Assembly (NCBI GenBank): GCA_003695915.1
Contig: RFGF01000105.1
Coordinates: 1 to 64,000, forward strand
From: Nitrospirota bacterium
GTDB lineage: Bacteria; Nitrospirota; Nitrospiria; Nitrospirales; UBA8639
Reading direction: 5' to 3'
Length of the DNA stretch: 64,000 nucleotides
Shown: in pieces, positions 1 to 64,000 of the stretch
How positions within the stretch are numbered: the first letter of the stretch is position 1
Layout: each line of letters starts with the position of its first letter
Translations under genes and position numbers: made by a program
Notes under the pieces: model-generated
Seen by the model: only the letters and a program-made list of their open reading frames with translations
Database searches by the model: none
Told to the model about the DNA's origin: nothing

Positions 1-47
1 ATCGTCAAATTCTGTTACGGTTCCTTAAATCATAAAAAGGAGGAGCA

Positions 48-371
48 ATGGTTACTATTACCCCGCTTGCTGAACAAAAAATCAAAGAATTGATAAAGGA
101 AGAAGAGGACGACGTTGTTGGCCTCCGTATCTATGTTAAAGGAGGAGGTTGTAGCGGCTATCAATATGGAATGGCATTTGAAAACAAAGTGAGCGACGAT
201 GACACTTTAATCGAAAAGGGTGATGTCAAAGTCATCATCGATTCCCAAAGTGCTCCTATGTTGGCAGGGGCGGAAGTGGATTACGTGGATAGTCTTCAAG
301 GCTCCGGATTTTCTATCAAAAATCCGAATGCAAAAAGCACGTGTGGGTGCGGCAGCTCTTTTACAGCCTGA
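48..371 (+). CDS. erpA: HesB/IscA-type iron-sulfur carrier (ErpA-like)
   Basis: 107-residue A-type carrier that would accept a nascent Fe-S cluster from the ISC scaffold and pass it to cytoplasmic apoproteins. The three conserved cysteines are visible: C35 in GGGCSGYQYG, and C99 and C101 in the C-terminal TCGCGSSF. The length is normal for the family. An AGGAGG ribosome-binding site sits about 5 bases before the ATG. It is separate from the main isc operon (4971-10501), which encodes its own IscA, so this copy is more likely the ErpA/IscA2-like paralogue. ErpA and IscA cannot be told apart by motifs alone, so the symbol is tentative. Confidence 0.9.
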   Translation: MVTITPLAEQKIKELIKEEEDDVVGLRIYVKGGGCSGYQYGMAFENKVSDDDTLIEKGDVKVIIDSQSAPMLAGAEVDYVDSLQGSGFSIKNPNAKSTCGCGSSFTA

Positions 372-410
372 GCTCGGCTAATCGTTTTTCATCGTTCGTT
401 CCAAAAACGT

Positions 411-463
411 AAAAAGGGCATGGCCTTTGACGAAAGCATCGCCGGGGTCAGGCCCTTTTTTTT
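411..463 (+). terminator. Intrinsic terminator after the A-type carrier gene
   Basis: AAAAAGGGC (411-419) pairs with GCCCTTTTT (452-460) and is followed by further T residues to 463. It lies between the erpA-like stop and the ATG chosen for the next gene at 480. This is a reason not to start that gene at 420, which would be inside the hairpin. A second short hairpin (CGTTTTT at 383-389 with AAAAACG at 403-409) lies just upstream. Confidence 0.5.
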
Positions 464-479
464 ATTCCAGGTTTTTTGG

Positions 480-1316
480 ATGAGTAGGCAGGAGAAAGCG
501 ACCTTAACCAAACGAGTCGAGTTTTGTGCATCGCACCGCTATCACAATCCTGCTTGGGATGCAGAGACCAATCGCCGTGTGTTTGGGCGGTGCAATAATG
601 AGCCGAGCCATGGGCACAATTATTTGTTGGAAGTAACGTTGAGCGGAGATATCGATCCTGTTACCGGAATGATTATCAATATCTACGATCTCAAGCAATA
701 TTTATGGGAAATATTGGAGGAGTTCGATCATAAGCACTTAAACCTAGACACTCCATATTTTCAGCGTACCATTCCTACCACAGAAAATCTTGTGCATGTT
801 CTTTGGCGTTTGTTTTCGCATCATCCTCGGATTCCGACGTTGGAGCATATTCGCCTATATGAGGACGAAGATTTGTTCGCTGATCTTTCGCGGGCATGGG
901 TCGAGGAAAGCCGAGCTACAGGAGTACCACGGGCACGAGTAACCAGGATGTATCGGTTTTCAGCGGGCCATACCGAAGATGAACATCTTTGGGGCCATGA
1001 TTATAGTGTGAGCGTTGCAGTTGACGGTCCTATTCATCCAGAAACCGGGCAAGTCGTGGATCTCTCGGATTTGGATGCATTGGTGACTCGCAACGTCCTC
1101 GATCGATTTCACGGAAAAGACCTTCGATGGGATCCGGCATTTCAGGGGCAATCGGTTTCGGAAGTCGCCCTCGCTGGTGTCATTTACCGCTCGCTTGCCA
1201 ATCGCCTGCGGATGGGACAAGTGGCTGGTATCTCGGTTCGGGCCTCGCATCGCTCCGAGGCGTGTTATATGGCCGCTGAGCACGATGCGGTGTTCTCCGC
1301 TTTTCCGCCATCGTGA
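480..1316 (+). CDS. Tandem 6-pyruvoyl-tetrahydropterin synthase / QueD-family protein
   Basis: 278-residue protein made of two pterin-synthase-like halves. Family members convert dihydroneopterin triphosphate to pyruvoyl- or carboxy-tetrahydropterin with a zinc site and a catalytic cysteine. Half 1 keeps H19, C38, H44 and H46; the motif CNNEPSHGHNY has the C-x5-HGH spacing of animal PTPS rather than the C-x3-HGH of E. coli QueD. Half 2 (about residues 155-275) keeps SAGH and WGHDY but has no cysteine in the matching place, so it is probably non-catalytic. The start at 480 was chosen because an upstream in-frame ATG at 420 lies inside a terminator hairpin. Single-domain relatives are about 120-150 residues, so this is a duplication and fusion. 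Whether it serves queuosine or biopterin-type synthesis is not visible. Confidence 0.85.
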   Translation: MSRQEKATLTKRVEFCASHRYHNPAWDAETNRRVFGRCNNEPSHGHNYLLEVTLSGDIDPVTGMIINIYDLKQYLWEILEEFDHKHLNLDTPYFQRTIPTTENLVHVLWRLFSHHPRIPTLEHIRLYEDEDLFADLSRAWVEESRATGVPRARVTRMYRFSAGHTEDEHLWGHDYSVSVAVDGPIHPETGQVVDLSDLDALVTRNVLDRFHGKDLRWDPAFQGQSVSEVALAGVIYRSLANRLRMGQVAGISVRASHRSEACYMAAEHDAVFSAFPPS

Positions 1317-1360
1317 CGGCGCTCGCGTCCCTTCTTGCTGTGTCTCGGAAGCGTAATGCG

Positions 1361-1696
1361 TTACGGGGATGGAAAGTACCGAGAAATCAGTGCGGCTAAT
1401 TCCGTGGCCTCGATCTTCCCTTCGCGCGCGGCCAATAATTGGCCGTGAGAAAAGAAATGCGTCGTGGGATACGTTTCGAAACAATGCCGTTTTTTAATTT
1501 CGCGACATCGTCCTGGCACATGCATTTTGGCTTTGCCCACGCGAATATGCGTGTGGGTTTTGGCAATGGTTTCGAGTACGGGGTCATAGGCTTGGCAGGG
1601 TTCGCAGGAAGCAATGCCGTAGACGACAAGTGACGCAGGAGCGTGAATAATGGTTTCATAATTGTCGTCACTGACGTCTTCCACGATGCCGGACAT
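1361..1696 (-). CDS. Thioredoxin-fold protein with CEPC motif
   Basis: 111-residue cytoplasmic thioredoxin-like protein. The active-site-like motif is CEPC in place of the usual CGPC, within ASCEPCQAYDPVLE, and the cis-proline region is represented by TYPTTHFF. It lacks the WC of classical thioredoxin. Two more cysteines lie mid-protein (GRCREIKKRHCF). The start at 1696 has a GGAAGGAA ribosome site 5-12 bases upstream; an in-frame ATG 27 bases earlier has none. It follows the peroxiredoxin gene on the same strand with an 85-base gap, so the two may form a thiol-redox pair. That pairing is an inference from position. Confidence 0.75.
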   Translation of the reverse strand: MSGIVEDVSDDNYETIIHAPASLVVYGIASCEPCQAYDPVLETIAKTHTHIRVGKAKMHVPGRCREIKKRHCFETYPTTHFFSHGQLLAAREGKIEATELAALISRYFPSP

Positions 1697-1781
1697 TTCC
1701 GTTCCTTCCGAGGCTGAGTCCAAAAGCGAAGAAAGGGGATCCCATCGTCGAGATCCCCTTTGTCACGTGCGGTCGGATACC

Positions 1782-2255
1782 TCAATTCAAGGTTTTGAGG
1801 ACCTCGAGGATTTCTTTGTCATCACGAGCTGTTTTGATTTCTTGGACCTTCACGTACGCCACTTTCCCGTTTTTATCGACAATAACGGTCGCCCTCTTGG
1901 CGCAGTTCAACGGCTCGAAATACAGGCCGTATGCTTTGCACACGGTCCGATGCATATCCGATAAAAGACGATGTTGGAGCCCCAAGGCCTCGGCCCAGGC
2001 TTTATGAGAAAAAAAGCTGTCCGTACTGATGCCAAACACGACGGTGTCAGCCGACTGGAAGTTGGGCAAGTCGTCGGTGAGACATTTGTTCTCGTTCGTG
2101 CACACGGGACTCCAGTCCAAGGGATAAAACGCGAGCACGACGTTCTTTTTTCCGCGGAAATCGCTCAACGTGACATCGTTTTGATCTTGGTCCTTGAGCG
2201 TAAAATCCGGAGCGTCTGCTCCGACTTTGATTTCCTCTGCCACATCGGTTGCCAT
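1782..2255 (-). CDS. Peroxiredoxin (AhpC/TSA family)
   Basis: 157-residue peroxiredoxin expected to reduce hydroperoxides in the cytoplasm. The peroxidatic cysteine is C52 in [13 protein letters not shown], where the usual Pro-x3-Thr-x2-Cys threonine is replaced by Ser. Other cysteines (C58, one in HRTVCKAYG, one in LNCAKRA) could resolve the sulfenic acid. AGGAGG lies a few bases upstream of ATG 2255; an in-frame start 30 bases upstream is less likely because it precedes the ribosome site. It resembles the AhpE/BCP-like group, but the subfamily was not resolved. The thioredoxin-like gene downstream is a candidate reductant. Confidence 0.9.
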
Positions 2256-2271
2256 ATCGAATCCTCCTTTT

Positions 2272-2547
2272 TTAATCGTCCACAATCATGAAATCGTCAA
2301 GGTCTGGTAACATGGCATCGAAAAGTTTGTCAACCGCAAAAGATCGGGCACGGCGTCGGAAGAAGGTCAGGAATCGAGAAGGCTCTAAAAGAATATCCCA
2401 TGCCCAATGAAGGCGATGCCAACGACCTTGTTCTAAAAGAAAACCTGGAGTATCGTAAAAAATGACATCAGTATGGATATCTTCGTGAACGGTTTGCTGA
2501 ACCCGCAGAGGATCCCCATTCTTTACCTGATTCTTTACCTGCTTCCT
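2272..2547 (-). other. 91-codon open frame with no standard start codon
   Basis: This minus-strand frame stays open from 2547 to a TAA at 2272-2274, whose last bases touch the ribosome-binding site of the peroxiredoxin gene. Its translation looks protein-like, for example TVHEDIHTDVIFYDTPGF, WHRLHWAWDILLEPSRF and a conserved-looking acidic C-terminus [10 protein letters not shown]. No ATG, GTG or TTG occurs before codon 79; a CTG at 2508-2506 is the only alternative. It may be a gene with a rare start, a 5'-truncated remnant, or chance. It lies in the otherwise gene-free gap between peroxiredoxin and PBP1A. I do not recognise the family. Confidence 0.3.
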
Positions 2548-2549
2548 TT

Positions 2550-4949
2550 ATGCCCGGAACAATAAGGCGGCAACGCTCGACGATATCCCGTCAGATGCCC
2601 TCAACCATTCGCTTATTCAGCATGACAGCTTTGGCAGCGATTGGCTTGGGTATCGGAGGGATGATCGGGGTTATGTGGTTTGCGACACAGGCCCTGCCAT
2701 CGTTTGAATCGCTTCAAGATTACCAACCAAGCATCGTCTCGCGCGTCTATGCCGACAATGGGGAGGTCATCGGCCAATTCTATCTCGAACGGCGCATCTA
2801 CGCTCCGCTGGACCGTATTCCCCAACATTTGGTGAACGCCGTCATCGCCGTCGAAGACTCCCGGTTCTTCGACCATCCTGGCCTCGATATCATCGGCATC
2901 GTGAGGGCGGCATGGACCAACATCAAAAAAGGCGGGAAGTTTGAAGGGGCCAGTACCATTACGCAGCAATTGGCCCGTTCCCTGTTCCTCTCGCCCGAGC
3001 GAACGTACACGAGAAAAATTCGAGAATTGCTTCTGGCCTTGAAGATGGAAATGGTCTTAAGCAAAGAACAGATTTTGGAAATGTATTTGAATCAAATTTA
3101 TTTCGGTCACGGGGCCTATGGCGTGGCAACCGCGTCGTATACGTATTTCGATAAAGACATTTCGAATCTGACGCTTCCAGAAGCCGCGTTTCTCGCGGGA
3201 CTGCCTAAAGCTCCAAATACCTACTCCCCCTATCGCAATCCTGGCTTGGCCAAACGGCGGCAGGAACATGTGCTCAGGCGGATGGTCGATGCGGGCTTTC
3301 TCTCGAAAGCGACGGCTGAGGAAGCGATGAAAGCCGATCTCACATTCCGACGGCATTCACTCGATCCCATCGCGGCTTATTTTCTCGAGGACATTCGGCA
3401 AACGCTCGTCGATCACTACGGCGAGAGCATGGTGTTCAAAGGAGGGTTACAAGTTTATACAACGTTGAATGTTCCCATGCAGCGAGCGGCGGAGTATGCA
3501 CTGCGGCAAGGATTGAGGGATCTAGATAAACGCCAAGGCTGGCGTGGTCCTTTGCGCCATGTGGACGTGTCGAACGAACGTGCTCAGGCTACCGCGTTGG
3601 ACAATCATGAGCCCACGATTCGCCGCTCCGATGATCTGCTGGAGGCCGTCGTTACGAGGGTGAGCAAGGATGAAGCAGAAGTATTGGTTGCCGATACCTA
3701 CAAAGGACGTATCGCACTCGAGGATATGCTCTGGGCTCGGCGCCAATTGCCGAAAGGTGCGGAAGTCACCGAAGCGAGAGTCTTGAGTAATCCCACGGCG
3801 GATCGAATTTTGAAGCCAGGTGATGTGATCGAGGTGGCTCCGAAACATGGCGATCCGGAAGAAGGTGAGTTTGTGCTCGAACAGACCCCGAGAGTGGAGG
3901 GGGCCTTGCTAGCGTTGGATCCCCGTACCGGTGCAATTCGTGCGATGGTGGGAGGGTACGATTATGAACGCAGTCAATTCAATCGGGCTGTACTTGCCCG
4001 GCGTCAGCCAGGATCGGCCTTTAAACCGATCATTTATGCGGCAGCGCTCAAACAAGGATGGACGCCTGCCACATTGATACTCGATGCTCCGGTGGTCTAT
4101 GAGGAGGAAGATCGAGTATGGAAGCCGGAGAACTATGAAAAACGGTTTTACGGGGCGATTACCTTACGCGACGCGCTGCGTCATTCTCGAAACGCTGCCA
4201 CTGTCCGGCTGTTAGAGCAGATCGGTGTCGAGAATGTGATCAGCTTGGCGAAGGCGTTGGGTGTAACCAGCCACTTGAGCCCTGACCTCTCTTTGGCATT
4301 GGGTTCGTCGAGCGTCACCCTTCAAGAGCTGACATCTGTCTATGGAGTGTTTGCCAATCTCGGTTTGCAGCTGAAGCCTTATGCTATTAGTTTAGTGAAA
4401 AATCTAGAGGGTGACATCCTCGAACAACATGTGTTTGAGCCTCGTCGGGTGCTCTCGCCGGAGACTGCTTACTTGATTACCAATATGTTGATGGATGTCA
4501 TTCAGCGGGGAACAGGGCGGAAAGCCAAGTCGGTCGGACGACCCGTTGCAGGCAAGACGGGCACGACGAACAGCTATCACGATGCATGGTTCGTTGGGTA
4601 TGCACCGAATCTCGTGGCCGGAGTGTGGGTAGGATTTGACGGGATGCGGACGATCGGCAAGCTCGAGTCCGGGGCTCATGCCGCCTTGCCGATTTGGACG
4701 GCCTTTATGAAGGAAGCCCTGAAGCCGCTGCCTGTTCTGACGTTTGCCATTCCTGAAGGAATCCGGTTTGCCGAGGTGGATCTCGAAACCGGAGCACAGC
4801 CGACTGAACTGACCAAAAAACGGGAAGTCGAAGTGTTTGCGGCTGGAACTGAACCAAAAAAGCCATCCGCGCGTAAGCCTACCGATCTTCTCGATTTTTA
4901 CGAATTGGATCGTCTAGGCGAGCAGAGCGAACGTCGCTATCGGCAATAA
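2550..4949 (+). CDS. mrcA: Penicillin-binding protein 1A, bifunctional transglycosylase/transpeptidase
   Basis: 799-residue class A PBP that polymerises lipid II and cross-links peptidoglycan at the inner membrane. A transmembrane segment (about residues 24-47) is followed by the GT51 glycosyltransferase, with EDSRFFDHPG containing the catalytic glutamate, then GASTITQQ, RKIRE and LNQIYFGHGAYGV. The transpeptidase domain shows SAFKP (SxxK serine), SRN and KTGTT. The length is normal for PBP1A. No clear ribosome site precedes ATG 2550; ATG 2595 and 2622 are in-frame alternatives that still keep the membrane segment. It is convergent with iscX. Confidence 0.95.
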   Translation: MPGTIRRQRSTISRQMPSTIRLFSMTALAAIGLGIGGMIGVMWFATQALPSFESLQDYQPSIVSRVYADNGEVIGQFYLERRIYAPLDRIPQHLVNAVIAVEDSRFFDHPGLDIIGIVRAAWTNIKKGGKFEGASTITQQLARSLFLSPERTYTRKIRELLLALKMEMVLSKEQILEMYLNQIYFGHGAYGVATASYTYFDKDISNLTLPEAAFLAGLPKAPNTYSPYRNPGLAKRRQEHVLRRMVDAGFLSKATAEEAMKADLTFRRHSLDPIAAYFLEDIRQTLVDHYGESMVFKGGLQVYTTLNVPMQRAAEYALRQGLRDLDKRQGWRGPLRHVDVSNERAQATALDNHEPTIRRSDDLLEAVVTRVSKDEAEVLVADTYKGRIALEDMLWARRQLPKGAEVTEARVLSNPTADRILKPGDVIEVAPKHGDPEEGEFVLEQTPRVEGALLALDPRTGAIRAMVGGYDYERSQFNRAVLARRQPGSAFKPIIYAAALKQGWTPATLILDAPVVYEEEDRVWKPENYEKRFYGAITLRDALRHSRNAATVRLLEQIGVENVISLAKALGVTSHLSPDLSLALGSSSVTLQELTSVYGVFANLGLQLKPYAISLVKNLEGDILEQHVFEPRRVLSPETAYLITNMLMDVIQRGTGRKAKSVGRPVAGKTGTTNSYHDAWFVGYAPNLVAGVWVGFDGMRTIGKLESGAHAALPIWTAFMKEALKPLPVLTFAIPEGIRFAEVDLETGAQPTELTKKREVEVFAAGTEPKKPSARKPTDLLDFYELDRLGEQSERRYRQ

Positions 4950-4951
4950 CC

Positions 4952-4967
4952 CCATCGCGAACGATGG
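4952..4967. terminator. Short GC hairpin between convergent genes
   Basis: CCATCG (4952-4957) and CGATGG (4962-4967) form a perfect 6-bp stem with a 4-base loop between the PBP1A and iscX stop codons. There is no T run on either side, so it is at best a weak bidirectional terminator. Confidence 0.25.
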
Positions 4968-4970
4968 ATG

Positions 4971-5192
4971 TCACGATGCTTGATTCTCTTTGTATTCTTC
5001 ATACCAGGCCATCTGAATCGCTTCGAGCTTCCGTTCGTTCGAGCCTTTGGGGTCGTCTTTGAATTCCGGCCATCCGACGATCCATGCATGCATGTCAGTG
5101 AACCGAACGGTCAAGGGATCGAGGTCCGGATGTTCTTCGTATAAACGAATGGCGATATCCTCGATATCATCCCATGTGAGCTCTTTCGCCAT
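4971..5192 (-). CDS. iscX: Iron-sulfur assembly protein IscX
   Basis: 73-residue acidic protein of the IscX/YfhJ family, which binds iron and modulates IscS in the cytoplasm. Recognised by LTWDDIEDIAIRLYEEHPD, then DPLTVRFTDMHAWI and the tail IQMAWYEEYKEN. ATG 5192 was preferred to a TTG at 5198. It is the last gene of the isc operon, 58 bases after hscA. In many proteobacteria the ferredoxin gene lies between hscA and iscX; here it does not. Confidence 0.95.
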   Translation of the reverse strand: MAKELTWDDIEDIAIRLYEEHPDLDPLTVRFTDMHAWIVGWPEFKDDPKGSNERKLEAIQMAWYEEYKENQAS

Positions 5193-5250
5193 AACCAATC
5201 TCTTCTTCTGAGGATGGGTTCATTCGTTTAGGAACGTTTTCGTAGAGGCG

Positions 5251-7071
5251 TTAAAGCACCTCCGAAAGCTTTTTGCTTTCCAAGGCTTCCTTGAGCGTGG
5301 CATCCATGAGCACTTCGGCCAAGTGGTGCGTGAGGTTCTCGACTTCGGAAATTTTGGTGCGAATCGCTCGATGATCGTCTGTTTGTACAACGCGACGGAG
5401 GTCGTCGAGGGCCTTACGAATGGTAATCTGCTCTTCGGTAGCGACCAGTTCTCCGCCTCGTGCTAGCGCTTTTTCTGTCGCTCTGATGATAGCGTTGGCT
5501 TCGTTTCTGGCCTCGATGAGTTGTCGAGCCTTGATATCCTCCGCGGCAAACTGAAAAGATTCTCGGATCATCGTTTCTACTTCTTCATCTGTCAAGCCGT
5601 GTGAGGGTTTGACCTGAATGGATTGGGCTTGGCCAGTGCGAATATCCTGTGCCGTGACGTGCAAGATTCCGTTGGCGTCGATCAAAAACGTGACTTCGAT
5701 CCGGGGGACGCCAGCAGGAAGCGGCGGCACTTTTAACTGGAACCGTGCCAGGCTGCGGTTGTCCCGCGCCAACTCACGTTCGCCCTGTAGAATGTGGATG
5801 TCCACGGATGTCTGACCGTCGACGTACGTGGTGAACATTTCCTTAGCGCTGGTCGGAATTGTCGTATTTCGGCGAATGAGCGTGCTCATAACTCCGCCCA
5901 TGGTTTCAATGCCGAGAGAGAGCGGAGTAACGTCCAGCAATAGCATGTCCTTTGTAGTGCCGCTCAGAATGCCAGCCTGGACAGCTGCCCCCAAGGCGAC
6001 CACTTCGTCGGGATTTAGCTCGCAATGGGGACGTTTTTCAAACAATTCTTCCACTTTCCGCTGAACCAATGGCATGCGCGTGCTGCCTCCGACGAGAATA
6101 ACTTCGTCGATCTCCGTTGCATGAAGCCCTGCGTCTTCCAGCGCGAGGCGGCATGGTGCCAAGGTTTTGTCGATCAGATCGGAAACCAGAGTTTCCAATT
6201 CCTCGCGTGTCCATTCCCGTGTAAAGACGCCGTGTCCTTCGGGAAGCTCGATGCGAGCCGTGGTTCTGAGTTCATCGGATAAGCGAACCTTGACACGCTC
6301 AGCTTCCAGCCGGACGGTTTGAAGGAAATCGACATGGTCATCTACCTTGAAGCCGGTTTGCGCTTGAATGTCTTTCAAAAGCACGTCAGTGATGCGCTGG
6401 TCAATATCGTCTCCGCCGAGATGGGTATTGCCGTTCGTCGCCAGCACCTCAAAAATTCCGTCCTTGAGTTTCAAGAGGGAGATATCGAACGTGCCTCCCC
6501 CGAGATCGTAGACGGCGATAATGCCTTGCGTCTTTTCTTGGAGACCGTACGCGAGTGAAGCGGCCGTGGGTTCGTTGACGATCCGGACGACATCCAATCC
6601 GGCGATCAGTCCAGCATCCTTGGTTGCCTGTCGTTGGCTATCGTTGAAATAGGCAGGGACCGTAATGACTGCTTTGGTAATTTCTTCCTTGAAAAACTCT
6701 TCCGCCCACCGCTTGAGCTCTTTGAGGATCATGGCTGAGATTTGCGGCGGCGAGTAGGCCTTGTTGCCGATTTCGATCCGGATCACACCGTTTTTTTCAT
6801 GTAGGCGGTAAGGAAAGTATTTCAATTCTTCCGTGACATCGGCCAAGCTTTTGCCCATGAAACGTTTGACCGAGTATACGGTCGACGAGGGGTCCCGGGC
6901 AAAGTAAGCTTTCGCCGGCTCCCCGACGATGGGACCATTGTCGGTAAAGGCGACGATAGAAGGGAGCTTTCTTTGGCCTTGGGGCCCAGGAATAATGCGG
7001 GGACGATCCCCATCCATGTATGCAATTAATGAATTCGTGGTTCCGAGATCAATGCCGACGATACGAGCCAT
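5251..7071 (-). CDS. hscA: Hsp70-type Fe-S chaperone HscA
   Basis: 606-residue DnaK-family ATPase specialised for transferring clusters from IscU with HscB. The nucleotide-binding domain begins VGIDLGTTNSLIAY and contains AVITVPAYFNDSQRQATKDA, AVYDLGGGTFDISLL and ILVGGSTRMPLVQ. The substrate-binding domain begins LLDVTPLSLGIETMGGVM. It is about 30 residues shorter than DnaK and lacks the long flexible tail, as expected for HscA. Its position after hscB and iscA and before iscX supports HscA rather than a general DnaK. Confidence 0.96.
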   Translation of the reverse strand: MARIVGIDLGTTNSLIAYMDGDRPRIIPGPQGQRKLPSIVAFTDNGPIVGEPAKAYFARDPSSTVYSVKRFMGKSLADVTEELKYFPYRLHEKNGVIRIEIGNKAYSPPQISAMILKELKRWAEEFFKEEITKAVITVPAYFNDSQRQATKDAGLIAGLDVVRIVNEPTAASLAYGLQEKTQGIIAVYDLGGGTFDISLLKLKDGIFEVLATNGNTHLGGDDIDQRITDVLLKDIQAQTGFKVDDHVDFLQTVRLEAERVKVRLSDELRTTARIELPEGHGVFTREWTREELETLVSDLIDKTLAPCRLALEDAGLHATEIDEVILVGGSTRMPLVQRKVEELFEKRPHCELNPDEVVALGAAVQAGILSGTTKDMLLLDVTPLSLGIETMGGVMSTLIRRNTTIPTSAKEMFTTYVDGQTSVDIHILQGERELARDNRSLARFQLKVPPLPAGVPRIEVTFLIDANGILHVTAQDIRTGQAQSIQVKPSHGLTDEEVETMIRESFQFAAEDIKARQLIEARNEANAIIRATEKALARGGELVATEEQITIRKALDDLRRVVQTDDHRAIRTKISEVENLTHHLAEVLMDATLKEALESKKLSEVL

Positions 7072-7130
7072 TAGAAATATCCTATTCGTGTATTACGATC
7101 GTTTTTTGTTCGAGCAGAAACGAGACAACC

Positions 7131-7847
7131 TCATGAAAGTCTCTGGACGACGTCTGCCAAAATATTTCGTACATAGGTGCGGTTCGAGAGAATTTCCCGC
7201 AGTTCCTGCAAAATCCTTTGTTTTTTTGTTTGGATGTCGTCTGTAACCACCTCAGTTTCCTGGAGCGCGTCCCATTCGTCGAATTTTCGAAAGAGGGCAG
7301 CATCCAATTGAGCTAGACGTTGTTCGAGCGTGCGACGGTCTTCTTCGAGCTTTGTCCGAAGAGCTTCCATGCGCTCCTGGTCGGATTCCGGCGATAATGC
7401 ATCGAACTCTTCTAAATCCTCCTGGAGTTCTAAAATCTCTTCAAACAGATCGGCGGGAGGGTTAGCGCGGATATCCTTTGCCGCGCCGGCTTCCAAACGC
7501 ACGAGATATTCAGCCCGCCGAATGGGGTCTTTGAGCGTCCGATAGGCCGTATTCAAAAGGGCCGAGTTCCCCAAGCTGATCGATTTTTCAGTCTCGTCTT
7601 TCTGTGAAAAGAAATCCGGATGAAAGGCCCGACTCAACTCGTAAAAAGTTGTCTCCAATTGCGTCAAATCGATGTTCAACCGTCGGGGAAGCTTCATGCA
7701 CGTAAAATAGTCCAAATCTTTGGACAGTGGCTGCACCTTGATGCAACGCCCGCACAGGTACTCCCCGGTGACCTCCGATTGACAATGCCAGCACATACTT
7801 CTGGCGATGGGAAGCGATCGGGCTGATTGCGAAAGATTAGATGCCAT
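7131..7847 (-). CDS. hscB: J-domain co-chaperone HscB with N-terminal zinc ribbon
   Basis: 238-residue co-chaperone that delivers IscU to HscA and stimulates its ATPase. A CxxC...CxxC zinc ribbon (C19, C22, C32, C35; CWHC and CGRC) precedes the J-domain, which carries the HPD motif in SRAFHPDFFSQ. A long helical C-terminal domain follows. The ribbon is present in animal HSCB and some bacterial homologues but absent from E. coli HscB. ATG 7847 was preferred; a TTG at 7913 would add 22 residues. It is 60 bases from hscA. Confidence 0.93.
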   Translation of the reverse strand: MASNLSQSARSLPIARSMCWHCQSEVTGEYLCGRCIKVQPLSKDLDYFTCMKLPRRLNIDLTQLETTFYELSRAFHPDFFSQKDETEKSISLGNSALLNTAYRTLKDPIRRAEYLVRLEAGAAKDIRANPPADLFEEILELQEDLEEFDALSPESDQERMEALRTKLEEDRRTLEQRLAQLDAALFRKFDEWDALQETEVVTDDIQTKKQRILQELREILSNRTYVRNILADVVQRLS

Positions 7848-7941
7848 AGTGTCGTTCACCGTTTCGCATTTCACGTGAGAAAATGACCCACGTCGAGTTT
7901 GCTCGTCGGACAAACAAGCTTTGCGCTCGGAGCTGTCGTCA

Positions 7942-8295
7942 TTACGCTGAAAACGACTCGCCGCAGCCGCATGTTTTCGTCGCGTTCGGATTGATAAATT
8001 TAAACGATCCGCTAAGGAGGTCTTTTTGGAAATCCAACTGCATGCCGTTCAAATAAATGGCGCTTTTGGCGTCGACGATAATTTTCACTCCGTCGATTTC
8101 GTAGACCGAATCGAACTCCGAGATTTTCTCGTCAAAATTGAGCGTATAGCTCAGACCACTACACCCCCCGCCTTTAACACCTAACCGCAACCCGCCTTCA
8201 GTCATGCCCTGAAGCTCGAGCAGCCGTTTCACTTCTTTCAGCGCGGCATCGGTTAGTGTCACAATAGGTTTGTCTGTGGTGTGACTCTGTTCCAT
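7942..8295 (-). CDS. iscA: Iron-sulfur cluster assembly carrier IscA
   Basis: 117-residue A-type carrier. The cluster or iron ligands are C45 (KGGGCSGLSY), C109 and C111 (TCGCGESF). ATG 8295 has GGAG 8-11 bases upstream, better than an in-frame TTG at 8310. Located between iscU and hscB in the isc operon, with a 26-base gap to iscU. It is a paralogue of the 48-371 gene, sharing the GGGCSG and CGCG signatures but with different flanking sequence. Confidence 0.95.
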   Translation of the reverse strand: MEQSHTTDKPIVTLTDAALKEVKRLLELQGMTEGGLRLGVKGGGCSGLSYTLNFDEKISEFDSVYEIDGVKIIVDAKSAIYLNGMQLDFQKDLLSGSFKFINPNATKTCGCGESFSA

Positions 8296-8321
8296 TTCAC
8301 GCTCCTTCAAAGTCTTAAGTC

Positions 8322-8750
8322 TTACGAAGACGAGGTGGATGCCATCGTTCCTTCTTGCGTGTCCTCGCGTTGGAGTCCGGCCTTCTTTTTGTAATCATTC
8401 AACGCGGCTTTGATCGCGTCTTCGGCCAGAACCGAACAGTGAATTTTGACCGGCGGCAAGTTCAATTCTTGCACGATGTCGGTGTTTTTGATTTGATTGG
8501 CTTCTTCGAGAGTTTTTCCTTTGAGCCATTCCGTCGCCAAGCTCGAACTGGCAATGGCCGAACCGCATCCGAATGTTTTGAATTTCGCATCTACGATCGT
8601 GTTGTCTCGGACTTTGATCTGAAGCTTCATGACGTCGCCACATTCAGGAGCACCGACGATGCCGGTTCCCACATCTGGTTCGTCTTTTTTGAACGATCCC
8701 ATGTTGCGCGGATTGTTGTAATGATCGATCACTTTTTCGCTATATGCCAT
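8322..8750 (-). CDS. iscU: Iron-sulfur scaffold protein IscU
   Basis: 142-residue scaffold on which IscS builds [2Fe-2S] clusters. Cluster ligands C37 and D39 (APECGD), C62 (FGCGSAIASSS) and H104-C105 are visible, and the HscA-recognition motif LPPVK is at 98-102. A 15-20 residue Ser/Thr-rich tail extends beyond the E. coli length. A good ribosome site (GGAGGGATGAACC) precedes ATG 8750. It sits between iscS and iscA. Confidence 0.97.
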   Translation of the reverse strand: MAYSEKVIDHYNNPRNMGSFKKDEPDVGTGIVGAPECGDVMKLQIKVRDNTIVDAKFKTFGCGSAIASSSLATEWLKGKTLEEANQIKNTDIVQELNLPPVKIHCSVLAEDAIKAALNDYKKKAGLQREDTQEGTMASTSSS

Positions 8751-8816
8751 GGTTCATCCCTCCTGCTACTTGGTTATCATTAATGAGCGTGATTCCAAAT
8801 GCTTCTGCTCTTGAAG

Positions 8817-10031
8817 TCAATGAGCCGCCCATTGCACGGACTTCAAATCGATGCCTTCTTTTGCCATTTCATACAAAGGAGACATCGCACGCAGGTGATT
8901 GACCGCCTTGACGATTTGGTCAATGGTGTAATCAATTTCTTCTTCCGTGTTGAACCGTCCGATTCCAAAGCGAATCGAGGAGTGCGCCAAGTCCGATCCA
9001 ACGCCTAAGGCCCGTAGCACATACGAGGGTTCCAACGTTGCAGAGGTGCAGGCTGACCCGGAAGACAATGCGATGTCTTTCACGCCCATCAAGAGGGCTT
9101 CGCCTTCCACGTAGGCAAAGCTCACGTTCAAATTGCCGGGCAGCCGTTCCGTCGGATGTCCGTTCAAATAGACTTCTTCCAAGGCGTCTGTGATACCTTT
9201 ATAGAGTCGATCACGCAACGCCCGGATGCGCACGGCCTCGGTGTCCATTTCTTGCTCGCAAATCTCACAAGCCTTGCCAAATCCAACGACCAGTGGCACA
9301 GGCAGCGTCCCAGATCGCATGCCCCGTTCGTGTCCGCCGCCGTGAATCAACGGTTCGAGACGAACGCGCGGCGCTTTTCGACGAACGTATAATGCCCCGA
9401 CTCCTTTAGGGCCATAAATTTTATGCGCAGAGAACGACATGAGGTCAATGCCCATTTCCTGGACGTTTACCGGAATTTTCCCGACGCCTTGAGTCGCATC
9501 ACAATGGAACAACACGCCTTTTTCTTTGGCAACCTTGCCGATGTCCTTGATGGGATTGATCGTGCCGATTTCGTTGTTTGCTAACATGATCGAGATGAGG
9601 ATGGTCCGATCTGTAATGGCATTGCGGACATCGTCGGGGCTGACCATCCCTGTTTTGTCGACGGGTAAGTACGTCACTTTGAAGCCTTTTTTCTCCAGAT
9701 ATTTTGCCGTATCGAGGACAGCGCGATGTTCCGTGCTGCTCGTGATGATATGATCACCTTTTTCTCGATACATTTCGGCCACGCCTTTGAGCGCGAGGTT
9801 GTCCGATTCCGTCGCTCCGCTGGTGAAGACGATTTCTTTGGCGTCGGCATGAACGAGCCGGGCGATCTGCTGACGAGCGGCCTCCACGGCCTCTTCGCAT
9901 TCCCATCCAAAACTATGATTGCGGCTTGCGGCATTGCCGTATTTCTCCGTGAAATACGGTAACATCGTCTCCAAAACTCGCGGATCGCAACGTGTCGTAG
10001 AATGGTTATCCAGGTATATGGGCAACTTCAT
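8817..10031 (-). CDS. iscS: Cysteine desulfurase IscS
   Basis: 404-residue PLP enzyme that removes sulfur from cysteine and hands it to IscU. Starts with [16 protein letters not shown]; the PLP lysine is in [12 protein letters not shown] and the persulfide cysteine in the mobile loop [17 protein letters not shown]. The sequence around that loop and the full length match group I desulfurases (IscS/NifS) rather than SufS. Its ATG overlaps the iscR stop by 4 bases (ATGA), indicating translational coupling. Confidence 0.97.
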
Positions 10032-10501
10032 GATTGAACTCCTTCTGCCTTATGGGACTCGACAATGATTAACGGTTGACCGATCATCATGTCTTCGATG
10101 GACATACTGTTGAGTAATTGATGGATGCTTTCTTGCACGCGATACAACGGCGTTCGAATATTGCATCGATCCAATTGTTCGCATGGAGCTTGCTCTTTGT
10201 CATGATAGCAATCGGTGATGCCCAACGGACCTTCAATGGACTCGAGCACCTGCGCAATGGTAATGGATTTCGGGGCTCGGGCAAGGACATATCCTCCTTT
10301 GGGCCCGTTTTGGCTCTCGATGATGTCGTGTTTCGCTAATGTTTGAAGTACTTTGGCTAACAATTCGACAGGGATATGGTGCTCTTCTGCGATTTCTTTC
10401 GTATTGACCACGCGCGCTTTGGACAATTCTCCGTATTGGACTGAAGCCATATATTGAAGAGCGAGCAGTGCGTAGTCAGCTTTTTTTGAAAGTTTGAGCA
10501 T
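10028..10501 (-). CDS. iscR: Rrf2-family Fe-S regulator IscR
   Basis: 157-residue winged-helix repressor that senses Fe-S status through a [2Fe-2S] cluster and controls the isc operon. The N-terminal motif is [13 protein letters not shown], the recognition region includes [16 protein letters not shown], and the cluster cysteines are C98, C107 and C113. It is the first gene of the operon, 4-base overlap with iscS. Two Rrf2-type boxes and a promoter lie in the region upstream (10560-10625), consistent with autoregulation. No strong ribosome site precedes the ATG. Confidence 0.95.
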
Positions 10502-10559
10502 TTATTTATCGATGCCTCGATTGATGTCTCGATGCCCCTATCGTTGGTTACATGAATTG

Positions 10560-10625
10560 CCGACCATTTTTATCGGATTCAATCTAGCATTGACGTGTTC
10601 CCTTAGTCAAGACTAAAATGGTCGG
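10560..10625 (-). promoter_or_regulatory. Probable isc promoter with two IscR (Rrf2-type) boxes
   Basis: Reading toward iscR, TTGACT (10610-10605) and TAGATT (10586-10581) are spaced 18 bases, a plausible sigma-70 promoter. A GACTAAAATGGTC box (10611-10623) touches the -35 element and CCGACCATTTTTATCGG (10560-10576) falls near the expected start site. The outer arms CCGACCATTTT and AAAATGGTCGG are perfect 11-base inverted repeats, and TTAGTC-AA-GACTAA (10603-10616) is a second palindrome. The form GAC(C/T)A..T(G/A)GTC resembles known Rrf2 boxes. IscR binding is inferred. The divergent ferredoxin gene may share control. The remaining bases to 10773 are AT-rich and carry three AAGACTTA copies. 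Confidence 0.55.
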
Positions 10626-10773
10626 AGATTAAATGAGTCGGATTTTTATTTATGCGAATATTGCGAATATTTAGGATCATAGGTTCATAAGACTTAAGAC
10701 TTAAAAAACAAAGACTTATATTCCTAGCGATCCAAATCGCTCACTCAACAAAACCCAGCTTAAGGAGAATCGA

Positions 10774-11190
10774 ATGGGAGGAAGCAATCCATATATTGAA
10801 AAAACGGAAGCTCCAGTAGCCACAAAGCCGTTCAAGATCAAATTTCACACGCCTGATCATCGAACCGTCGAAGTTGAGGTGGATCCGCAAAAAATTCCGT
10901 ATGGAGAAACGGGACTTCCCGGAAGCATCTTAGATATTGCTCTGGGGTCTGGGGTAGAGGTGGAGCATGCTTGTGGTGGTGTGTGCGCCTGCTCGACCTG
11001 TCACGTGATTGTCAGGGAGGGATTGGAGACGTGCAATGAAGCCTCGGACGACGAAAACGACCAGCTCGATGAGGCCCCCGGCCTGACCTTACACTCACGG
11101 TTGGCCTGCCAGTGCGTGCCGAGCGGGGAAAAAGACCTAGTCGTCGAAATCCCAGAGTGGAATAAAAACCTGGTCAAAGAAGGTCATTGA
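10774..11190 (+). CDS. fdx: [2Fe-2S] ferredoxin of the ISC system
   Basis: 138-residue adrenodoxin-type ferredoxin that supplies electrons for cluster assembly. Ligands are C67, C73 and C76 in HACGGVCACSTCHVIV and C112 in RLACQC. It has a roughly 20-residue N-terminal extension compared with E. coli Fdx. TAAGGAGAATCG precedes the ATG, a strong ribosome site. It is transcribed away from iscR across a 272-base shared control region instead of lying inside the isc operon. Confidence 0.95.
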   Translation: MGGSNPYIEKTEAPVATKPFKIKFHTPDHRTVEVEVDPQKIPYGETGLPGSILDIALGSGVEVEHACGGVCACSTCHVIVREGLETCNEASDDENDQLDEAPGLTLHSRLACQCVPSGEKDLVVEIPEWNKNLVKEGH

Positions 11191-11304
11191 CACAAGCGGG
11201 TCATGAACGAAAAACCGGCCGGTGTGATTCCAGCGAGGCTTTGTCGAAAAAGAGGAAGAACCGTCCATCGCGTTCTGTAACGCTCGGCCTTTGATGCTTT
11301 CCCT

Positions 11305-11775
11305 TCATCCCTTGTTTTCATCCTCGCTCACATGCCTGTCGCACAATATGTGATTCGGAGCATTGTGCGCCCCTAAAGCGTGACAAGGAGGGTTTGTCTG
11401 TTTCGACGATTGTTGAAGCAGCAAAGGGGGAATGTTCGCCGGCGAATACGTCGGCGGCTTGATCCATTTACCATCCTCACGCTTATATCCACCGACCTTG
11501 CTCATGTTCGAACGGTGAACCTCTTCAAACACCGGTTCCATATCGATCCCGTACGAGACGGCGGTACCATAGACCACATAGAGCAAGTCTGCTAGCTCTT
11601 TAGCGATGCCGGGCAAATCTTTTGTCTCCAGCGCCGCTTTGAGTTCATCGAACTCTTCCTGAATCAGTCGAATCCGCAACGCCGCTGTCTGAGCATCTGG
11701 AATGATCGGTCGATCGGCCACAGCAATAGCGAATCGCCGATGAAATTCTTGTACCATGCGTTGTGCCTCGTTCAT
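11305..11775 (-). CDS. MazG-like nucleotide pyrophosphohydrolase
   Basis: 156-residue protein of the all-alpha NTP pyrophosphohydrolase (MazG / HisE-like) superfamily, which hydrolyses nucleoside triphosphates to monophosphates. Metal-binding motifs are visible as QEEFDELKAAL and ELADLLYVVYGTA (ExxE...ExxD). Ends with VGGYKREDGKWIKPPTYSP and then a poorly conserved tail of about 40 residues. AAGGAG lies upstream of ATG 11775; a further in-frame start 42 bases earlier lacks this. The substrate (house-cleaning NTP or phosphoribosyl compound) is unknown. The 115 bases between it and the convergent fdx gene show no feature. Confidence 0.8.
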   Translation of the reverse strand: MNEAQRMVQEFHRRFAIAVADRPIIPDAQTAALRIRLIQEEFDELKAALETKDLPGIAKELADLLYVVYGTAVSYGIDMEPVFEEVHRSNMSKVGGYKREDGKWIKPPTYSPANIPPLLLQQSSKQTNPPCHALGAHNAPNHILCDRHVSEDENKG

Positions 11776-11826
11776 GTTGATCTCCTTGATCGATGTGTTG
11801 GCGGAATCAGAGCACAAAGCTCTAGT

Positions 11827-13164
11827 TCAGGGCGCAAGAATGAGATAGACATCGTTGACATTGGTCCCCGTCGGACCGGTGCGGATATGGCCACCGACTG
11901 CCTGAAAACATGCATAACTCGCATGCATCGCAAGCAGCCGATGGGGATCGAGCCCTTTCGCTCGACATTGGGCTACAAAGCGATCATTGGCCACGGCTCC
12001 AGCGACATCCGTTGGTCCGTCACGACCATCTGTGCCGAGTCCGGCTACCCAGAGCTTCCTCTGGCTGGCTATCGCTAGCGCAGCCCCTAAGACGACTTCC
12101 TGTGCTCGCCCGCCTTTGCCCGAACCATGGACTGTCACCGTCGGTTCCCCACCGAGAATGATACAGGCAGGACGGGAAATAGGGCGTCCTATGCGATCGA
12201 TGTCTTTTCCGATACTACCGAGAACTTTTCCGACTTCTTTCGCCTCGCCTGTGAGTTGTGAGGTCAAGATGAGGGAACGATAGCCGAGGCGACGGGCCTG
12301 GCGGCTTATCGCACTCGCTGCCTGGACATTGTTGCCAATAATACAATTGTGCACCCGACGGAATATTGGGGTGTTTGGTTTGGGGGTTTCGGGAATCGTT
12401 CCGGCGAGTCCGCGCTGGAAATGGTGGCGAACCGCTCGAGGTAGAGCTGTCCATATACGATATCGCCGGAGGATGGCAAAGGCCTCCTCGTATGTGGTGG
12501 GGTCAGGCGCAGTGGGCCCTGACCCGATAGTGCTGAGATCATCGCCTGGGACGTCGGAGAGGATCAGGGCGTAGATGGTCGCAGGCGTTGCGGCTGCGAG
12601 CCGTCCGCCCTTGATCGCCGACATATGTTTTCGCACGATGTTGATCTCTCGAATGGTCGCACCGCATCGAAGAAGTGCGCGTGTGGTTTCGCGCTTGTTC
12701 TGTAACGTCAAGCCAGGTGACGGTGCGGAAAGTAGGCTCGAGGCGCCTCCTGATAAGACAAACAGGATCAGGTCCTGGGCAGTGAGCGAATCGACGAGTT
12801 GCAGGATCTCGTGTGCCGCCTTTTGTCCGCGATAATCGGGAAGGGGGTGTCCCGCTTCACGGACCATCATGGATTTTGGACAACGGGCGGGTTTATCGGT
12901 GGTGACGACAAGGCCGCCTTGCAGGAACGGACCGACGATCCGTTCCACTGCGATAGCCATGGGAACAGAGGCTTTCCCAGCACCGATGCTGACGACGCGA
13001 CGAAACGATCGAAGATCGAGCCGATGGCCCTGTATCCAAAGGAGTGGACCACGTCGGGTGAGCTGCTGATCGATGAGCCGTTTAGGATCGGACGCATCGA
13101 GCGCAGCTTGGAAACAATGACGGAGTATGCGCCGCAGAGGGCCATGGGAACAATTGATATGCAT
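11827..13164 (-). CDS. Glycerate 2-kinase (MOFRL family)
   Basis: 445-residue kinase of the GckA/TtuD type that phosphorylates D-glycerate to 2-phosphoglycerate. Shows SIGAGKASVPMA near the N-terminus, REAGHPLPD, the FVLSGGASSLL loop, NIVRKHMSAIKGGRLA, LSDVPGDDLSTIGSGPTAPDP, and the C-terminal MOFRL part ILGGEPTVTVHGSGKGGRAQE with AGLGTDGRDGPTDVAGA. The reading frame stays open much further upstream but those codons oppose the uracil-DNA glycosylase gene, and family alignment begins at about ATG 13164. It starts divergently 30 bases from that gene. Likely role: photorespiration-like or serine-cycle glycerate salvage. Confidence 0.9.
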   Translation of the reverse strand: MHINCSHGPLRRILRHCFQAALDASDPKRLIDQQLTRRGPLLWIQGHRLDLRSFRRVVSIGAGKASVPMAIAVERIVGPFLQGGLVVTTDKPARCPKSMMVREAGHPLPDYRGQKAAHEILQLVDSLTAQDLILFVLSGGASSLLSAPSPGLTLQNKRETTRALLRCGATIREINIVRKHMSAIKGGRLAAATPATIYALILSDVPGDDLSTIGSGPTAPDPTTYEEAFAILRRYRIWTALPRAVRHHFQRGLAGTIPETPKPNTPIFRRVHNCIIGNNVQAASAISRQARRLGYRSLILTSQLTGEAKEVGKVLGSIGKDIDRIGRPISRPACIILGGEPTVTVHGSGKGGRAQEVVLGAALAIASQRKLWVAGLGTDGRDGPTDVAGAVANDRFVAQCRAKGLDPHRLLAMHASYACFQAVGGHIRTGPTGTNVNDVYLILAP

Positions 13165-13194
13165 CGTGGGTCGCGAGCGTTTCGCTATGGTATC

Positions 13195-13914
13195 ATGCCA
13201 GCCATGGCATCGCTCAAGGACCTGGAACGCCGAATCATCCGATGTACTCGATGCCCTCGGCTCACGGCGTATCGACAGGCAATTGCCCGAACCAAAGTCA
13301 AACGGTTTGCGACGTGGGACTATTGGGGCAAGCCGGTGCCTGGCTTTGGCGATCCTCGTGCCCGGCTGCTGGTCGTAGGGTTGGCACCAGCGGCGCATGG
13401 CGGGAACCGCACAGGACGGATTTTCACAGGAGATCGAAGCGGCGATTGGTTGTATGAAGCTCTTTATCGGTACGGATTCGCCAACCAGCCCCATTCCGTT
13501 CATCGCAACGATGGAATGCGGTTGAAGGATTGTTATATTACGGCCGCCGTGCGGTGCGCTCCGCCCGGCAATAAACCGTTGAAAGAAGAATTCGACGCCT
13601 GCCGGCCTTACTTGCGGGAAGAACTGCAATTACTGCGGCGACTTCGCGTGGTGGTGGCGTTAGGGAAAATCGCTTTCGATGAGTATCTCAAGGCCAATCG
13701 AGAACTCGGGCACAATCTTCCTCCGGAACGCAAGCCCCTATTCGGGCATGGCATTCAGGTGGAGTTGCCTTGGGGGATCACCTTATTGGGCTCCTACCAT
13801 CCCAGTCAACAAAATACATTTACCGGCAAACTGACTCGCCGAATGTTTCATGACGTCTTTGCCCGGGCACGGGCGTTGTTGGACGCGGTGGAATCCCATT
13901 CGACATTCGATTAA
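13195..13914 (+). CDS. Family 5 uracil-DNA glycosylase (UdgB)
   Basis: 239-residue Fe-S DNA repair enzyme that removes uracil and other deaminated bases. The Fe-S cysteines are C17 and C20 (RCTRC) plus two later ones ([12 protein letters not shown]). Motif 1 is [19 protein letters not shown], which has Ala in place of the catalytic polar residue of families 1 and 4 and defines family 5; motif 2 is [13 protein letters not shown]. No strong ribosome site; ATG 13204 is a near alternative. Its stop overlaps the convergent transaldolase stop by 3-4 bases. Confidence 0.92.
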
Positions 13915-14564
13915 GGTTTGGGCAGGTTCAAGGCTTCCCAGTCGGCCAAGAATTTCTTGAGCCCGATGTCCGTCAAGGGATGTTTGATCAATTGCTGAAA
14001 GACTTGATACGGCATAGTACAAATGTCCCCGCCAGCCAGCGCAGCCTCGACGACGTGTTGAGGATGTCGGACACTTGCAACCAACACAGAGGTCGAGAAA
14101 TTGTAATGACGAAAAATAGGGACAATTTGGCGAATCAATTCCATGCCGTTACTGCTGATATCATCTAATCGACCGATGAACGGTGAGACGCACCAGGCCC
14201 CGGCTTTGGCGGCCAAGAGCGCTTGGCTGGGCGTAAAACAGAGAGTCACATTGACTCGAATGCCTTCTTGCGCCAGTCGTCTGGTCGCTTTGAGCCCTTC
14301 AGGGATCAAGGGACATTTGACGACGATGTTGGGGTGGAGACCGGCCAACTCTCGCCCCTCTTTGATCATGCCATCGGCATCCACACTCACGACTTCTGCG
14401 CTGACCGGGCCGTCAACGATCTGACAAATCTCCCTGAGGAGATCCTTGAAATCTCGCCCTTCTTTTGCAACCAGCGAAGGATTGGTTGTGACGCCATCCA
14501 GGACGCCGTAACTCACGGCTTCCCGGATTTCTTTGACGTTGGCGGTATCGAGATAGATTTTCAT
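13911..14564 (-). CDS. tal: Transaldolase, TalC/Fsa-type
   Basis: 217-residue small transaldolase of the pentose phosphate pathway. Begins [13 protein letters not shown]; contains [14 protein letters not shown], the Schiff-base lysine in [12 protein letters not shown], and [14 protein letters not shown]. This short form is close to fructose-6-phosphate aldolase, so aldolase activity cannot be excluded; the family includes bacterial transaldolases of the same length. GGGGG lies 8-12 bases upstream of ATG 14564. The 168 bases to the next gene hold nothing I recognise. Confidence 0.92.
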
Positions 14565-14732
14565 GGCGTGGCCCCCTTGTGCTTTGACGAACTGTTTCTG
14601 CGGCAAGACGCTTTCTATTGTACGAAAGCTCTTGCTTGATGGACAATGTTCTTGCCGATTCGATGAGAGGATCCGCCGTGTCAGGACAGACGCCAGCTCT
14701 GCCATATTCGCAGTCTTCCACGCTTGCCAATG

Positions 14733-15320
14733 TCACCGTCTGCCGATCGCGCATGGATTCAAACGATTTTCTTGATTTGGCAAACCTCGGTCTTGGCAGC
14801 GCTGTGCACCAGCAAGCCGTTCAGAGATATGACGATCAATCGACATCGGCCTTCGACCGTCCTGGGAGGTGCCCGATGGTGGCTGGAACAGACGAAACGC
14901 TTTTGACGCCGCCCCCGTAAGTGTGACCGATTCTCCCCCGAAGTGTCCGGTCGCGCTCAACATGCCGAGTCCAATCGCTGTGAGGAGGAAGTAGGCGGTC
15001 ATCGTCCGAGCCGTCAATCTCTGTCGAACAAAGAGTCTCCAGATAAACAGGGCCCCCAAAATTCCCAACGTCACGATGGCGAGGGTTTCATGCGTTTCAA
15101 TCACAGCCTCGGCGAACCCGGCCTTTTCGGCGGCTTCCTCCGCCATGTTGCCCGCGAAAGCAGCCGCAATGCCTCCCAGAAGGCCGAAAGCCAACAGCCA
15201 GATGGCTCCCTCTTGCAAGCATTCCTTGGCGAAGCATCTCCCGATGGCGTCGAACAGGACACTGGTCACCAACAAGGCAATGGGAAAAGGGAGGAGCATG
15301 GGATGTAAGGGATAATCCAT
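14733..15320 (-). CDS. DUF2231-like integral membrane protein
   Basis: 195-residue protein starting MDYPLHPMLLPFPIALLVTS, the characteristic HP-x-x-x-x-FP opening of DUF2231 membrane proteins. Four hydrophobic helices follow (about residues 8-25, 38-58, 78-97, 108-125), with a His pair in ETHE and TGHFGGE that could bind a metal or haem. The last 60 residues are polar and variable. A clear AGGAGG precedes ATG 15320. It follows the PepSY gene on the same strand with an 88-base gap. No firm function is known for the family. Confidence 0.7.
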   Translation of the reverse strand: MDYPLHPMLLPFPIALLVTSVLFDAIGRCFAKECLQEGAIWLLAFGLLGGIAAAFAGNMAEEAAEKAGFAEAVIETHETLAIVTLGILGALFIWRLFVRQRLTARTMTAYFLLTAIGLGMLSATGHFGGESVTLTGAASKAFRLFQPPSGTSQDGRRPMSIDRHISERLAGAQRCQDRGLPNQENRLNPCAIGRR

Positions 15321-15408
15321 GGGTTTCCTCCTCTTGCGACTAGGCCATTCGCTTTGCTTGTTCTTGGGAGCCGGCCGACTTCCACGCCGGCCGGGCAGGA
15401 TGATGGAA

Positions 15409-15771
15409 TCAGTCGTTGTCCTCCGACTCGTGGTCATCGTGTTCGGAGTCCTTTCCGTCGTGGTCTTCGTCCTCGACCTCGTTTTTCAAAACCTTGCCCG
15501 AATCCGCGTCCACGGTGAGTTCATGGATGTTGCCGTCGGCCCCGGCAATATCTACTTCATAGACGACCTTGCCGTCCTCCTTCTCCAACTCGGCTTCGAG
15601 CACGCGGCCAGGTACAGTAGTCTTAGCCGTCTGGATGGCTTGTTCGAGCGTGATGGCGATCGGAGAAAGATCGGCGTGCTTCTCTTCCTTGCCCGAACTC
15701 AAGGCCAATGTGCCGGTGAACGCGACAAGCGTGATGCCGAGACCCAACCCCAAAATGTGTGAACCGTTCAT
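15409..15771 (-). CDS. Exported PepSY-domain protein
   Basis: 120-residue protein with an N-terminal signal-like segment (residues 5-25, GLGLGITLVAFTGTLALS) followed by one PepSY domain (ITLEQAIQTAKTTVPGRVLEAELEKE ... YEVDIAGADGNIHELTVDADSGKVL, residues about 40-95). The tail is an Asp/Glu/His-rich stretch that could bind cations. AGGAGG precedes the ATG. PepSY domains are thought to inhibit peptidases or act at the cell surface; the role here is not known. Neighbouring DUF2231 gene suggests a small membrane/periplasm operon. Confidence 0.8.
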   Translation of the reverse strand: MNGSHILGLGLGITLVAFTGTLALSSGKEEKHADLSPIAITLEQAIQTAKTTVPGRVLEAELEKEDGKVVYEVDIAGADGNIHELTVDADSGKVLKNEVEDEDHDGKDSEHDDHESEDND

Positions 15772-16018
15772 GGGAACACCTCCTTGAGAAATGAAAAAAT
15801 AGTGATCATCTATCCGTTAGTTTACACGCTGTTCAGGAACGGCTCGTGAAAAGAAGATGAAGAATTGTTCATCGTATGGGGGGATTATGCCGGCCTTCCG
15901 ATAGAGTCCTCCCTTCGGTCTGAGAGATCCTGACGGCAATGCTTTGCTTCGTTCCAAAAGTTTGTGCAAAATACACCTGTGGCCGAATGCGATACGTTTC
16001 TTTGCCAAAGGAGTCGAC

Positions 16019-16870
16019 ATGCCGGATATCACCGATGCCCAGATCGAACAGTGGATGCAGCGCAATCTCGAGACTATCGAAGAGGAAGCCGCGACCATGG
16101 CAGCCGCCGTTCGTATGGCGGACCGAAACATTGGGTGTCTCTTGGTCACGGCCAGCGAGCACAAATCTCCGACGCGGGAGATTCGAGGATTGGTGTCGGA
16201 AACGGATTTGGTGCGGAAGGTGATGGCTCGGGAGAAAGCGCCGGAGAGGACGAGTGTCGGTCAAATCATGACCAGCCCGCCGCTCAGTATCGACGCGCGT
16301 CGGTCGATGCTGGACGCCAGCCATCTCATGGAACGTCATGGCGTTCGACACTTGTGTGTGTCGGAAAACGGAAGGATTGTCGGACTGATCTCGGTTCGTG
16401 ACTTAGTCCGGTTTTTTCTCGGTGTGGACTCCGGTCCCATTCGCGATCTCGACGATGTCTATCGGCCGCTCACGGTCCTGATGCGGACGCAGATCGAAAC
16501 CATCGCCCACGATGCCGCAATTGTGTCCGCGGCTCAGCGGATGGATGCCAAACGGATCGGCGCCCTGGTCGTGACGAAAGATTCAGAGATGGTCGGTATT
16601 GTGACGGAACGGGACCTTATTCATCGAGCATTGGCCAAAGGACGTGATCCGCAGCGCACGCCTGTGAGCGAGATCATGACCCAGCCATTGATTCACATCG
16701 ACATCAATCGCACCGTACACGACGCCAATGACTTGATGGCCGAAAAAGGGATCCGTCATGTGACCGTGGTGGACCATCATAAGGTCGTTGGCATTCTTTC
16801 CGTTCGGGATCTGATTCGGATGGTATCGGTGCGGGACCGCCCTCGGTTTCTGCGCCAGACGAACACATAA
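16019..16870 (+). CDS. Protein with four CBS domains
   Basis: 283-residue protein consisting of two Bateman modules (four CBS repeats), cytoplasmic and without other domains. Repeats are recognised by VGQIMTSPPLSIDARRS, ERHGVRHLCVSENGRIVGLIS, DAKRIGALVVTKDSEMVGIV and VSEIMTQPLIHIDINRT. CBS pairs bind adenine nucleotides and report energy charge to a partner protein. AAAGGAG lies before ATG 16019; an upstream in-frame ATG at 15944 has no ribosome site. No partner gene is obvious nearby. Confidence 0.88.
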   Translation: MPDITDAQIEQWMQRNLETIEEEAATMAAAVRMADRNIGCLLVTASEHKSPTREIRGLVSETDLVRKVMAREKAPERTSVGQIMTSPPLSIDARRSMLDASHLMERHGVRHLCVSENGRIVGLISVRDLVRFFLGVDSGPIRDLDDVYRPLTVLMRTQIETIAHDAAIVSAAQRMDAKRIGALVVTKDSEMVGIVTERDLIHRALAKGRDPQRTPVSEIMTQPLIHIDINRTVHDANDLMAEKGIRHVTVVDHHKVVGILSVRDLIRMVSVRDRPRFLRQTNT

Positions 16871-16963
16871 CGCTTACGGTTTCTGCTTGCCGCGCTCTCG
16901 CTTCGTGCTGCTGCGCCTCGCATGATCAATCAATCCGGGCTCGTTGGGTGAGCGAGCAGTGCT

Positions 16964-18805
16964 TCAGACATTCGCCACCGACCACCGGGCAGCCGCCCGA
17001 CGACGTTCGTTGTCGGTCAGCAGCCGTTTTCGCAAACGAATCGATGCGGGAGTCACTTCGACGAGCTCGTCATCTTCGATAAATTCTAAGGCGAACTCCA
17101 GAGTCATGTCTCGAGGAGGGATCAAATGGATCGCCTCATCCGCTCCGGCTGCACGGATATTGGTGAGCTTCTTTTCCCGAGTGGCGTTCACCACCAAGTC
17201 TTGGCCCTTGTTGTTGACGCCGATGATCATGCCTTGGTAGAGCGTCTCGCCTGGCTTAATGAATATTTCCCCGCGATCCTGCAAGCCCCAGAGCGCATAC
17301 GCGACCGCTTTGCCTTCACCTTGTGATATCAAGACGCCGCTCTTCCGCCTAGGGATGCCGCCCTTGTACGGTTGGTAGGCGGAAAATGTTTGTGCCATCA
17401 CCCCTGTTCCGCGGGTCATCATCAAGAGTTCGCTTCGGAACCCCATCAAGGCTCGCGAGGCGATCAAAAATTCCATCCTGATCGTGCTGACGGCGCTGAT
17501 GTGCAGGTTGCGCAATTCGGCCCGTCGCGCTCCCATCGCTTCGATGACGGCGCCTTGATAGCCAGGATCGACGTCGATGATCACCTCTTCGACCGGCTCG
17601 TGGACTATCCCGTCGAGCGTTTTAAAAATCACTTTGGGTGAGGAGACTTCAAGCTCGTAGCCTTCACGACGCATGGTTTCGATCAAAATAACCAAATGCA
17701 ATTCCCCGCGTCCGGAAACGGTGAATCGCTCACCGCCCTCGGCCTCTTCCACTTTGATGCCCACGTTCATCATGGCTTCATGTTCCAACCGCTCTCGGAT
17801 GTGCCGGGACGTCAGAAACCGCCCACCATCCTTACCGGCCAGCGGGCTGGTGTTATGGGCGAAATCCATGGAAATCGTGGGTTCGTCGATGGTCACTGTT
17901 GGCAAGGGCTGAGGATGATCAGGTGACGCCACAGTGTCCCCGACATAGACCTCCGGCAGCCCAGCGATGGACACAAGATCACCGGCAGCCGCATGTTCGC
18001 GTTCCACCCGTGTAAGACCCTGGGAGCCTAGGAGTTTCGTGACTTTGCCGCGAGTCACATGGCCTTCGCTATTGACCGAGACGATCGGCTCCCCTGTCCT
18101 TACAGTGCCATGGACGATGCGTCCCAGCGCCAAACGTCCGATATAGGGGTCATAGTCCAGCATGGTCACCAGCATTTGAAACGGGCGATCGGAATCGGCT
18201 TGAGGTGGGGGGACATGATGGACAATCGTATCGAGCAAGGGCTGCATATCATAGGCGGGTTGATCAAGGTCGAGTGTGGCCGTGCCTTCTTTGCCACTGG
18301 CATACACGATCGGAAAATCCAACTGCTCATCCGTGGCGTGCAGCTCACAGAACAGGTCGAACGTGTAATTGACGATCTCGTGAGGCCGGGCCGCAGGGCG
18401 GTCAATTTTATTGATGACCACAATGGGCTTGAGCGCCAAGGCCAACGATTTGTTGAGGACAAATTTGGTTTGCGGCATCGGCCCTTCGCATGCATCGACG
18501 AGCAGCAGGACGCCGTCGACCATTCGAAGAATTCGCTCGACCTCGCTTCCAAAATCTGCATGTCCGGGCGTATCGACCAGATTGATGTGAATATCACGGT
18601 ACCGGAGCGATGCGTGTTTGGAAAAAATCGTAATCCCGCGTTCTTTTTCCAAAGGGTTCGAATCCATGATGAAGGATTCGCCCTCTTTAAAATCATGCGT
18701 GCCGGTGTATTTCAGCAATGCGTCGACCAGCGTGGTTTTCCCATGATCGACGTGGGCGATGATGGCGACATTTCGAAGATCGTGCCGTCTGAGATTCTGA
18801 CTCAT
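16964..18805 (-). CDS. typA: Translational GTPase TypA/BipA
   Basis: 613-residue ribosome-associated GTPase that helps 50S assembly and stress adaptation. G1 is [11 protein letters not shown]2 region ERGITI, G3 [10 protein letters not shown]4 NKIDRP. The later domains include [21 protein letters not shown] and the BipA-specific C-terminal stretch ending RKRLL. Length is normal. ATG 18805 was chosen because GGAG is about 10 bases upstream; a further in-frame start 30 bases upstream adds an extension absent from the family. Confidence 0.96.
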
Positions 18806-19037
18806 GGTGTGTAACTCCTGTATTGATGACTGCATTCGAATTCGTTGTCCTGCTCACAACCATCTCCGTTTTCTGAAGGCATGCCGCACGTGCGGCCGTG
18901 TTGAAGTTCGGAATGGAACCGGTAGACGGAGAAACGGGATATGCCTGAGGAGGGCAACCGACCGGGTCTTCACCATACCGAAATTGTGCGCCTGGTGCAA
19001 TGTTCGATCGAGGCTGTACGCCTTCGGAGGACAACGT

Positions 19038-19118
19038 ATGGCGATGCGCATCGGCGAGGAGGTCAACCCTCGAGCTCTACGATACTCAACGCTGCTTTAC
19101 AGGAGGTCTTGGGCATGA
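19038..19118 (+). CDS. Possible 26-codon leader peptide
   Basis: ATG 19038 has CGGAGG 8 bases upstream and reads 26 codons to TGA 19116-19118, which overlaps an ATG at 19115 as ATGA. That second ATG has its own AGGAGG and is in frame with the secreted protein gene that I start at 19202. The peptide is basic and has no recognised motif. Arrangement suggests translational coupling, but a chance ORF is possible. Confidence 0.3.
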   Translation: MAMRIGEEVNPRALRYSTLLYRRSWA

Positions 19119-19201
19119 TACAACAACCGAGCCAAAGGAACATTGACCACGATGGACGTTGGAGAGGTTTTCAAGAGCCGACGACAACGACGGAGGTGTG
19201 T

Positions 19202-19627
19202 ATGGCGATTCAGGGATCCCGACAGAGTTGGAATGTCTGTATAACAGTTTTGTTATTCCTCATGGGGATGGGCAGTGCAGCGTCGGCCCATCCTTCCGAT
19301 CGCGGTCGCCATGATGACCAGTTGTTTACGATGTCGGCGGGCGGGTTGACGATCGGAGGCCCGGGCATTGCCAGCATCAATACCAACAGCGCGCTCACCA
19401 TTATGGAATTGTCCGGGGGGACGCTCCGAAGCGTGTGCGCGACGGTGTACAACAATGGCCCGGGCATTGCCAGCATTCGGATCGTTCGCTCCGGTGGGGA
19501 TCGGGTCGATAAATTGGTCAAAAACGGTCAGTCCCGCGCGTTGTGCGGAGAAGGCCAGGCCGTCGATGTCGCGTGCGAGGTCCAGGACTGTCATATCTTG
19601 TGGCGGGTTGATCGATTGCCGCAGTGA
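19202..19627 (+). CDS. Small secreted protein of unknown function
   Basis: 141-residue exported protein. A clean signal peptide (residues 1-29, hydrophobic core ITVLLFLMGMGSA, cleavage after ASA) precedes a Gly-rich mature part with two GPGIASI copies and four cysteines in the second half (SVCATVYNN, LCGEG, VACEV, DCHIL) that could form disulfides. GGAGG is close upstream of ATG 19202; an in-frame ATG at 19115 also has a ribosome site and would add 29 residues. The GPGIASI copies arise from an exact 20-base repeat (19358-19377 and 19457-19476). No family recognised. The 365 bases upstream to typA contain a possible leader ORF. Confidence 0.65.
   Translation: MAIQGSRQSWNVCITVLLFLMGMGSAASAHPSDRGRHDDQLFTMSAGGLTIGGPGIASINTNSALTIMELSGGTLRSVCATVYNNGPGIASIRIVRSGGDRVDKLVKNGQSRALCGEGQAVDVACEVQDCHILWRVDRLPQ
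19358..19476 (+). repeat. Exact 20-bp direct repeat inside the secreted-protein gene
   Basis: GGCCCGGGCATTGCCAGCAT occurs at 19358-19377 and again at 19457-19476, 99 bases (33 codons) apart and in the same frame. Recombination between them would delete 33 codons without a frameshift. Confidence 0.85.
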
Positions 19628-19695
19628 ACGGCTGTCAACTCCTGTCAGAAATGTGAACATTCGAAAACGCGTGTCCGGAGCGCATCAGGGATCAT

Positions 19696-19736
19696 CGAGC
19701 CTCGTTCGCCCTTTCCGAATGAGGCTCGTTTTTTTA
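19696..19736 (+). terminator. Intrinsic terminator after the secreted-protein gene
   Basis: CGAGCCTCGTTC (19696-19707) pairs with GAATGAGGCTCG (19718-19729) with one mismatch, followed by a run of T to 19735. The stretch from here to about 20280 is about 540 bases without a gene or other feature that I can support. Confidence 0.85.
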
Positions 19737-20280
19737 ATAAGCCAAGACTTGTGGGTTGCCATGCGCCAGGTCCGGGATACGATACGGTCGAGAAGGCGTC
19801 AAAAGGGCAGATCTCGGCATGTTTGACAGGGCGGGTTTTGAGGTCGGTCCAGATTGCCGCCTGAAGATCCACTATTTTGTAATCTCTTCTCTCGCTCTCG
19901 ACGATCCTATATCGGGGAAGAGCGCACAATTTCAAAGCATCATTCATTTCTCAGGATCAAATTCTCCCCTAGTAAGCCAGTGCCGAATGTAGAGTGTCGG
20001 CCCATCGGTCATCCGCCAGCCTGTTGAGCTGTTCAAAAATAATCTCGTGGATCATGCGACCAATGCGGTGATGACGAACCTTGAACGGTCGAGGTGGGTT
20101 GAGAGGTAGCATGCATGTAAGACCCGATTGTTAGCTAGAGGCCGAGGCGACCGCCTTGACGCTGGGTGTTTGTTCGAGCGAAGTGCTCAGGACGAGCGAT
20201 GCACCAGGTCGAGCTCATGAGCATCGACCGAATGCATACGCGAACATATTTATGATCTTCGTGGAGGCTTTTTCGCGAGC

Positions 20281-20309
20281 TTGATATCCTAGAGATTCTT
20301 TTATATATA
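20281..20309 (+). promoter_or_regulatory. Sigma-70-like promoter for the outer-membrane protein gene
   Basis: TTGATA (20281-20286) and TATATA (20304-20309) are separated by 17 bases in an AT-rich patch. Transcription would start near 20316, giving an approximately 50-base leader before the ATG at 20366, which has an AAGGAGG ribosome site 6-12 bases upstream. Confidence 0.55.
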
Positions 20310-20381
20310 AGTTGGCGATCAAGATCAGGACTTTTTGATGACTTTTTAAGAAAGGAGGGCTGACGATGGTACACATCATGA

Positions 20382-20417
20382 ACCGACCGACCGACCGACC
20401 GACCGACCGACCGACCG
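20382..20417 (+). repeat. (ACCG)9 tetranucleotide tract near the start of the porin-like gene
   Basis: Nine perfect ACCG copies followed by AC (to 20419). The tract lies between a well-placed ATG (20366, AAGGAGG ribosome site; second in-frame ATG 20378) and the signal peptide of the outer-membrane gene. Read in frame it would encode repeats of Arg-Pro-Thr-Asp. With nine copies the frame from 20366 ends at a TGA at 20444-20446; with seven or ten copies it would join the protein. This is the layout of a phase-variable contingency locus. Confidence 0.9.
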
Positions 20418-20484
20418 ACAACCCAACCCACATTCCTCGTCCCTGAGTCGTATCAGGAAGCCTCGGGTCATTCTCGGGGCGATA

Positions 20485-21144
20485 ATGCTTTTCTTGCTCG
20501 GCAGCGTGGGCATCCTGTCCCAGTCTGTTCGTGCCGAACTCTATGTGGGTGCTCAGGTGGGGGGAAACTTCCCCAGCGATTTTTCTGACGTTAACGGTGT
20601 GGGGGCACGTTCGGGTGTTACACTGAGTGATTTGGATTTAGACAATTCGGTGGTATTCGGGGGCAAGGTCGGGTATTTCTTTCCTTCCATTCCTTGGCTC
20701 GGCATCGAAAGCGAAGTGTACACGGCGACACCCGATCTTCCGTCACAGACCGCTACCGCTTCAGCTAGTGTCACAGTCTTTGGAACCACCATCACGGGCA
20801 GCGGAAGCATAACGTTACCTTCTGCCGATGTCCGGGTGACGACCTGGGCCAACTTGATTCAGGTCCGCTATCCCGGCAGTGCGATCCAGCCGTATGCCGG
20901 AGTGGGATTGGGGGTCTTTTTTGCAGACATCGACGGGACGGGTTTTTCGGACTCCGATACGGCACCGGGGCTGGTCGTCAATACCGGGCTTCGCTGGTAC
21001 GTGACCAAACGCATCGCGGTCTTCGGCGAATACAAATACAATTTTGTCTCGCTGGAATTCGACGATCCGACCGTATCGGTCGAAGGGGATTACAGCGCCC
21101 ACAACGTAGTCGGAGGCATTTCCTTCCATTTCCCAGGCCTCTAA
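20485..21144 (+). CDS. Outer-membrane beta-barrel protein, probably phase-variable
   Basis: From ATG 20485 this reads 219 residues: a signal-peptide core (MLFLLGSVGILSQSVRA), then a beta-barrel of the OmpA-like/OMP_b-brl type (ELYVGAQVGGNF, VFGGKVGYFFP, PYAGVGLGVFFADI, NTGLRWYVTKRIAVFGEYKYNF). ATG 20485 lacks a clear ribosome site and the basic n-region that a signal peptide needs; the codons just upstream in the same frame supply it (SRIRKPRVILGAI). The natural start is therefore likely 20366 or 20378, now separated by nine ACCG repeats and out of frame. One more repeat would give about 40 extra residues in frame. So this allele is probably OFF or poorly expressed, or the repeat count is wrong in the assembly. 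The ligand is unknown. Confidence 0.8.
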   Translation: MLFLLGSVGILSQSVRAELYVGAQVGGNFPSDFSDVNGVGARSGVTLSDLDLDNSVVFGGKVGYFFPSIPWLGIESEVYTATPDLPSQTATASASVTVFGTTITGSGSITLPSADVRVTTWANLIQVRYPGSAIQPYAGVGLGVFFADIDGTGFSDSDTAPGLVVNTGLRWYVTKRIAVFGEYKYNFVSLEFDDPTVSVEGDYSAHNVVGGISFHFPGL

Positions 21145-21207
21145 GACTTTGGAACGAGAGAGCCACTTCTGACCGGTATGCTGCACTCCTCCAGAAGGGC
21201 TCACCAG

Positions 21208-21240
21208 ACGGGGAACGATCGTCAGTCGTTCCCCGTTTTG
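21208..21240 (+). terminator. Intrinsic terminator after the outer-membrane gene
   Basis: ACGGGGAACGA (21208-21218) pairs perfectly with TCGTTCCCCGT (21226-21236) around a 7-base loop, with a T-rich stretch behind it. The 200 bases beyond hold no gene. Confidence 0.85.
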
Positions 21241-21440
21241 TTTTCGGGGAGTGTTTTGGAGCGGAGAGCCAAGGCTGGCCTGAAAAGGCATCGAATAGCG
21301 CTCCCGGTTGACCTGGGAGCCCAGGTCCGAGATGCCTGGGGACTTTGGAACGCTACTGGGTAGGGCGCGAAGATGGTTTCCGGTCAGTGCGACCGATCGT
21401 CGCTCTTCTGGCGTCGAATCAAGAGGAGAGAAAGTCGCCT

Positions 21441-22115
21441 TTAAGAGGAGGATTCCCTTTCGCGTTCCCCGTGATGCGGAAAGCCGCGATGATGACCATT
21501 GGATCCTTCCATCATGCTCCGAATCCGCTCGTGAACGGCTTTCATACGCCTGCGCTGCTCCTCGGTAAGAACGGCCCGGGCTTGGCGTTTGGCTTTGATC
21601 CCTGCAAGCCGCAGATCGGCCTTCGAAGCATACAGCGCCCTGAGTTTTTCTTCGATCGTGGACAGCGGGGTTTCGTCGTCTCGAAGCAGTTGGTGCAGTT
21701 CCAGATTGGCGACCGCGATATCCGCTTTCAGCCGGATGCGTTGTTTGCGATACGCCGTTTCGATGTCCCGCAGTTTGGCAGCCTGTTCATCGGTGATAGC
21801 CATCGCCTCCTTGAATCGGAGAATGTGGTGGATATACTCGCTCACGCTTTGATGCGGGCCTCGTGCATAGCTCTGCCGTCCGTATCCGTGGCCGGCATAG
21901 CCGTGTGTTTCGTCGCCATAATGGCGGCCATGGGATTGGACATGGGGAGAGCCGTAGCCGGCTTCGTATTCGGAATGACCCGACGAGTCTCCGGGATGAT
22001 GATCCGCCTTATTGGCAAATGTGGGCGATGTCAGCAATACCAGGAAGAGAAGCACAACGCCGGTTCTGAGGGCCGGTCTCCGGATAGATCGATCTGGCTG
22101 GATTCCAACTATCAT
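21441..22115 (-). CDS. Periplasmic Spy/CpxP-like protein, His-rich
   Basis: 224-residue exported protein. The basic start IRRPALR and hydrophobic core GVVLLFLVLLTSPTFA form a signal peptide. A His/Gly/Tyr-rich segment (about residues 35-90) likely binds metal, and the C-terminal half is helical with the LTxxQ-like motifs (AITDEQAAKLRDIE, AVLTEEQRRRM) of Spy/CpxP/ZraP proteins, which act as periplasmic chaperones or zinc-stress sensors. AAAGGAG precedes ATG 22115. It follows fbpC closely (19 bases), so it may be co-transcribed with the iron transporter. Confidence 0.75.
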   Translation of the reverse strand: MIVGIQPDRSIRRPALRTGVVLLFLVLLTSPTFANKADHHPGDSSGHSEYEAGYGSPHVQSHGRHYGDETHGYAGHGYGRQSYARGPHQSVSEYIHHILRFKEAMAITDEQAAKLRDIETAYRKQRIRLKADIAVANLELHQLLRDDETPLSTIEEKLRALYASKADLRLAGIKAKRQARAVLTEEQRRRMKAVHERIRSMMEGSNGHHRGFPHHGERERESSS

Positions 22116-22134
22116 GACTATTGTCTCCTTTCGA

Positions 22135-23292
22135 TTATCGCGTGGAAGATTGTTCGAATAAGACGGTATGGGTGGCAATAATCTCTAGTTCGACAGCCGT
22201 CCCGATTGCGTACACGTGCGTCGAGGGTTGTGCACAATGGATGTGACGTCCCGATGGGAGACGAATCCTGTACAGATTTTCCGAGCCTCGGAATTGTCGG
22301 TATTCGATTCGGGCTGTTCCGTGACCGACACGAACAATACGGATGTCGTCCGGTCTGATCATCACGAGGACATGATTTCCGCCTTGATACGTTCCTTGAC
22401 GTGGAAACTCGCCGATTTCTGTCATGACTTTTCCGTTTTCAATGACCCCGGGGATGAAGTCCGCTTGCCCAACGAATTCCGCAACGAACGGACAATTGGG
22501 CAAATGGTAGAGTGTTTCTGGAGCGTCGCATTGAACGAGGCGCCCCCCATGCAGCACGGCGACTTGGTCGGCCATCGCAAAGGCTTCATCGTGATCGTGG
22601 GTCACCAGGACCGTCGTGGTTCGAGTCCCCCGCAGAAGCTGAAGCAATTCTTCCCGCATTTTGACCGTCATGTCGGGATCGAGGTTGCTGAAGGGTTCGT
22701 CCAACAACAAGAGGACGGGATTGGGGGCTAAGGCTCTGGCCAAGGCCACGCGTTGACGCTGCCCGCCGGAGAGTTCATGGGGATAACGATGCTCCAAGCC
22801 CTTCAATCCGATGAGGTCGAGCATGATTCGGAGGCGCTCGCGCCTCGCTGCTGCCGGCCAGCGGTGGAGACCGAAGGTGATGTTGTCCGCGACGCACAGA
22901 TGAGGAAACAGCGCATAGTCTTGAAACACCATGCCTACGCGCCGTTCCTCGCTGGGAACATGGTGCTGCGGTGAGGACACCAGGCGCCCGTTGAGGCGAA
23001 TCTCCCCGTACGTCACGCGCTCGAATCCGGCAATCGCTCGCAAGGTCGTGGTCTTGCCGCATCCGGACGGACCCAAAAGACACAAGATGTCGCCTTGAGC
23101 GGCTGTCAGGGACATCGCCTCAATGGCGGGTCGTTGCGGTTCATAGGCACACGTCACCGCTCGGAGTTCGAGGACGGTGGGGCGCGTCGAGGAAGAAGCC
23201 AGGGGCTGGGTGTTCGCTTCCGAAATCGGGGATGCAAAGGTTCGAATATCCAGAGTGGATGGCGCCGGCTGAGAAGAAGTTGGGCTGTTCAT
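22135..23292 (-). CDS. fbpC: Ferric-iron ABC transporter ATPase (FbpC-like)
   Basis: 385-residue ATPase that drives import through FbpB. Walker A is GPSGCGKTT, Q-loop FQDYALFPH, signature LSGGQRQRVALARAL, Walker B LLLLDEPFSNLDP, switch histidine VLVTHDHDEAF. The C-terminal regulatory part (about residues 285-385) contains IRPDDIRIV, a TOBE-type domain. A 40-residue Ser/Pro-rich extension precedes the core. Polyamine/sulfate relatives look alike; the neighbouring fbpA/fbpB and fur favour iron. Confidence 0.9.
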   Translation of the reverse strand: MNSPTSSQPAPSTLDIRTFASPISEANTQPLASSSTRPTVLELRAVTCAYEPQRPAIEAMSLTAAQGDILCLLGPSGCGKTTTLRAIAGFERVTYGEIRLNGRLVSSPQHHVPSEERRVGMVFQDYALFPHLCVADNITFGLHRWPAAARRERLRIMLDLIGLKGLEHRYPHELSGGQRQRVALARALAPNPVLLLLDEPFSNLDPDMTVKMREELLQLLRGTRTTTVLVTHDHDEAFAMADQVAVLHGGRLVQCDAPETLYHLPNCPFVAEFVGQADFIPGVIENGKVMTEIGEFPRQGTYQGGNHVLVMIRPDDIRIVRVGHGTARIEYRQFRGSENLYRIRLPSGRHIHCAQPSTHVYAIGTAVELEIIATHTVLFEQSSTR

Positions 23293-23338
23293 CAGAGTTT
23301 AGGCACAGTGAAGGATCCCGGCGTATTGTATGGGAAGA

Positions 23339-24931
23339 TTACGAAATCTGCCAATGGTTTCTCGAAAGCAGGAACACGATCGGCGCCGTGACCAGGATGA
23401 TCAAGAGGGCTGGCGGCGCGGCCAACTGATAGAGTTCCTCGCTGGCTTCCAACCAAATCCGAACAGCCAAAGTATCGAACCCGACGGGACGCAGGAGCAA
23501 TGTCGCCGGCAACTCTTTCATGGCTTGGATAAACATCAGCATCCAAGCCACGAAAAACCCGCCACGCACCAATGGAAACGTAATCCGTCTGAACACGTGA
23601 AGTGCTCGATGCCCTAGACTTCGTGCCGCTTCCTCGAGATTCGGCGCAACCTGGTGGAGCGACGATTCCATGGCCTGGAGACCGGCTGGCAGAAAGTGAA
23701 TCAGATAGGCGAGGATTAACACAACGACGGTGCCATACAGAAACGGCACTCCTTGCATAAAGACCATCATCAAGGCCAGTGCAGCAACGGGACCAGGCAG
23801 GACATAACCCGAATAGGCTCCCTGTAAACACAAAATCGTCCACTTCGAGGGATACCGGCTCGCGAGATATGCGACCGGAGTTCCGAGACATAATGCCAAT
23901 GTGGCGGCGGTCGCCGACAGTGTCAAACTGTTCCACAGATACTCGAGGAAGGTGCCGCTGACCGTGCCAGCCGAAAGGCCGGTCACGGTCCAGTACGCCA
24001 GGTATGCTGTCGGAAGTGCAAAGGCTCCGATGAACACGATCGCCAAATACCCGGTAATCATCGTTGTTTTGATCGATGAGCAGGGGAATGGCCGTAAGGG
24101 ACGCTGATGTCCTGTCGTTTGATAAAATCGGCTTTTTCGTCGAAACCAGCGTTCAGCCGATAAAAAGGCGATGGCGAATGCGACGAGCAAGAGGCTGAGG
24201 GCCGAAGCAGCATGGTAATCGAACCGTCCTGAAATTTGCTGATACACGGCATAGGTGAACGTTTGAAAGCGCAACAGGGAAACCGCACCGAAATCGGACA
24301 CGACGTACAGCGTGACTAAAAACAATCCGGCCACGAGGGCCGGTCGAATCAACGGCAACGAAACGAAGAAAAATGTTCGCCATTTCGATGCCCCGGTCAC
24401 GCGAGCCGCTTCCTCGTACGAGACGTTAAAGGTCAGAAACGCGGATCGACTCAACAGATAGACAAATGGAAAGGTATTGAGCGTCATGACGAGCAACGCC
24501 CCCCAAAACGTGTACGGGGAGAATACACGAGCCTCGGGTCCGGCCAAAGCTTGCCAGATGCGTTCGATCGGTCCGCCGAGGTCCAATAAGAACGTGTACA
24601 CATAAGCTAGAACATACGAGGGAATCGCCAGTGGAAGCACGAGTGCCCATTCCCAAAATCCTCGTCCACGAAACGTATACCGTGTCAAGAGCCAAGCCGT
24701 AGAGATGCCTAGACACAGAGTAACCAATGCCACCCCTAGCGCCAGGGAAATGGTATTCAGGGCCAACTCTGGCACACGTGTGTTCCACAAACGCTCCCAG
24801 ACTGCGGCATCGACGGTGATGGCGGAGTAGGTGACGTACAACAGAGGGAGTGCGATGAGTCCGGCGATAAGGAATACAATCGCCGAGAGCGGCATCGGAG
24901 CCATCTGGCGGACAAAGACGGACATGATCAT
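23339..24931 (-). CDS. fbpB: Ferric-iron ABC transporter permease (FbpB-like)
   Basis: 530-residue inner-membrane permease with two fused halves of six helices each, the typical FbpB/SfuB layout. The two EAA loops are recognisable as YEEAARVTGASKWRTFFFVSLPLIRPAL in half one and LEEAARSLGHRALHVFRRITFPLVRGGF in half two. ATG 24931 lies 4 bases after the fbpA stop; a TTG at 24949 would overlap fbpA. No good ribosome site is seen, which suggests translational coupling to fbpA. Confidence 0.92.
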   Translation of the reverse strand: MIMSVFVRQMAPMPLSAIVFLIAGLIALPLLYVTYSAITVDAAVWERLWNTRVPELALNTISLALGVALVTLCLGISTAWLLTRYTFRGRGFWEWALVLPLAIPSYVLAYVYTFLLDLGGPIERIWQALAGPEARVFSPYTFWGALLVMTLNTFPFVYLLSRSAFLTFNVSYEEAARVTGASKWRTFFFVSLPLIRPALVAGLFLVTLYVVSDFGAVSLLRFQTFTYAVYQQISGRFDYHAASALSLLLVAFAIAFLSAERWFRRKSRFYQTTGHQRPLRPFPCSSIKTTMITGYLAIVFIGAFALPTAYLAYWTVTGLSAGTVSGTFLEYLWNSLTLSATAATLALCLGTPVAYLASRYPSKWTILCLQGAYSGYVLPGPVAALALMMVFMQGVPFLYGTVVVLILAYLIHFLPAGLQAMESSLHQVAPNLEEAARSLGHRALHVFRRITFPLVRGGFFVAWMLMFIQAMKELPATLLLRPVGFDTLAVRIWLEASEELYQLAAPPALLIILVTAPIVFLLSRNHWQIS

Positions 24932-24935
24932 GTGA

Positions 24936-26066
24936 TTATCGGAGGCCAACTTGTTCGATCAGACGCATGGTGGGATCGCGCAATTCGGACAATCGCGTCA
25001 AAGGGACCTGCGCGACATGGAAGCTGTCTCGCGGCGGGAGCGCGGGATCGGCTTCGACTTCCGGATGGAGGGGATATTCTTTGTTTAAAGAGGCGAATAG
25101 GCGTTGTCCGGCTTGAGACACCAAGAATTGCACAAGCCGTTTGGCCGCGTCTACGTGCTTGGCATGGGCCGTGACACCAACACCGGCCACGTTCATAATC
25201 ATGCCCATACCGCCTTCTTCTTGATCAGTCAGGATGGGAGTAATCGGTGCCTGGGGATGTTTGGCCAAATGCCGATAGATATAATAATGGTTGACAAGAC
25301 CCAAGGCCACCTTGCCTTTCGCGACGGCATCGACGATTTGGCGGTTCTTGCTGTACACCTGATTGCCCGCATTCGCTTTGATGCCTTCCAGAAATTTCTT
25401 GGCCACGGCTTCGCCTTTGAGGGCGAGAATCACCGATACGCCAGCCTGAAGATACTCGCTGACGGCATTAGGAATCGCGAGTTGTCCTTTCCAACGAGGA
25501 TCGGCCACATCCAAAATCGAGGAGATCTCATGGGATTGCACCCGTTGCGTGTTGGCCACTACGACCCAAATCCGACCCGACAACCCGATCCAGCTATTGT
25601 CGGGGGCGCGGAAAGCCGGTGGAATGTTCCGCTCCACTTCCTTCATGGAAATCGGCCGCAACAGCCGAAGCTCGCGGGCCCGTTCCAGTGTGCCGGCATC
25701 GTTGGTGATGAAGACATCGGCTGGCGTATTCGGCCCTTCGATGCGCAATCGATTGACCAGTTCCGTGGAGCCTGATGTCAGCAGTTGAATGGTGATTCCG
25801 GTTTTGTCTTCGAATACATCCAGCACGGGTTTGATCAAACGCTCGGCTCGCCCTGAATAGACCACTAGCGACTCGGCCGCATAGCTAGCAGTCGGCCATG
25901 CCCACAGACCGATCACGATGGTCCAGAAAATCACGACACCGGTGCACATCCATCGTGTATTCAGACGTGTATTCAGAGCGCGGCCTCGTTGCAGTGCGCG
26001 AACGCCAAAAAAGAAAGAGCGGATTGTTGAACCGCCAGCCAAGGGCAGGCATAAGAACTGTTGCAT
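24936..26066 (-). CDS. fbpA: Ferric-iron ABC transporter substrate-binding protein (FbpA-like)
   Basis: 376-residue periplasmic binding protein, transferrin-like fold. The hydrophobic signal core is VVIFWTIVIGLWAW with likely cleavage after SYAA, then ESLVVYSGRAERLIKPVLD. The iron-binding Tyr pair is suggested by GLVNHYYIYRH. ATG 26066 gives an unusually long n-region of about 40 residues that includes a RLNT repeat; ATG 25949 would give a normal signal peptide, so the true start is uncertain. It is downstream of fur on the same strand, with a Fur-like box in the gap. Confidence 0.88.
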   Translation of the reverse strand: MQQFLCLPLAGGSTIRSFFFGVRALQRGRALNTRLNTRWMCTGVVIFWTIVIGLWAWPTASYAAESLVVYSGRAERLIKPVLDVFEDKTGITIQLLTSGSTELVNRLRIEGPNTPADVFITNDAGTLERARELRLLRPISMKEVERNIPPAFRAPDNSWIGLSGRIWVVVANTQRVQSHEISSILDVADPRWKGQLAIPNAVSEYLQAGVSVILALKGEAVAKKFLEGIKANAGNQVYSKNRQIVDAVAKGKVALGLVNHYYIYRHLAKHPQAPITPILTDQEEGGMGMIMNVAGVGVTAHAKHVDAAKRLVQFLVSQAGQRLFASLNKEYPLHPEVEADPALPPRDSFHVAQVPLTRLSELRDPTMRLIEQVGLR

Positions 26067-26121
26067 GGAGCACCAGCCTTTCTTTCCCTAAAGCCTCCTG
26101 ATGGAAGCAGATGCAAAAATG

Positions 26122-26140
26122 TGAAAATGATACTGATTTG
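26122..26140 (-). promoter_or_regulatory. Possible Fur box upstream of fbpA
   Basis: The AT-rich segment TGAAAATGATACTGATTTG, taken on the plus strand, matches the 19-base Fur consensus at roughly 12-13 positions by eye and includes the GATA/ATT-type core. It lies 56-74 bases upstream of ATG 26066 and directly downstream of the fur stop. Fur control of fbpABC is therefore plausible but not shown. Confidence 0.4.
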
Positions 26141-26178
26141 AGATTTCAATTATAGATTATTAAAAAAATAGGAGGGCG

Positions 26179-26619
26179 TCAACTTCGACATTTGGCACAG
26201 AGGCCATACAGCTCGAGCTTATGGGTCTGGATGGTAAAACCGTTCTGTGCGGCCACTTCTTCTTGGAGTTGTTCGATTTGGCAATTTTGGAATTCGACAA
26301 TTTTCCCGCACGACGTGCAGATCAAGTGATCATGATGCCCTTTATGAGCCACATTGTCGAAAAGCGTTTGCGAACCAAAATGGCGTTCCTGCGCCATGCC
26401 GGTTTCACACAGGAGTTTCAAGGTACGGTAAATCGTGGCGAGGCCGATGTGAGGGTCTTTCTTCGAGAGAATATGATAGAGCTGTTCGGCTGTCACATGT
26501 TCCATTTTTAAAAACGCGTTCAAGATCTGCTCCCGCTGGCGGGTCAGTTTTAAATTGTGTTTGGCCAGGTGTTGTTTCAGTAGCTCGAGTTCTTTTCCCG
26601 CTTTGGCCATGGTCGGCAT
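26179..26619 (-). CDS. fur: Ferric uptake regulator Fur
   Basis: 146-residue iron-responsive repressor. DNA-binding helix: KLTRQREQILNAFLKMEHVTAEQLYHIL ... IGLATIYRTLKLLCETG. Metal sites include HKGHHDHLICTSCGKIVEF and the C-terminal CAKC, so both zinc cysteine pairs are present. AAGGAG precedes ATG 26619; an in-frame codon 15 bases upstream is less likely. It directly precedes the ferric transporter genes. Zur or PerR cannot be fully excluded from sequence alone. Confidence 0.9.
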   Translation of the reverse strand: MPTMAKAGKELELLKQHLAKHNLKLTRQREQILNAFLKMEHVTAEQLYHILSKKDPHIGLATIYRTLKLLCETGMAQERHFGSQTLFDNVAHKGHHDHLICTSCGKIVEFQNCQIEQLQEEVAAQNGFTIQTHKLELYGLCAKCRS

Positions 26620-26890
26620 CGCAGCTCCTTCCAAAGAGCACGTATTAAACCGGAAAGAAGAAAGCGGGTCAAGAGAGCAACCGACACGCGAGATCCTGAC
26701 TGAGGGTTCGATGCCTGTCTGCGAATGTCCTCGTCTTTGACAGATTTGGTTGAAGGGCAGGCGGCTTCGAACGTTGACGACTTCCGGAAAAGGCGTCTAA
26801 GCTCGGATTGACAAATCTCGCACGCCGAAAAAGCGAGGCGAGCAATAGAGTTAAACTGTGTGAGCAAACGTCGAAGAGGAGCAGAGGGCC

Positions 26891-27451
26891 ATGCGAACAC
26901 CGCAGGATATTACCATCGATCGAGCGCTCTTAGTGTATCTCTTGCATTTGGCTGAACCATATGGGTTCATGTCCGATGTAAAATTTCAGCAATTACTGTT
27001 TCTCAGCGAACTGTTTATGTTCGGAAAAAATTTGAAGGGATTCCATTTTGAATTCATGCGGTTTGCGTATGGAGCCTTCAGCAAAGAGGCTGACAACGAT
27101 TTGCTCTTTTTGCGAAGGAAGGAGCGGTTGGAAAATTTTACGCCGACCGAGCAGGCGCAACCGGTGATCGAGCTCGTCGAGCAGGTGGCTCAGTCAACGG
27201 ATGTCAATCAGCAAATCATGGATATCTTATTGGAAACCGTGAAAGTCCATGGTCCGCGTGACAATTCGGAGATCATCAAAGCCGTCGAGGCGATCGAGCT
27301 CAGTCCGGCAGATCGCCCTGACCAAAAATTGGCCATTCGCGATATTTCGTTCCATTCCATTCTTTTGGTCCCCTCGCGCATCGAGGTCGTCGGGGAATGG
27401 ACGGTTCCCCCTCAACAACTCAAGCAGCTCAATGCGGCGCTCGGGGCATGA
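26891..27451 (+). CDS. Panacea/SocA-like (DUF4065-like) protein
   Basis: 186-residue protein whose N-terminal half follows the Panacea/SocA pattern: LLVYLLHLAE, then VKFQQLLFLSELFMFGKNLKGFHFEFMRFAYGAFSKEAD, which resembles the usual L-x-K-L-L-Y-F ... G-P-V segment. The C-terminal half is helical and ends in a beta-like segment. Panacea proteins are antitoxins or proteolysis adaptors next to toxin genes. No toxin-like neighbour exists here: the gene stands alone between fur and glgE. AGAGGAG lies a little upstream of the ATG. The family call is by pattern only. The 287 bases downstream to glgE hold nothing I recognise. Confidence 0.5.
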   Translation: MRTPQDITIDRALLVYLLHLAEPYGFMSDVKFQQLLFLSELFMFGKNLKGFHFEFMRFAYGAFSKEADNDLLFLRRKERLENFTPTEQAQPVIELVEQVAQSTDVNQQIMDILLETVKVHGPRDNSEIIKAVEAIELSPADRPDQKLAIRDISFHSILLVPSRIEVVGEWTVPPQQLKQLNAALGA

Positions 27452-27738
27452 TCGCATCCCCTTGCGCTGCACTCGAATCGATTTGACGGAGTCCGTGGAG
27501 CGTGTCGGTCATGGTTGCACAGCCAGGCTGCATCTGAGCGGCATGGTTGTAAAGGTGAGGAGTCGGCTTCCCTGTAACGAAGGAAGGATTGGCATAGGAT
27601 GGCCGGCCTTGCGTTTGTCTCGTAGCGCACCCCAGCCTCGATTGGTATCGAAAAAGTCGGCATGAGACACGGTGGCCTTTGGGCGCCGCGCGTTGGGCAA
27701 GGGTGTGATGACGCCCCCGGTCCTGCTCGGAAAGGCTC

Positions 27739-29727
27739 TCAAAAGAAATAATCGAAATTCTGCTCCCGTCGTGTCCAACGCCGGACCAGAAAAATGGCCG
27801 CTGGCTCTTCTTGGGGGTTCAACCGAAGATGATACGTGCCGCCGGTGACCAGATGCCGGGTGTCGGTCAACAATTCATGCAATTGATAGGTTTCGTCTTC
27901 ACGAATGCCCAACTCGTGAATGGGAATGTGGAGCGTGGCCTCGTGGGCTTCGAACGGATCGAGGTTGACCGCGATCAACAGGTTGTTCGTCCGATCCTCC
28001 GTGCTTTTGCCGTAAAACAGAATATGGTCGTTGTCGGCCTGGTAGAATCGAAGATTGGTCAGCTCTTGAAGGGCTGGATTGTCTCTCCGGATGGCATTGA
28101 GCCGCGTGATATAGTCGCGGATGTTTCCCGGTCGATCCCAATCCCAGTGCTTGATTTCATATTTTTCCGAATCCAGATATTCCTCGGTCCCCGGAACGGC
28201 ACGGTTTTCACAGAGCTCGTAGCTGCTGTAAATGCCGTAGGACGGGGAGAGTGTTCCGGCCAGGATCACTCGAAATTTAAAGGCCGGTCTGCCGCCTTGT
28301 TGGAGGATTTCCGGAAGGATGTCGGGCGTGTTCGTAAAGAAATTTGGCCTGAAATACTCCCGCATTTCACTTTGCGTCAGTTCGATCAAATAGTCGGTCA
28401 ATTCCTGCTTGAAGTTCCTCCAGGTAAAATACGTATATGACTGACTGAAGCCGGCTTTGGCGAGGACCCGCATCATCTTCGGGCGTGTAAAAGCTTCGGA
28501 TAGAAAAATCACATCAGGATGCAGGTCCTGCACCTCGCGGATCAGCCATTCCCAAAACGGCACCGGTTTGGTGTGCGGATTGTCCACGCGAAAGATTTTG
28601 ACCCCATGACCCACCCAAAACAAAATGATGCGCTTCATTTCATCCCAGATCTCCGGCCAGTCAGGGGAATAAAAGTCCAATGCATATATGTCCTCGTATT
28701 TTTTGGGGGGATTTTCGGCATATTTGATGGTGCCGTCCGGACGATGCTTGAACCAGGTAGGATGCGTTTTCACATACGGATGGTCGGGCGAGGCATTGAT
28801 GGCAAAGTCCAGCGCGATCTCTATCCCGACGGCGTTGGCGGCTTTTACCAGCCGATCGAAATCGTCGAACGTGCCTAAGGAGGGGTCGATGGCGTCGAAG
28901 CCGCCGTGCTCATTGCCGATGGCGTAAGGGCTGCCGGGATCGGTGGGCGAAGCCCTGAGCGAGTTATTCCGTCCCTTTCGGTTGGTCTTGCCGATTGGAT
29001 GAATCGGCGGAAAATACAGCACGTCGAATCCCATATCACGGACATAGGACAGCCGAGCTTCGCAGTCCTTGAACGTGCCGCTTCGATTCGGATCCGGGCT
29101 CTGCGAACGGGGAAACATTTCGTACCAGGTGCTGTATCTGGCCCGAACCCGATCCACCACTACTTCCAGTTCGCGAGCATACAGGGTCCAAGCCCACCGC
29201 TCTTCGTTCCTATGGACCAAGGGCAGCCACTGTTCGTCCAATGCCACGGCGATTCGGGCTTCCTGATCGGGCGCACCGCTCCATTGCGCCAACCAGGATT
29301 CCAGCGCCTCACGGTCGGCGCCCGTGGCTCGTTCGAGCATGGCACGGACCTGAGCCTCTCCTTCGAGCAGTTCGCTCGTCAGATCGGGGAGGACACCATG
29401 TTTTTTTCTCAGCTCTTCGCACCAGGTTTCGAATCCCCGGACGTAAGCCCCTATGGTATAGCGATAACGAATGTTACGGGTGAGGACGACGGAGCCTGCC
29501 CACCGATCGTTGTCGACATGATGCATGGGAGCCTCATGCCAGGTGGATTCATCGACCGCTTGATAGCGCAGAACCGCGCCGAGCAGATCGTGACCTTCTT
29601 TAAAAATATCGGCGGAGACGTCTAACCGATCGCCGACTTCTCGCTTGATCGGGTATCGACCGGCATCCAGTTCGGGTTCGACGTGTTCGATGATAATCGT
29701 TTGCAGTCTGTCCGGCTTCTTGGCCAT
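27739..29727 (-). CDS. glgE: Alpha-1,4-glucan:maltose-1-phosphate maltosyltransferase GlgE
   Basis: 662-residue GH13 enzyme that adds maltosyl units from maltose-1-phosphate to linear alpha-glucan. An N-terminal helical and beta-sandwich part (about 1-190) precedes the (beta/alpha)8 barrel: VLYFPPIHPIGKTNRKGRNN, IALDFAINASPDHPYV, nucleophile in GVKIFRVDNPHTKPVPFWEW, acid/base in VIFLSEAFTRPKMM. AGGAGGA precedes ATG 29727. The next gene on the strand is a TreS-maltokinase fusion, the natural source of the substrate. Together they form the GlgE pathway. Confidence 0.95.
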   Translation of the reverse strand: MAKKPDRLQTIIIEHVEPELDAGRYPIKREVGDRLDVSADIFKEGHDLLGAVLRYQAVDESTWHEAPMHHVDNDRWAGSVVLTRNIRYRYTIGAYVRGFETWCEELRKKHGVLPDLTSELLEGEAQVRAMLERATGADREALESWLAQWSGAPDQEARIAVALDEQWLPLVHRNEERWAWTLYARELEVVVDRVRARYSTWYEMFPRSQSPDPNRSGTFKDCEARLSYVRDMGFDVLYFPPIHPIGKTNRKGRNNSLRASPTDPGSPYAIGNEHGGFDAIDPSLGTFDDFDRLVKAANAVGIEIALDFAINASPDHPYVKTHPTWFKHRPDGTIKYAENPPKKYEDIYALDFYSPDWPEIWDEMKRIILFWVGHGVKIFRVDNPHTKPVPFWEWLIREVQDLHPDVIFLSEAFTRPKMMRVLAKAGFSQSYTYFTWRNFKQELTDYLIELTQSEMREYFRPNFFTNTPDILPEILQQGGRPAFKFRVILAGTLSPSYGIYSSYELCENRAVPGTEEYLDSEKYEIKHWDWDRPGNIRDYITRLNAIRRDNPALQELTNLRFYQADNDHILFYGKSTEDRTNNLLIAVNLDPFEAHEATLHIPIHELGIREDETYQLHELLTDTRHLVTGGTYHLRLNPQEEPAAIFLVRRWTRREQNFDYFF

Positions 29728-29978
29728 GGATCCTCCTCGTGTGATCACCTATGTTCGATAGAGTCGTCCGAAGCATGTCGGTCGCACTCGGTTCTCCGTC
29801 CTTTCGCATCTCGGGTGGATGCGGCTCGCTTACGGAAAGTGGGGATTAGGCATGTTCGATGGCATGATGGGCGATCTGATCGCACTCGGGCTCTGAATGT
29901 GCCATGTCATGTCTCGGCACCGTTCACAGACCCCATTGCGTATTCCCAAAAGCCAGCATGATCGCGGAATTCTGAGCA

Positions 29979-32900
29979 TCACGAACTCGCCGCAAATTGG
30001 GGTTCCGGAGTTGCCAAAATTTGCACAATGCCGTTCAGCGGAATGCCTGCCCAGTCCGGCCGATTGTTGAGTTCATAGCCCAATTCGTAGATGGCTTTTT
30101 GAATGACATAGGCATCCAGTAACACGCGCAAATCATCCGGTTCTTCGGGGAGGATCTGAGCCGGCTCGACGACCGCGAGATACGCTTTCAAAAAGCTCAC
30201 GCTCACCCAGGTTTGCCAGAATTTGGCCCACGGTTCGAGCACGGGAAAATCTTCCGGTCGAATCCCGCCAAGATGACGGATGATGCTGGAATACGCCGCA
30301 TAATGGAAGGAACGCAACATGCCGGCGACATCCCGTAAAGGCGATTCCTTCAGCCGCCGAACACTCAACGGCCTGGCTGGCTCCCCTTCGAAATCGATGA
30401 TGATGAAATCTTTTCCCGTATAGAGCACCTGTCCCAAATGATAATCTCCGTGGATGCGGATGCGTTTCGCTTTGATTTTCCGCATGCGAATGGGCTGGAA
30501 TCGCTTGCGGAGATCGGCTTCGCGTTCCAAAAGCTGCTGGGCCGAGAGCTTGGCGGCATCCGGCAGGTTGGCTATCTGCTGACGAAGCAACGGCAGATTC
30601 TGGTTGGCCAGCCCGACCATGCTTTGATACAGGCTTCGGCGATAGAAATCCGTAAACGGTTCGGGCGCGAAATCAGGCTGTTCGGAATCCGACGCCAACG
30701 TAACATGCAGTTCACCCGTGCGTTGCCCGAGGAGTTCGGCTTCTTCCAGATAATGCCCGATGAACTCGCGTGCCTCCGAAGGAACGGGATGGGTAACCAG
30801 CGTCAAAATGGGATCGCGCGGAATCGCGGAGGCGCCGAGCGCGGTGGGTTGGGCCGAGGCTCGTTCATAGTATTGCGTCAGTTCGTCCAGGGTGTACTGC
30901 CACGCATCGCCCTCGTTGTCGACATACGGCTGCAGGATGCCGATGGTCATCGTCTCGCCATTCTTTTGATATTCGAGCATGCCGGCCACCGGCACCGAAT
31001 GGGGAAAACCTTTGGCCGTGAGAAAGCGGCCGATTTCCAGATCGGGATTGATCCCGACTTCCACCTTGCGGAAGAGCTTGAGTATGAAGGCCCTGCCGTA
31101 CATGACCGAGGTGTTGCTCTGTTCGCCCCGGAGAATCGTGGGAACGAGGTGGGGCCGTTCCATGATGAGCTGGCGGCGAAACTCCCGTAAGGAGGAGGCC
31201 AGAAACGTACCGTGCGGACCGCGAACGCGCCGATTTCTAATCATGCTGTCGAGCAGATATTGGAGGAAAATCGGCGTCCAGATTGCGTCGCAGAGGAGCC
31301 CCAGGTGTTCTTCACCCTTCTGCTTGTATTTCACTTCGGCGATCAAAGCCGGAGTGTCCGCCAAGGGTTGGGCTTCTTCGATGGTGAGATACCGAAACGG
31401 CAGGAAATAGGTTTCGGGTTCGCCTTCCGTGTATTCCACGGTGATCCAAGACAACACCACGATCGGGTCTTCTTGAGGCACCGGGAGAGCATCGGCGATC
31501 GTGACCTGTTGAAGGATGCGCGCCTTGCCTCCGAACCATCGACGGGCTTTGATGTACGCCGGGAGAATGGCTTCCAACCGGCTTTTTTCGCGACGGAGGA
31601 TCAGCGAGGACCAATCCCTGGTAATCGTGAGCGCGGGAAGCTCGGTCAACGAGACAGGACGTTCCTCGCCCAGCGGACTGACCGGCGCTTCCAACTGAAA
31701 CCAATAAAAAGTATGGCCGCTCAACGTCAGAAAATACGGCAACTCGCCGATGGGCGGAAAGCGAATGTGGCCGAAGATGGAGCGAGGGACCATGCCTTTG
31801 AATTGAGCTAGATCCAATTCCACGCATTGGGGATAGCGGGAGAGATTGGCCGCGACCAGCACGATTTCATCCTCGTACCGGCGCAGATAGACGAGCACTT
31901 TGCGATTGGACGGATGAAGAAACTCGAGTGTGCCCCGTCCGAAGACCTTGAATTGTTTGCGCAGCGAAATCATGCGCTTCATCCACCAGAGGAGCGATTG
32001 GGGATTGTTTTGCTGCAGTTCGACGTTGATGGCCTCATAATGATATTCAGGATCGATAATGACCGGCAGATATAGCTTTTGGGGATTGGCCCGGGAAAAT
32101 CCGGCATTGCGGTCGCCGCTCCATTGCATGGGCGTACGGACTCCATTGCGGTCGCCGAGGTAATAATTGTCGCCCATGCCGATTTCCTCCCCGTAATAAA
32201 TGATGGGGGTTCCCGGCATGGAAAAGAGCAGGCTGTTGATGAGCTTGATTTTGTTGTAGTCATTGCCCAGCAGCGGGGCCAGCCGACGTCGAATGCCGAG
32301 ATTGATTCGGGCCTGGCGATCGCGGGCGAAGACCCGATACATGTAATCGCGCTCTTCATCGGTCACCATTTCCAGCGTCAATTCATCGTGATTGCGCAGG
32401 AACAAGGCCCATTGACACGTTTCAGGGATCGGCGGCGTTTGACTCAAAATATCGATAATCGGGAACCGATCTTCCATTTGAATGGCCATGAACATCCGCG
32501 GCATCAACGGAAAATGGTAGTTCATGTGGCATTCATCCCCGTTCCCAAAGTAGGCCGCGGCATCCTCCGGCCATTGATTCGCTTCCGCCAAGAGCATGCG
32601 ATTGCGATATTTGTCATCCACGTACTGCCGGAGCTTTTTGAGGAAGGCATGGGTTTCCGGTAGATTCTCGCAATTGGTGCCTTCCCGTTCGAACAGGTAC
32701 GGCACGGCATCGAGACGCAAGCCGTCTACGCCCATCGACAACCAGAAGTCGAGCACCTCGAAGACAGCCTGTTGGACATCAGGGTTGTCGTAGTTCAGGT
32801 CCGGTTGATGGGAGAAAAAGCGATGCCAGTAATACGCTTTGGCGACCGGATCCCATGTCCAATTGGAATGTTCCGTGTCTTTGAAAATAATGCGGGCGTC

Positions 32901-33338
32901 CTTGTATTCTTCCCCGGTTTTGCTCCAGACGTAAAAGTTTCGCCATTTGCTGTCCGGTGGCGAGGTCCGCGCCCGTTGAAACCAGGGATGCTGATCCGAG
33001 GTATGATTGACGACCAATTCAGTGATAACGCGCAGTCCTCGCCGATGCGCTTCCCGAATGAACATTTGGACGTCGCGACGCGTGCCGTACGACGGATGGA
33101 CATTGGTATAATCGGAAATGTCGTACCCGTCGTCGCGCAGCGGCGAGGCGCAAAACGGCAGCAACCAGATAGCGGTGACGCCGAGGTCTTGGAGATAATC
33201 CAATTTCTGTGTGAGGCCGCGAAAATCGCCGACCCCGTCGTTGTTGCTATCGAAGAAGGCCCGGACATGGACCTCGTAAAGAATGGCGTCTTTGTACCAC
33301 AGCGGATCGTTTTCGAGGGTGTCCAAGAGTTTATCCAA
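29979..33338 (-). CDS. treS: Trehalose synthase / maltokinase fusion (TreS-Mak)
   Basis: 1119-residue fusion. The N-terminal GH13 part (about 1-550) interconverts trehalose and maltose: DPLWYKDAILYEVHVRAF, VDGLRLDAVPYLFEREG with the nucleophile Asp, MLLAEANQWPED with the acid/base Glu, and LFLRNHDELTLE. The C-terminal part (about 600-1110) is a maltokinase (Pep2/Mak) that phosphorylates maltose: ARRWFGGKAR, SVMYGRAFILKLFRK, IRIHGDYHLGQVLY and IIIDFEGEPARP. The start is a TTG with AAGGAG 9 bases upstream; no better ATG exists. The 250 bases to glgE hold no feature. Output is maltose-1-phosphate for GlgE. Confidence 0.95.
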   Translation of the reverse strand: MDKLLDTLENDPLWYKDAILYEVHVRAFFDSNNDGVGDFRGLTQKLDYLQDLGVTAIWLLPFCASPLRDDGYDISDYTNVHPSYGTRRDVQMFIREAHRRGLRVITELVVNHTSDQHPWFQRARTSPPDSKWRNFYVWSKTGEEYKDARIIFKDTEHSNWTWDPVAKAYYWHRFFSHQPDLNYDNPDVQQAVFEVLDFWLSMGVDGLRLDAVPYLFEREGTNCENLPETHAFLKKLRQYVDDKYRNRMLLAEANQWPEDAAAYFGNGDECHMNYHFPLMPRMFMAIQMEDRFPIIDILSQTPPIPETCQWALFLRNHDELTLEMVTDEERDYMYRVFARDRQARINLGIRRRLAPLLGNDYNKIKLINSLLFSMPGTPIIYYGEEIGMGDNYYLGDRNGVRTPMQWSGDRNAGFSRANPQKLYLPVIIDPEYHYEAINVELQQNNPQSLLWWMKRMISLRKQFKVFGRGTLEFLHPSNRKVLVYLRRYEDEIVLVAANLSRYPQCVELDLAQFKGMVPRSIFGHIRFPPIGELPYFLTLSGHTFYWFQLEAPVSPLGEERPVSLTELPALTITRDWSSLILRREKSRLEAILPAYIKARRWFGGKARILQQVTIADALPVPQEDPIVVLSWITVEYTEGEPETYFLPFRYLTIEEAQPLADTPALIAEVKYKQKGEEHLGLLCDAIWTPIFLQYLLDSMIRNRRVRGPHGTFLASSLREFRRQLIMERPHLVPTILRGEQSNTSVMYGRAFILKLFRKVEVGINPDLEIGRFLTAKGFPHSVPVAGMLEYQKNGETMTIGILQPYVDNEGDAWQYTLDELTQYYERASAQPTALGASAIPRDPILTLVTHPVPSEAREFIGHYLEEAELLGQRTGELHVTLASDSEQPDFAPEPFTDFYRRSLYQSMVGLANQNLPLLRQQIANLPDAAKLSAQQLLEREADLRKRFQPIRMRKIKAKRIRIHGDYHLGQVLYTGKDFIIIDFEGEPARPLSVRRLKESPLRDVAGMLRSFHYAAYSSIIRHLGGIRPEDFPVLEPWAKFWQTWVSVSFLKAYLAVVEPAQILPEEPDDLRVLLDAYVIQKAIYELGYELNNRPDWAGIPLNGIVQILATPEPQFAASS

Positions 33339-33465
33339 TGAAGCTCACTCCTTTGCCAAGATGGTTCTGGTCATATTCCACCATCGCATTTGACGCGAGT
33401 GCACATCGCCCGCCGAGCCGAAGCCCGGTGAGGTTGACGTCGTCTCCAGAGAGTCGCGATGGGCC

Positions 33466-34974
33466 TCATTTGCGGGATTTAGATGGAAATCGCTGTAATT
33501 CTCGATCTTTTTGTGCCAGCGTCTTCGAAACGAGCGTATACGCGACATAATACTTATGAATATTGGCGACGTAGCGCACGGGTTCGGAACCGATATATCG
33601 CAGGGCCGCCTGCTCGACATGGTAAAACCATTTATTTGGATTCAGTCCCATTTTGGGAGCTTTGCGACGGACACGCTGAATCTTGTTGGGGCCTGCGTTA
33701 TAGGCCGCAAACGAAAAATTCAGCCGCTCGGTCGGGGTCAGTTCCGGCGATGAAAAATAGGTGTCCCGAAGATGGGCCAAATATTTGACGCCGGCATGGA
33801 TGTTCTGTTCGATATGATGAATGTTGGGAATATTGATCGGGGGATTAGCGGCAGTCTCCGGAAGAATTTGCATAAGACCTACGGCTCCGCGCGGACTCTT
33901 GCGATTCGGATCCAGACCCGATTCTTGATAGGCCTGGGCTGCCAGGGCCAGCCAGTCGAACCCGTACCGCTGTCCGTATTTTTTAAAGTAGGCCATGAAT
34001 CTGTCCAATTTGCGGCGTTCCTGTTCTTCCAGAGGATTCGTGATCCATTTGCGGTTTTGATAATACCGTTTGAACAGCACATTGCCGATCAGGGTGCCTT
34101 TTTTGTGCTTGGCGATGAAACGGTTCAATGCCTGTAAGAGCTCGGGATTCGTTTTTCGCACAGCCCAGGCGATTTGCCCGCCTTTGTGGATGACCAGATC
34201 CTTGCGGACGACGAGCTGGCGGTGCACACCGGACCAGAGTTCGGCCAGATGTTGATCCGCCACCATGTAGGGAATCACTCCGGCATTGGTCAGTTCCAGA
34301 AGGTCCTCCGTGGCGAGATAGTCGCTTGCAGGGACGTGGCGGATAGGCGACAGACCACGTCGGCGGAAAGTGGCATTGATCGTGTCGAGATGCTCCCCAT
34401 AACTTCCCCCGGCAATGTGGTACACCGTGCGCCCGGCCAAATCGTCCAACTTGGTGACGGGTGAAGCCTTTTTGTAGGTCACCAGAATTTCGTTGACGTT
34501 GGGAATATAGGGTCGCGTGAACGCGACCACTTTTTGCCGTTCCGGGGTGATGGTCAATCCGGCTGCCGCAATATCGCCAGACCCGTCGATCAGTCGGGGA
34601 AGCAGCTCCTCGAAAGGCGTCGGAATGAAAATGATTCTGGTCTTGAGATGTTTCCGAGAGACGCCTTTGTTCACAAATTTTCCGAATTGTTGCAACAACT
34701 CGTACTCGAATCCGTGCGGCTGGCCTTTCACGATAAAAAAATTGGTTTTGCTGTAGCTCACCAAGACCCGAATCATGTGGCGCCGCTTCATCTCGGCCAG
34801 ATCGCCGGTAAACGGCTTGGTATGAGGCAGATCCTGTAACAGCGGATCTTCGGCGCCGTATGCGGGAAGTCCGCTCATCAGGCCGATCATCGTTAGCCAT
34901 AGGATACTGGCGAACGCTACCGTTCGCCCGATGCATTGAAACAGCCATCTCGGATCCTTCTGCTTTTCCATCAT
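33466..34974 (-). CDS. mltF: Membrane-bound lytic transglycosylase F (MltF-like)
   Basis: 502-residue envelope enzyme. A hydrophobic N-terminus (about 17-38) targets export; residues 65-300 are a periplasmic-binding-protein type-3 domain (IRVLVSYSKTNFFIVKGQPHGFEYELL, DIAAAGLTITPERQKVVAFTRPY); residues 335-460 are an SLT domain with the catalytic glutamate in AAQAYQESGLDPNRKSPRG, then GLMQILPETA and FAAYNAGPNKI. This two-domain layout is diagnostic of MltF, which cleaves peptidoglycan to 1,6-anhydro products. No lipobox is clear. Confidence 0.92.
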   Translation of the reverse strand: MMEKQKDPRWLFQCIGRTVAFASILWLTMIGLMSGLPAYGAEDPLLQDLPHTKPFTGDLAEMKRRHMIRVLVSYSKTNFFIVKGQPHGFEYELLQQFGKFVNKGVSRKHLKTRIIFIPTPFEELLPRLIDGSGDIAAAGLTITPERQKVVAFTRPYIPNVNEILVTYKKASPVTKLDDLAGRTVYHIAGGSYGEHLDTINATFRRRGLSPIRHVPASDYLATEDLLELTNAGVIPYMVADQHLAELWSGVHRQLVVRKDLVIHKGGQIAWAVRKTNPELLQALNRFIAKHKKGTLIGNVLFKRYYQNRKWITNPLEEQERRKLDRFMAYFKKYGQRYGFDWLALAAQAYQESGLDPNRKSPRGAVGLMQILPETAANPPINIPNIHHIEQNIHAGVKYLAHLRDTYFSSPELTPTERLNFSFAAYNAGPNKIQRVRRKAPKMGLNPNKWFYHVEQAALRYIGSEPVRYVANIHKYYVAYTLVSKTLAQKDRELQRFPSKSRK

Positions 34975-35185
34975 AATCTCTCAAAGAGGGTGGGCCATGT
35001 GTGCATGAAGAATGGCCACGAGTTGCATGAACATGCGCCTCGTCACCATATCATGATTGCCGATACTCTGCGCAATATCGGTTTCTCCTACAGAGCAAGA
35101 ATTCGGCCTTGCCCCTGCATGCGATCGCATCATCGTGAATGCTCGTTGATCGTCGCTTCATTGGGCCATGTTCATTATGAGATGA

Positions 35186-38100
35186 CTAGGGCTGCCCAGC
35201 AGATGCAGGTTGATCGTGCTGCGGCGAGTCGAGGAGCTGTTCTCGAGGAATGATGTTCATCAGAAGATCTAACGGCAGCGTGACGATCGATGCAAGGCCT
35301 TCCGTGATCGACTGCAGAGGAAGATAGCGAACATCGGGCTCTGCAATCGGACCCTTGACCTCGAACAGGGCTGTCGCCAATCCCTTGCGCTCGCCACGAA
35401 AGAGCGTGCCGAACAGCGGCAGCTGTTTGAGCAGATTCGTGTACGCGCCAAAGGGGCTGACGGCGACAATACCGTTCACCTGCCGACTCGGCACATCGAA
35501 CGTCCCTGCAGCGGTGGCATGCAGGACTGGGCTTTTCAGGATGACATCGCGCGTTTCGAGCACGCCGTCGGTGAGCGACCAGGTGGCGGTCAGGCTCTCG
35601 AACGGCATGCCATCGGAGAGCACGTCGACCTTTCCTGCTAGGACGTGCGGAAGATTTAAGATGCCGAGGACCTTGGTGATCAGAGGAACATGAAAGATCC
35701 GGCCCTGCGTGACTTGAAGTCCACCCTGGCCGGCGAGCGAGCGCATAACCGGCGATCCATTCTGGAATGGTATGCCGAGGGATCCATGCATCGTGACGAG
35801 TCCGGTCAAGGGCGGCTCTGGGGCCTCGGCAAGCGCAAACAGGGCGGTCGCCGGAAGGTCCGTCATTCGCAGACGAAGATCGATATGACGCTCCGTCTGC
35901 ATCCAATTGAGGGACAGTTCGTAGGGGGATTGGAATTCGTCGGGAGCCGTAGAAGCGGGAATACCGCGCAGTCCGATAAATCCATGAATGTCCCAAGCGG
36001 TCCATTCCTTTCCCTGTCCGGTGATGAACAGATTCAAGTCGAGAATATCGGGAGTGAATGCCGGATGTCCGAGGACGAGACCCTCCGGCACAATATGTGC
36101 CGATTCGGTAGGAGTTCGAACGGTCAGCGTCAGGGTCAACGGATCCTGAAGGGACATCCGGCCATCTGCTTCGATCTGGAAGGGGGGAATCTCGAGGATG
36201 CCCTGGTGAAGAGCGAGTGCTCCGTCTTGGTATCGGGCATCCGGAATCGTGAGCCAGGCGGGAACGCCGGCCGGTTTCTCGAGTAGGCCTTCGATCTGGA
36301 CGGCGAGCGCCGAGAGATCGACACGTCCTTCGATCGTGGGCGCAGCGAGCGGACCGGTGACCGAGGCCGCCCATTCCATCGGGCCATAGAAGAGCCCGTC
36401 TTTCCCGACCCGCTCGGCCCACAGCGCTTCCAGCGTTTCTGCAGTCAAGACGCCGCGGAGCGCGGACGTTTCGACGAATACATGATCGTCTAAGCGAAGT
36501 GTGCCCGATACGTCAACGGTGCTGTCGCCGATCCAGCCAGCCACGTCGTGGATCAGGATCCGCGGTCCATCGGCTTGGAGATGTCCGGAGCGTGCGCCAA
36601 ACGGGACGTCGATGTCCTGGAGGCGAACTTTCAGGTCCTCCACGGTCAGATCCCATTTGGGGAGCGCGAGCGCCTGCGGATCGTTCATCGGACCGGTCAG
36701 CTCGAATTCAACGTGAAACTGTCCGTCGGCTGTGTCGACGGTCTTCACCACTGACTGGATTGCCGTTGGGACCGGCACAGTCTTCAGAGTCTTGACGACG
36801 TCCTCGGCCGCGAGTCGAGAACGAGCGGTCATGGCGAGATGCGGAGCATCGGCTTGCAGCTTCAGGAGGGCATGGTCCGTTTCGAGATGGGATTGGCCAT
36901 ACCGTGCCTCCAGGTGTTCGATAAGGAGGTGTTGAGAATCGAAACGCACGGATCCCTGGATGTCGGCAAGCACCGGGAGTTCCGGATCGATCACGAACGA
37001 GCCATCTCGCAGTCGAAGGAAGCCTTGGAACATGTGCTGCTCTGGATCGGACAATAACCCCGACCATGTCACATCCACACGCTCTAATTCTCCATCGAAC
37101 GGATGCTGGGCCAGAATATGTTGCACCTCTGAGCTCCACACGGTGTCGGGGATCAGGGCGCGGAGTTGCTGGATTCGACAGGGCATGAGCGAGATCGTCG
37201 CCAACATTCCGGGATCGGTCGTCATGATGCCATCGAGATGGCCCTTGCCGGTCAATGCGATGTCGTTGATTTGGCCAGTGATATCGGAGAACGCGAGCAT
37301 GAGCCCCGACGGTCCCGGCACCAGGTCCAGGCTTGAGCGGAGCGTGGCCATGGCATGCCAGGTGGGAGGAAGGGGCATGGAAGCAAGACTTTTCAGGACC
37401 GCGGAGAGATCGAGATGGGTGGTTCGGATTTCGCCGTGAAATTGAAGTGCCGACACCTTGTTCCCCTCGCCTTCAACGGCGGATTCCCCATTGTGAACCG
37501 AGCGCTCGTTCAGATGACCTCGCAATGCCAATGCGCCTTCCGATCGCGGCGTAATCAGTCGAGCCGATACTCGCAGATCATAGGTCCAGGGCGATGGTCC
37601 AAAATGCTGCAGGTCCAGGGCGATGTCGGAGATGCTCAGGCGCTCGTGCTCACCGGGCCAGGCTTCGTCTTCCAACATCACGGTTCCGTTTTCCATGCGG
37701 AGTCTGCGGATACCGCTAACAGCGTACACATTGGCACCGCCGGACGGTGCTTCGCCGAGGCTCAGCGGAAGCATCCATGCCCCTTGCGCATTGCGTCGCA
37801 AGGTCACGGATGGGTGATCGACAGCGATACTGTCCATGATGAGTTCTCCGCGCAACAGCGATGCCAGGTCGATGCGTCCATCGAAATCGAGAATTCGGAT
37901 TACAGGGGCTTCGGTCGAAGGATCATGAATCGTCAGATGCTGCACATGGATGGATGGGGCAGGCAGGATCTGAATCGTCAGTCGCGCTAGGGTGACAGGT
38001 GCCGACAAGGTCTCGCTGGCGACCGTCATGACGAGATCCTTGACGAGCCCGCTGTCGGCGAAGAGGGTCAGGGACCATGTCATGCCCAGGAGGAGCACTA

Positions 38101-38203
38101 CCAGTCCTACCAAAATCCACACAAGGATGCGTGCGCCAGTGTTCACCCGCATTGCCGACTTCGGGAAAAGAGGAAGCAGAGCATAAATGCGTGGCTGCGA
38201 CAT
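35186..38203 (-). CDS. Giant AsmA/YhdP-like envelope protein
   Basis: 1005-residue protein with one N-terminal transmembrane helix (ILVWILVGLVVLLLGMTWSL, about 26-45) and a long, repetitive beta-rich periplasmic region, typical of the AsmA superfamily that bridges inner and outer membrane and moves phospholipids. The start of the periplasmic part (PVTLARLTIQILPAPSIHVQHLTI) and the C-terminal GIVAVSPFGAYTNLLKQLPLFGTLF block match AsmA/DUF3971 patterns. The 210 bases between this and mltF show nothing. Ribosome site is weak. Confidence 0.82.
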   Translation of the reverse strand: MSQPRIYALLPLFPKSAMRVNTGARILVWILVGLVVLLLGMTWSLTLFADSGLVKDLVMTVASETLSAPVTLARLTIQILPAPSIHVQHLTIHDPSTEAPVIRILDFDGRIDLASLLRGELIMDSIAVDHPSVTLRRNAQGAWMLPLSLGEAPSGGANVYAVSGIRRLRMENGTVMLEDEAWPGEHERLSISDIALDLQHFGPSPWTYDLRVSARLITPRSEGALALRGHLNERSVHNGESAVEGEGNKVSALQFHGEIRTTHLDLSAVLKSLASMPLPPTWHAMATLRSSLDLVPGPSGLMLAFSDITGQINDIALTGKGHLDGIMTTDPGMLATISLMPCRIQQLRALIPDTVWSSEVQHILAQHPFDGELERVDVTWSGLLSDPEQHMFQGFLRLRDGSFVIDPELPVLADIQGSVRFDSQHLLIEHLEARYGQSHLETDHALLKLQADAPHLAMTARSRLAAEDVVKTLKTVPVPTAIQSVVKTVDTADGQFHVEFELTGPMNDPQALALPKWDLTVEDLKVRLQDIDVPFGARSGHLQADGPRILIHDVAGWIGDSTVDVSGTLRLDDHVFVETSALRGVLTAETLEALWAERVGKDGLFYGPMEWAASVTGPLAAPTIEGRVDLSALAVQIEGLLEKPAGVPAWLTIPDARYQDGALALHQGILEIPPFQIEADGRMSLQDPLTLTLTVRTPTESAHIVPEGLVLGHPAFTPDILDLNLFITGQGKEWTAWDIHGFIGLRGIPASTAPDEFQSPYELSLNWMQTERHIDLRLRMTDLPATALFALAEAPEPPLTGLVTMHGSLGIPFQNGSPVMRSLAGQGGLQVTQGRIFHVPLITKVLGILNLPHVLAGKVDVLSDGMPFESLTATWSLTDGVLETRDVILKSPVLHATAAGTFDVPSRQVNGIVAVSPFGAYTNLLKQLPLFGTLFRGERKGLATALFEVKGPIAEPDVRYLPLQSITEGLASIVTLPLDLLMNIIPREQLLDSPQHDQPASAGQP

Positions 38204-38354
38204 GTGGGCGGTTGATTCCCGTTCCTACGCGATGGCGCACAATGACCGCTGATCGTGGGTGCTTGACCGGTGCGGTCCTGAATGAGGTGTGACGGATACA
38301 TGGCTCGAGGTCGAAGGCTCTCGGCATGTGGCACAACGGCGTCGGTCCTCCTTG

Positions 38355-38987
38355 TTACGGAGGATCGCTTAAACTCGTGGTATGAAAGGGAATAAAAAAG
38401 AGAACCGTAAAGTGATAATAATAGCTATCGCCATGCTGCCAAGGTGTCGAATGGACGAATTGGCCTGTCTTCGTTTTAAAGACATCCAGCCGGAATCGCG
38501 CATATCCTGTTTGGTATTGCGCCTTGAAGAGCGTGAGCTCCGGAAGCGCGAATGGGAGCAAGACGCTCTGGACAGGCGGCATCCCCAAAAACGACACGGC
38601 CTGTTCCACACCTAGTGTCTCGACGAGAATAGTCACGGAATAGCTGGCTTCTGAAGGGGTTTCGACGATCCGATACCCTTTCTCGCCGAGCCATTTGGCG
38701 ACATGATGTTTGATAAAGGCTTGATACTGTGGAATGCCGCTTGTCTGCAAATACAACGCTGTACCGGTGTCGATGGGGAATTGCGTGGCTTCCCATGCGG
38801 ACAGACTGGATTCCACGGCTTGTCCCATCAGCATTTGCTCGATCGCGGTCGGCGAAGCCGGGCCGGGAAGATTGTTTCCGACGGCACAGCCGAGGATCGG
38901 CGTTGCGCAAACGATCCATCCGATCACGAGCCAGATCTGGCAGAGATTCGTCGTGCTGTGTGGTTCAAGACTTTTTCGAATGTTCAT
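38355..38987 (-). CDS. Putative lipoprotein, unknown family
   Basis: 210-residue protein. Signal and lipobox: VIGWIVCATPILGC (cysteine at about residue 34), then AVGNNLPGP. Mature part contains IVETPSEASYSVTILVETLGVEQAVSFLGMPPVQSVLLPF and ends in a hydrophobic patch VLFFIPFHTTS. Probably outer-membrane or periplasmic, by the lipobox. No specific family recognised. It lies between the AsmA-like gene and several small membrane proteins on the same strand. Confidence 0.65.
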   Translation of the reverse strand: MNIRKSLEPHSTTNLCQIWLVIGWIVCATPILGCAVGNNLPGPASPTAIEQMLMGQAVESSLSAWEATQFPIDTGTALYLQTSGIPQYQAFIKHHVAKWLGEKGYRIVETPSEASYSVTILVETLGVEQAVSFLGMPPVQSVLLPFALPELTLFKAQYQTGYARFRLDVFKTKTGQFVHSTPWQHGDSYYYHFTVLFFIPFHTTSLSDPP

Positions 38988-39084
38988 GTTTTGCCCGCTG
39001 TCTTTGCTGCCCGATGCTTTCGCTGTTCATGTTCCGGTGAAAATCTATTTGGCTGATGATGTCGATCCGGCCGCACGATCCGCC

Positions 39085-39552
39085 TTATTGGGTAGGTACG
39101 GATTCCGAAGATTCCGGTGGAGCAATAGTCCCCGTTTCCGAGCTCGGCGTAGTGTAAAAAGGTTCGGGTGTTTCGGCCGGCAGAGATTTCCCACTCCTGG
39201 AAGAGGGAGATCCTCCAGCTTGTTTCGTCACGCGCAGAATCTCGGGATCGTGCACGAACGGCTCGTATCGAGGCAAATCAAAGGCAATCTCATCGCCTTC
39301 CTCGATGAGCAGATCCACCTCGGCGACCTTCTCTTTGAAGGTCGCCAACGTGGTGCCAAGTTCGGTCGATACGGTCAGCAGTAGCCGATCAGGGTCGCGT
39401 TGCTTCCGCACGACTGTGCCGGATACCGCATGGACTTGGCTTTTCAGGAAAGGCGGCAGATAGGGCCCGAAATAGCGTTTTTCCAAGATCGGCCAGGAGG
39501 CACCGACAGCGACACCGAGAACAAAGGTCAGAAGCCACAGCCAAAGTTTCAT
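39085..39552 (-). CDS. Membrane-anchored protein of unknown function
   Basis: 155-residue protein: one N-terminal membrane segment (LWLWLLTFVLGVAVGASWP), then a beta-rich middle with GTVVRKQRDPDRLLLTVST that looks like an OB- or SH3-like barrel, and a Ser/Pro/Glu-rich tail of about 40 residues. AGGAG precedes its ATG, which overlaps the stop of the next upstream gene by 4 bases, so the two are coupled. Likely an inner-membrane protein facing the periplasm. No family recognised. Confidence 0.6.
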   Translation of the reverse strand: MKLWLWLLTFVLGVAVGASWPILEKRYFGPYLPPFLKSQVHAVSGTVVRKQRDPDRLLLTVSTELGTTLATFKEKVAEVDLLIEEGDEIAFDLPRYEPFVHDPEILRVTKQAGGSPSSRSGKSLPAETPEPFYTTPSSETGTIAPPESSESVPTQ

Positions 39553-39842
39553 GGTTTCTCCTCCGGTTTGTCTCGTTTGTCTTCCGATTGCGTCAGGGGT
39601 TCTTCAGGTTTCGTCTGTTCGGCCTCCTGGGGCTGGGCTTTGCTTTGGCCGCGGATCAGGCTTTCCAGGCGATCGAGCACATCGGCAGCGGTTTCCCTGG
39701 CTCCTCTGGTCGCTTGTTCGCTTTTTTTGCTGAGTTCATCGAGCTGTCTTCGGAGATCTTGGATCCCGCCTCCGGCTTTCTGAAAGGCCATGACGGCCAC
39801 GACCAATGCCACCACCGCGATGAGTAACGTCAGCACTTCCAT
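39549..39842 (-). CDS. Small membrane protein with coiled coil
   Basis: 97-residue protein with one N-terminal helix (VLTLLIAVVALVVAVMAF) and then a coiled coil (DLRRQLDELSKKSEQATRG) ending in a Glu/Pro/Lys-rich tail. AAGGAGG lies upstream of the ATG. Stop overlaps the start of the 39085-39552 gene. Function unknown; the coiled coil suggests oligomerisation. Confidence 0.65.
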   Translation of the reverse strand: MEVLTLLIAVVALVVAVMAFQKAGGGIQDLRRQLDELSKKSEQATRGARETAADVLDRLESLIRGQSKAQPQEAEQTKPEEPLTQSEDKRDKPEEKP

Positions 39843-39935
39843 GATGATGTCCTCCTTATTGCTGAAATGAATTGAGAGGCCCGTCGATCCGGCAATGACC
39901 GTTCTTTGACGGGTCGGGTTGTGACGATCTATGAA

Positions 39936-40190
39936 TCATGGCTGTGAATCTCCCTGCGGTACCGAGGAGCCGGTGTGAGGCCGAGCGCACTCAGAATCTG
40001 GCGGGAGAAACCGCTCTGGGTTACTCAACAGGTTTCCCGTAGCTGGCCGCTCTCGATGGCGGTCACCAAGCTTTTCGCTGTCGCGGTTCTGGTTTCGACC
40101 AGCAGGTCTCCTGAAAATGATCCAATCCAGAAGCGTCGCCACGACGGCAAGCACAATCACCGTTCCGACCAAGGTCAGTGCAATGTCCAT
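39936..40190 (-). CDS. Small membrane protein of unknown function
   Basis: 84 residues: one membrane helix (IALTLVGTVIVLAVVATLLDWIIF cut across residues 3-26), then a polar, basic tail with no recognised motif. GGAGGG lies immediately upstream of ATG 40190. An in-frame ATG 33 bases earlier lacks this site. Only the N-terminal third looks constrained, so it could be shorter or spurious. Confidence 0.5.
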   Translation of the reverse strand: MDIALTLVGTVIVLAVVATLLDWIIFRRPAGRNQNRDSEKLGDRHRERPATGNLLSNPERFLPPDSECARPHTGSSVPQGDSQP

Positions 40191-40409
40191 TTTCCCTCCG
40201 TCCCTGAAGAAGCGGTCATACACGGCCTTCCTGGAATCATGTCCGTGGGCTCAATATATCATAGACACGTTCCAGATTCGTTTCTCAGGATCTTAGCGCG
40301 AAAGGCGCTCCACGATGCCTGTATGTATCCCGTTCTCTCTCCTTTGCCCTTCGCCTCATCTTTCGGCGCTCGTACCATGAGAACCTCGTGAGAAAACATT
40401 GGACCACTG

Positions 40410-41915
40410 TCACGACTCCCGACGTTTAGTCGATTCAAGCCAGTTGCGGAGCTCCTGCGCCACGATATCTTTGCCACCTAATCCTACGGCTAAGGCAAAG
40501 GCAATGGCGAAGGCCCCCAACGTCAATCCGAAAGCTAGATTGACGATCTCATCTGCAAGTCCCATCTGTCGCAGCGCCATGGCTGTGGCGAGAACGATGA
40601 TGGTGAAACGAGCAATCATGGCCATCAATGATGCTTGAGCGGCTCCGCTGGCCCGGATGGTCGTGGATGCCAGATTGGCAAAGAAGAGACCGATGCCTAA
40701 GATTACCAGTCCCAAGAGGATATGGCCGGCCCATACGGTAAATCCTGCGATCAAATCGGCCAATTGCTCCAAGCCGAGCGTATCGGCGGCTTCGACGGAA
40801 GCAAACAACATCACGGCCACGAAGAGCAAAGTCCCCACGAGCGAAGAAGGAGACGTCGGAAGCCCTGCCGCCTGTTCTTGAGCCAAGCCTAGGCGAACGA
40901 GCACGGCATCGAATCCGATACCGGCGAGGAGACGGCTCACCAAGGTCGCGACGACGCGTCCGATCGCATACGCTACGAAGACGATCAGTCCGGCACCGAC
41001 AAGATCCGGGACCATGCCCAACATGGTTTCGAGCATATTGCTGGCCGGGGTGGTAATGGCTTCCAGTTGGAGCGCGTTCAATGCCCCGATCAGCACAGGA
41101 ATAAGAATCAACACGTACAGTAAAATACCGATCATCTGCGAGAGGCGGTATTCCCCGAGCATGCGGTCCAGTCCTGCGCGTTCAGCAAACTGATCGGTTC
41201 CCACTGCTCCGAGCATATTGGTCACGATGCGTTGAATCATCCGGGCCATGACCCATCCAATGGCTAAAATCAATCCCGCCGCGAAGAGATTAGGAAGAAA
41301 TTGGAGAATGGCATTCGTCATATCCTTGACAGGTTCCAACAACCCTTCGATCGCCAAGGCTCCAAGAATTGCGGGCAGGAACAAGAGAAAAACGAGCCAA
41401 TAGATCGTTTCCCCGATGGTCCGAGAGAGAGGCCAGCCGCCTTCGACGGGTACGGCGGTCTGATCTTGAAAGCGCTCGTCGAAGCGCATGCTCGTCAACG
41501 TCTTCACAACGGTCAGGCGAAGGATCGTGGCCAAGGCCCAGGCCACACCTGCGAGAATGGCGGCACTGAACAGTCGCGGCAGAAATTCAAACACTTGGCC
41601 CAGCAGCCTGGTCAAAGGCTCGTTCACCTGGGTCAGTTGAAGGATCTGCAGGACCCCCATGAGCACGAGCAACATGACCAGGTAGAACAAGATGTTGCCT
41701 ACCCATTGCTGAACGGCGTGAGCTCTTGTCGGCTCGCCGGGAAACAGCCATCCGGCCACGCGCATATCCAGCGAGGTTTGATGAACGAGTCGGCGCCCCA
41801 TGCTGGCGAGGATATGGGCCAGCGTCCATCCCATGATCAAGAGCAGCATCGCCCCGAGGAGGCTGGGAATTTGCGATCCCAGAACCCGCGAGAGTTCATG
41901 CATCATGTGTTCCAT
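40410..41915 (-). CDS. TM-helix-repeat (mechanosensitive-channel-like) membrane protein
   Basis: 501-residue inner-membrane protein made of repeated helices with the pattern LLAAGLI-AIGWVMARMI (for example FAAGLILAIGWVMARMIQRI, LVGAGLIVFVAYAIGRVV, LFSAAILAGVAWALATILR). This is the conserved TM helix unit of MscS-related proteins of the CmpX/TM_helix type. The C-terminus FAIAFALAVGLGGKDIVAQELRNW resembles the MscS pore helix and then stops; the cytoplasmic beta-domain of true MscS is missing. AAAGGAGAG precedes ATG 41915. Likely an envelope-stress channel or stabiliser, by analogy only. Confidence 0.8.
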   Translation of the reverse strand: MEHMMHELSRVLGSQIPSLLGAMLLLIMGWTLAHILASMGRRLVHQTSLDMRVAGWLFPGEPTRAHAVQQWVGNILFYLVMLLVLMGVLQILQLTQVNEPLTRLLGQVFEFLPRLFSAAILAGVAWALATILRLTVVKTLTSMRFDERFQDQTAVPVEGGWPLSRTIGETIYWLVFLLFLPAILGALAIEGLLEPVKDMTNAILQFLPNLFAAGLILAIGWVMARMIQRIVTNMLGAVGTDQFAERAGLDRMLGEYRLSQMIGILLYVLILIPVLIGALNALQLEAITTPASNMLETMLGMVPDLVGAGLIVFVAYAIGRVVATLVSRLLAGIGFDAVLVRLGLAQEQAAGLPTSPSSLVGTLLFVAVMLFASVEAADTLGLEQLADLIAGFTVWAGHILLGLVILGIGLFFANLASTTIRASGAAQASLMAMIARFTIIVLATAMALRQMGLADEIVNLAFGLTLGAFAIAFALAVGLGGKDIVAQELRNWLESTKRRES

Positions 41916-42026
41916 TGCGTCTCTCCTTTCGGACAAAGGTGGACGGTTGCAGCATTCCAGTCGATGGCCTCGTCGGCTGTTGCCTAGGGTATTTCAGCAG
42001 GAGTCTCGTCGATGCTCTTTGGTTTC

Positions 42027-43237
42027 TCATTTAGCGATGGTGATGGTCGGCACCAACGGTTTCGAGGATTCGGTGCTCGTCAGCTGAAATATTTGGTACA
42101 GCAAGCGAAAGACTTCCTCGTTCCAATGTTCGTTGTCACGGGCAATCCAGTAGTGATGATGATTGTACGACACCGACAACAAGGCATCCTCCGGCGGATG
42201 GAGGGATTCATGAATGTCGAGCGTCTTTGCCGGATTCCGTGCCAGGGGCGATGTACGGGGATCCAGATCGACATGATATTCGGGTTCTTCGGCAATGCCC
42301 CGGCCGAGAAATTCGAGAATACCGACAAAGCTACGAAGTTTCAGGGTGCCCGTAAAGGGGAAGTCGCCTCCGGGGAATCCCGGTCGAATGTCGACGAAAA
42401 TTTCCTGAAGCGGCCATCGGTTCGCCCGATGATGCAATTCGGCTCGTTCGTGATCGGACAGCGTTTGGGGGTCATAGTTGGTGATCAGACCCGCCCTACG
42501 ACGTTTTTCCGTAGCGCATAATGTTGCTGTTCCGCGAGATAATCCACTTCGTATCCTGCTTCCAACGCCTGGAAGGCCTGATCCGAAGAGAGGGCCAGTC
42601 GCCACGAACGCTCGAAGGTGAGAGGTTGAATGGACAGCACATGTTGCGCATTCAAGCTGGCCAGATGGCCCAACCGTTGTCGCACGGCTATGTAGCTGGC
42701 AGGATGTTCGGGTTCGTAAGGCAGAAGCTGATCGCCATGATGATCGATCAGTCGGATGGCTTGGGTAAGCAAACGCAGCAGCATGCCGAGATCGGAGCCC
42801 TGCCTGGCCAAAAAATAAAATTTGATTTCATCCAACGGGGACAACAAGCGCTTAGTGAATTCCTCTCCTTCGACCGGATAGATGCTGATCGTCGGACTTT
42901 CGGCAAAACTCCCTCCGAAGATCGGGGAGAGTTCCACGCCCCCTTGCAAACCTCCGAGGGGCGGAGTGGCCCCAGCATTGACCCGGAAATCGAAGGTCGC
43001 CGCCACGTTGGAAATGGCCGTGAAATGCGTGGGATGGTGATGGCGAACCCGCGCGATGTTGAGGAGAAGCTGCTCCATTTGCGCTTCTATCACCGTCTGA
43101 TCATAAGCCGTAATCGTTTTCTTGAGGGCAATGGGCGATAAGCAGCCAGCGAGAAGCAGGACGATCCCACCCGCGAACCAACGTGCGCATCGCGTTCCTG
43201 CGGAGCTCTGGAAGTGATGGTCGGATTCGTGTCGCAT
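42027..43237 (-). pseudogene. Lipoprotein gene split by a frameshift
   Basis: Two overlapping minus-strand frames make one protein. The first (43237 to 42485) has a lipobox (GGIVLLLAGC) and reads QMEQLLLNIARVRHHHPTHF, VNAGATPPLGGLQGGVELSP, EEFTKRLLSPLDEIKFYFLARQG to RKNVVGRV and stops. The second frame continues at LITNYDPQTL, then FVDIRPGFPGGDFPFTGTLKLRSF, EEPEYHVDLDPRTSPLA, YNHHHYWIARDNEHWNEEVFRLLYQIFQLT and ends ITIAK. The join needs a -1 shift near GGGCGGGTCTGATC (about 42484-42497). It could be a real disrupted gene, a sequencing error, or less likely a -1 recoding site. The intact protein would be a 400-residue outer-membrane lipoprotein of unknown function. Confidence 0.7.
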
Positions 43238-43323
43238 CGTCGTTCGCGTGGCGATCACCGCTCTGCTCGGATGGTTCAAATCTAATGAATAATCGATAGC
43301 TTTCTATTTCGATGCGGAAAAAA

Positions 43324-43368
43324 CAATCTAATTCAAATTCTAGATTTAATTCATTTCATTATTTATAA
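43324..43368 (+). promoter_or_regulatory. AT-rich control region upstream of the LysR gene
   Basis: The 169-base gap before the LysR gene is very AT-rich. It contains TATAAT (43363-43368), a likely -10 element, and AATCTA (43324-43329) with TAGATT (43340-43345), an inverted repeat separated by 10 bases, a form that a LysR-type regulator could bind. Neither transcription start nor regulator is proven. Confidence 0.35.
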
Positions 43369-43448
43369 TGCCGATTGATTGTAAAACGATACTCCAAACT
43401 TAGACAATCCAAATAATTTCTATATGTTTTATAGAAAAAACCTCATTT

Positions 43449-44360
43449 ATGCAATGGATCAATTTTAATCATCTCTTTTATTTTTGGATGGTGGCGCGTG
43501 AAGGGAGTATTTTGCGCGCATGCAAACGGCTGCGCCTGGCGCAACCCACAGTCAGTGCGCAACTGAAGATTCTGGAGCAATCACTGAATGAAAAGCTCTT
43601 TCAGCGCGAGGGTCGCAGACTGGTGCTCACGGAAGTCGGGAAGCTGGTGTATCGGTACGCCGAAGATATGTTCGAATTGAGCCAAGAATTCCAAAGCCTC
43701 CTGAAAGGCCAACCGACCGGTCGTCCGATTCGGCTCAAGGTGGGGATTGCGGATGTCGTGCCAAAGCTCATCGCGTACTTGCTGCTCGAGCCGCTTATGG
43801 AATTCGACTATCCGATTCGTCTCGTCTGCTACGAGAGCGAACCCCAGCGTTTGTTGAGCGATTTGGCTGCACATTCCCTCGATGTCGTGCTGACCGATAC
43901 GCCGCCCTTTCCCACCTTCAAATCGCACACGCACTGCCATTTGCTGGGCCAAAGCGGAGTGACCTTATTGGCAGTTCCGGCCATGGCCCGGCGGTATCGG
44001 AAGAACTTTCCGGAATCCCTTCAGGGTGCGCCGTTTCTGTTACCGACCTTGAATACTTATTTGCGCCGAGCCATCGAAGACTGGTTTGACGAAAAGAATC
44101 TCGAACCCTCTGTGGTGGGTGAGTTCGAGGACAGTGCACTGCTCATGTCGTTCGGTCAGGATGGGCGAGGCATCATCCCCGTGCATACCATCATCGAGAA
44201 GGAAATCCGTCGACAATATCATCTCGAGCCCGTCGGAGAAATGGATTCGCTGCTCACGTCGTTTTATGCGATTTCCGTCGAGCGAAAATTGAGGAATCCT
44301 GCGTTATCCGCCATGTACACTGCCGCGGAACATCGCTTGTTTGGCTCACGGAAAGAGTGA
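43449..44360 (+). CDS. nhaR: LysR-family regulator, NhaR-like
   Basis: 303-residue regulator. The N-terminal helix-turn-helix is FNHLFYFWMVAREGSILRACKRLRLAQPTVSAQLKILEQSLNEKLFQREGRRLVLTE, and the NHL-FYFW-VAREGSI opening is characteristic of NhaR, the sodium-responsive activator of antiporter genes. The effector domain follows (about 95-300). No antiporter gene is adjacent, so the regulated targets are unknown and could include the divergent lipoprotein. No ribosome site is seen. The 258 bases after it hold no feature. Confidence 0.85.
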   Translation: MQWINFNHLFYFWMVAREGSILRACKRLRLAQPTVSAQLKILEQSLNEKLFQREGRRLVLTEVGKLVYRYAEDMFELSQEFQSLLKGQPTGRPIRLKVGIADVVPKLIAYLLLEPLMEFDYPIRLVCYESEPQRLLSDLAAHSLDVVLTDTPPFPTFKSHTHCHLLGQSGVTLLAVPAMARRYRKNFPESLQGAPFLLPTLNTYLRRAIEDWFDEKNLEPSVVGEFEDSALLMSFGQDGRGIIPVHTIIEKEIRRQYHLEPVGEMDSLLTSFYAISVERKLRNPALSAMYTAAEHRLFGSRKE

Positions 44361-44619
44361 TCAAATGTCGAATCGATTCCTGCGCTCGGCTCGGGATCGG
44401 AGGGCATAGCGATACTGCCTGTGTCGTTCCCGGTCGAGAAGCAGGCTATGCCAACCCGTCTGTCCAACGAAAAAAGGCCATCGATCGCTGGCAGCATAAC
44501 ACGACAACAGACGTGCTCGCGATCCCGCGTGCGACCGCGTTCCCTCCTCGGCATGCAACGGATCTGCGCTGCATGACCCTCGAGACCATGCAGCGCATCC
44601 GCTCAGAACCGGCTGTTCC

Positions 44620-44952
44620 TCACTGATTCGCTCGCGATGGAGCAGCAGAAATGGGCTCGGCCGTGTTCACCATTAAGAGGTGCTGGATGGCCGCCAACTT
44701 GCGTGCTCCGATGCCTTTCACCTTGATCAAATCATCGATGCTCCGAAAAGGGCCGTGGTCGTTCCGATAGGCCACGATGCGTTGGGCGAGTTCCGGTCCG
44801 ATCCCCTTCAGCGTTTCCAATTGCTCGACAGTGGCGGTATTGAGGTCGAGTTTGACTGCCTCGGCCCCGGCAAACGAGCCTCCATAAAGCAGGCCAAATG
44901 TAAAGACGATGAGTAACACGGCACGAACAGGTTTAGCAGCAATGCGAGACAT
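44620..44952 (-). CDS. Exported ComEA-like helix-hairpin-helix protein
   Basis: 110-residue protein: signal-like helix (AVLLIVFTFGLLYGGSFA) then a ComEA-type double HhH, LDLNTATVEQLETLKGIGPELAQRIVAYRNDHGPFRSIDDLIKVKGIGARKL. This matches the DNA-binding module of competence protein ComEA and of many secreted HhH proteins, giving non-specific DNA binding outside the inner membrane. GGAGGG precedes the ATG. No other competence gene lies nearby, so natural transformation is not implied. Confidence 0.88.
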   Translation of the reverse strand: MSRIAAKPVRAVLLIVFTFGLLYGGSFAGAEAVKLDLNTATVEQLETLKGIGPELAQRIVAYRNDHGPFRSIDDLIKVKGIGARKLAAIQHLLMVNTAEPISAAPSRANQ

Positions 44953-45060
44953 GGGAACCCTCCTGAGTAAATGGTGGATGAAAATTGGTGATGGTGAGCA
45001 GCCTACGAACCGGATTTCCGGAGGGTCAAGGGTGGAACACGGTTTGTGAAGAGCAAAAGG

Positions 45061-46632
45061 TCAAGCGGGTATCGAGGATTCCTGGCTGAATTCCGAAGGT
45101 ATCGGAATGCCGTACAAGTCCCCGAATTTTTTCGTCAAATATCGCAGGAAAGGTCCAGGGGTCGGCGATTGCCCGGTGATGCGCTGGATCAGATCGTGGG
45201 CGGGGTATTGCCGGCCCCATCGATGGACGTGTCGGTTGAGCCAGGCTTTGAGCGGCAGCAAGTCGCCGTGGACTACGTGTTCGTTCCAATCCGGGATCTC
45301 ACGACAGGCTTGTTCATACAACATGGCGGCATAGAGATTGCCCAGTGTATAGGTGGGAAAGTACCCAAAGGCTCCCATCGACCAATGCACATCCTGCAAC
45401 ACGCCTTCGGAATCCTTTTGCGGTCTGATGCCGAGATAGTCGTCCATTTTCTGGTTCCATACGGCGGGAAGCTCTTCGACTGGAATCTCTCCTTTGAGCA
45501 GATCGCGTTCGAGCTCGAATCGCAGCATGATATGGAGGTTATACGTCAGCTCATCGGCTTCCACCCGAATGAGCGACGGACAGACCCGATTCATGACGGC
45601 ATAGAACTCATCCAACGAGACGGCCTTGAGCTGGTCTGGGAAATACGTCTGTAACCGAGGATAGAAATGTCGCCAAAATGGACGCGATCGCCCGACGCAG
45701 TTTTCCCACAGCCGGGATTGGCTTTCGTGGATGCCGAGCGAGATGGGTTCGGCTAAGGGGGTGCCATAATGCTCCACCGGCAGCCCTTGATCGTAGAGTG
45801 CATGTCCTCCCTCGTGAATGCAACCGAACAGGCAGGAAAACAGATCGTGTTCATCGACCCGAGTCGTCACGCGGACGTCCGTGGGATGAAAGGACGTCGT
45901 GAACGGATGCGCAGAGAGGTCCAATCGCCCGCAGCGGAAATCGTACCCCATGCATTCCAGCACCATTCTGCCAAATGCCAATTGTTTCGAAGCCTCGAAA
46001 GGACCGACGATGATGGACGGATCGGGTCGAACCGGAGAGGCCAGCACCTGTTCTAACAGCGTCATGAGCGGCGGTCGCAGTGCAGCAAACAGACGAGAAA
46101 CTTCGGCCTCGGTCATGCCGGGTTCATACGTGTCCAGCAGGGCATCGTAGGGCGAGTCCCGATAGCCGAGATAGGCGGCCTCTTCTAACTTTAACGCGAT
46201 CAACGTCCGGAGATGCGGGAGAAACAGCGGAAAATCGTTCGTCCGTTTCGCTTCGGCCCAGACGTGTTGCGCAAGGGAGACTTCGCGCTCCAGGCGCGTC
46301 ACGAAAGACGAGGGCAACTTTTTGGCCCGGTGAAAATCCCGCCAGGTCTCGCGTAGCAACGCCTGTGCAGGAGCATCGAGGGTGTGGGCCGCTTCTCGAG
46401 ACAGCTGACCGGTTTCAGGGTCCAGCCAGGTGGCCAAGAGCTCTTCCATCTCAGGAGAGACGAATTGTCGATGGGCGACGGTCTGGAGTGTCGCGAGGTG
46501 CTCGGCTCGTGCGTGGCTGGCACCTGGCGGCATGTACGTTTCTTGGTCCCAGGACAGCACAGCTGCCGCATCTTTGAGATGATGAATGTCGCGGAGCGTC
46601 GTCTTCAGTCGTTCCCATGGTGTAAGCGTCAT
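45061..46632 (-). CDS. Metal carboxypeptidase, M32 family (Taq-type)
   Basis: 523-residue zinc carboxypeptidase that removes C-terminal residues from peptides in the cytoplasm. The zinc motif is CIHEGGHALYDQG (HExxH), preceded by the family sequences DVRVTTRVDEHDLFSCL and followed by LGIHESQSRLWENCVGRS. The N-terminal VLSWDQETYMPPG is also diagnostic. Length is typical. GGAGG is about 10 bases before the ATG. Confidence 0.95.
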   Translation of the reverse strand: MTLTPWERLKTTLRDIHHLKDAAAVLSWDQETYMPPGASHARAEHLATLQTVAHRQFVSPEMEELLATWLDPETGQLSREAAHTLDAPAQALLRETWRDFHRAKKLPSSFVTRLEREVSLAQHVWAEAKRTNDFPLFLPHLRTLIALKLEEAAYLGYRDSPYDALLDTYEPGMTEAEVSRLFAALRPPLMTLLEQVLASPVRPDPSIIVGPFEASKQLAFGRMVLECMGYDFRCGRLDLSAHPFTTSFHPTDVRVTTRVDEHDLFSCLFGCIHEGGHALYDQGLPVEHYGTPLAEPISLGIHESQSRLWENCVGRSRPFWRHFYPRLQTYFPDQLKAVSLDEFYAVMNRVCPSLIRVEADELTYNLHIMLRFELERDLLKGEIPVEELPAVWNQKMDDYLGIRPQKDSEGVLQDVHWSMGAFGYFPTYTLGNLYAAMLYEQACREIPDWNEHVVHGDLLPLKAWLNRHVHRWGRQYPAHDLIQRITGQSPTPGPFLRYLTKKFGDLYGIPIPSEFSQESSIPA

Positions 46633-46805
46633 AGAGTCTTCGCCTCCAATCGGAATCGCACGCGAAAAATCAACAACACGTCACTGTACGAGAACGCCCC
46701 ATGCCTTGGCAACGAGTCCAGGGAAGGGCTTGCACGGGACCGTGTAGACCAGGGAGAATGGGGCGCACGACCGCGTATCGGTCGGAACCCGAGAACGCAA
46801 CCCCT

Positions 46806-47459
46806 ATGAAAACGCTCGTTCCTCCCGAGCTCGAAGCATATGCCGAAACGCATTCCATGCCAGAGTCCGAGATTTGTCGGCGGCTGCGAGAAGAAACCTT
46901 TCGCACGATGGACTGTCCGCAGATGTGCGTCGGCCCATTGGAAGGTGCGTTTCTCAAAATCCTCGCACGAATGGTGTCGGCCATGCGCGTGTTGGACATC
47001 GGGACGTTCACCGGCTATAGCGCCTTGTGTTTTGCGGAAGTCCTGCCGCCGGGCGGAGCAGTCGTGACCTGCGACATCGATCCTGTGGCCACAGCGTTGG
47101 CGAGACGGTTTTTTGCCGAAAGTCCCGTAGGCAGCAAAATCGATCTTCGTTTAGGGCCAGCCCTGGAGACCATGTCCGGTTTGGCCGGTCCCTTCGATGT
47201 GGTGTTCATCGACGCGGACAAGGTCAATTATGTCAAGTACTTTCAGCGTGCCATGGATCTGTTGAGCGATCGCGGGGTCATTGTCGCGGACAATGTCTTG
47301 TGGAATGGAGAGGTGGTCCGTCATCCGCCGCCAGATGCCACGACTGCCGCCATTCAGGAATTCAACCGCGTGGTCCGCCACGACCCGCGGGTCGATACCG
47401 TGATGCTCACGGTCCGTGACGGCATTGCCCTGATCGTGCCCAAATCACGAGCGCGATAG
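46806..47459 (+). CDS. Class I O-methyltransferase (CCoAOMT-like)
   Basis: 217-residue SAM-dependent methyltransferase. Rossmann motifs: VLDIGTFTGYSAL, VTCDIDPVATALA, DVVFIDADKVNYVKYFQRA and GVIVADNVLWNGEV, matching the caffeoyl-CoA/catechol O-methyltransferase group that needs a divalent metal (Asp and Asn residues visible). ATG 46806 was taken because family similarity starts there; longer in-frame starts oppose a carboxypeptidase start region and add no recognised sequence. Substrate unknown. Confidence 0.88.
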   Translation: MKTLVPPELEAYAETHSMPESEICRRLREETFRTMDCPQMCVGPLEGAFLKILARMVSAMRVLDIGTFTGYSALCFAEVLPPGGAVVTCDIDPVATALARRFFAESPVGSKIDLRLGPALETMSGLAGPFDVVFIDADKVNYVKYFQRAMDLLSDRGVIVADNVLWNGEVVRHPPPDATTAAIQEFNRVVRHDPRVDTVMLTVRDGIALIVPKSRAR

Positions 47460-47492
47460 ATATTCGGTGAACTCCATCTGGTCAGAGGAACC

Positions 47493-48185
47493 ATGGACAC
47501 GACGATCCTCATGGCTTTGATCCTAGGGCTCACGATGGGCATGAGCCATGCCTTTGATCCGGACCATCTTGTGGCGATGAGTACGTTCGCGGCCGAGTCG
47601 GAGAGCGTGCGGGACGCCTCCTGGCTCGGCTTTTGGTGGGGCGCCGGCCATACGCTCGCGCTCGGACTGGTAGGCGGGACCGTGCTGATACTGGATCTCG
47701 CTATCCCACCATCCTGGGCGGTGGGGATGGAGGGCTTGGTCGGGATCATGATCATCGTCTTGGGGGGACGATTGCTCTGGCGGGTCGTCCGTCGACCTGT
47801 GATCGTGCATCATCATGTGCATCGTCATGGTCAGCATATCCATCGACATTTTCATCTTCACGGGCATGAAGTCCCCGTCCACCATCATGGGGAAGGTACG
47901 TGTATGCAGGCCCTCTTGGTGGGGATTGTCCATGGCATGGCAGGCAGTGCGGCCTTGAGCGTGATGGTGATGGCGAGCATGCCGACGGTGTGGCTGGGGT
48001 TGGTGTACATGATCGTCTTCGGAATCGGCTCGATCGGCGGGATGCTGGCGATGAGCGCGCTGATGAGCCTTCCGTTTGCTTTTCAGCACAGGCTATTCTC
48101 GACATGGCATCGGTCGCTGCGAATGAGTACCGCGCTGGTGGCCATCGGGTTCGGATGTTATCTGACATGGGCAGCGCTGGGATAA
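47493..48185 (+). CDS. NicO/UreH-type metal transporter
   Basis: 230-residue inner-membrane protein. Helix 1 contains HAFDPDHLVAM, the NiCoT-type HA-x-D-x-DH signature, and helix 2 contains GFWWGAGHTLAL (the second signature). A His-rich loop (VIVHHHVHRHGQHIHRHFHLHGHEV split at about residues 104-128) lies between helices and likely collects Ni or Co. The C-terminal half has FGIGSIGGMLAMSALMSLPF. GAGGAAC precedes the ATG. Nickel or cobalt is the probable substrate; no urease or hydrogenase is in the window. Confidence 0.85.
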   Translation: MDTTILMALILGLTMGMSHAFDPDHLVAMSTFAAESESVRDASWLGFWWGAGHTLALGLVGGTVLILDLAIPPSWAVGMEGLVGIMIIVLGGRLLWRVVRRPVIVHHHVHRHGQHIHRHFHLHGHEVPVHHHGEGTCMQALLVGIVHGMAGSAALSVMVMASMPTVWLGLVYMIVFGIGSIGGMLAMSALMSLPFAFQHRLFSTWHRSLRMSTALVAIGFGCYLTWAALG

Positions 48186-48397
48186 CGATCTTGTTTGCAT
48201 GTCGCGGCCGTCTTTGAGAATGGCGTAAAAAAACCTACGTGAAAGCAACATCACAAAATCTTGTGGTCGAGAGCGGGGCCGTCACAATGCCCAATGTTTG
48301 GGCATGCTGCTCGTGATCCTCGTTCGATGAGCGTTCTCGTCGATCGGATCTGGCGTTATGCACAACGTTATCCACAGAACGTGTTTATGAACGGCGA

Positions 48398-50332
48398 TCA
48401 TCGTAAGTCCTTGTTGTGCAATGATGGCGAATCTTCATCTCTTGCCCGGATGATCGGCAAACGCAGGCTCGATGATGGCAGGATCACGATGGTGGGCGGA
48501 TTCTCGGACACTGGGGCAAAATGATCGCGGTCGGCTCCGGCAAGGGCCAGCCGAATGCGGTGATGCCGCTTGAATTCATACGAAGTCGGCAAAAGATCGA
48601 AGACTAGGGTGGCAGGGATGTCTGGCTCCATCGGCTGGGCGTCCTTCCGCAGGTAGGTCCGATACGGCACGCCCGGGATCCAATCGGCTGGCGGATCGTG
48701 CAGACGACGGTGCAGGGCTCTGAGCATGCCTTCCGTGACATAGGTCACTCGTCCTGTCTCATCGACGTCTTCTAAGTAAGCAAAGACCGCCAAATCCCTC
48801 GCAGACGAACGGACGCGGAGCGTCACGACCGGATGCCCGGTCACTTCCAGATCGACCTCCAACGGCGAAGACGTGAACGTCAGGAGTCGAGTATCGCGCT
48901 CGGCGCGGTCGGGATAGGGGTTCGTCAGCGATGTTCCGATCAGGGTATCCCAGCGGGTCTGATGGCCGGTGCCGGTCGTCAAATCCATTTGATAGGTCAG
49001 CGGCGCTGCAGCGGATGACGGTGGCTCGTCAGTGAGCGTCTTGTCGGGTGAGAGAAAGAGGGTAAGCGGGGTCGAAGATGGCGGCCAGATATCCGTCGCG
49101 TTCCATTGTTCTTGACCCATCGTGTAATAATGAATGGGCGGCTCGTCAGATATGCCGGTGTCGATGCCTTTGAGATGCGCGTCGAAAAATTTCAGGAGCT
49201 CGCCGGCATGGTCGAAGGTCGCCGGCCCCAAATGGCCGGGACTGATCCGCCGTTTGCCGCCATGATCCCACGGGCCGATGATCAACTTATCCCCTGGATT
49301 ACGGTAGGCCAAATAACGTTTGATGGCGGCCAGGGCATAGCCGCCGTCGAACCACCCAGAATAGCTGTAGACCGGCACCTCCGTGCGACGAATGGTCTCT
49401 GCATAGGTCCGCGGGCTGAGCTGGTCGATAGAAGTGGTCATTTGCGAAGGCGGGGGATCGTCGCGAAAGATCAGGCCCTCGGCCTCCCGATGCGGGTTCC
49501 AATTGGCGGCATGCTCCGCCACGGCCTGTCGAAGCAGCCGTCGATCGACATCTTGGTCGACCGGACGGACACCGCGAAGAAAGAACCGGCTGACCCAGCC
49601 GCCGAAAGGCAACTCATTGGCATCGAGATGGCGATTGATCCAAGTCCACGTGCTGGTAAACCATGCGAGATGGATGCCTCCGGGAAAGACAATCTCGGGA
49701 TACAGGTCGAAGGCCGAAAACATTGGGGCGACCGCTTTCACGGCGGGATGGTGATTCAGGAGGAGGAATTCGGCTGCCGTGCCGTTATACGAAATGCCCA
49801 GGGCACCCACACGGCCATTGGACCACGGTTGTCGGACGATCCACTCGACAATCTCCGTGCCGTCGCGAATTTCCTGGGGCGAATAGGCATAAGGACGGGT
49901 GCCGAACGATGCGCCTGAGCCGCGCACATCCACATCGATCCAGGCATAGCCATTCGCCAGGAATCGTTCGGCATAGGCCGCCATGAGCCCCCGCGGGCGA
50001 TCGCCGTTGAAGAGCGAGAGCGGCCAACGGTAGTCGATGCTCCGCCAATAGCGGGTTTGATGCAGGATGGCAGGAAGTCGCGTATCCGGGGTGCGATCTC
50101 GCGGCAAATAGAGATCCACGGCCAATTTGGTCCCGTCCGACATGGTAAGGTAGAACGAAGTCCGATCCCATGCGTCTGCGACGACATTGCCGGCATAAGG
50201 CCGGGGTGCCTCGAGGACAGGCATGGGCCATCCCTGCGCAGAGGGCGTCAAAAGCCACGCGATCGTCAACAGCAGAAAGGCCAGTCCGCGAAGATGGGTT
50301 CGTTCGGGAACGGAGGTTTTTGCATATGGCAT
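48398..50332 (-). CDS. CocE/NonD-family hydrolase, exported
   Basis: 644-residue serine hydrolase of the CocE (X-Pro dipeptidyl-peptidase S15) type. A signal peptide (GLAFLLLTIAWLLTPSAQG) is followed by the alpha/beta core: YWRSIDYRWPLSLFNGDR, nucleophile elbow LGISYNGTAAEFLL, acid region SGWFDGGYALAAIKRYL with GPWDHGG. The C-terminal half is a jelly-roll (PSSYEFKRHHRIRLALAGADRDHF like). Acts on esters or amides in the periplasm; substrate unknown. Its ATG overlaps the start of the opposite-strand gene by 7 bases. Confidence 0.9.
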   Translation of the reverse strand: MPYAKTSVPERTHLRGLAFLLLTIAWLLTPSAQGWPMPVLEAPRPYAGNVVADAWDRTSFYLTMSDGTKLAVDLYLPRDRTPDTRLPAILHQTRYWRSIDYRWPLSLFNGDRPRGLMAAYAERFLANGYAWIDVDVRGSGASFGTRPYAYSPQEIRDGTEIVEWIVRQPWSNGRVGALGISYNGTAAEFLLLNHHPAVKAVAPMFSAFDLYPEIVFPGGIHLAWFTSTWTWINRHLDANELPFGGWVSRFFLRGVRPVDQDVDRRLLRQAVAEHAANWNPHREAEGLIFRDDPPPSQMTTSIDQLSPRTYAETIRRTEVPVYSYSGWFDGGYALAAIKRYLAYRNPGDKLIIGPWDHGGKRRISPGHLGPATFDHAGELLKFFDAHLKGIDTGISDEPPIHYYTMGQEQWNATDIWPPSSTPLTLFLSPDKTLTDEPPSSAAAPLTYQMDLTTGTGHQTRWDTLIGTSLTNPYPDRAERDTRLLTFTSSPLEVDLEVTGHPVVTLRVRSSARDLAVFAYLEDVDETGRVTYVTEGMLRALHRRLHDPPADWIPGVPYRTYLRKDAQPMEPDIPATLVFDLLPTSYEFKRHHRIRLALAGADRDHFAPVSENPPTIVILPSSSLRLPIIRARDEDSPSLHNKDLR

Positions 50333-50895
50333 CGATGTTCGGTCACGGTGCTGTCGCCATCGCATTAGGAGTCTATCAGCCTCGGGTGTGGTGGACGCCG
50401 CGTTTTTGGCTTTTTTCTCTCATCTGTGCGATTCTACCAGATTTGGATGTCGTGGGATTTGTGCTGGGTATTCCTTACGATCATCCATTGGGGCATCGGG
50501 GATTCACGCATTCCTTGTTGTTTGCTGGATTCGTGGGCGTCATGGTCGCCGCCTGCGCCTTTCCTTCGTTGCCTCGATGGACTACGGACTGGTGGCGGTT
50601 GGTGCTGCATTTTTCGGCGGTGACGGCTTCGCACGGTGTTCTGGATGCCATGACCGATGGCGGATTAGGAGTCGCGTTTTTTGCACCATTCGATCACACC
50701 CGGTATTTTTTCCCGTGGCGGCCGATTCGTGTGTCTCCGATCGGCATTGTTCCGTTTTTTTCATGGAAGGGCATCATGGTCGTGATCAGCGAGGCAGTAT
50801 GGATTGGCGCATTGGTCGGGCTGCTAGCCATAGGCCGAGCGCTCGTTCAGCGCGCCCGTGCGCGGGTTGCGATCATTCCGGCTGATCGTGACTAG
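50326..50895 (+). CDS. Membrane-bound metal-dependent hydrolase (YdjM/DUF457-like)
   Basis: 189-residue integral membrane protein. The metal-binding residues are in FGHGAVAI, CAILPDLDVVGF, HRGFTHSLLF and ASHGVLDAMTDGG, the pattern of the YdjM family of membrane-bound hydrolases. Four to five helices are visible. GGAGG lies about 9-10 bases before ATG 50326. It starts within the first codons of the divergent CocE-like gene. Confidence 0.85.
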   Translation: MASMFGHGAVAIALGVYQPRVWWTPRFWLFSLICAILPDLDVVGFVLGIPYDHPLGHRGFTHSLLFAGFVGVMVAACAFPSLPRWTTDWWRLVLHFSAVTASHGVLDAMTDGGLGVAFFAPFDHTRYFFPWRPIRVSPIGIVPFFSWKGIMVVISEAVWIGALVGLLAIGRALVQRARARVAIIPADRD

Positions 50896-50978
50896 TGCGG
50901 AACCCCACGTTTAGCAGCATGCGCTTGACGGGATGAGTTCGAGTTCCGTCACGCCACGCGAACACGAGGGAAGGAGCT

Positions 50979-52199
50979 ATGACGGTTCAACTTGGCACCG
51001 CGGATCGTCCCAGGGAATCTCGGGCAGTGCCGGCCTGGTTACGGCTGGGGTTTCGCCCCTTTTTTCTCAGTGCCGCTGGATTCTCGGTGGTAGCGATGGC
51101 GGTATGGACAGCAGTGTGGACGTTCGAGCGTCCATGGCTTGCCGTTTCAGTCCCGGCCACGTTATGGCATGCCCATGTCATGCTCTTTGGCTATACCTCG
51201 GCTGTGATTGCCGGATTTCTGCTGACCGCCGTACGAAACTGGACAGATCTTCCGACCTTGCGCGGGACGCCGCTTTTGGCGGTTTGGTCGGTCTGGCTGT
51301 TTGCCCGGATAGCCTGGTTCCTGCCTTGGGAGGCCGATGCTCTTCTTCCGGCAATGGCTGCGGTGTGCGATCTCGGTTTTGGGTTCGCTATCTGTTGGGC
51401 GTTGGCTTTGCCGCTCGTACGAACTGGACAACAGGCGCAACTGGTGATTGTCGCCAAAGTGGCGGTGTTCGTTGTGGCGAACGGTCTCTGCTATCTCACT
51501 GTGCTGGGGTTCTGGGAAGCCGGATTCGACTGGGGGATTCGATTGGGTGTGTACACAGTGATATCCTTGATTCTGGTGCTGGGCCGCCGGGTCATTCCGA
51601 TGTTCATCGCGCGCGGGGCAGGGTATCCGGTTCAGCCAAAAAACTACGGCTGGGTCGATCGTCTCGCACTCCCATTGTTTCTGGCATTCGTATTGGCTGA
51701 TTTGTTTCTCGGGCATCCGACGGTGACGGCCTGGCTCGCCGGACTGCTGGCAATCGTGTATGGGTGCCGACTCTGGGGATGGCATACCCCGGGGATTTGG
51801 CGGAAGCCGCTCCTCTGGGTCTTGTACATAGGGTATAGTTGGGTGGTGGCTGGCTTTGTGCTCACCTGCCTGGGTTGGTGGTGGCCGATTTCACCGTATC
51901 TTCCTCTTCACGCATGGACGGCTGGCGGCATTGGGGTCATGACGATCGGGATGATGACTAGGGTTACGCTCGGCCATACTGGTCGCAATGTTCTCGATGC
52001 CCCTTCCGGCGTGGGACCTCTGTGTGGGCTGATCGTGGCGAGCGCTTTCTGTCGCGTGATGGGACCGTGGCTGTGGCCTGAGAGAGAAGCGGTATGGATT
52101 GTCCTGTCCCAAATTACCTGGATCCTTGCGGGACTCCTGTTTTTGTGGATTGCGGCGCCCTTGCTTGTTCGTCCGTCCCTGGAGAGCCCCGACGACTGA
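50979..52199 (+). CDS. nnrS: NnrS-family membrane protein
   Basis: 406-residue inner-membrane protein with about 12 helices. NnrS proteins contain haem and copper and protect cells against nitric oxide and nitrosylated iron complexes. Family marks: LRLGFRPFFLSAAGFSV, HAHVMLFGYTSAVIAGFLLTAVRNWT, GRRVIPMFIARG and LHAWTAGGIGVMTIGMMTRVTLGHTGR, with several conserved histidines. AGGAAGGAGC precedes the ATG. It fits an organism exposed to nitrite and NO. The next 455 bases (to 52654) hold no gene or site that I can support. Confidence 0.93.
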   Translation: MTVQLGTADRPRESRAVPAWLRLGFRPFFLSAAGFSVVAMAVWTAVWTFERPWLAVSVPATLWHAHVMLFGYTSAVIAGFLLTAVRNWTDLPTLRGTPLLAVWSVWLFARIAWFLPWEADALLPAMAAVCDLGFGFAICWALALPLVRTGQQAQLVIVAKVAVFVVANGLCYLTVLGFWEAGFDWGIRLGVYTVISLILVLGRRVIPMFIARGAGYPVQPKNYGWVDRLALPLFLAFVLADLFLGHPTVTAWLAGLLAIVYGCRLWGWHTPGIWRKPLLWVLYIGYSWVVAGFVLTCLGWWWPISPYLPLHAWTAGGIGVMTIGMMTRVTLGHTGRNVLDAPSGVGPLCGLIVASAFCRVMGPWLWPEREAVWIVLSQITWILAGLLFLWIAAPLLVRPSLESPDD

Positions 52200-52654
52200 T
52201 TTCCTCTCTTGCCAGCCAGCCATGACGTGTGCTGGTGCAATCCATCCTGTTCCGCGGTGCTGTCGGCTGCCGTGCTACCTCCCGTCGTCCTTGGCGTCGA
52301 TTGCGAGCATGTTCGAACAAGCCATGAAACGAGGTGCGTCATCCGCTGAGCGTCAGCCCTGCTCACACTTCGTGCCCGGAGGTGAGTGACCAGGGCTTTC
52401 TTTCGCTGCGTGCAACCCTTCTCGTTGGTGAAGATCGACCATCAGCGATTGCGTCTTTCGGAGAGAACCGGGACAATACACGCAATCGGGTTGCTGCCTC
52501 CGAATTTATCCGCTCTTTCTCACGGGACAGAGCCCCATGCGTTCGGATGTCGAGCCTCCGTTCTTTTCCTTCAGCAGCATCTTCCATGATTCGGCCATTC
52601 ATCATGTACCGGCTTCCAGCGATGCGCCGACCTCGATGAGCAGCGAGGGTTCGA

Positions 52655-54526
52655 ATGACAGCTGACGAATCGCAGTCTTTGTTGGCGGGCATCAACGTGT
52701 TCAGCCATGCCGATCCATCGGTCCTACAGGACCTGGCTGTCGCGATGGAGCAGGTCAGGCTTCCGGGCGGGGCGACCTTGTTTCGAGAAGGGGATGAGGG
52801 GGACGAACTCTACATCGTGGTCCGGGGAAGACTCAGAGCGATGAAAGGGTGCCCCGGCTCATCCTGTCTGCCTCCCGAACAAGGTATGGATGCCTATCTC
52901 GGTGAAATCGGGCGAGGTGAAGTCGTGGGAGAATTGGCGCTTCTGACACAGGAACGACGCTCGGCGACCGTTATCGCCGTTCGCGATACGGAGCTTCTGA
53001 AGCTCTCGCGTGAAGCGTTCTTGCAACTCATCCACACACATCCCTCGTTGCTCGAACGGCTCATGCGCATGCTCGCTCACCGCCTGCGCGGCCAATCCCG
53101 ATCGCTCTGCGCACGAGCGCCGATCGCCAATATCGCGCTGGTGCCACTCACGTCGAGCCGTCTGATCGCGGAAAGCCTCGAGGCGCTTACCAAAGCCATC
53201 ATGGAGCTGGGGTCGGTCCTTCGTGTCGACAGCGTCACCGTCGATCGACAGTTGGGGGAAACAGGGATTGCGCAGATCCCCATCGAGAGCGCAGCGCATT
53301 CAGCTCTCGGGGGCTGGCTCGATGATCAAGAAGACCGCTACCGTTTCATGCTGTATGAATGCGATCGAACATGCACGCCGTGGACACAACGCTGCATTCG
53401 GCAGGCTGATCTCATTGTCCTGCTCGCCTCCGCCCATGCTCCGTCGGAACGCACCGCGCTGGAAGCTGAGCTGTTTGATCCTCCCCGGCAAACAGCAATC
53501 GCGCCTCTCGAACTGATTCTTGTTCATCCAGAGGGGCATCGCCAGCCGATGAACAGCGATCGATGGCTGTCTGCGCGCCAGGTGAGCACGCTCTATCATG
53601 TGCGTGCGCATCGATCGGAAGAGTACCGCCGAACGGTGCGACTCCTCACCGTTTGCGCCAGCGGGCTCGTGCTCGGCGGAGGCGGCATCCGGGGTGTGGC
53701 GCATTTGGGGGCGATCCGCGCGCTGGAAGAAGCCTCCATCGCCATCGACGCGATCGCGGGGACGAGTATGGGAGCCGTGATTGCCGGCCAATACGCGATG
53801 GGGCTCGACCACCGGACCATGTTCGAGATGAACCGGGCATGCTGGAAAGACCGATGGCCTATGAACGATTATACGATCCCGTTTGTTTCCTGTCTGGCCG
53901 GCCGCAAATTGGACGAAAGGCTCCAGCACATGTTTGGCGAACGCCGTATCGAAGACCTCCCGTATCGATATTTTTGCCTGTCTACCGACTTGACAACGGG
54001 AGCCGCACGGGTGCATCAACGAGGGGAGATGTGGAGATATATTCGCGCGAGTTGTGCCTTGCCGGGGATTCTCCCGCCGGTCTTCGAGGAGGGCCATCTG
54101 CTCGCTGATGGGGCTCTCGTCAACAACCTGCCGGCGGATATCATGAAACGGATCTGTGGCGGGCCTGTTATGGTGATCGATACCAGTCCATCGTTTGAAC
54201 AGAAAGAACGCCGACTCCCTGATGAGGATACGCCCCGCACGATCCGGCTGCTTTGGAGCAAGCTCTATCCCTTGGCTCCACCATGCCGATGGCCCAGTCT
54301 CTTTGACATCCTTGCCCGGGCTGTGACAGTTGGCAGCTTAGAGAAAGAGCGGTGGGTCAAAGACCATGTAGATCTGTATCTTCATCTGCCAGTAGACCAC
54401 TTTCGGATCAATGATTATGGGGCCTTCGAACGGATTGTAGAGGTCGGGTACCGATGGACACAGAAGAAGCTCGCGCAATGGGCCCGCGAAGGACCCGAGA
54501 AGGACGATTGTTCGCCACTTGGCTGA
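52655..54526 (+). CDS. NTE-like patatin phospholipase with N-terminal cNMP domain
   Basis: 623-residue protein with the layout of neuropathy-target-esterase relatives. Residues 10-140: cyclic-nucleotide-binding domain (LFREGDEGDELYIVVRGRLRA, GEVVGELALLTQERRSATV). Residues about 160-330: NTE-type linker region. Residues about 340-500: patatin hydrolase with oxyanion motif VLGGGGIRGVAHLG, nucleophile S371 in GTSMGA and D485 in ADGALVNNLP, forming the Ser-Asp dyad. Predicted to cleave lysophospholipids or phospholipids, gated by cAMP or cGMP. GAGGG lies upstream of the ATG. A separate cNMP-binding gene follows on the opposite strand. Confidence 0.92.
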   Translation: MTADESQSLLAGINVFSHADPSVLQDLAVAMEQVRLPGGATLFREGDEGDELYIVVRGRLRAMKGCPGSSCLPPEQGMDAYLGEIGRGEVVGELALLTQERRSATVIAVRDTELLKLSREAFLQLIHTHPSLLERLMRMLAHRLRGQSRSLCARAPIANIALVPLTSSRLIAESLEALTKAIMELGSVLRVDSVTVDRQLGETGIAQIPIESAAHSALGGWLDDQEDRYRFMLYECDRTCTPWTQRCIRQADLIVLLASAHAPSERTALEAELFDPPRQTAIAPLELILVHPEGHRQPMNSDRWLSARQVSTLYHVRAHRSEEYRRTVRLLTVCASGLVLGGGGIRGVAHLGAIRALEEASIAIDAIAGTSMGAVIAGQYAMGLDHRTMFEMNRACWKDRWPMNDYTIPFVSCLAGRKLDERLQHMFGERRIEDLPYRYFCLSTDLTTGAARVHQRGEMWRYIRASCALPGILPPVFEEGHLLADGALVNNLPADIMKRICGGPVMVIDTSPSFEQKERRLPDEDTPRTIRLLWSKLYPLAPPCRWPSLFDILARAVTVGSLEKERWVKDHVDLYLHLPVDHFRINDYGAFERIVEVGYRWTQKKLAQWAREGPEKDDCSPLG

Positions 54527-54563
54527 GCCGGAAGATCTGAGCGGCTGAAACTCGAGCCGCTGC

Positions 54564-55034
54564 TTACGACAGTCCCCACAGCGCATGCTCGAGAAGATAT
54601 TCGTTCCAACGGCGAATACGCCGAGCCAAGACCTGTGCCACTCCGAGAATCAAGACATACCCCATGTCCGGATGTCTCCGGCATTCATCGCGAAGGGTGG
54701 CGCAATTCCAGGCCAGAACGGTGACGTCGGTTTGGGCAGCCACGGTTGCCGATCGAACGCCTTCTTCGACCAAACTGATTTCCCCGACAATTTCGCCGGG
54801 ACCGAGCGTCAAGACCTCGACGTTCGCATCTGCATTGCTCAAGGCCAGTTGAACGGTCAGGGTCCCGTCCACGACGAAAAACACTTCGTCACCTTGTGTC
54901 ATCTCCACAAAAAGGATGGCACCGGCTTCATAGTGCCGGGTCTCCGCCAGGGAAATCAGGCGCTCTAGGTCGTGATCGGAGAGGTTCTGGAATACCGGAG
55001 AGGACCGTAACAGGGTGATGAGCTGTTGTGCCAT
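54564..55034 (-). CDS. Stand-alone cyclic-nucleotide-binding protein
   Basis: 156-residue protein that is essentially one cNMP-binding domain: AGAILFVEMTQGDEVFFVVDGTLTVQL, LGPGEIVGEISLVEEGVRSATV. The phosphate-binding cassette GEISLVEEGVRSATV has Val-Arg in place of the usual Pro-Arg, and there is no C-terminal helix-turn-helix, so it is not a CRP-type transcription factor. The last 40 residues are helical. GAGGTG lies near the ATG. It is the last gene of a four-gene minus-strand set (hydrolase, enolase-like, GH3, this one). Confidence 0.88.
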   Translation of the reverse strand: MAQQLITLLRSSPVFQNLSDHDLERLISLAETRHYEAGAILFVEMTQGDEVFFVVDGTLTVQLALSNADANVEVLTLGPGEIVGEISLVEEGVRSATVAAQTDVTVLAWNCATLRDECRRHPDMGYVLILGVAQVLARRIRRWNEYLLEHALWGLS

Positions 55035-55042
55035 AATTCACC

Positions 55043-56746
55043 TCACAACGGGAGTTCGCGTTCCGCTTTCCGATCATCGAATTCGTCAAGCATGGCAAAC
55101 TGCTGGGCAAAAGCGGGATCGGCCGTAAGCCGGAGAATTTTAAACTGAGCGTCGTGTCGGCCCTGCTCCACCATTCGTTGCCGATACCGGTCGAATTCCC
55201 CCCGACGGACCAGACGGATGACGGGTGGATCGAGCCGTTGGGAATCTCGTTTGCTTGCATATTCCTGATTCTGGCGACGAAGGGCCTGATCCAGCCGCAC
55301 CACCAATTGTCGCGCCTCCTCGCGGGAAGGAGGCGAATCGAATTCGATCAAAAAGGCATATCGAGGCACGCGATCTGCAAACTCTCCGATGGCAGCAATG
55401 AATTCATACGCGCCAGGAAAATCCGTCAATCCCTCTGCGACCGCCTCGATCACCTGGCGCTCGTAGAGTTTTTCACCTGTAAAAGAAACCACGCCTTTTC
55501 CTTTTTGCACGAAACGAATCATGGGGGTGCGATGATAATAGCCCGTCACTTCGACCATGTCGTTCATGTTGTAACGGTACAGCCCCCCGAGCGTCGTGAC
55601 ATAAATAAAATATTGTTGTCCTTCTTCCAACTCATCGAGAGTCAACAGATCGAGCGGTCGCGGCGGCCGATCTTCGTCAGCGGGATAGAACTCATAAAAA
55701 TTCGTGGGGACGGCAAGCACGCCGCTGTCGCCTTCGTCCGAGAGGGGAATGGATCCGCGGTGTTCGCTCGACACATATCCGATATCGCGGATGGCCAGAT
55801 CCTCGGAAAACATCGCCGTCAAGCGTTCAAGATAGAGTTTGGCCATGCCGCCTTTCCAGCATGTCACGATTTTCATGTGCGGCCAGATCGCGTTCGGGAG
55901 CAAGGTTCCTCCGTTCGTCTTTCTGGCGCACTCCTCGAGAAACGCGGCTCTCGAGGGATCCGGAGAAAGCCGTGATTGGATGAGCGAGGCCAGCGGAGAG
56001 GGAGTCGGGGCATCGAGCGTCAGCGTTCCATCGCGTACATCTCGAATGATCGATGCCGAATACTCGGCTAGTCGTTCGGCAAGCAGAAGGATGGTGCTGG
56101 GGTTACAGGCGAACATGACCGACAGCGACTGGCCGGCAGCGATTCGGAGGAGCGTGTAGTATCGCGCGGTATAATCGGGTATGGTGCAGACTTCGTACGG
56201 GCAGGCGTAGACGGTCTGCATGGCAGCAGGCATATTCCGATACATGTGGCCGGATTCGGCGCCGCACGGAGTGCCGCACGGCGCATACGATTCGATTTCC
56301 GGACTGATGACTGTGAGAATCTTCCCGGAAAACATCGTCCGATGCGCCTGATACAGCGTATACAAAAACAATCGGACAAGTTGGGATTTCGCACTCCGGC
56401 TTTCTGGAGTGACCGGAATGTATTTGGGGCGACCAGTCGTGCCGCTGGTCGTGGCGAAAAAGATGGGGGATTCGGTGGTCAGTTGGAGCGGGTGCCCCTG
56501 CATTTGGGCGTCGATGTAGGGTCGGTGTTCTTCGTACGAGAGAATCGGTACGCGCTTTTTGTATTCTCTGATGGACCCGATCCCATCGAATGTGAACCGG
56601 CGTCCGAACGCCGTCGGCGCATTTTTTTGGAGAATGTGTTGCAGCAGTCGATCTTGTACGACCATGGGTGTCCGACAGTGAGCCGTAAATTGCGACAAGG
56701 TCCGAGGTCCCGTCACCGCCAGAATCATGTGCATGGCTAGAGACAT
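55043..56746 (-). CDS. GH3-family acyl-adenylating amidosynthetase
   Basis: 567-residue member of the GH3 (auxin-responsive) family, which activates carboxylic acids with ATP and joins them to amino acids. ATP-binding motif 1 is FFATTSGTTGRPKYIPVT; the motif-2 region is IRDIGYVSSEHRGSIPLSD and YIYVTTLGGLYRYNMNDMVEVTG; motif 3 is FVQKGKGVVSFTGEKLYE. Plant GH3 enzymes make auxin and jasmonate conjugates; bacterial versions are almost uncharacterised. The start at 56746 was chosen because family similarity begins after it; upstream codons oppose the enolase gene. The start is 27 bases from the enolase-like gene. Confidence 0.9.
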   Translation of the reverse strand: MSLAMHMILAVTGPRTLSQFTAHCRTPMVVQDRLLQHILQKNAPTAFGRRFTFDGIGSIREYKKRVPILSYEEHRPYIDAQMQGHPLQLTTESPIFFATTSGTTGRPKYIPVTPESRSAKSQLVRLFLYTLYQAHRTMFSGKILTVISPEIESYAPCGTPCGAESGHMYRNMPAAMQTVYACPYEVCTIPDYTARYYTLLRIAAGQSLSVMFACNPSTILLLAERLAEYSASIIRDVRDGTLTLDAPTPSPLASLIQSRLSPDPSRAAFLEECARKTNGGTLLPNAIWPHMKIVTCWKGGMAKLYLERLTAMFSEDLAIRDIGYVSSEHRGSIPLSDEGDSGVLAVPTNFYEFYPADEDRPPRPLDLLTLDELEEGQQYFIYVTTLGGLYRYNMNDMVEVTGYYHRTPMIRFVQKGKGVVSFTGEKLYERQVIEAVAEGLTDFPGAYEFIAAIGEFADRVPRYAFLIEFDSPPSREEARQLVVRLDQALRRQNQEYASKRDSQRLDPPVIRLVRRGEFDRYRQRMVEQGRHDAQFKILRLTADPAFAQQFAMLDEFDDRKAERELPL

Positions 56747-56772
56747 GGGTGTTCTTGTGTCGCAATGAAAGC

Positions 56773-57939
56773 TTAGAGATCTCCCACCCTCGCACACCGG
56801 GAGGTCCAGCGCGCCAAGACCTCCTCGTCGATGATCGGTCCTAACCCTGGACCGTGGAGCAATCGGGGAGGATGCCCAGCATACCCGAATCGGAGGCACG
56901 GCTGCGCCGGATCGTCGACCAGAAGATGCGTCCCGAAGCATCCCTCGCCATACGCGATCTCCCGCACAGCCAGAAGCAGAATGAGCTGCGCAGCGGAAAG
57001 CAAAGAGGATTCGCCGACCTGACATCCGAGCTGGACGGTCAATCCGGCCGCTAGGGATTCCTCGCAACGGTGATAGGCTGCCAGCAATCCCCCGCACTTG
57101 ACCACGCGCACATTGACGGCCGCGCAGGCCTTCAGGCGAACGAGTGTCTCGAGCGAGCGCCGGTCGGTGAAGCTTTCGTCCGCCACGATCGGGAGGTGCT
57201 CATCCTGACTCAGACGGGCCATCTCCTCTCGATCTTCCGGCCGGCATGGTTGTTCGAAGCCCGCGACGCCCCATCGGGCGAGGGTCCGCATGCGAGGCAG
57301 GGCACGGACATCGTTCCATGCCATATTGGCGTCGAGTCGCAGGGTACAGTGTGATCCGAGAACCCAGCGTGCTACCCGTATTGAGGCCAAATCGGTATGG
57401 GCATCGACTTTGAGTTTGACGTGCTTGAACCCATAGAGTCGAATTTTCAGCAAGGTAGCGAGGAAATGAGCCAAACTTCCCGTCGACACCACCGCGCTAT
57501 AGCGAAAGGCTGGGGGGAGTGTAGGTGACGCGTGCTGGCCTATGCGAACCGGCTCGTCGAAGGCATGGCCAAACGCATCCAAAAGGCACAAATCGACCGC
57601 GGCCCATGCTGCGCTCTGCGGGGTCTCGGGGGGGATCCAAGCGGCCGGAGCTTTGCCGTCGCATTCGCGCAAAAAGGTGAGGACATCCTCGAGACCGAAG
57701 AACTGCTTCTGCAACAAGTGCGGAAGCACCCGATACTGGAGCATGTGAAACGCGCTGTCGCACGATTCGTGCGTGACATAAGGTCGGGGCAACGTTTCTC
57801 CGAATCCCACCGCCCCCTGATCGGTCACGCATTTCAGAAAGAGGCTCGAAGAATGAGTGCGAGTGGCCGCGGCATGGCGAAAGGGTTTCCGGAACGGCAG
57901 ATGGACCTCTCGAAGCTCGAAGCCGACGGGCGAAGCCAT
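56773..57939 (-). CDS. Enolase-superfamily enzyme (MLE/dipeptide epimerase subgroup)
   Basis: 388-residue enzyme with a capping domain and a (beta/alpha)7 barrel. The catalytic set of the muconate-lactonising subgroup is complete: K175-x-K177 (HVKLKVD), metal ligands D203 (LDAN), E229 (FEQP) and D254 (VADES), and K281 (RVVKCGG). Known members are dipeptide epimerases, o-succinylbenzoate synthase and N-succinyl/N-acylamino-acid racemases. Menaquinone genes are not nearby, so racemase or epimerase is more likely than OSBS. Begins 2 bases after the alpha/beta hydrolase stop, indicating co-transcription. Confidence 0.88.
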   Translation of the reverse strand: MASPVGFELREVHLPFRKPFRHAAATRTHSSSLFLKCVTDQGAVGFGETLPRPYVTHESCDSAFHMLQYRVLPHLLQKQFFGLEDVLTFLRECDGKAPAAWIPPETPQSAAWAAVDLCLLDAFGHAFDEPVRIGQHASPTLPPAFRYSAVVSTGSLAHFLATLLKIRLYGFKHVKLKVDAHTDLASIRVARWVLGSHCTLRLDANMAWNDVRALPRMRTLARWGVAGFEQPCRPEDREEMARLSQDEHLPIVADESFTDRRSLETLVRLKACAAVNVRVVKCGGLLAAYHRCEESLAAGLTVQLGCQVGESSLLSAAQLILLLAVREIAYGEGCFGTHLLVDDPAQPCLRFGYAGHPPRLLHGPGLGPIIDEEVLARWTSRCARVGDL

Positions 57940-57941
57940 GG

Positions 57942-58820
57942 TTACGTACCGTTGTGGCGTTGGAACCACCAGCGCAGGTCCGCGAAAAAGTCCTGTTGGT
58001 GGCCGCTGAATTCGAGAAGATGTTTCGCCTTGGGATACTCGATCAAAACCTTGGAGATGGCAGGGACGGCATCGAACCAGCGACGAGTCTTGGCATTGTC
58101 GGAAATCTCGTCGAGCCCCGCACAGCACACCATGATCGGGACGCTGAGACGAGAGCTGTGCCGACGAATGAAGCGGCGAGCCTTGAAACATTGGACGACA
58201 AACGAACCTGTCATCTCGTGCAATGCAAGAGGATCGTCGGCAATGAAGGACGCGTATGCGTCGAGTTCGGAAAACATCGCTGGTGCTAATGGAATGGACA
58301 CATTGATGGTCCGACCACACGCGTGCGCAAGAAGCACGTTGAGTATGGTCCGGAGAGGGAGCCCGATGCGAGTGAAGAGACCAGGTGTGGCCAAGACGAG
58401 CGATCGAACATTCTTGGGAAAGGTGCAGGCGTAGGCCAGCGCGAGGATGGCGCCGAAGCAATGGCCGAGCAGATGGACCTGAGAGACGTGGTGCGAGTGG
58501 GCACTATGTCGAACGGCGACCTCGACCTCCCGAATCAGATCGTGAAAGTCGGTGCAGTGCCCGCGCGCTTCGCGGCTCAAGCCGGACCCTCGGCGATCCA
58601 TGGCGTAGACGGAGAAGCCTGATTGGGCAAGGTATTCTGCGGAGTGCGTGAACCAGCCGGCATGGCTCTGCAGGCCGTGAAGGATCACGACAGGCGTTCG
58701 CGTCGAGCTCCGTGATGTCCAGGCTCGCACGGGAATGCGACCGCCTCCAGGATGGGGCAGAGATTCCAGGGTCTGGTGAATACCAACGGGCGTACGCAAT
58801 GAGGTGGTCGTGGAGTTCAT
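57942..58820 (-). CDS. Alpha/beta hydrolase with Cys nucleophile elbow
   Basis: 292-residue alpha/beta hydrolase of the monoglyceride lipase/lysophospholipase shape: VVILHGLQSHAGWF (oxyanion), YAMDRRGSGLSREARGH, nucleophile elbow LLGHCFGA with C121, acid loop AGLDEISDN, and histidine KAKHLLEF. Relatives mostly have Ser at the elbow; Cys here is also found in dienelactone hydrolase and thioesterase-like enzymes. ATG 58820 was preferred; a TTG at 58859 is possible. First gene of the minus-strand GH3 set. Substrate unknown. Confidence 0.85.
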   Translation of the reverse strand: MNSTTTSLRTPVGIHQTLESLPHPGGGRIPVRAWTSRSSTRTPVVILHGLQSHAGWFTHSAEYLAQSGFSVYAMDRRGSGLSREARGHCTDFHDLIREVEVAVRHSAHSHHVSQVHLLGHCFGAILALAYACTFPKNVRSLVLATPGLFTRIGLPLRTILNVLLAHACGRTINVSIPLAPAMFSELDAYASFIADDPLALHEMTGSFVVQCFKARRFIRRHSSRLSVPIMVCCAGLDEISDNAKTRRWFDAVPAISKVLIEYPKAKHLLEFSGHQQDFFADLRWWFQRHNGT

Positions 58821-58998
58821 CTCGTGCACGGTGACTGCGATGCCTCGGAATAAGTTCAAGTATAAACTGATTCGTCAAAAAGGAATAGCAATTTTTTATG
58901 GCATGCCGTAACCTGGATGCATCACTATCGCATATGGTGTGATCTTATGGGTCCAAGATAGCGAGACAGGCTGGCATGGAAAGGAAGGAAGGATAGGC

Positions 58999-60135
58999 AT
59001 GCACACGTACAGTCTTTGGATTTCGCGGTGGAAGGGTTTAGGGTTGGGGATCCTCCTGCTTATCCTCACAGAGGGCAGCACCGTCCATGATGCTGCCGGC
59101 CAAGAGCGTGCATGTTCCATTGTCGAGGCAGAATACCTAACGTGGCTGGCCAATGCCTCGACAGTGAATTTTGGAGATTTGATCGAAACCATCGAGTTGG
59201 CGCCGCCCCGAGAGGAATCCTGGAAACAACGGGTGTTGCGCTGGCGGTACGGTCCTGATGTCTACGAGGGATTTTTTGAACAGTACAAGGAACAGATGGT
59301 GGCTGTTCCATTGGCTGTATCTGGGCGCACGTGCCTGACGGCAGAAGCGGAATGGGTGCTGGTGTTTTCTGATCCCAGGGTCGCCATGGAACAGATGGCG
59401 CGGGGCCAGTGGGAATCCGTCCGCGTGGAATTGCGGGGCATGATCGAAGGGAAGAGGCTCGAACACTTGACAGCGGAGACCTGTCCTCCTAATTGGCGCG
59501 CGGCTTCGCAGGACAACAATGTCGTAACGGATGGCGGATTGGGGCCGTACTCGCTCGGAGAGATGGAATGTCGAATCCTGTGCGAGGAAGCTCCCTGTCC
59601 AGCGGAATTGGGAACCTGCACGCCGCTTGAGGGACGGATCGACATCCTCGCAAACGATCAGCGTATCTTTTGGAGCGACATCGAGGATCTTGGGCGATTC
59701 TTGAGACGCATTCCAGGCGCCCATCCGCTCGTGACGCTTGTGCAACAGGTCTATACTGCCTATCGTGCGCATGTGCCTGAGTCGGACACGCCGGATCTCA
59801 AGGCCATCGATTTCGGGGCTGCAGGGGCTTATGCCGCCCTCGTCAACGACGATGCACGGAGAGTGCGGGCCGAGGCCGCATTGGGCTGGACACGGTTTTT
59901 TCGAGCCATGTGGGATCCCTGCCTGAAAGCACGCGTTATGGAACAACTTGCGATCGCCGCGCTCGAGGAGCCTGCGCAGCCGTACTGTCTTCGAAACGGG
60001 TCATTTCTTCTCACGATAGCGGGGACACCGTATACGGCCACGCTTATGGGCCAACTCGCGGTTTCGCTGAATGTCGCTCCTTCCTTGCCGGCTTCAGCAC
60101 CAATCAGCTGGTTCGTGAACGCTGAAGCACAATGA
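58999..60135 (+). CDS. Secreted protein of unknown function
   Basis: 378-residue exported protein. The signal peptide has a basic patch then LGLGILLLILTEGST and probably cleaves near AAGQ. The mature part has paired cysteines (ACSIVEAEY, RTCLTAEAEW, ETCPPNWR, MECRILCEEAPCPAELGTCTP) that suggest disulfides, and ends in helical segments. Ribosome site: three AAGG units (58981-58992) just before ATG 58999; an upstream in-frame ATG at 58939 lacks one. No family recognised. It is divergent from the alpha/beta hydrolase operon. Confidence 0.65.
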   Translation: MHTYSLWISRWKGLGLGILLLILTEGSTVHDAAGQERACSIVEAEYLTWLANASTVNFGDLIETIELAPPREESWKQRVLRWRYGPDVYEGFFEQYKEQMVAVPLAVSGRTCLTAEAEWVLVFSDPRVAMEQMARGQWESVRVELRGMIEGKRLEHLTAETCPPNWRAASQDNNVVTDGGLGPYSLGEMECRILCEEAPCPAELGTCTPLEGRIDILANDQRIFWSDIEDLGRFLRRIPGAHPLVTLVQQVYTAYRAHVPESDTPDLKAIDFGAAGAYAALVNDDARRVRAEAALGWTRFFRAMWDPCLKARVMEQLAIAALEEPAQPYCLRNGSFLLTIAGTPYTATLMGQLAVSLNVAPSLPASAPISWFVNAEAQ

Positions 60136-60350
60136 CGCGTTCCTCTCCCAACGGGACCAGAACGATCAACAACCTCCTTCCTGATTGTCTTGGTGACATC
60201 GGCGCACTTTCTCGTGCAGAAACAGCATGAAGCAATGATTCGGCGCGCGTGACGCACGAGGCACAAAACGCGATCAGCAGCTAGGAATCATTATTGTTCA
60301 TAACGTATAATTATTTTTTCAAATATTTGTTGAGCGTGCTTGTTAGTCCG

Positions 60351-63300
60351 ATGGTCACACTCCTTTCCCAAGAACATTCCATCCTCGAGCGCGAATTCAT
60401 GGAATTTCGTCCGTTCGGTATCGATGAACGCGGCGAAAAGATCCGTGATGTCACGGGCGTGACGATTTGCGCAATCGTCGAATACCTCGAAGAGTCTGTG
60501 ACCCGAACACAGGGACCGGAAGCCGGCGCGGCCGCGGTGGAGGAGCTTTGCCGGTTGTTGAATGCGCGGATTCGCGATCCGGCGTATCATGTGACGCCCG
60601 AATTTCTCAAGAACGTCTGGAATAGTTATGCCTACGAATTTTTATGCTACGTCTGCGAATTCGGCATTATCCTGTCGAAAGACGATCGGTTCCAAGAGAA
60701 CACGGCCAAGGAAAAATATATCTCTTCGATCATCCAGACACTCGGCCGCCCCTTCACGTTGGCACACATTTATCGAAATTTTCCGCACTTCGGCGAGAAG
60801 TTCGCCAGTGGGTCGATTCTGTTCGGCGTGGGCACGGTGACGGAACGCTCGGCTGTGCTGCGCATGAAGTTCACCGAGCGGGTGTATGCGCAGTTCGGGC
60901 CCTACCGCAAGCGATGCGCCAACATTATCTGCCGATCAGCCAAGGCGGGACTGGCCATCGTGCCTGCGCGCGTGCACGGATTGCCGCCGGCAACGTATCG
61001 GGATTTGCAGTGCATCGCCGACGGCGATGAGTATTGCGAATGGGAATTTCAATGGCTCCCGATCGCCTCGCGGCACTTCGTCTTGCCGCTCGTCGGCTTC
61101 CTGACTGGAGGTGCGGCATTTGCCTATCTGCGCCTGTTTCATCCGGAAATGGCGGCCCTGGAAGCCATGGCCATGACGGTAGGGCCCGCCGGTGTATCGT
61201 GGCTCCTGACGCAGCAGGCATTCAAAAAAGAGGTCAAGGCAAGGGAAACCCTGATCCATGAACAACTGCACTTTGTCGAGGCCCGTCATGAAGAGCTTCG
61301 AGAGGCTTATCTGGAGCAGCAAGAGACGACCGTGGCCTTGCGCCAAAAGGTGGGGCAGCTCACCACGCTGCATCGGGCGGGACTGCTGTTTGCTTCGATT
61401 CTAGACAAGGAGAAACTGCTTCGCTATGTGCTGGATACGCTGATTTCGGAGCTGCATTATGATCGCGCGATGATCTCGTTTTTCGATCAGGCCCAAGGGC
61501 TTGCGTACGATGCCCGGTTGGTCGGTGTTCCAGAGGACATTGCCGCACTGGCTCGCTCCCGCGTGGTCCGCGTGACGGACCCCACGAGCATCGAGGGGAT
61601 GGTATTGCTCCAGGGCAAGCCTCTGCTTATCGGGGATGTTCACTCGGCATGGGACCGCCTCGATCCGTCAAACCAGGAACTCGCGTTGGCCACGAACACG
61701 AAGTCGCTGATTTCGGTGCCCTTGAAGGCCAACGACAAGATCTTGGGTTCGCTAACCGTCGATCGGACTAAGGAGCACATGTTAACCGACGACGATCTCA
61801 ATATGGTGGTCACCTTGGCCAGTCAAATTGCGATCGCCTTGGACAATACCGAAGCCTATCATCAGATCGAAGCCTTGAACGTGGGGTTGGAGGCAAAGAT
61901 TCAAGCGCGCACAGCCGAACTCGAATCGGCCAATGAGCAGCTCAAGGCGTTGGATCGCTTGAAAAGCGAGTTTTTCGCCAACATCAGTCATGAACTGCGC
62001 ACGCCGCTGACGCTCAGCTTAGGGGCCTATCGCATCCTCGCCAAACATCCGACGCCGTCCGAGGCCAGACATGCGGTAGAGGTGGGATTCCGCAATACGG
62101 CTCGATTGCTGGTGATGATCAACGAGTTGTTGGATCTGGCAAAATTCGATAGCGGCCAAATGGAACTCCGCAGACAGCCTGTCGACTTCGCGCAACTCGT
62201 GCGATCCATCACCGCCAATTTCGAAATAGGAGGACAGCGACGCATTCACCTTCGCGGGTGCGAGCGCCCGGTGCCCGTCGAGGCGGACGTCAAGCAAATG
62301 AAAACCGTGCTGTCCAACATGCTGTCCAATGCGCGCAAATTCAGCGATCCTGAACGCTGGCAGATCTGGCTCAGGCTTTCGGCGACTGACGACGAGGTGA
62401 CGCTGGAAATCGAAGACAACGGCATTGGGATTCCTTCCGATCAATGGGAGCGTATTTTCGATCGGTTCACCCAGGTGGAAGAGATGATGACGCGGGGTCA
62501 TGAAGGGACCGGCATCGGATTGGCGTTAGTGAAGGAAATCCTCGTGGCCCATGGGGGTTCGATCACTGTAACAAGCACCGTTGGACAGGGTTCGATCTTT
62601 ACCATTCGATTCCCTCGGGGCCAGACGGATTTCACAACCCTCGTCTCGCTCGAAAAAGACGAGACCCTCGTGCATTTGCCGGTCGCCTCACCTTCAAGTG
62701 GAGAGGAGATTGTTGTGTCCCATCCCCCTGCCGATCAGGCACCGGTCATCTTGGTGGCTGAAGACAATCCCGACATGCGGCGTTATGTGGAGAGTCTGTT
62801 GAGGCCGCAATATCGCGTGGTCGTGGCGCGCGACGGAACGGAAGCGTTGGCAAAGGCCAGAGCCATGATCCCAGCCTTGATTCTCACCGATGTGATGATG
62901 CCCAAGATGAGCGGCTACGATGTGCTCAAGGAAATTCGGCGCGATCAGGCATTGCAAGGCATTCCCGTGATCCTGCTCACGGCACGGGCAGGCACCGATG
63001 CACGCATCGAAAGTCTCGAGGCTGGCGCGGACGATTATCTGGCCAAGCCATTCGACGATCACGAGTTGCTTGCGCGCGTGAAAAACTTGATCAGAGCGAA
63101 GGAACAAGAACGCGAACTTGAAAGACTACGGCAGGAGAGGGTGCAACAATTCCTCCCTCGACCATTGGCCGAAAATGTTTTTGCTCATGATATGCACCGC
63201 CTGATGAAAAGCCGGAGAGCCGAGATCACCGTGCTGTTTGTGGATTTGCGCGGATTCACCGCTTTTTCCGATCGGGCGGGTCCAGAAGACATCATCGGGG

Positions 63301-63806
63301 TGCTTCGGGACTATCAACACACGGTCGGAACCCAAATGGCCACATTCGGCGCCACGCTGGAACGATTTTCTGGTGACAGCATCATGGCTTTTTTCGATGA
63401 GTCGTTGTCGGTGCAGGAACAGGCCTCGAGAGCCGTCCGATTAGCGCTTTCGGTGAAAGAACAGTTGTTGCCGTTGTGCGCAACATGGCAGCAGTGCGGA
63501 TATGCGCTCGGTGTGGGCATCGGCATCTCCACGGGGCTGGCGTCGCTAGGGCTGGTGGGATTCGAACAACGGATGGATTATGCGGCAATTGGCCCAGTCA
63601 CGAATTTAGCGGCACGGCTCTGTCAAGAAGCTCGGCATGGACACATTTATGTCCCCGAACGGGTCATGAGCCTCGTGAACAATCTGGCTTGCACCGAAAA
63701 AGTCGGGTTCCTCGAATTGAAAGGATTTCATCAGCCGGTTCTCACCTACAATGTCACTGGCTTTCGACTCCACCCGACTCATTCCTCCAAAGCTTTGTGC
63801 GTGTAA
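60351..63806 (+). CDS. Hybrid histidine kinase / receiver / nucleotide cyclase fusion
   Basis: 1151-residue multidomain signalling protein. N-terminal sensor region (about 1-225) of V4R/haem-NO-like type, with the Cys-containing end CIADGDEYCEWEFQW; two hydrophobic segments (about 226-285); coiled coil; GAF (about 340-490); HisKA with H547 in FFANISHELRTPL; HATPase with NGIGIPSDQ and GTGIGLALVKE; receiver with D847 (LTDVMMPKMSGYD); then a class III cyclase with D965 (VDLRGF) and D1009 (FSGDSIMAFF). The cyclase has R1005 and a GPVTN turn at the places where cAMP enzymes have Lys and Asp. Output is likely a cyclic nucleotide controlled by phosphotransfer. An in-frame TTG at 60294 is another possible start. 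Confidence 0.9.
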   Translation: MVTLLSQEHSILEREFMEFRPFGIDERGEKIRDVTGVTICAIVEYLEESVTRTQGPEAGAAAVEELCRLLNARIRDPAYHVTPEFLKNVWNSYAYEFLCYVCEFGIILSKDDRFQENTAKEKYISSIIQTLGRPFTLAHIYRNFPHFGEKFASGSILFGVGTVTERSAVLRMKFTERVYAQFGPYRKRCANIICRSAKAGLAIVPARVHGLPPATYRDLQCIADGDEYCEWEFQWLPIASRHFVLPLVGFLTGGAAFAYLRLFHPEMAALEAMAMTVGPAGVSWLLTQQAFKKEVKARETLIHEQLHFVEARHEELREAYLEQQETTVALRQKVGQLTTLHRAGLLFASILDKEKLLRYVLDTLISELHYDRAMISFFDQAQGLAYDARLVGVPEDIAALARSRVVRVTDPTSIEGMVLLQGKPLLIGDVHSAWDRLDPSNQELALATNTKSLISVPLKANDKILGSLTVDRTKEHMLTDDDLNMVVTLASQIAIALDNTEAYHQIEALNVGLEAKIQARTAELESANEQLKALDRLKSEFFANISHELRTPLTLSLGAYRILAKHPTPSEARHAVEVGFRNTARLLVMINELLDLAKFDSGQMELRRQPVDFAQLVRSITANFEIGGQRRIHLRGCERPVPVEADVKQMKTVLSNMLSNARKFSDPERWQIWLRLSATDDEVTLEIEDNGIGIPSDQWERIFDRFTQVEEMMTRGHEGTGIGLALVKEILVAHGGSITVTSTVGQGSIFTIRFPRGQTDFTTLVSLEKDETLVHLPVASPSSGEEIVVSHPPADQAPVILVAEDNPDMRRYVESLLRPQYRVVVARDGTEALAKARAMIPALILTDVMMPKMSGYDVLKEIRRDQALQGIPVILLTARAGTDARIESLEAGADDYLAKPFDDHELLARVKNLIRAKEQERELERLRQERVQQFLPRPLAENVFAHDMHRLMKSRRAEITVLFVDLRGFTAFSDRAGPEDIIGVLRDYQHTVGTQMATFGATLERFSGDSIMAFFDESLSVQEQASRAVRLALSVKEQLLPLCATWQQCGYALGVGIGISTGLASLGLVGFEQRMDYAAIGPVTNLAARLCQEARHGHIYVPERVMSLVNNLACTEKVGFLELKGFHQPVLTYNVTGFRLHPTHSSKALCV

Positions 63807-63848
63807 TGAGTCCGCGGAACGTCTCGCTCGTTGTTCCGCCGATTGGCC

Positions 63849-64000
63849 TCAATCGTCGTCACGATCGAGAAGATCGATCCACACCGGACAGTGGTCGGAA
63901 AGCCGCCGATAGGCGAGCGGATAAGGACCTTCGATGGGGCGGCATTGAAACTGCTCGCAATAGCCGCTTACATGGGCCGTGCGGGACGACACCTCTCGCA
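63849..64000 (-). CDS. C-terminal end of an endonuclease/exonuclease/phosphatase-family protein (partial)
   Basis: The last 49 codons of a minus-strand gene that continues beyond the window. The end reads GYCEQFQCRPIEGPYPLAYR and RLSDHCPVWIDLLD; the SDHxPV motif near the C-terminus is the hallmark of the EEP superfamily (exonuclease III, phosphodiesterase, DNase I). Which member it is cannot be told from the tail alone. Confidence 0.75.
   Translation of the reverse strand, partial: REVSSRTAHVSGYCEQFQCRPIEGPYPLAYRRLSDHCPVWIDLLDRDDD

Follow-up and report, generated by a model that had tools for sequence, protein, structure and literature searches.

A candidate slipped-strand switch at the start of an outer-membrane barrel gene in a Nitrospirota bacterium

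The barrel gene and its start region

The window analysed here (64,000 nucleotides of contig RFGF01000105.1, Nitrospirota assembly GCA_003695915.1) contains a gene for an outer-membrane barrel, with a perfect tetranucleotide repeat tract at its 5' end. The features of the locus are the following.

19696-19728: terminator-like hairpin upstream of the barrel gene (pattern match only)
20353-20358, + strand: ribosome-binding site AGGAGG, 7 nt 5' of ATG 20366 (read from the sequence)
20366-20446, + strand: frame from ATG 20366 at the nine copies assembled, 26 aa and TGA 20444-20446, the predicted OFF product
20382-20419, + strand: perfect (ACCG)9.5 tract, encoding RPTD repeats in every frame
20446-20538, + strand: codons, in the barrel frame, of the predicted signal peptide SRIRKPRVILGAIMLFLLGSVGILSQSVRA, followed by ELYVG (alignment to homologous signal peptides; hydropathy and charge count)
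20485-21144, + strand: ORF of 219 aa for an outer-membrane barrel of the 8-stranded type, as expected from a gene caller (Pfam, homologues, profile)
21206-21238, + strand: terminator-like hairpin 3' of the barrel gene (pattern match only)

A match to the Pfam family PF13505 (OMP_b-brl) covers nearly all of the barrel protein (E 6e-15; 56.3 bits against a cut-off of 28.7), and the mature barrel begins near position 20536. A profile built from thirteen homologues matches the solved NspA structure 1p4t (E 4e-6); its matches to OmpA and Opa60 are weak. As the Opa60 match is partial and at E 0.04, the protein was not assigned to the Neisseria Opa family proper. The single-sequence structure model has a mean pLDDT of 33. 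Alignment with homologues showed that the ORF is intact from end to end and that the residues typical of the family are conserved. A member at E <= 1e-28 is found in 107 of the 236 genomes of the order, including the present one; the best homologues in the order are 40-49% identical to the barrel, and a search for its relatives in the named genome-contig collection found no closer copy.

With terminator-like hairpins on both sides, the barrel gene probably stands alone as a transcription unit. Upstream of it, positions 18941-19627 (+ strand) code for a predicted small secreted protein without Pfam match, and downstream, positions 21441-22178 (- strand) code for a Metal_resist/LTXXQ (CpxP/Spy-like) protein. 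Judging by eye from the translations, the region 22135-26634 (- strand) harbours likely genes for ABC-type iron(III) uptake (ATPase, permease and binding protein) and for a Fur-like regulator.

The tract lies within the 5' coding region, separated by 16 nt from ATG 20366. Translation from this codon yields MVHIMNRPTDRPTDRPTDNPTHIPRP before the stop at TGA 20444-20446. The barrel frame is offset by two bases from that of ATG 20366 and runs without a stop from 20350 to 21141; with nine copies, the signal-peptide codons that it includes are thus not in phase with ATG 20366. The number of ACCG copies sets the frame of the gene. Seven and ten copies give products of 256 and 260 aa fused to the barrel, with a complete signal peptide, whereas the computed products of 6, 8, 9 and 11 copies are 22, 72, 26 and 76 aa long, and 12 copies also lead to an early stop. 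An earlier note on this DNA had described the ribosome site, ATG 20366, the tract, TGA 20444-20446 and the spacing of 119 nt between ATG 20366 and ATG 20485. All of them were found in the sequence, the tract measuring 9.5 units. A recount of the frames by script agreed exactly with the arithmetic of that note, in which nine copies are OFF, ten ON and eight OFF, and the gain of one unit or the loss of two fuses the frames.

In most of the homologues examined, the ribosome site is directly followed by the start codon and then by a signal peptide of ~22-35 residues, and their leaders resemble that of the window (AAGGAGACTGAC-ATG in L004, AAGGAGGCTCAC-ATG in L005). Here, the segment that aligns with the homologous signal peptides begins ~80 bases after ATG 20366, in a different frame. 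Since the ribosome site precedes ATG 20366 and the signal-peptide match lies that much further on, the tract and its flanks are, as judged from these alignments, an additional segment that separates the start codon from the signal peptide. The other start codon to consider, ATG 20485, is the sole ATG in the barrel frame. It is not preceded by a ribosome site of similar quality, and its product would have a leader of 17 residues with no basic residue before the hydrophobic core. By contrast, the charge count gives net +5 before the core for the in-phase product from ATG 20366; the earlier note had proposed that the upstream in-frame codons supply the basic n-region missing from the ATG 20485 product. 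The poor features of ATG 20485, together with the homologues starting directly before their signal peptides, support ATG 20366 as the probable real start, and hence an OFF state at nine copies. A start called automatically at ATG 20485 would then be wrong for the barrel gene.

Repeat tracts in the genome and in homologous genes

The length of the (ACCG)9.5 tract is far beyond chance expectation. None of 60 fourth-order Markov simulations of 64 kb produced a period-4 run longer than 16 bp, whereas the observed tract measures 38 bp, and Tandem Repeats Finder gave the tract the top score in the window (76, all others being <=51). In a repeat census covering 693 kb, or 18.7% of the genome, the second-longest tetranucleotide run was 13 bp, the longest homopolymer 8 and the longest dinucleotide run 10 bp. 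A search of the genome for (ACCG)5 or longer found none besides the tract at 20382-20419. One further genome among the 236 of the order (G034) contains (ACCG)5; there, an imperfect array lies 5' of the gene for a secreted protein, within GC-rich sequence, and we rejected it as a related case since its context is unrelated. Literature searches combining ACCG with phase variation returned no paper, and those on Nitrospira and phase variation returned nothing relevant at the level of titles and abstracts.

We inspected ~140 homologous gene starts (45 loci and 100 in a second set, not all of them distinct genes). The tract is absent from all of them. A long repeat was present in one of these starts, that of G170, a single-contig genome from another family of the order, whose homologous barrel gene (L098:1477-2133) harbours (TC)8 in frame within its signal-peptide codons. 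This is the layout of Helicobacter pylori oipA (PMC10564699). The nearest homologue of this gene, 82% identical and found in G163, is devoid of (TC)8. With a single further case among ~140 starts, repeats as a trait of the family were rejected. We also rejected a general enrichment, within the order, of (TC)8 following an ATG, as a reversed control gave similar counts, and the other matches to this pattern in the order are incidental or unclear. Because such patterns are no commoner than in the control, the G170 gene lends weak support to a switch at the present locus.

A different repeat was seen in G003, a genome of the same family as the present one. There, (GA)12 (contig L114, about 1515-1538, complementary strand) lies upstream of a gene for a secreted protein, MFRFLTASLLILLTLTAVFVFLGEPAHAQ, ~45 bases from its ATG; this might be another repeat-controlled gene.

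A candidate translational switch and its alternatives

We consider it likely, from the sequence evidence, that the locus is a working translational contingency switch of the Opa/Hgp/OipA type, operating by slipped-strand mispairing and assembled in its OFF state. Ribosomes would initiate at ATG 20366, and slipped-strand mispairing would add or remove units of the (ACCG)n located between the start codon and the signal peptide. At copy numbers equal to 1 modulo 3 (7, 10 and so on), the start codon would be in frame and the barrel produced with an N-terminal extension, made of the RPTD repeats and a linker, that would be cut off together with the signal peptide. With 8, 9, 11 and comparable copy numbers, ribosomes would terminate 26-76 codons into the frame and the barrel would not be exported; the assembled genome, with nine copies, would represent this OFF state. 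The proposal supposes appreciable slippage of the tract, a cell surface that changes with switching, and selection for the switch, for instance by phages that use the barrel as their receptor. By the standards of Haemophilus influenzae the tract is short, so slippage may be slow.

The rarity of the tract, the frames, the intact and conserved barrel, the starts of the homologues, the H. influenzae-like position of the tract and the length variation of similar tracts in phages (described below) all fit such a switch. The claim of the earlier note, a phase-variable outer-membrane protein, thus holds in part: the anatomy, the frame logic, the protein class and the homologue starts are consistent with slipped-strand switching of translation and an OFF state in the assembly, whereas variation in copy number is a prediction, drawn from the one genome that carries the locus. 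Since the ~140 homologous starts are without the ACCG tract, the switch would be young and specific to this lineage.

In the opa genes of Neisseria, the repeat is placed in the leader, inside the signal-peptide codons. Like the present tract, (CTCTT)n sets the frame of an outer-membrane barrel gene (PMC6735796), but it is a pentanucleotide, in a multigene family of a host-adapted organism. In H. pylori, the number of (CT) units at the 5' end of oipA similarly switches an outer-membrane protein (PMC10564699); that repeat is a dinucleotide and the protein a barrel of another family, in a pathogen, and the ACCG tract lies before the signal peptide rather than inside it. The tetranucleotide tracts of H. 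influenzae are at or just after the start codon, with two exceptions, and mostly encode hydrophilic peptides, and the survey describing them cites a rate of unit gain or loss near 1e-4 per generation (PMC2651432). The RPTD repeat fits this hydrophilic pattern. Both hgp (CCAA)n and licA (CAAT)n resemble the present locus in having the tract just after the start, frame-dependent ON and OFF states and a hydrophilic repeat peptide, and hgp encodes outer-membrane receptors, a surface location akin to that of the present barrel (PMC2651432). The unit differs from ACCG, however, and the barrel described here is small and of another family. Furthermore, H. influenzae has about a dozen tracts per genome against the single one found here.

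The main rival explanation is a recent expansion, neutral or damaging, that became stuck at nine copies; the gene would be knocked out and bound to decay, with no switch. The absence of the tract from every homologue examined is in keeping with this, as are the out-of-frame assembled state and the fact that a single allele, with nine copies, is known. Nevertheless, the barrel ORF is intact at full length with its family residues conserved, and a tract this long implies past slipping, so that reversible changes would be expected whether selected or not. We therefore regard a stuck expansion as unlikely. Constant production of the barrel from ATG 20485 or from a non-ATG codon such as CTG 20443, with the 26-codon frame acting as a leader peptide, is quite improbable. 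It would make use of the only ATG in the barrel frame, and as the upstream frame stops 38 nt before that codon, reinitiation is possible in principle. Against it, neither 20485 nor 20443 is preceded by a comparable ribosome site, the product from 20485 is devoid of the basic n-region present in nearly all aligned homologues, and the RNA structure of the leader is unremarkable (z 0.71).

The locus is known from one assembly, and nine copies is the consensus count of that assembly. In a draft of 135 contigs, this count might be an assembly or sequencing error, the true tract being in frame with 10 or 7 copies. We give this very little credence: ordinary short reads are long enough to cross a tract of 38 bp, which means that the most frequent allele should have become the consensus, and even if the count were wrong, the locus would stay a candidate switch, merely assembled in the wrong state. 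Lastly, programmed ribosomal frameshifting might couple the 26-codon frame to the barrel frame, as the two overlap and a -1 shift would connect them. The overlap, inspected by eye, contains no slippery heptamer, no significant RNA structure was found, and none of the homologues needs such a shift, which makes this explanation extremely improbable.

Most known cases of surface proteins switched by repeats come from host-adapted pathogens and commensals. With the mechanism itself already known, the novelty of the proposed switch would lie in its repeat unit, its gene, its lineage and its presence in a genome that is otherwise repeat-poor in its sampled part. If the proposal is true, such a tract in a lineage outside those groups would suggest that phage predation or pressures other than host immunity can select the same device. 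The present genome offers one defined locus for checking switching from reads.

ACCG tracts at other gene starts

We scanned 84,980 genomes and IMG/VR for the pattern AGGAG-ATG-(ACCG)5. The genomes yielded one match, in the Nitrospinota MAG UBA9963 (contig DNJG01000106.1, L068:4325-6481), with AGGAG, ATG, ~8.5 ACCG units that include two N, and then the N-terminus of a membrane protein, a layout like that of the present locus. The product is a PAS/HAMP sensor of 718 aa rather than an outer-membrane protein, and the tract is apparently in frame with it (ON), in contrast with the OFF state assembled here. The sensor also has an own-looking start, MRFKIRTKLL, 27 codons further in.

The matches in IMG/VR are four related phage contigs (L071, L072, L074 and L075), and the copy numbers among them are 7.25, 8.25, 9.5 and 10.25. 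L072 and L074 are one ACCG unit apart and share 59 of 60 downstream bases, and the 60 upstream bases of L071 and L072 are identical. ACCG tracts placed after a ribosome site and ATG thus change length in nature, as these comparisons of phage contigs indicate; the demonstration is for the phages and not for the tract at 20382-20419. The phage leader AAAGGAGGGGTTGACATGGTATACA resembles that of the window, AAAGGAGGGCTGACGATGGTACACA. We rejected acquisition of the tract from a phage and claim no homology between the two leaders, because the window's own homologues share this layout, as in L004.

In all three settings, namely the outer-membrane protein described here, the UBA9963 sensor and a frame of the phage tail module, the tract is located between the ribosome site with its ATG and the functional N-terminus. 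Start-proximal ACCG tracts might, tentatively, form a sparse but recurrent class of switches outside the classic pathogens, although we hold this to be rather doubtful.

The phage tracts are found in the tail module, where a conserved leader, AAAGGAGGGG-TTGACATGGTATACAGAACCAAGATAGCCTTG, precedes the 7.25-10.25 ACCG units, and an LRR_5 protein is encoded nearby in L072. Their upstream flanks are conserved and their downstream flanks partly replaced. The phage tract is possibly a contingency locus of the phage or a point of module exchange.
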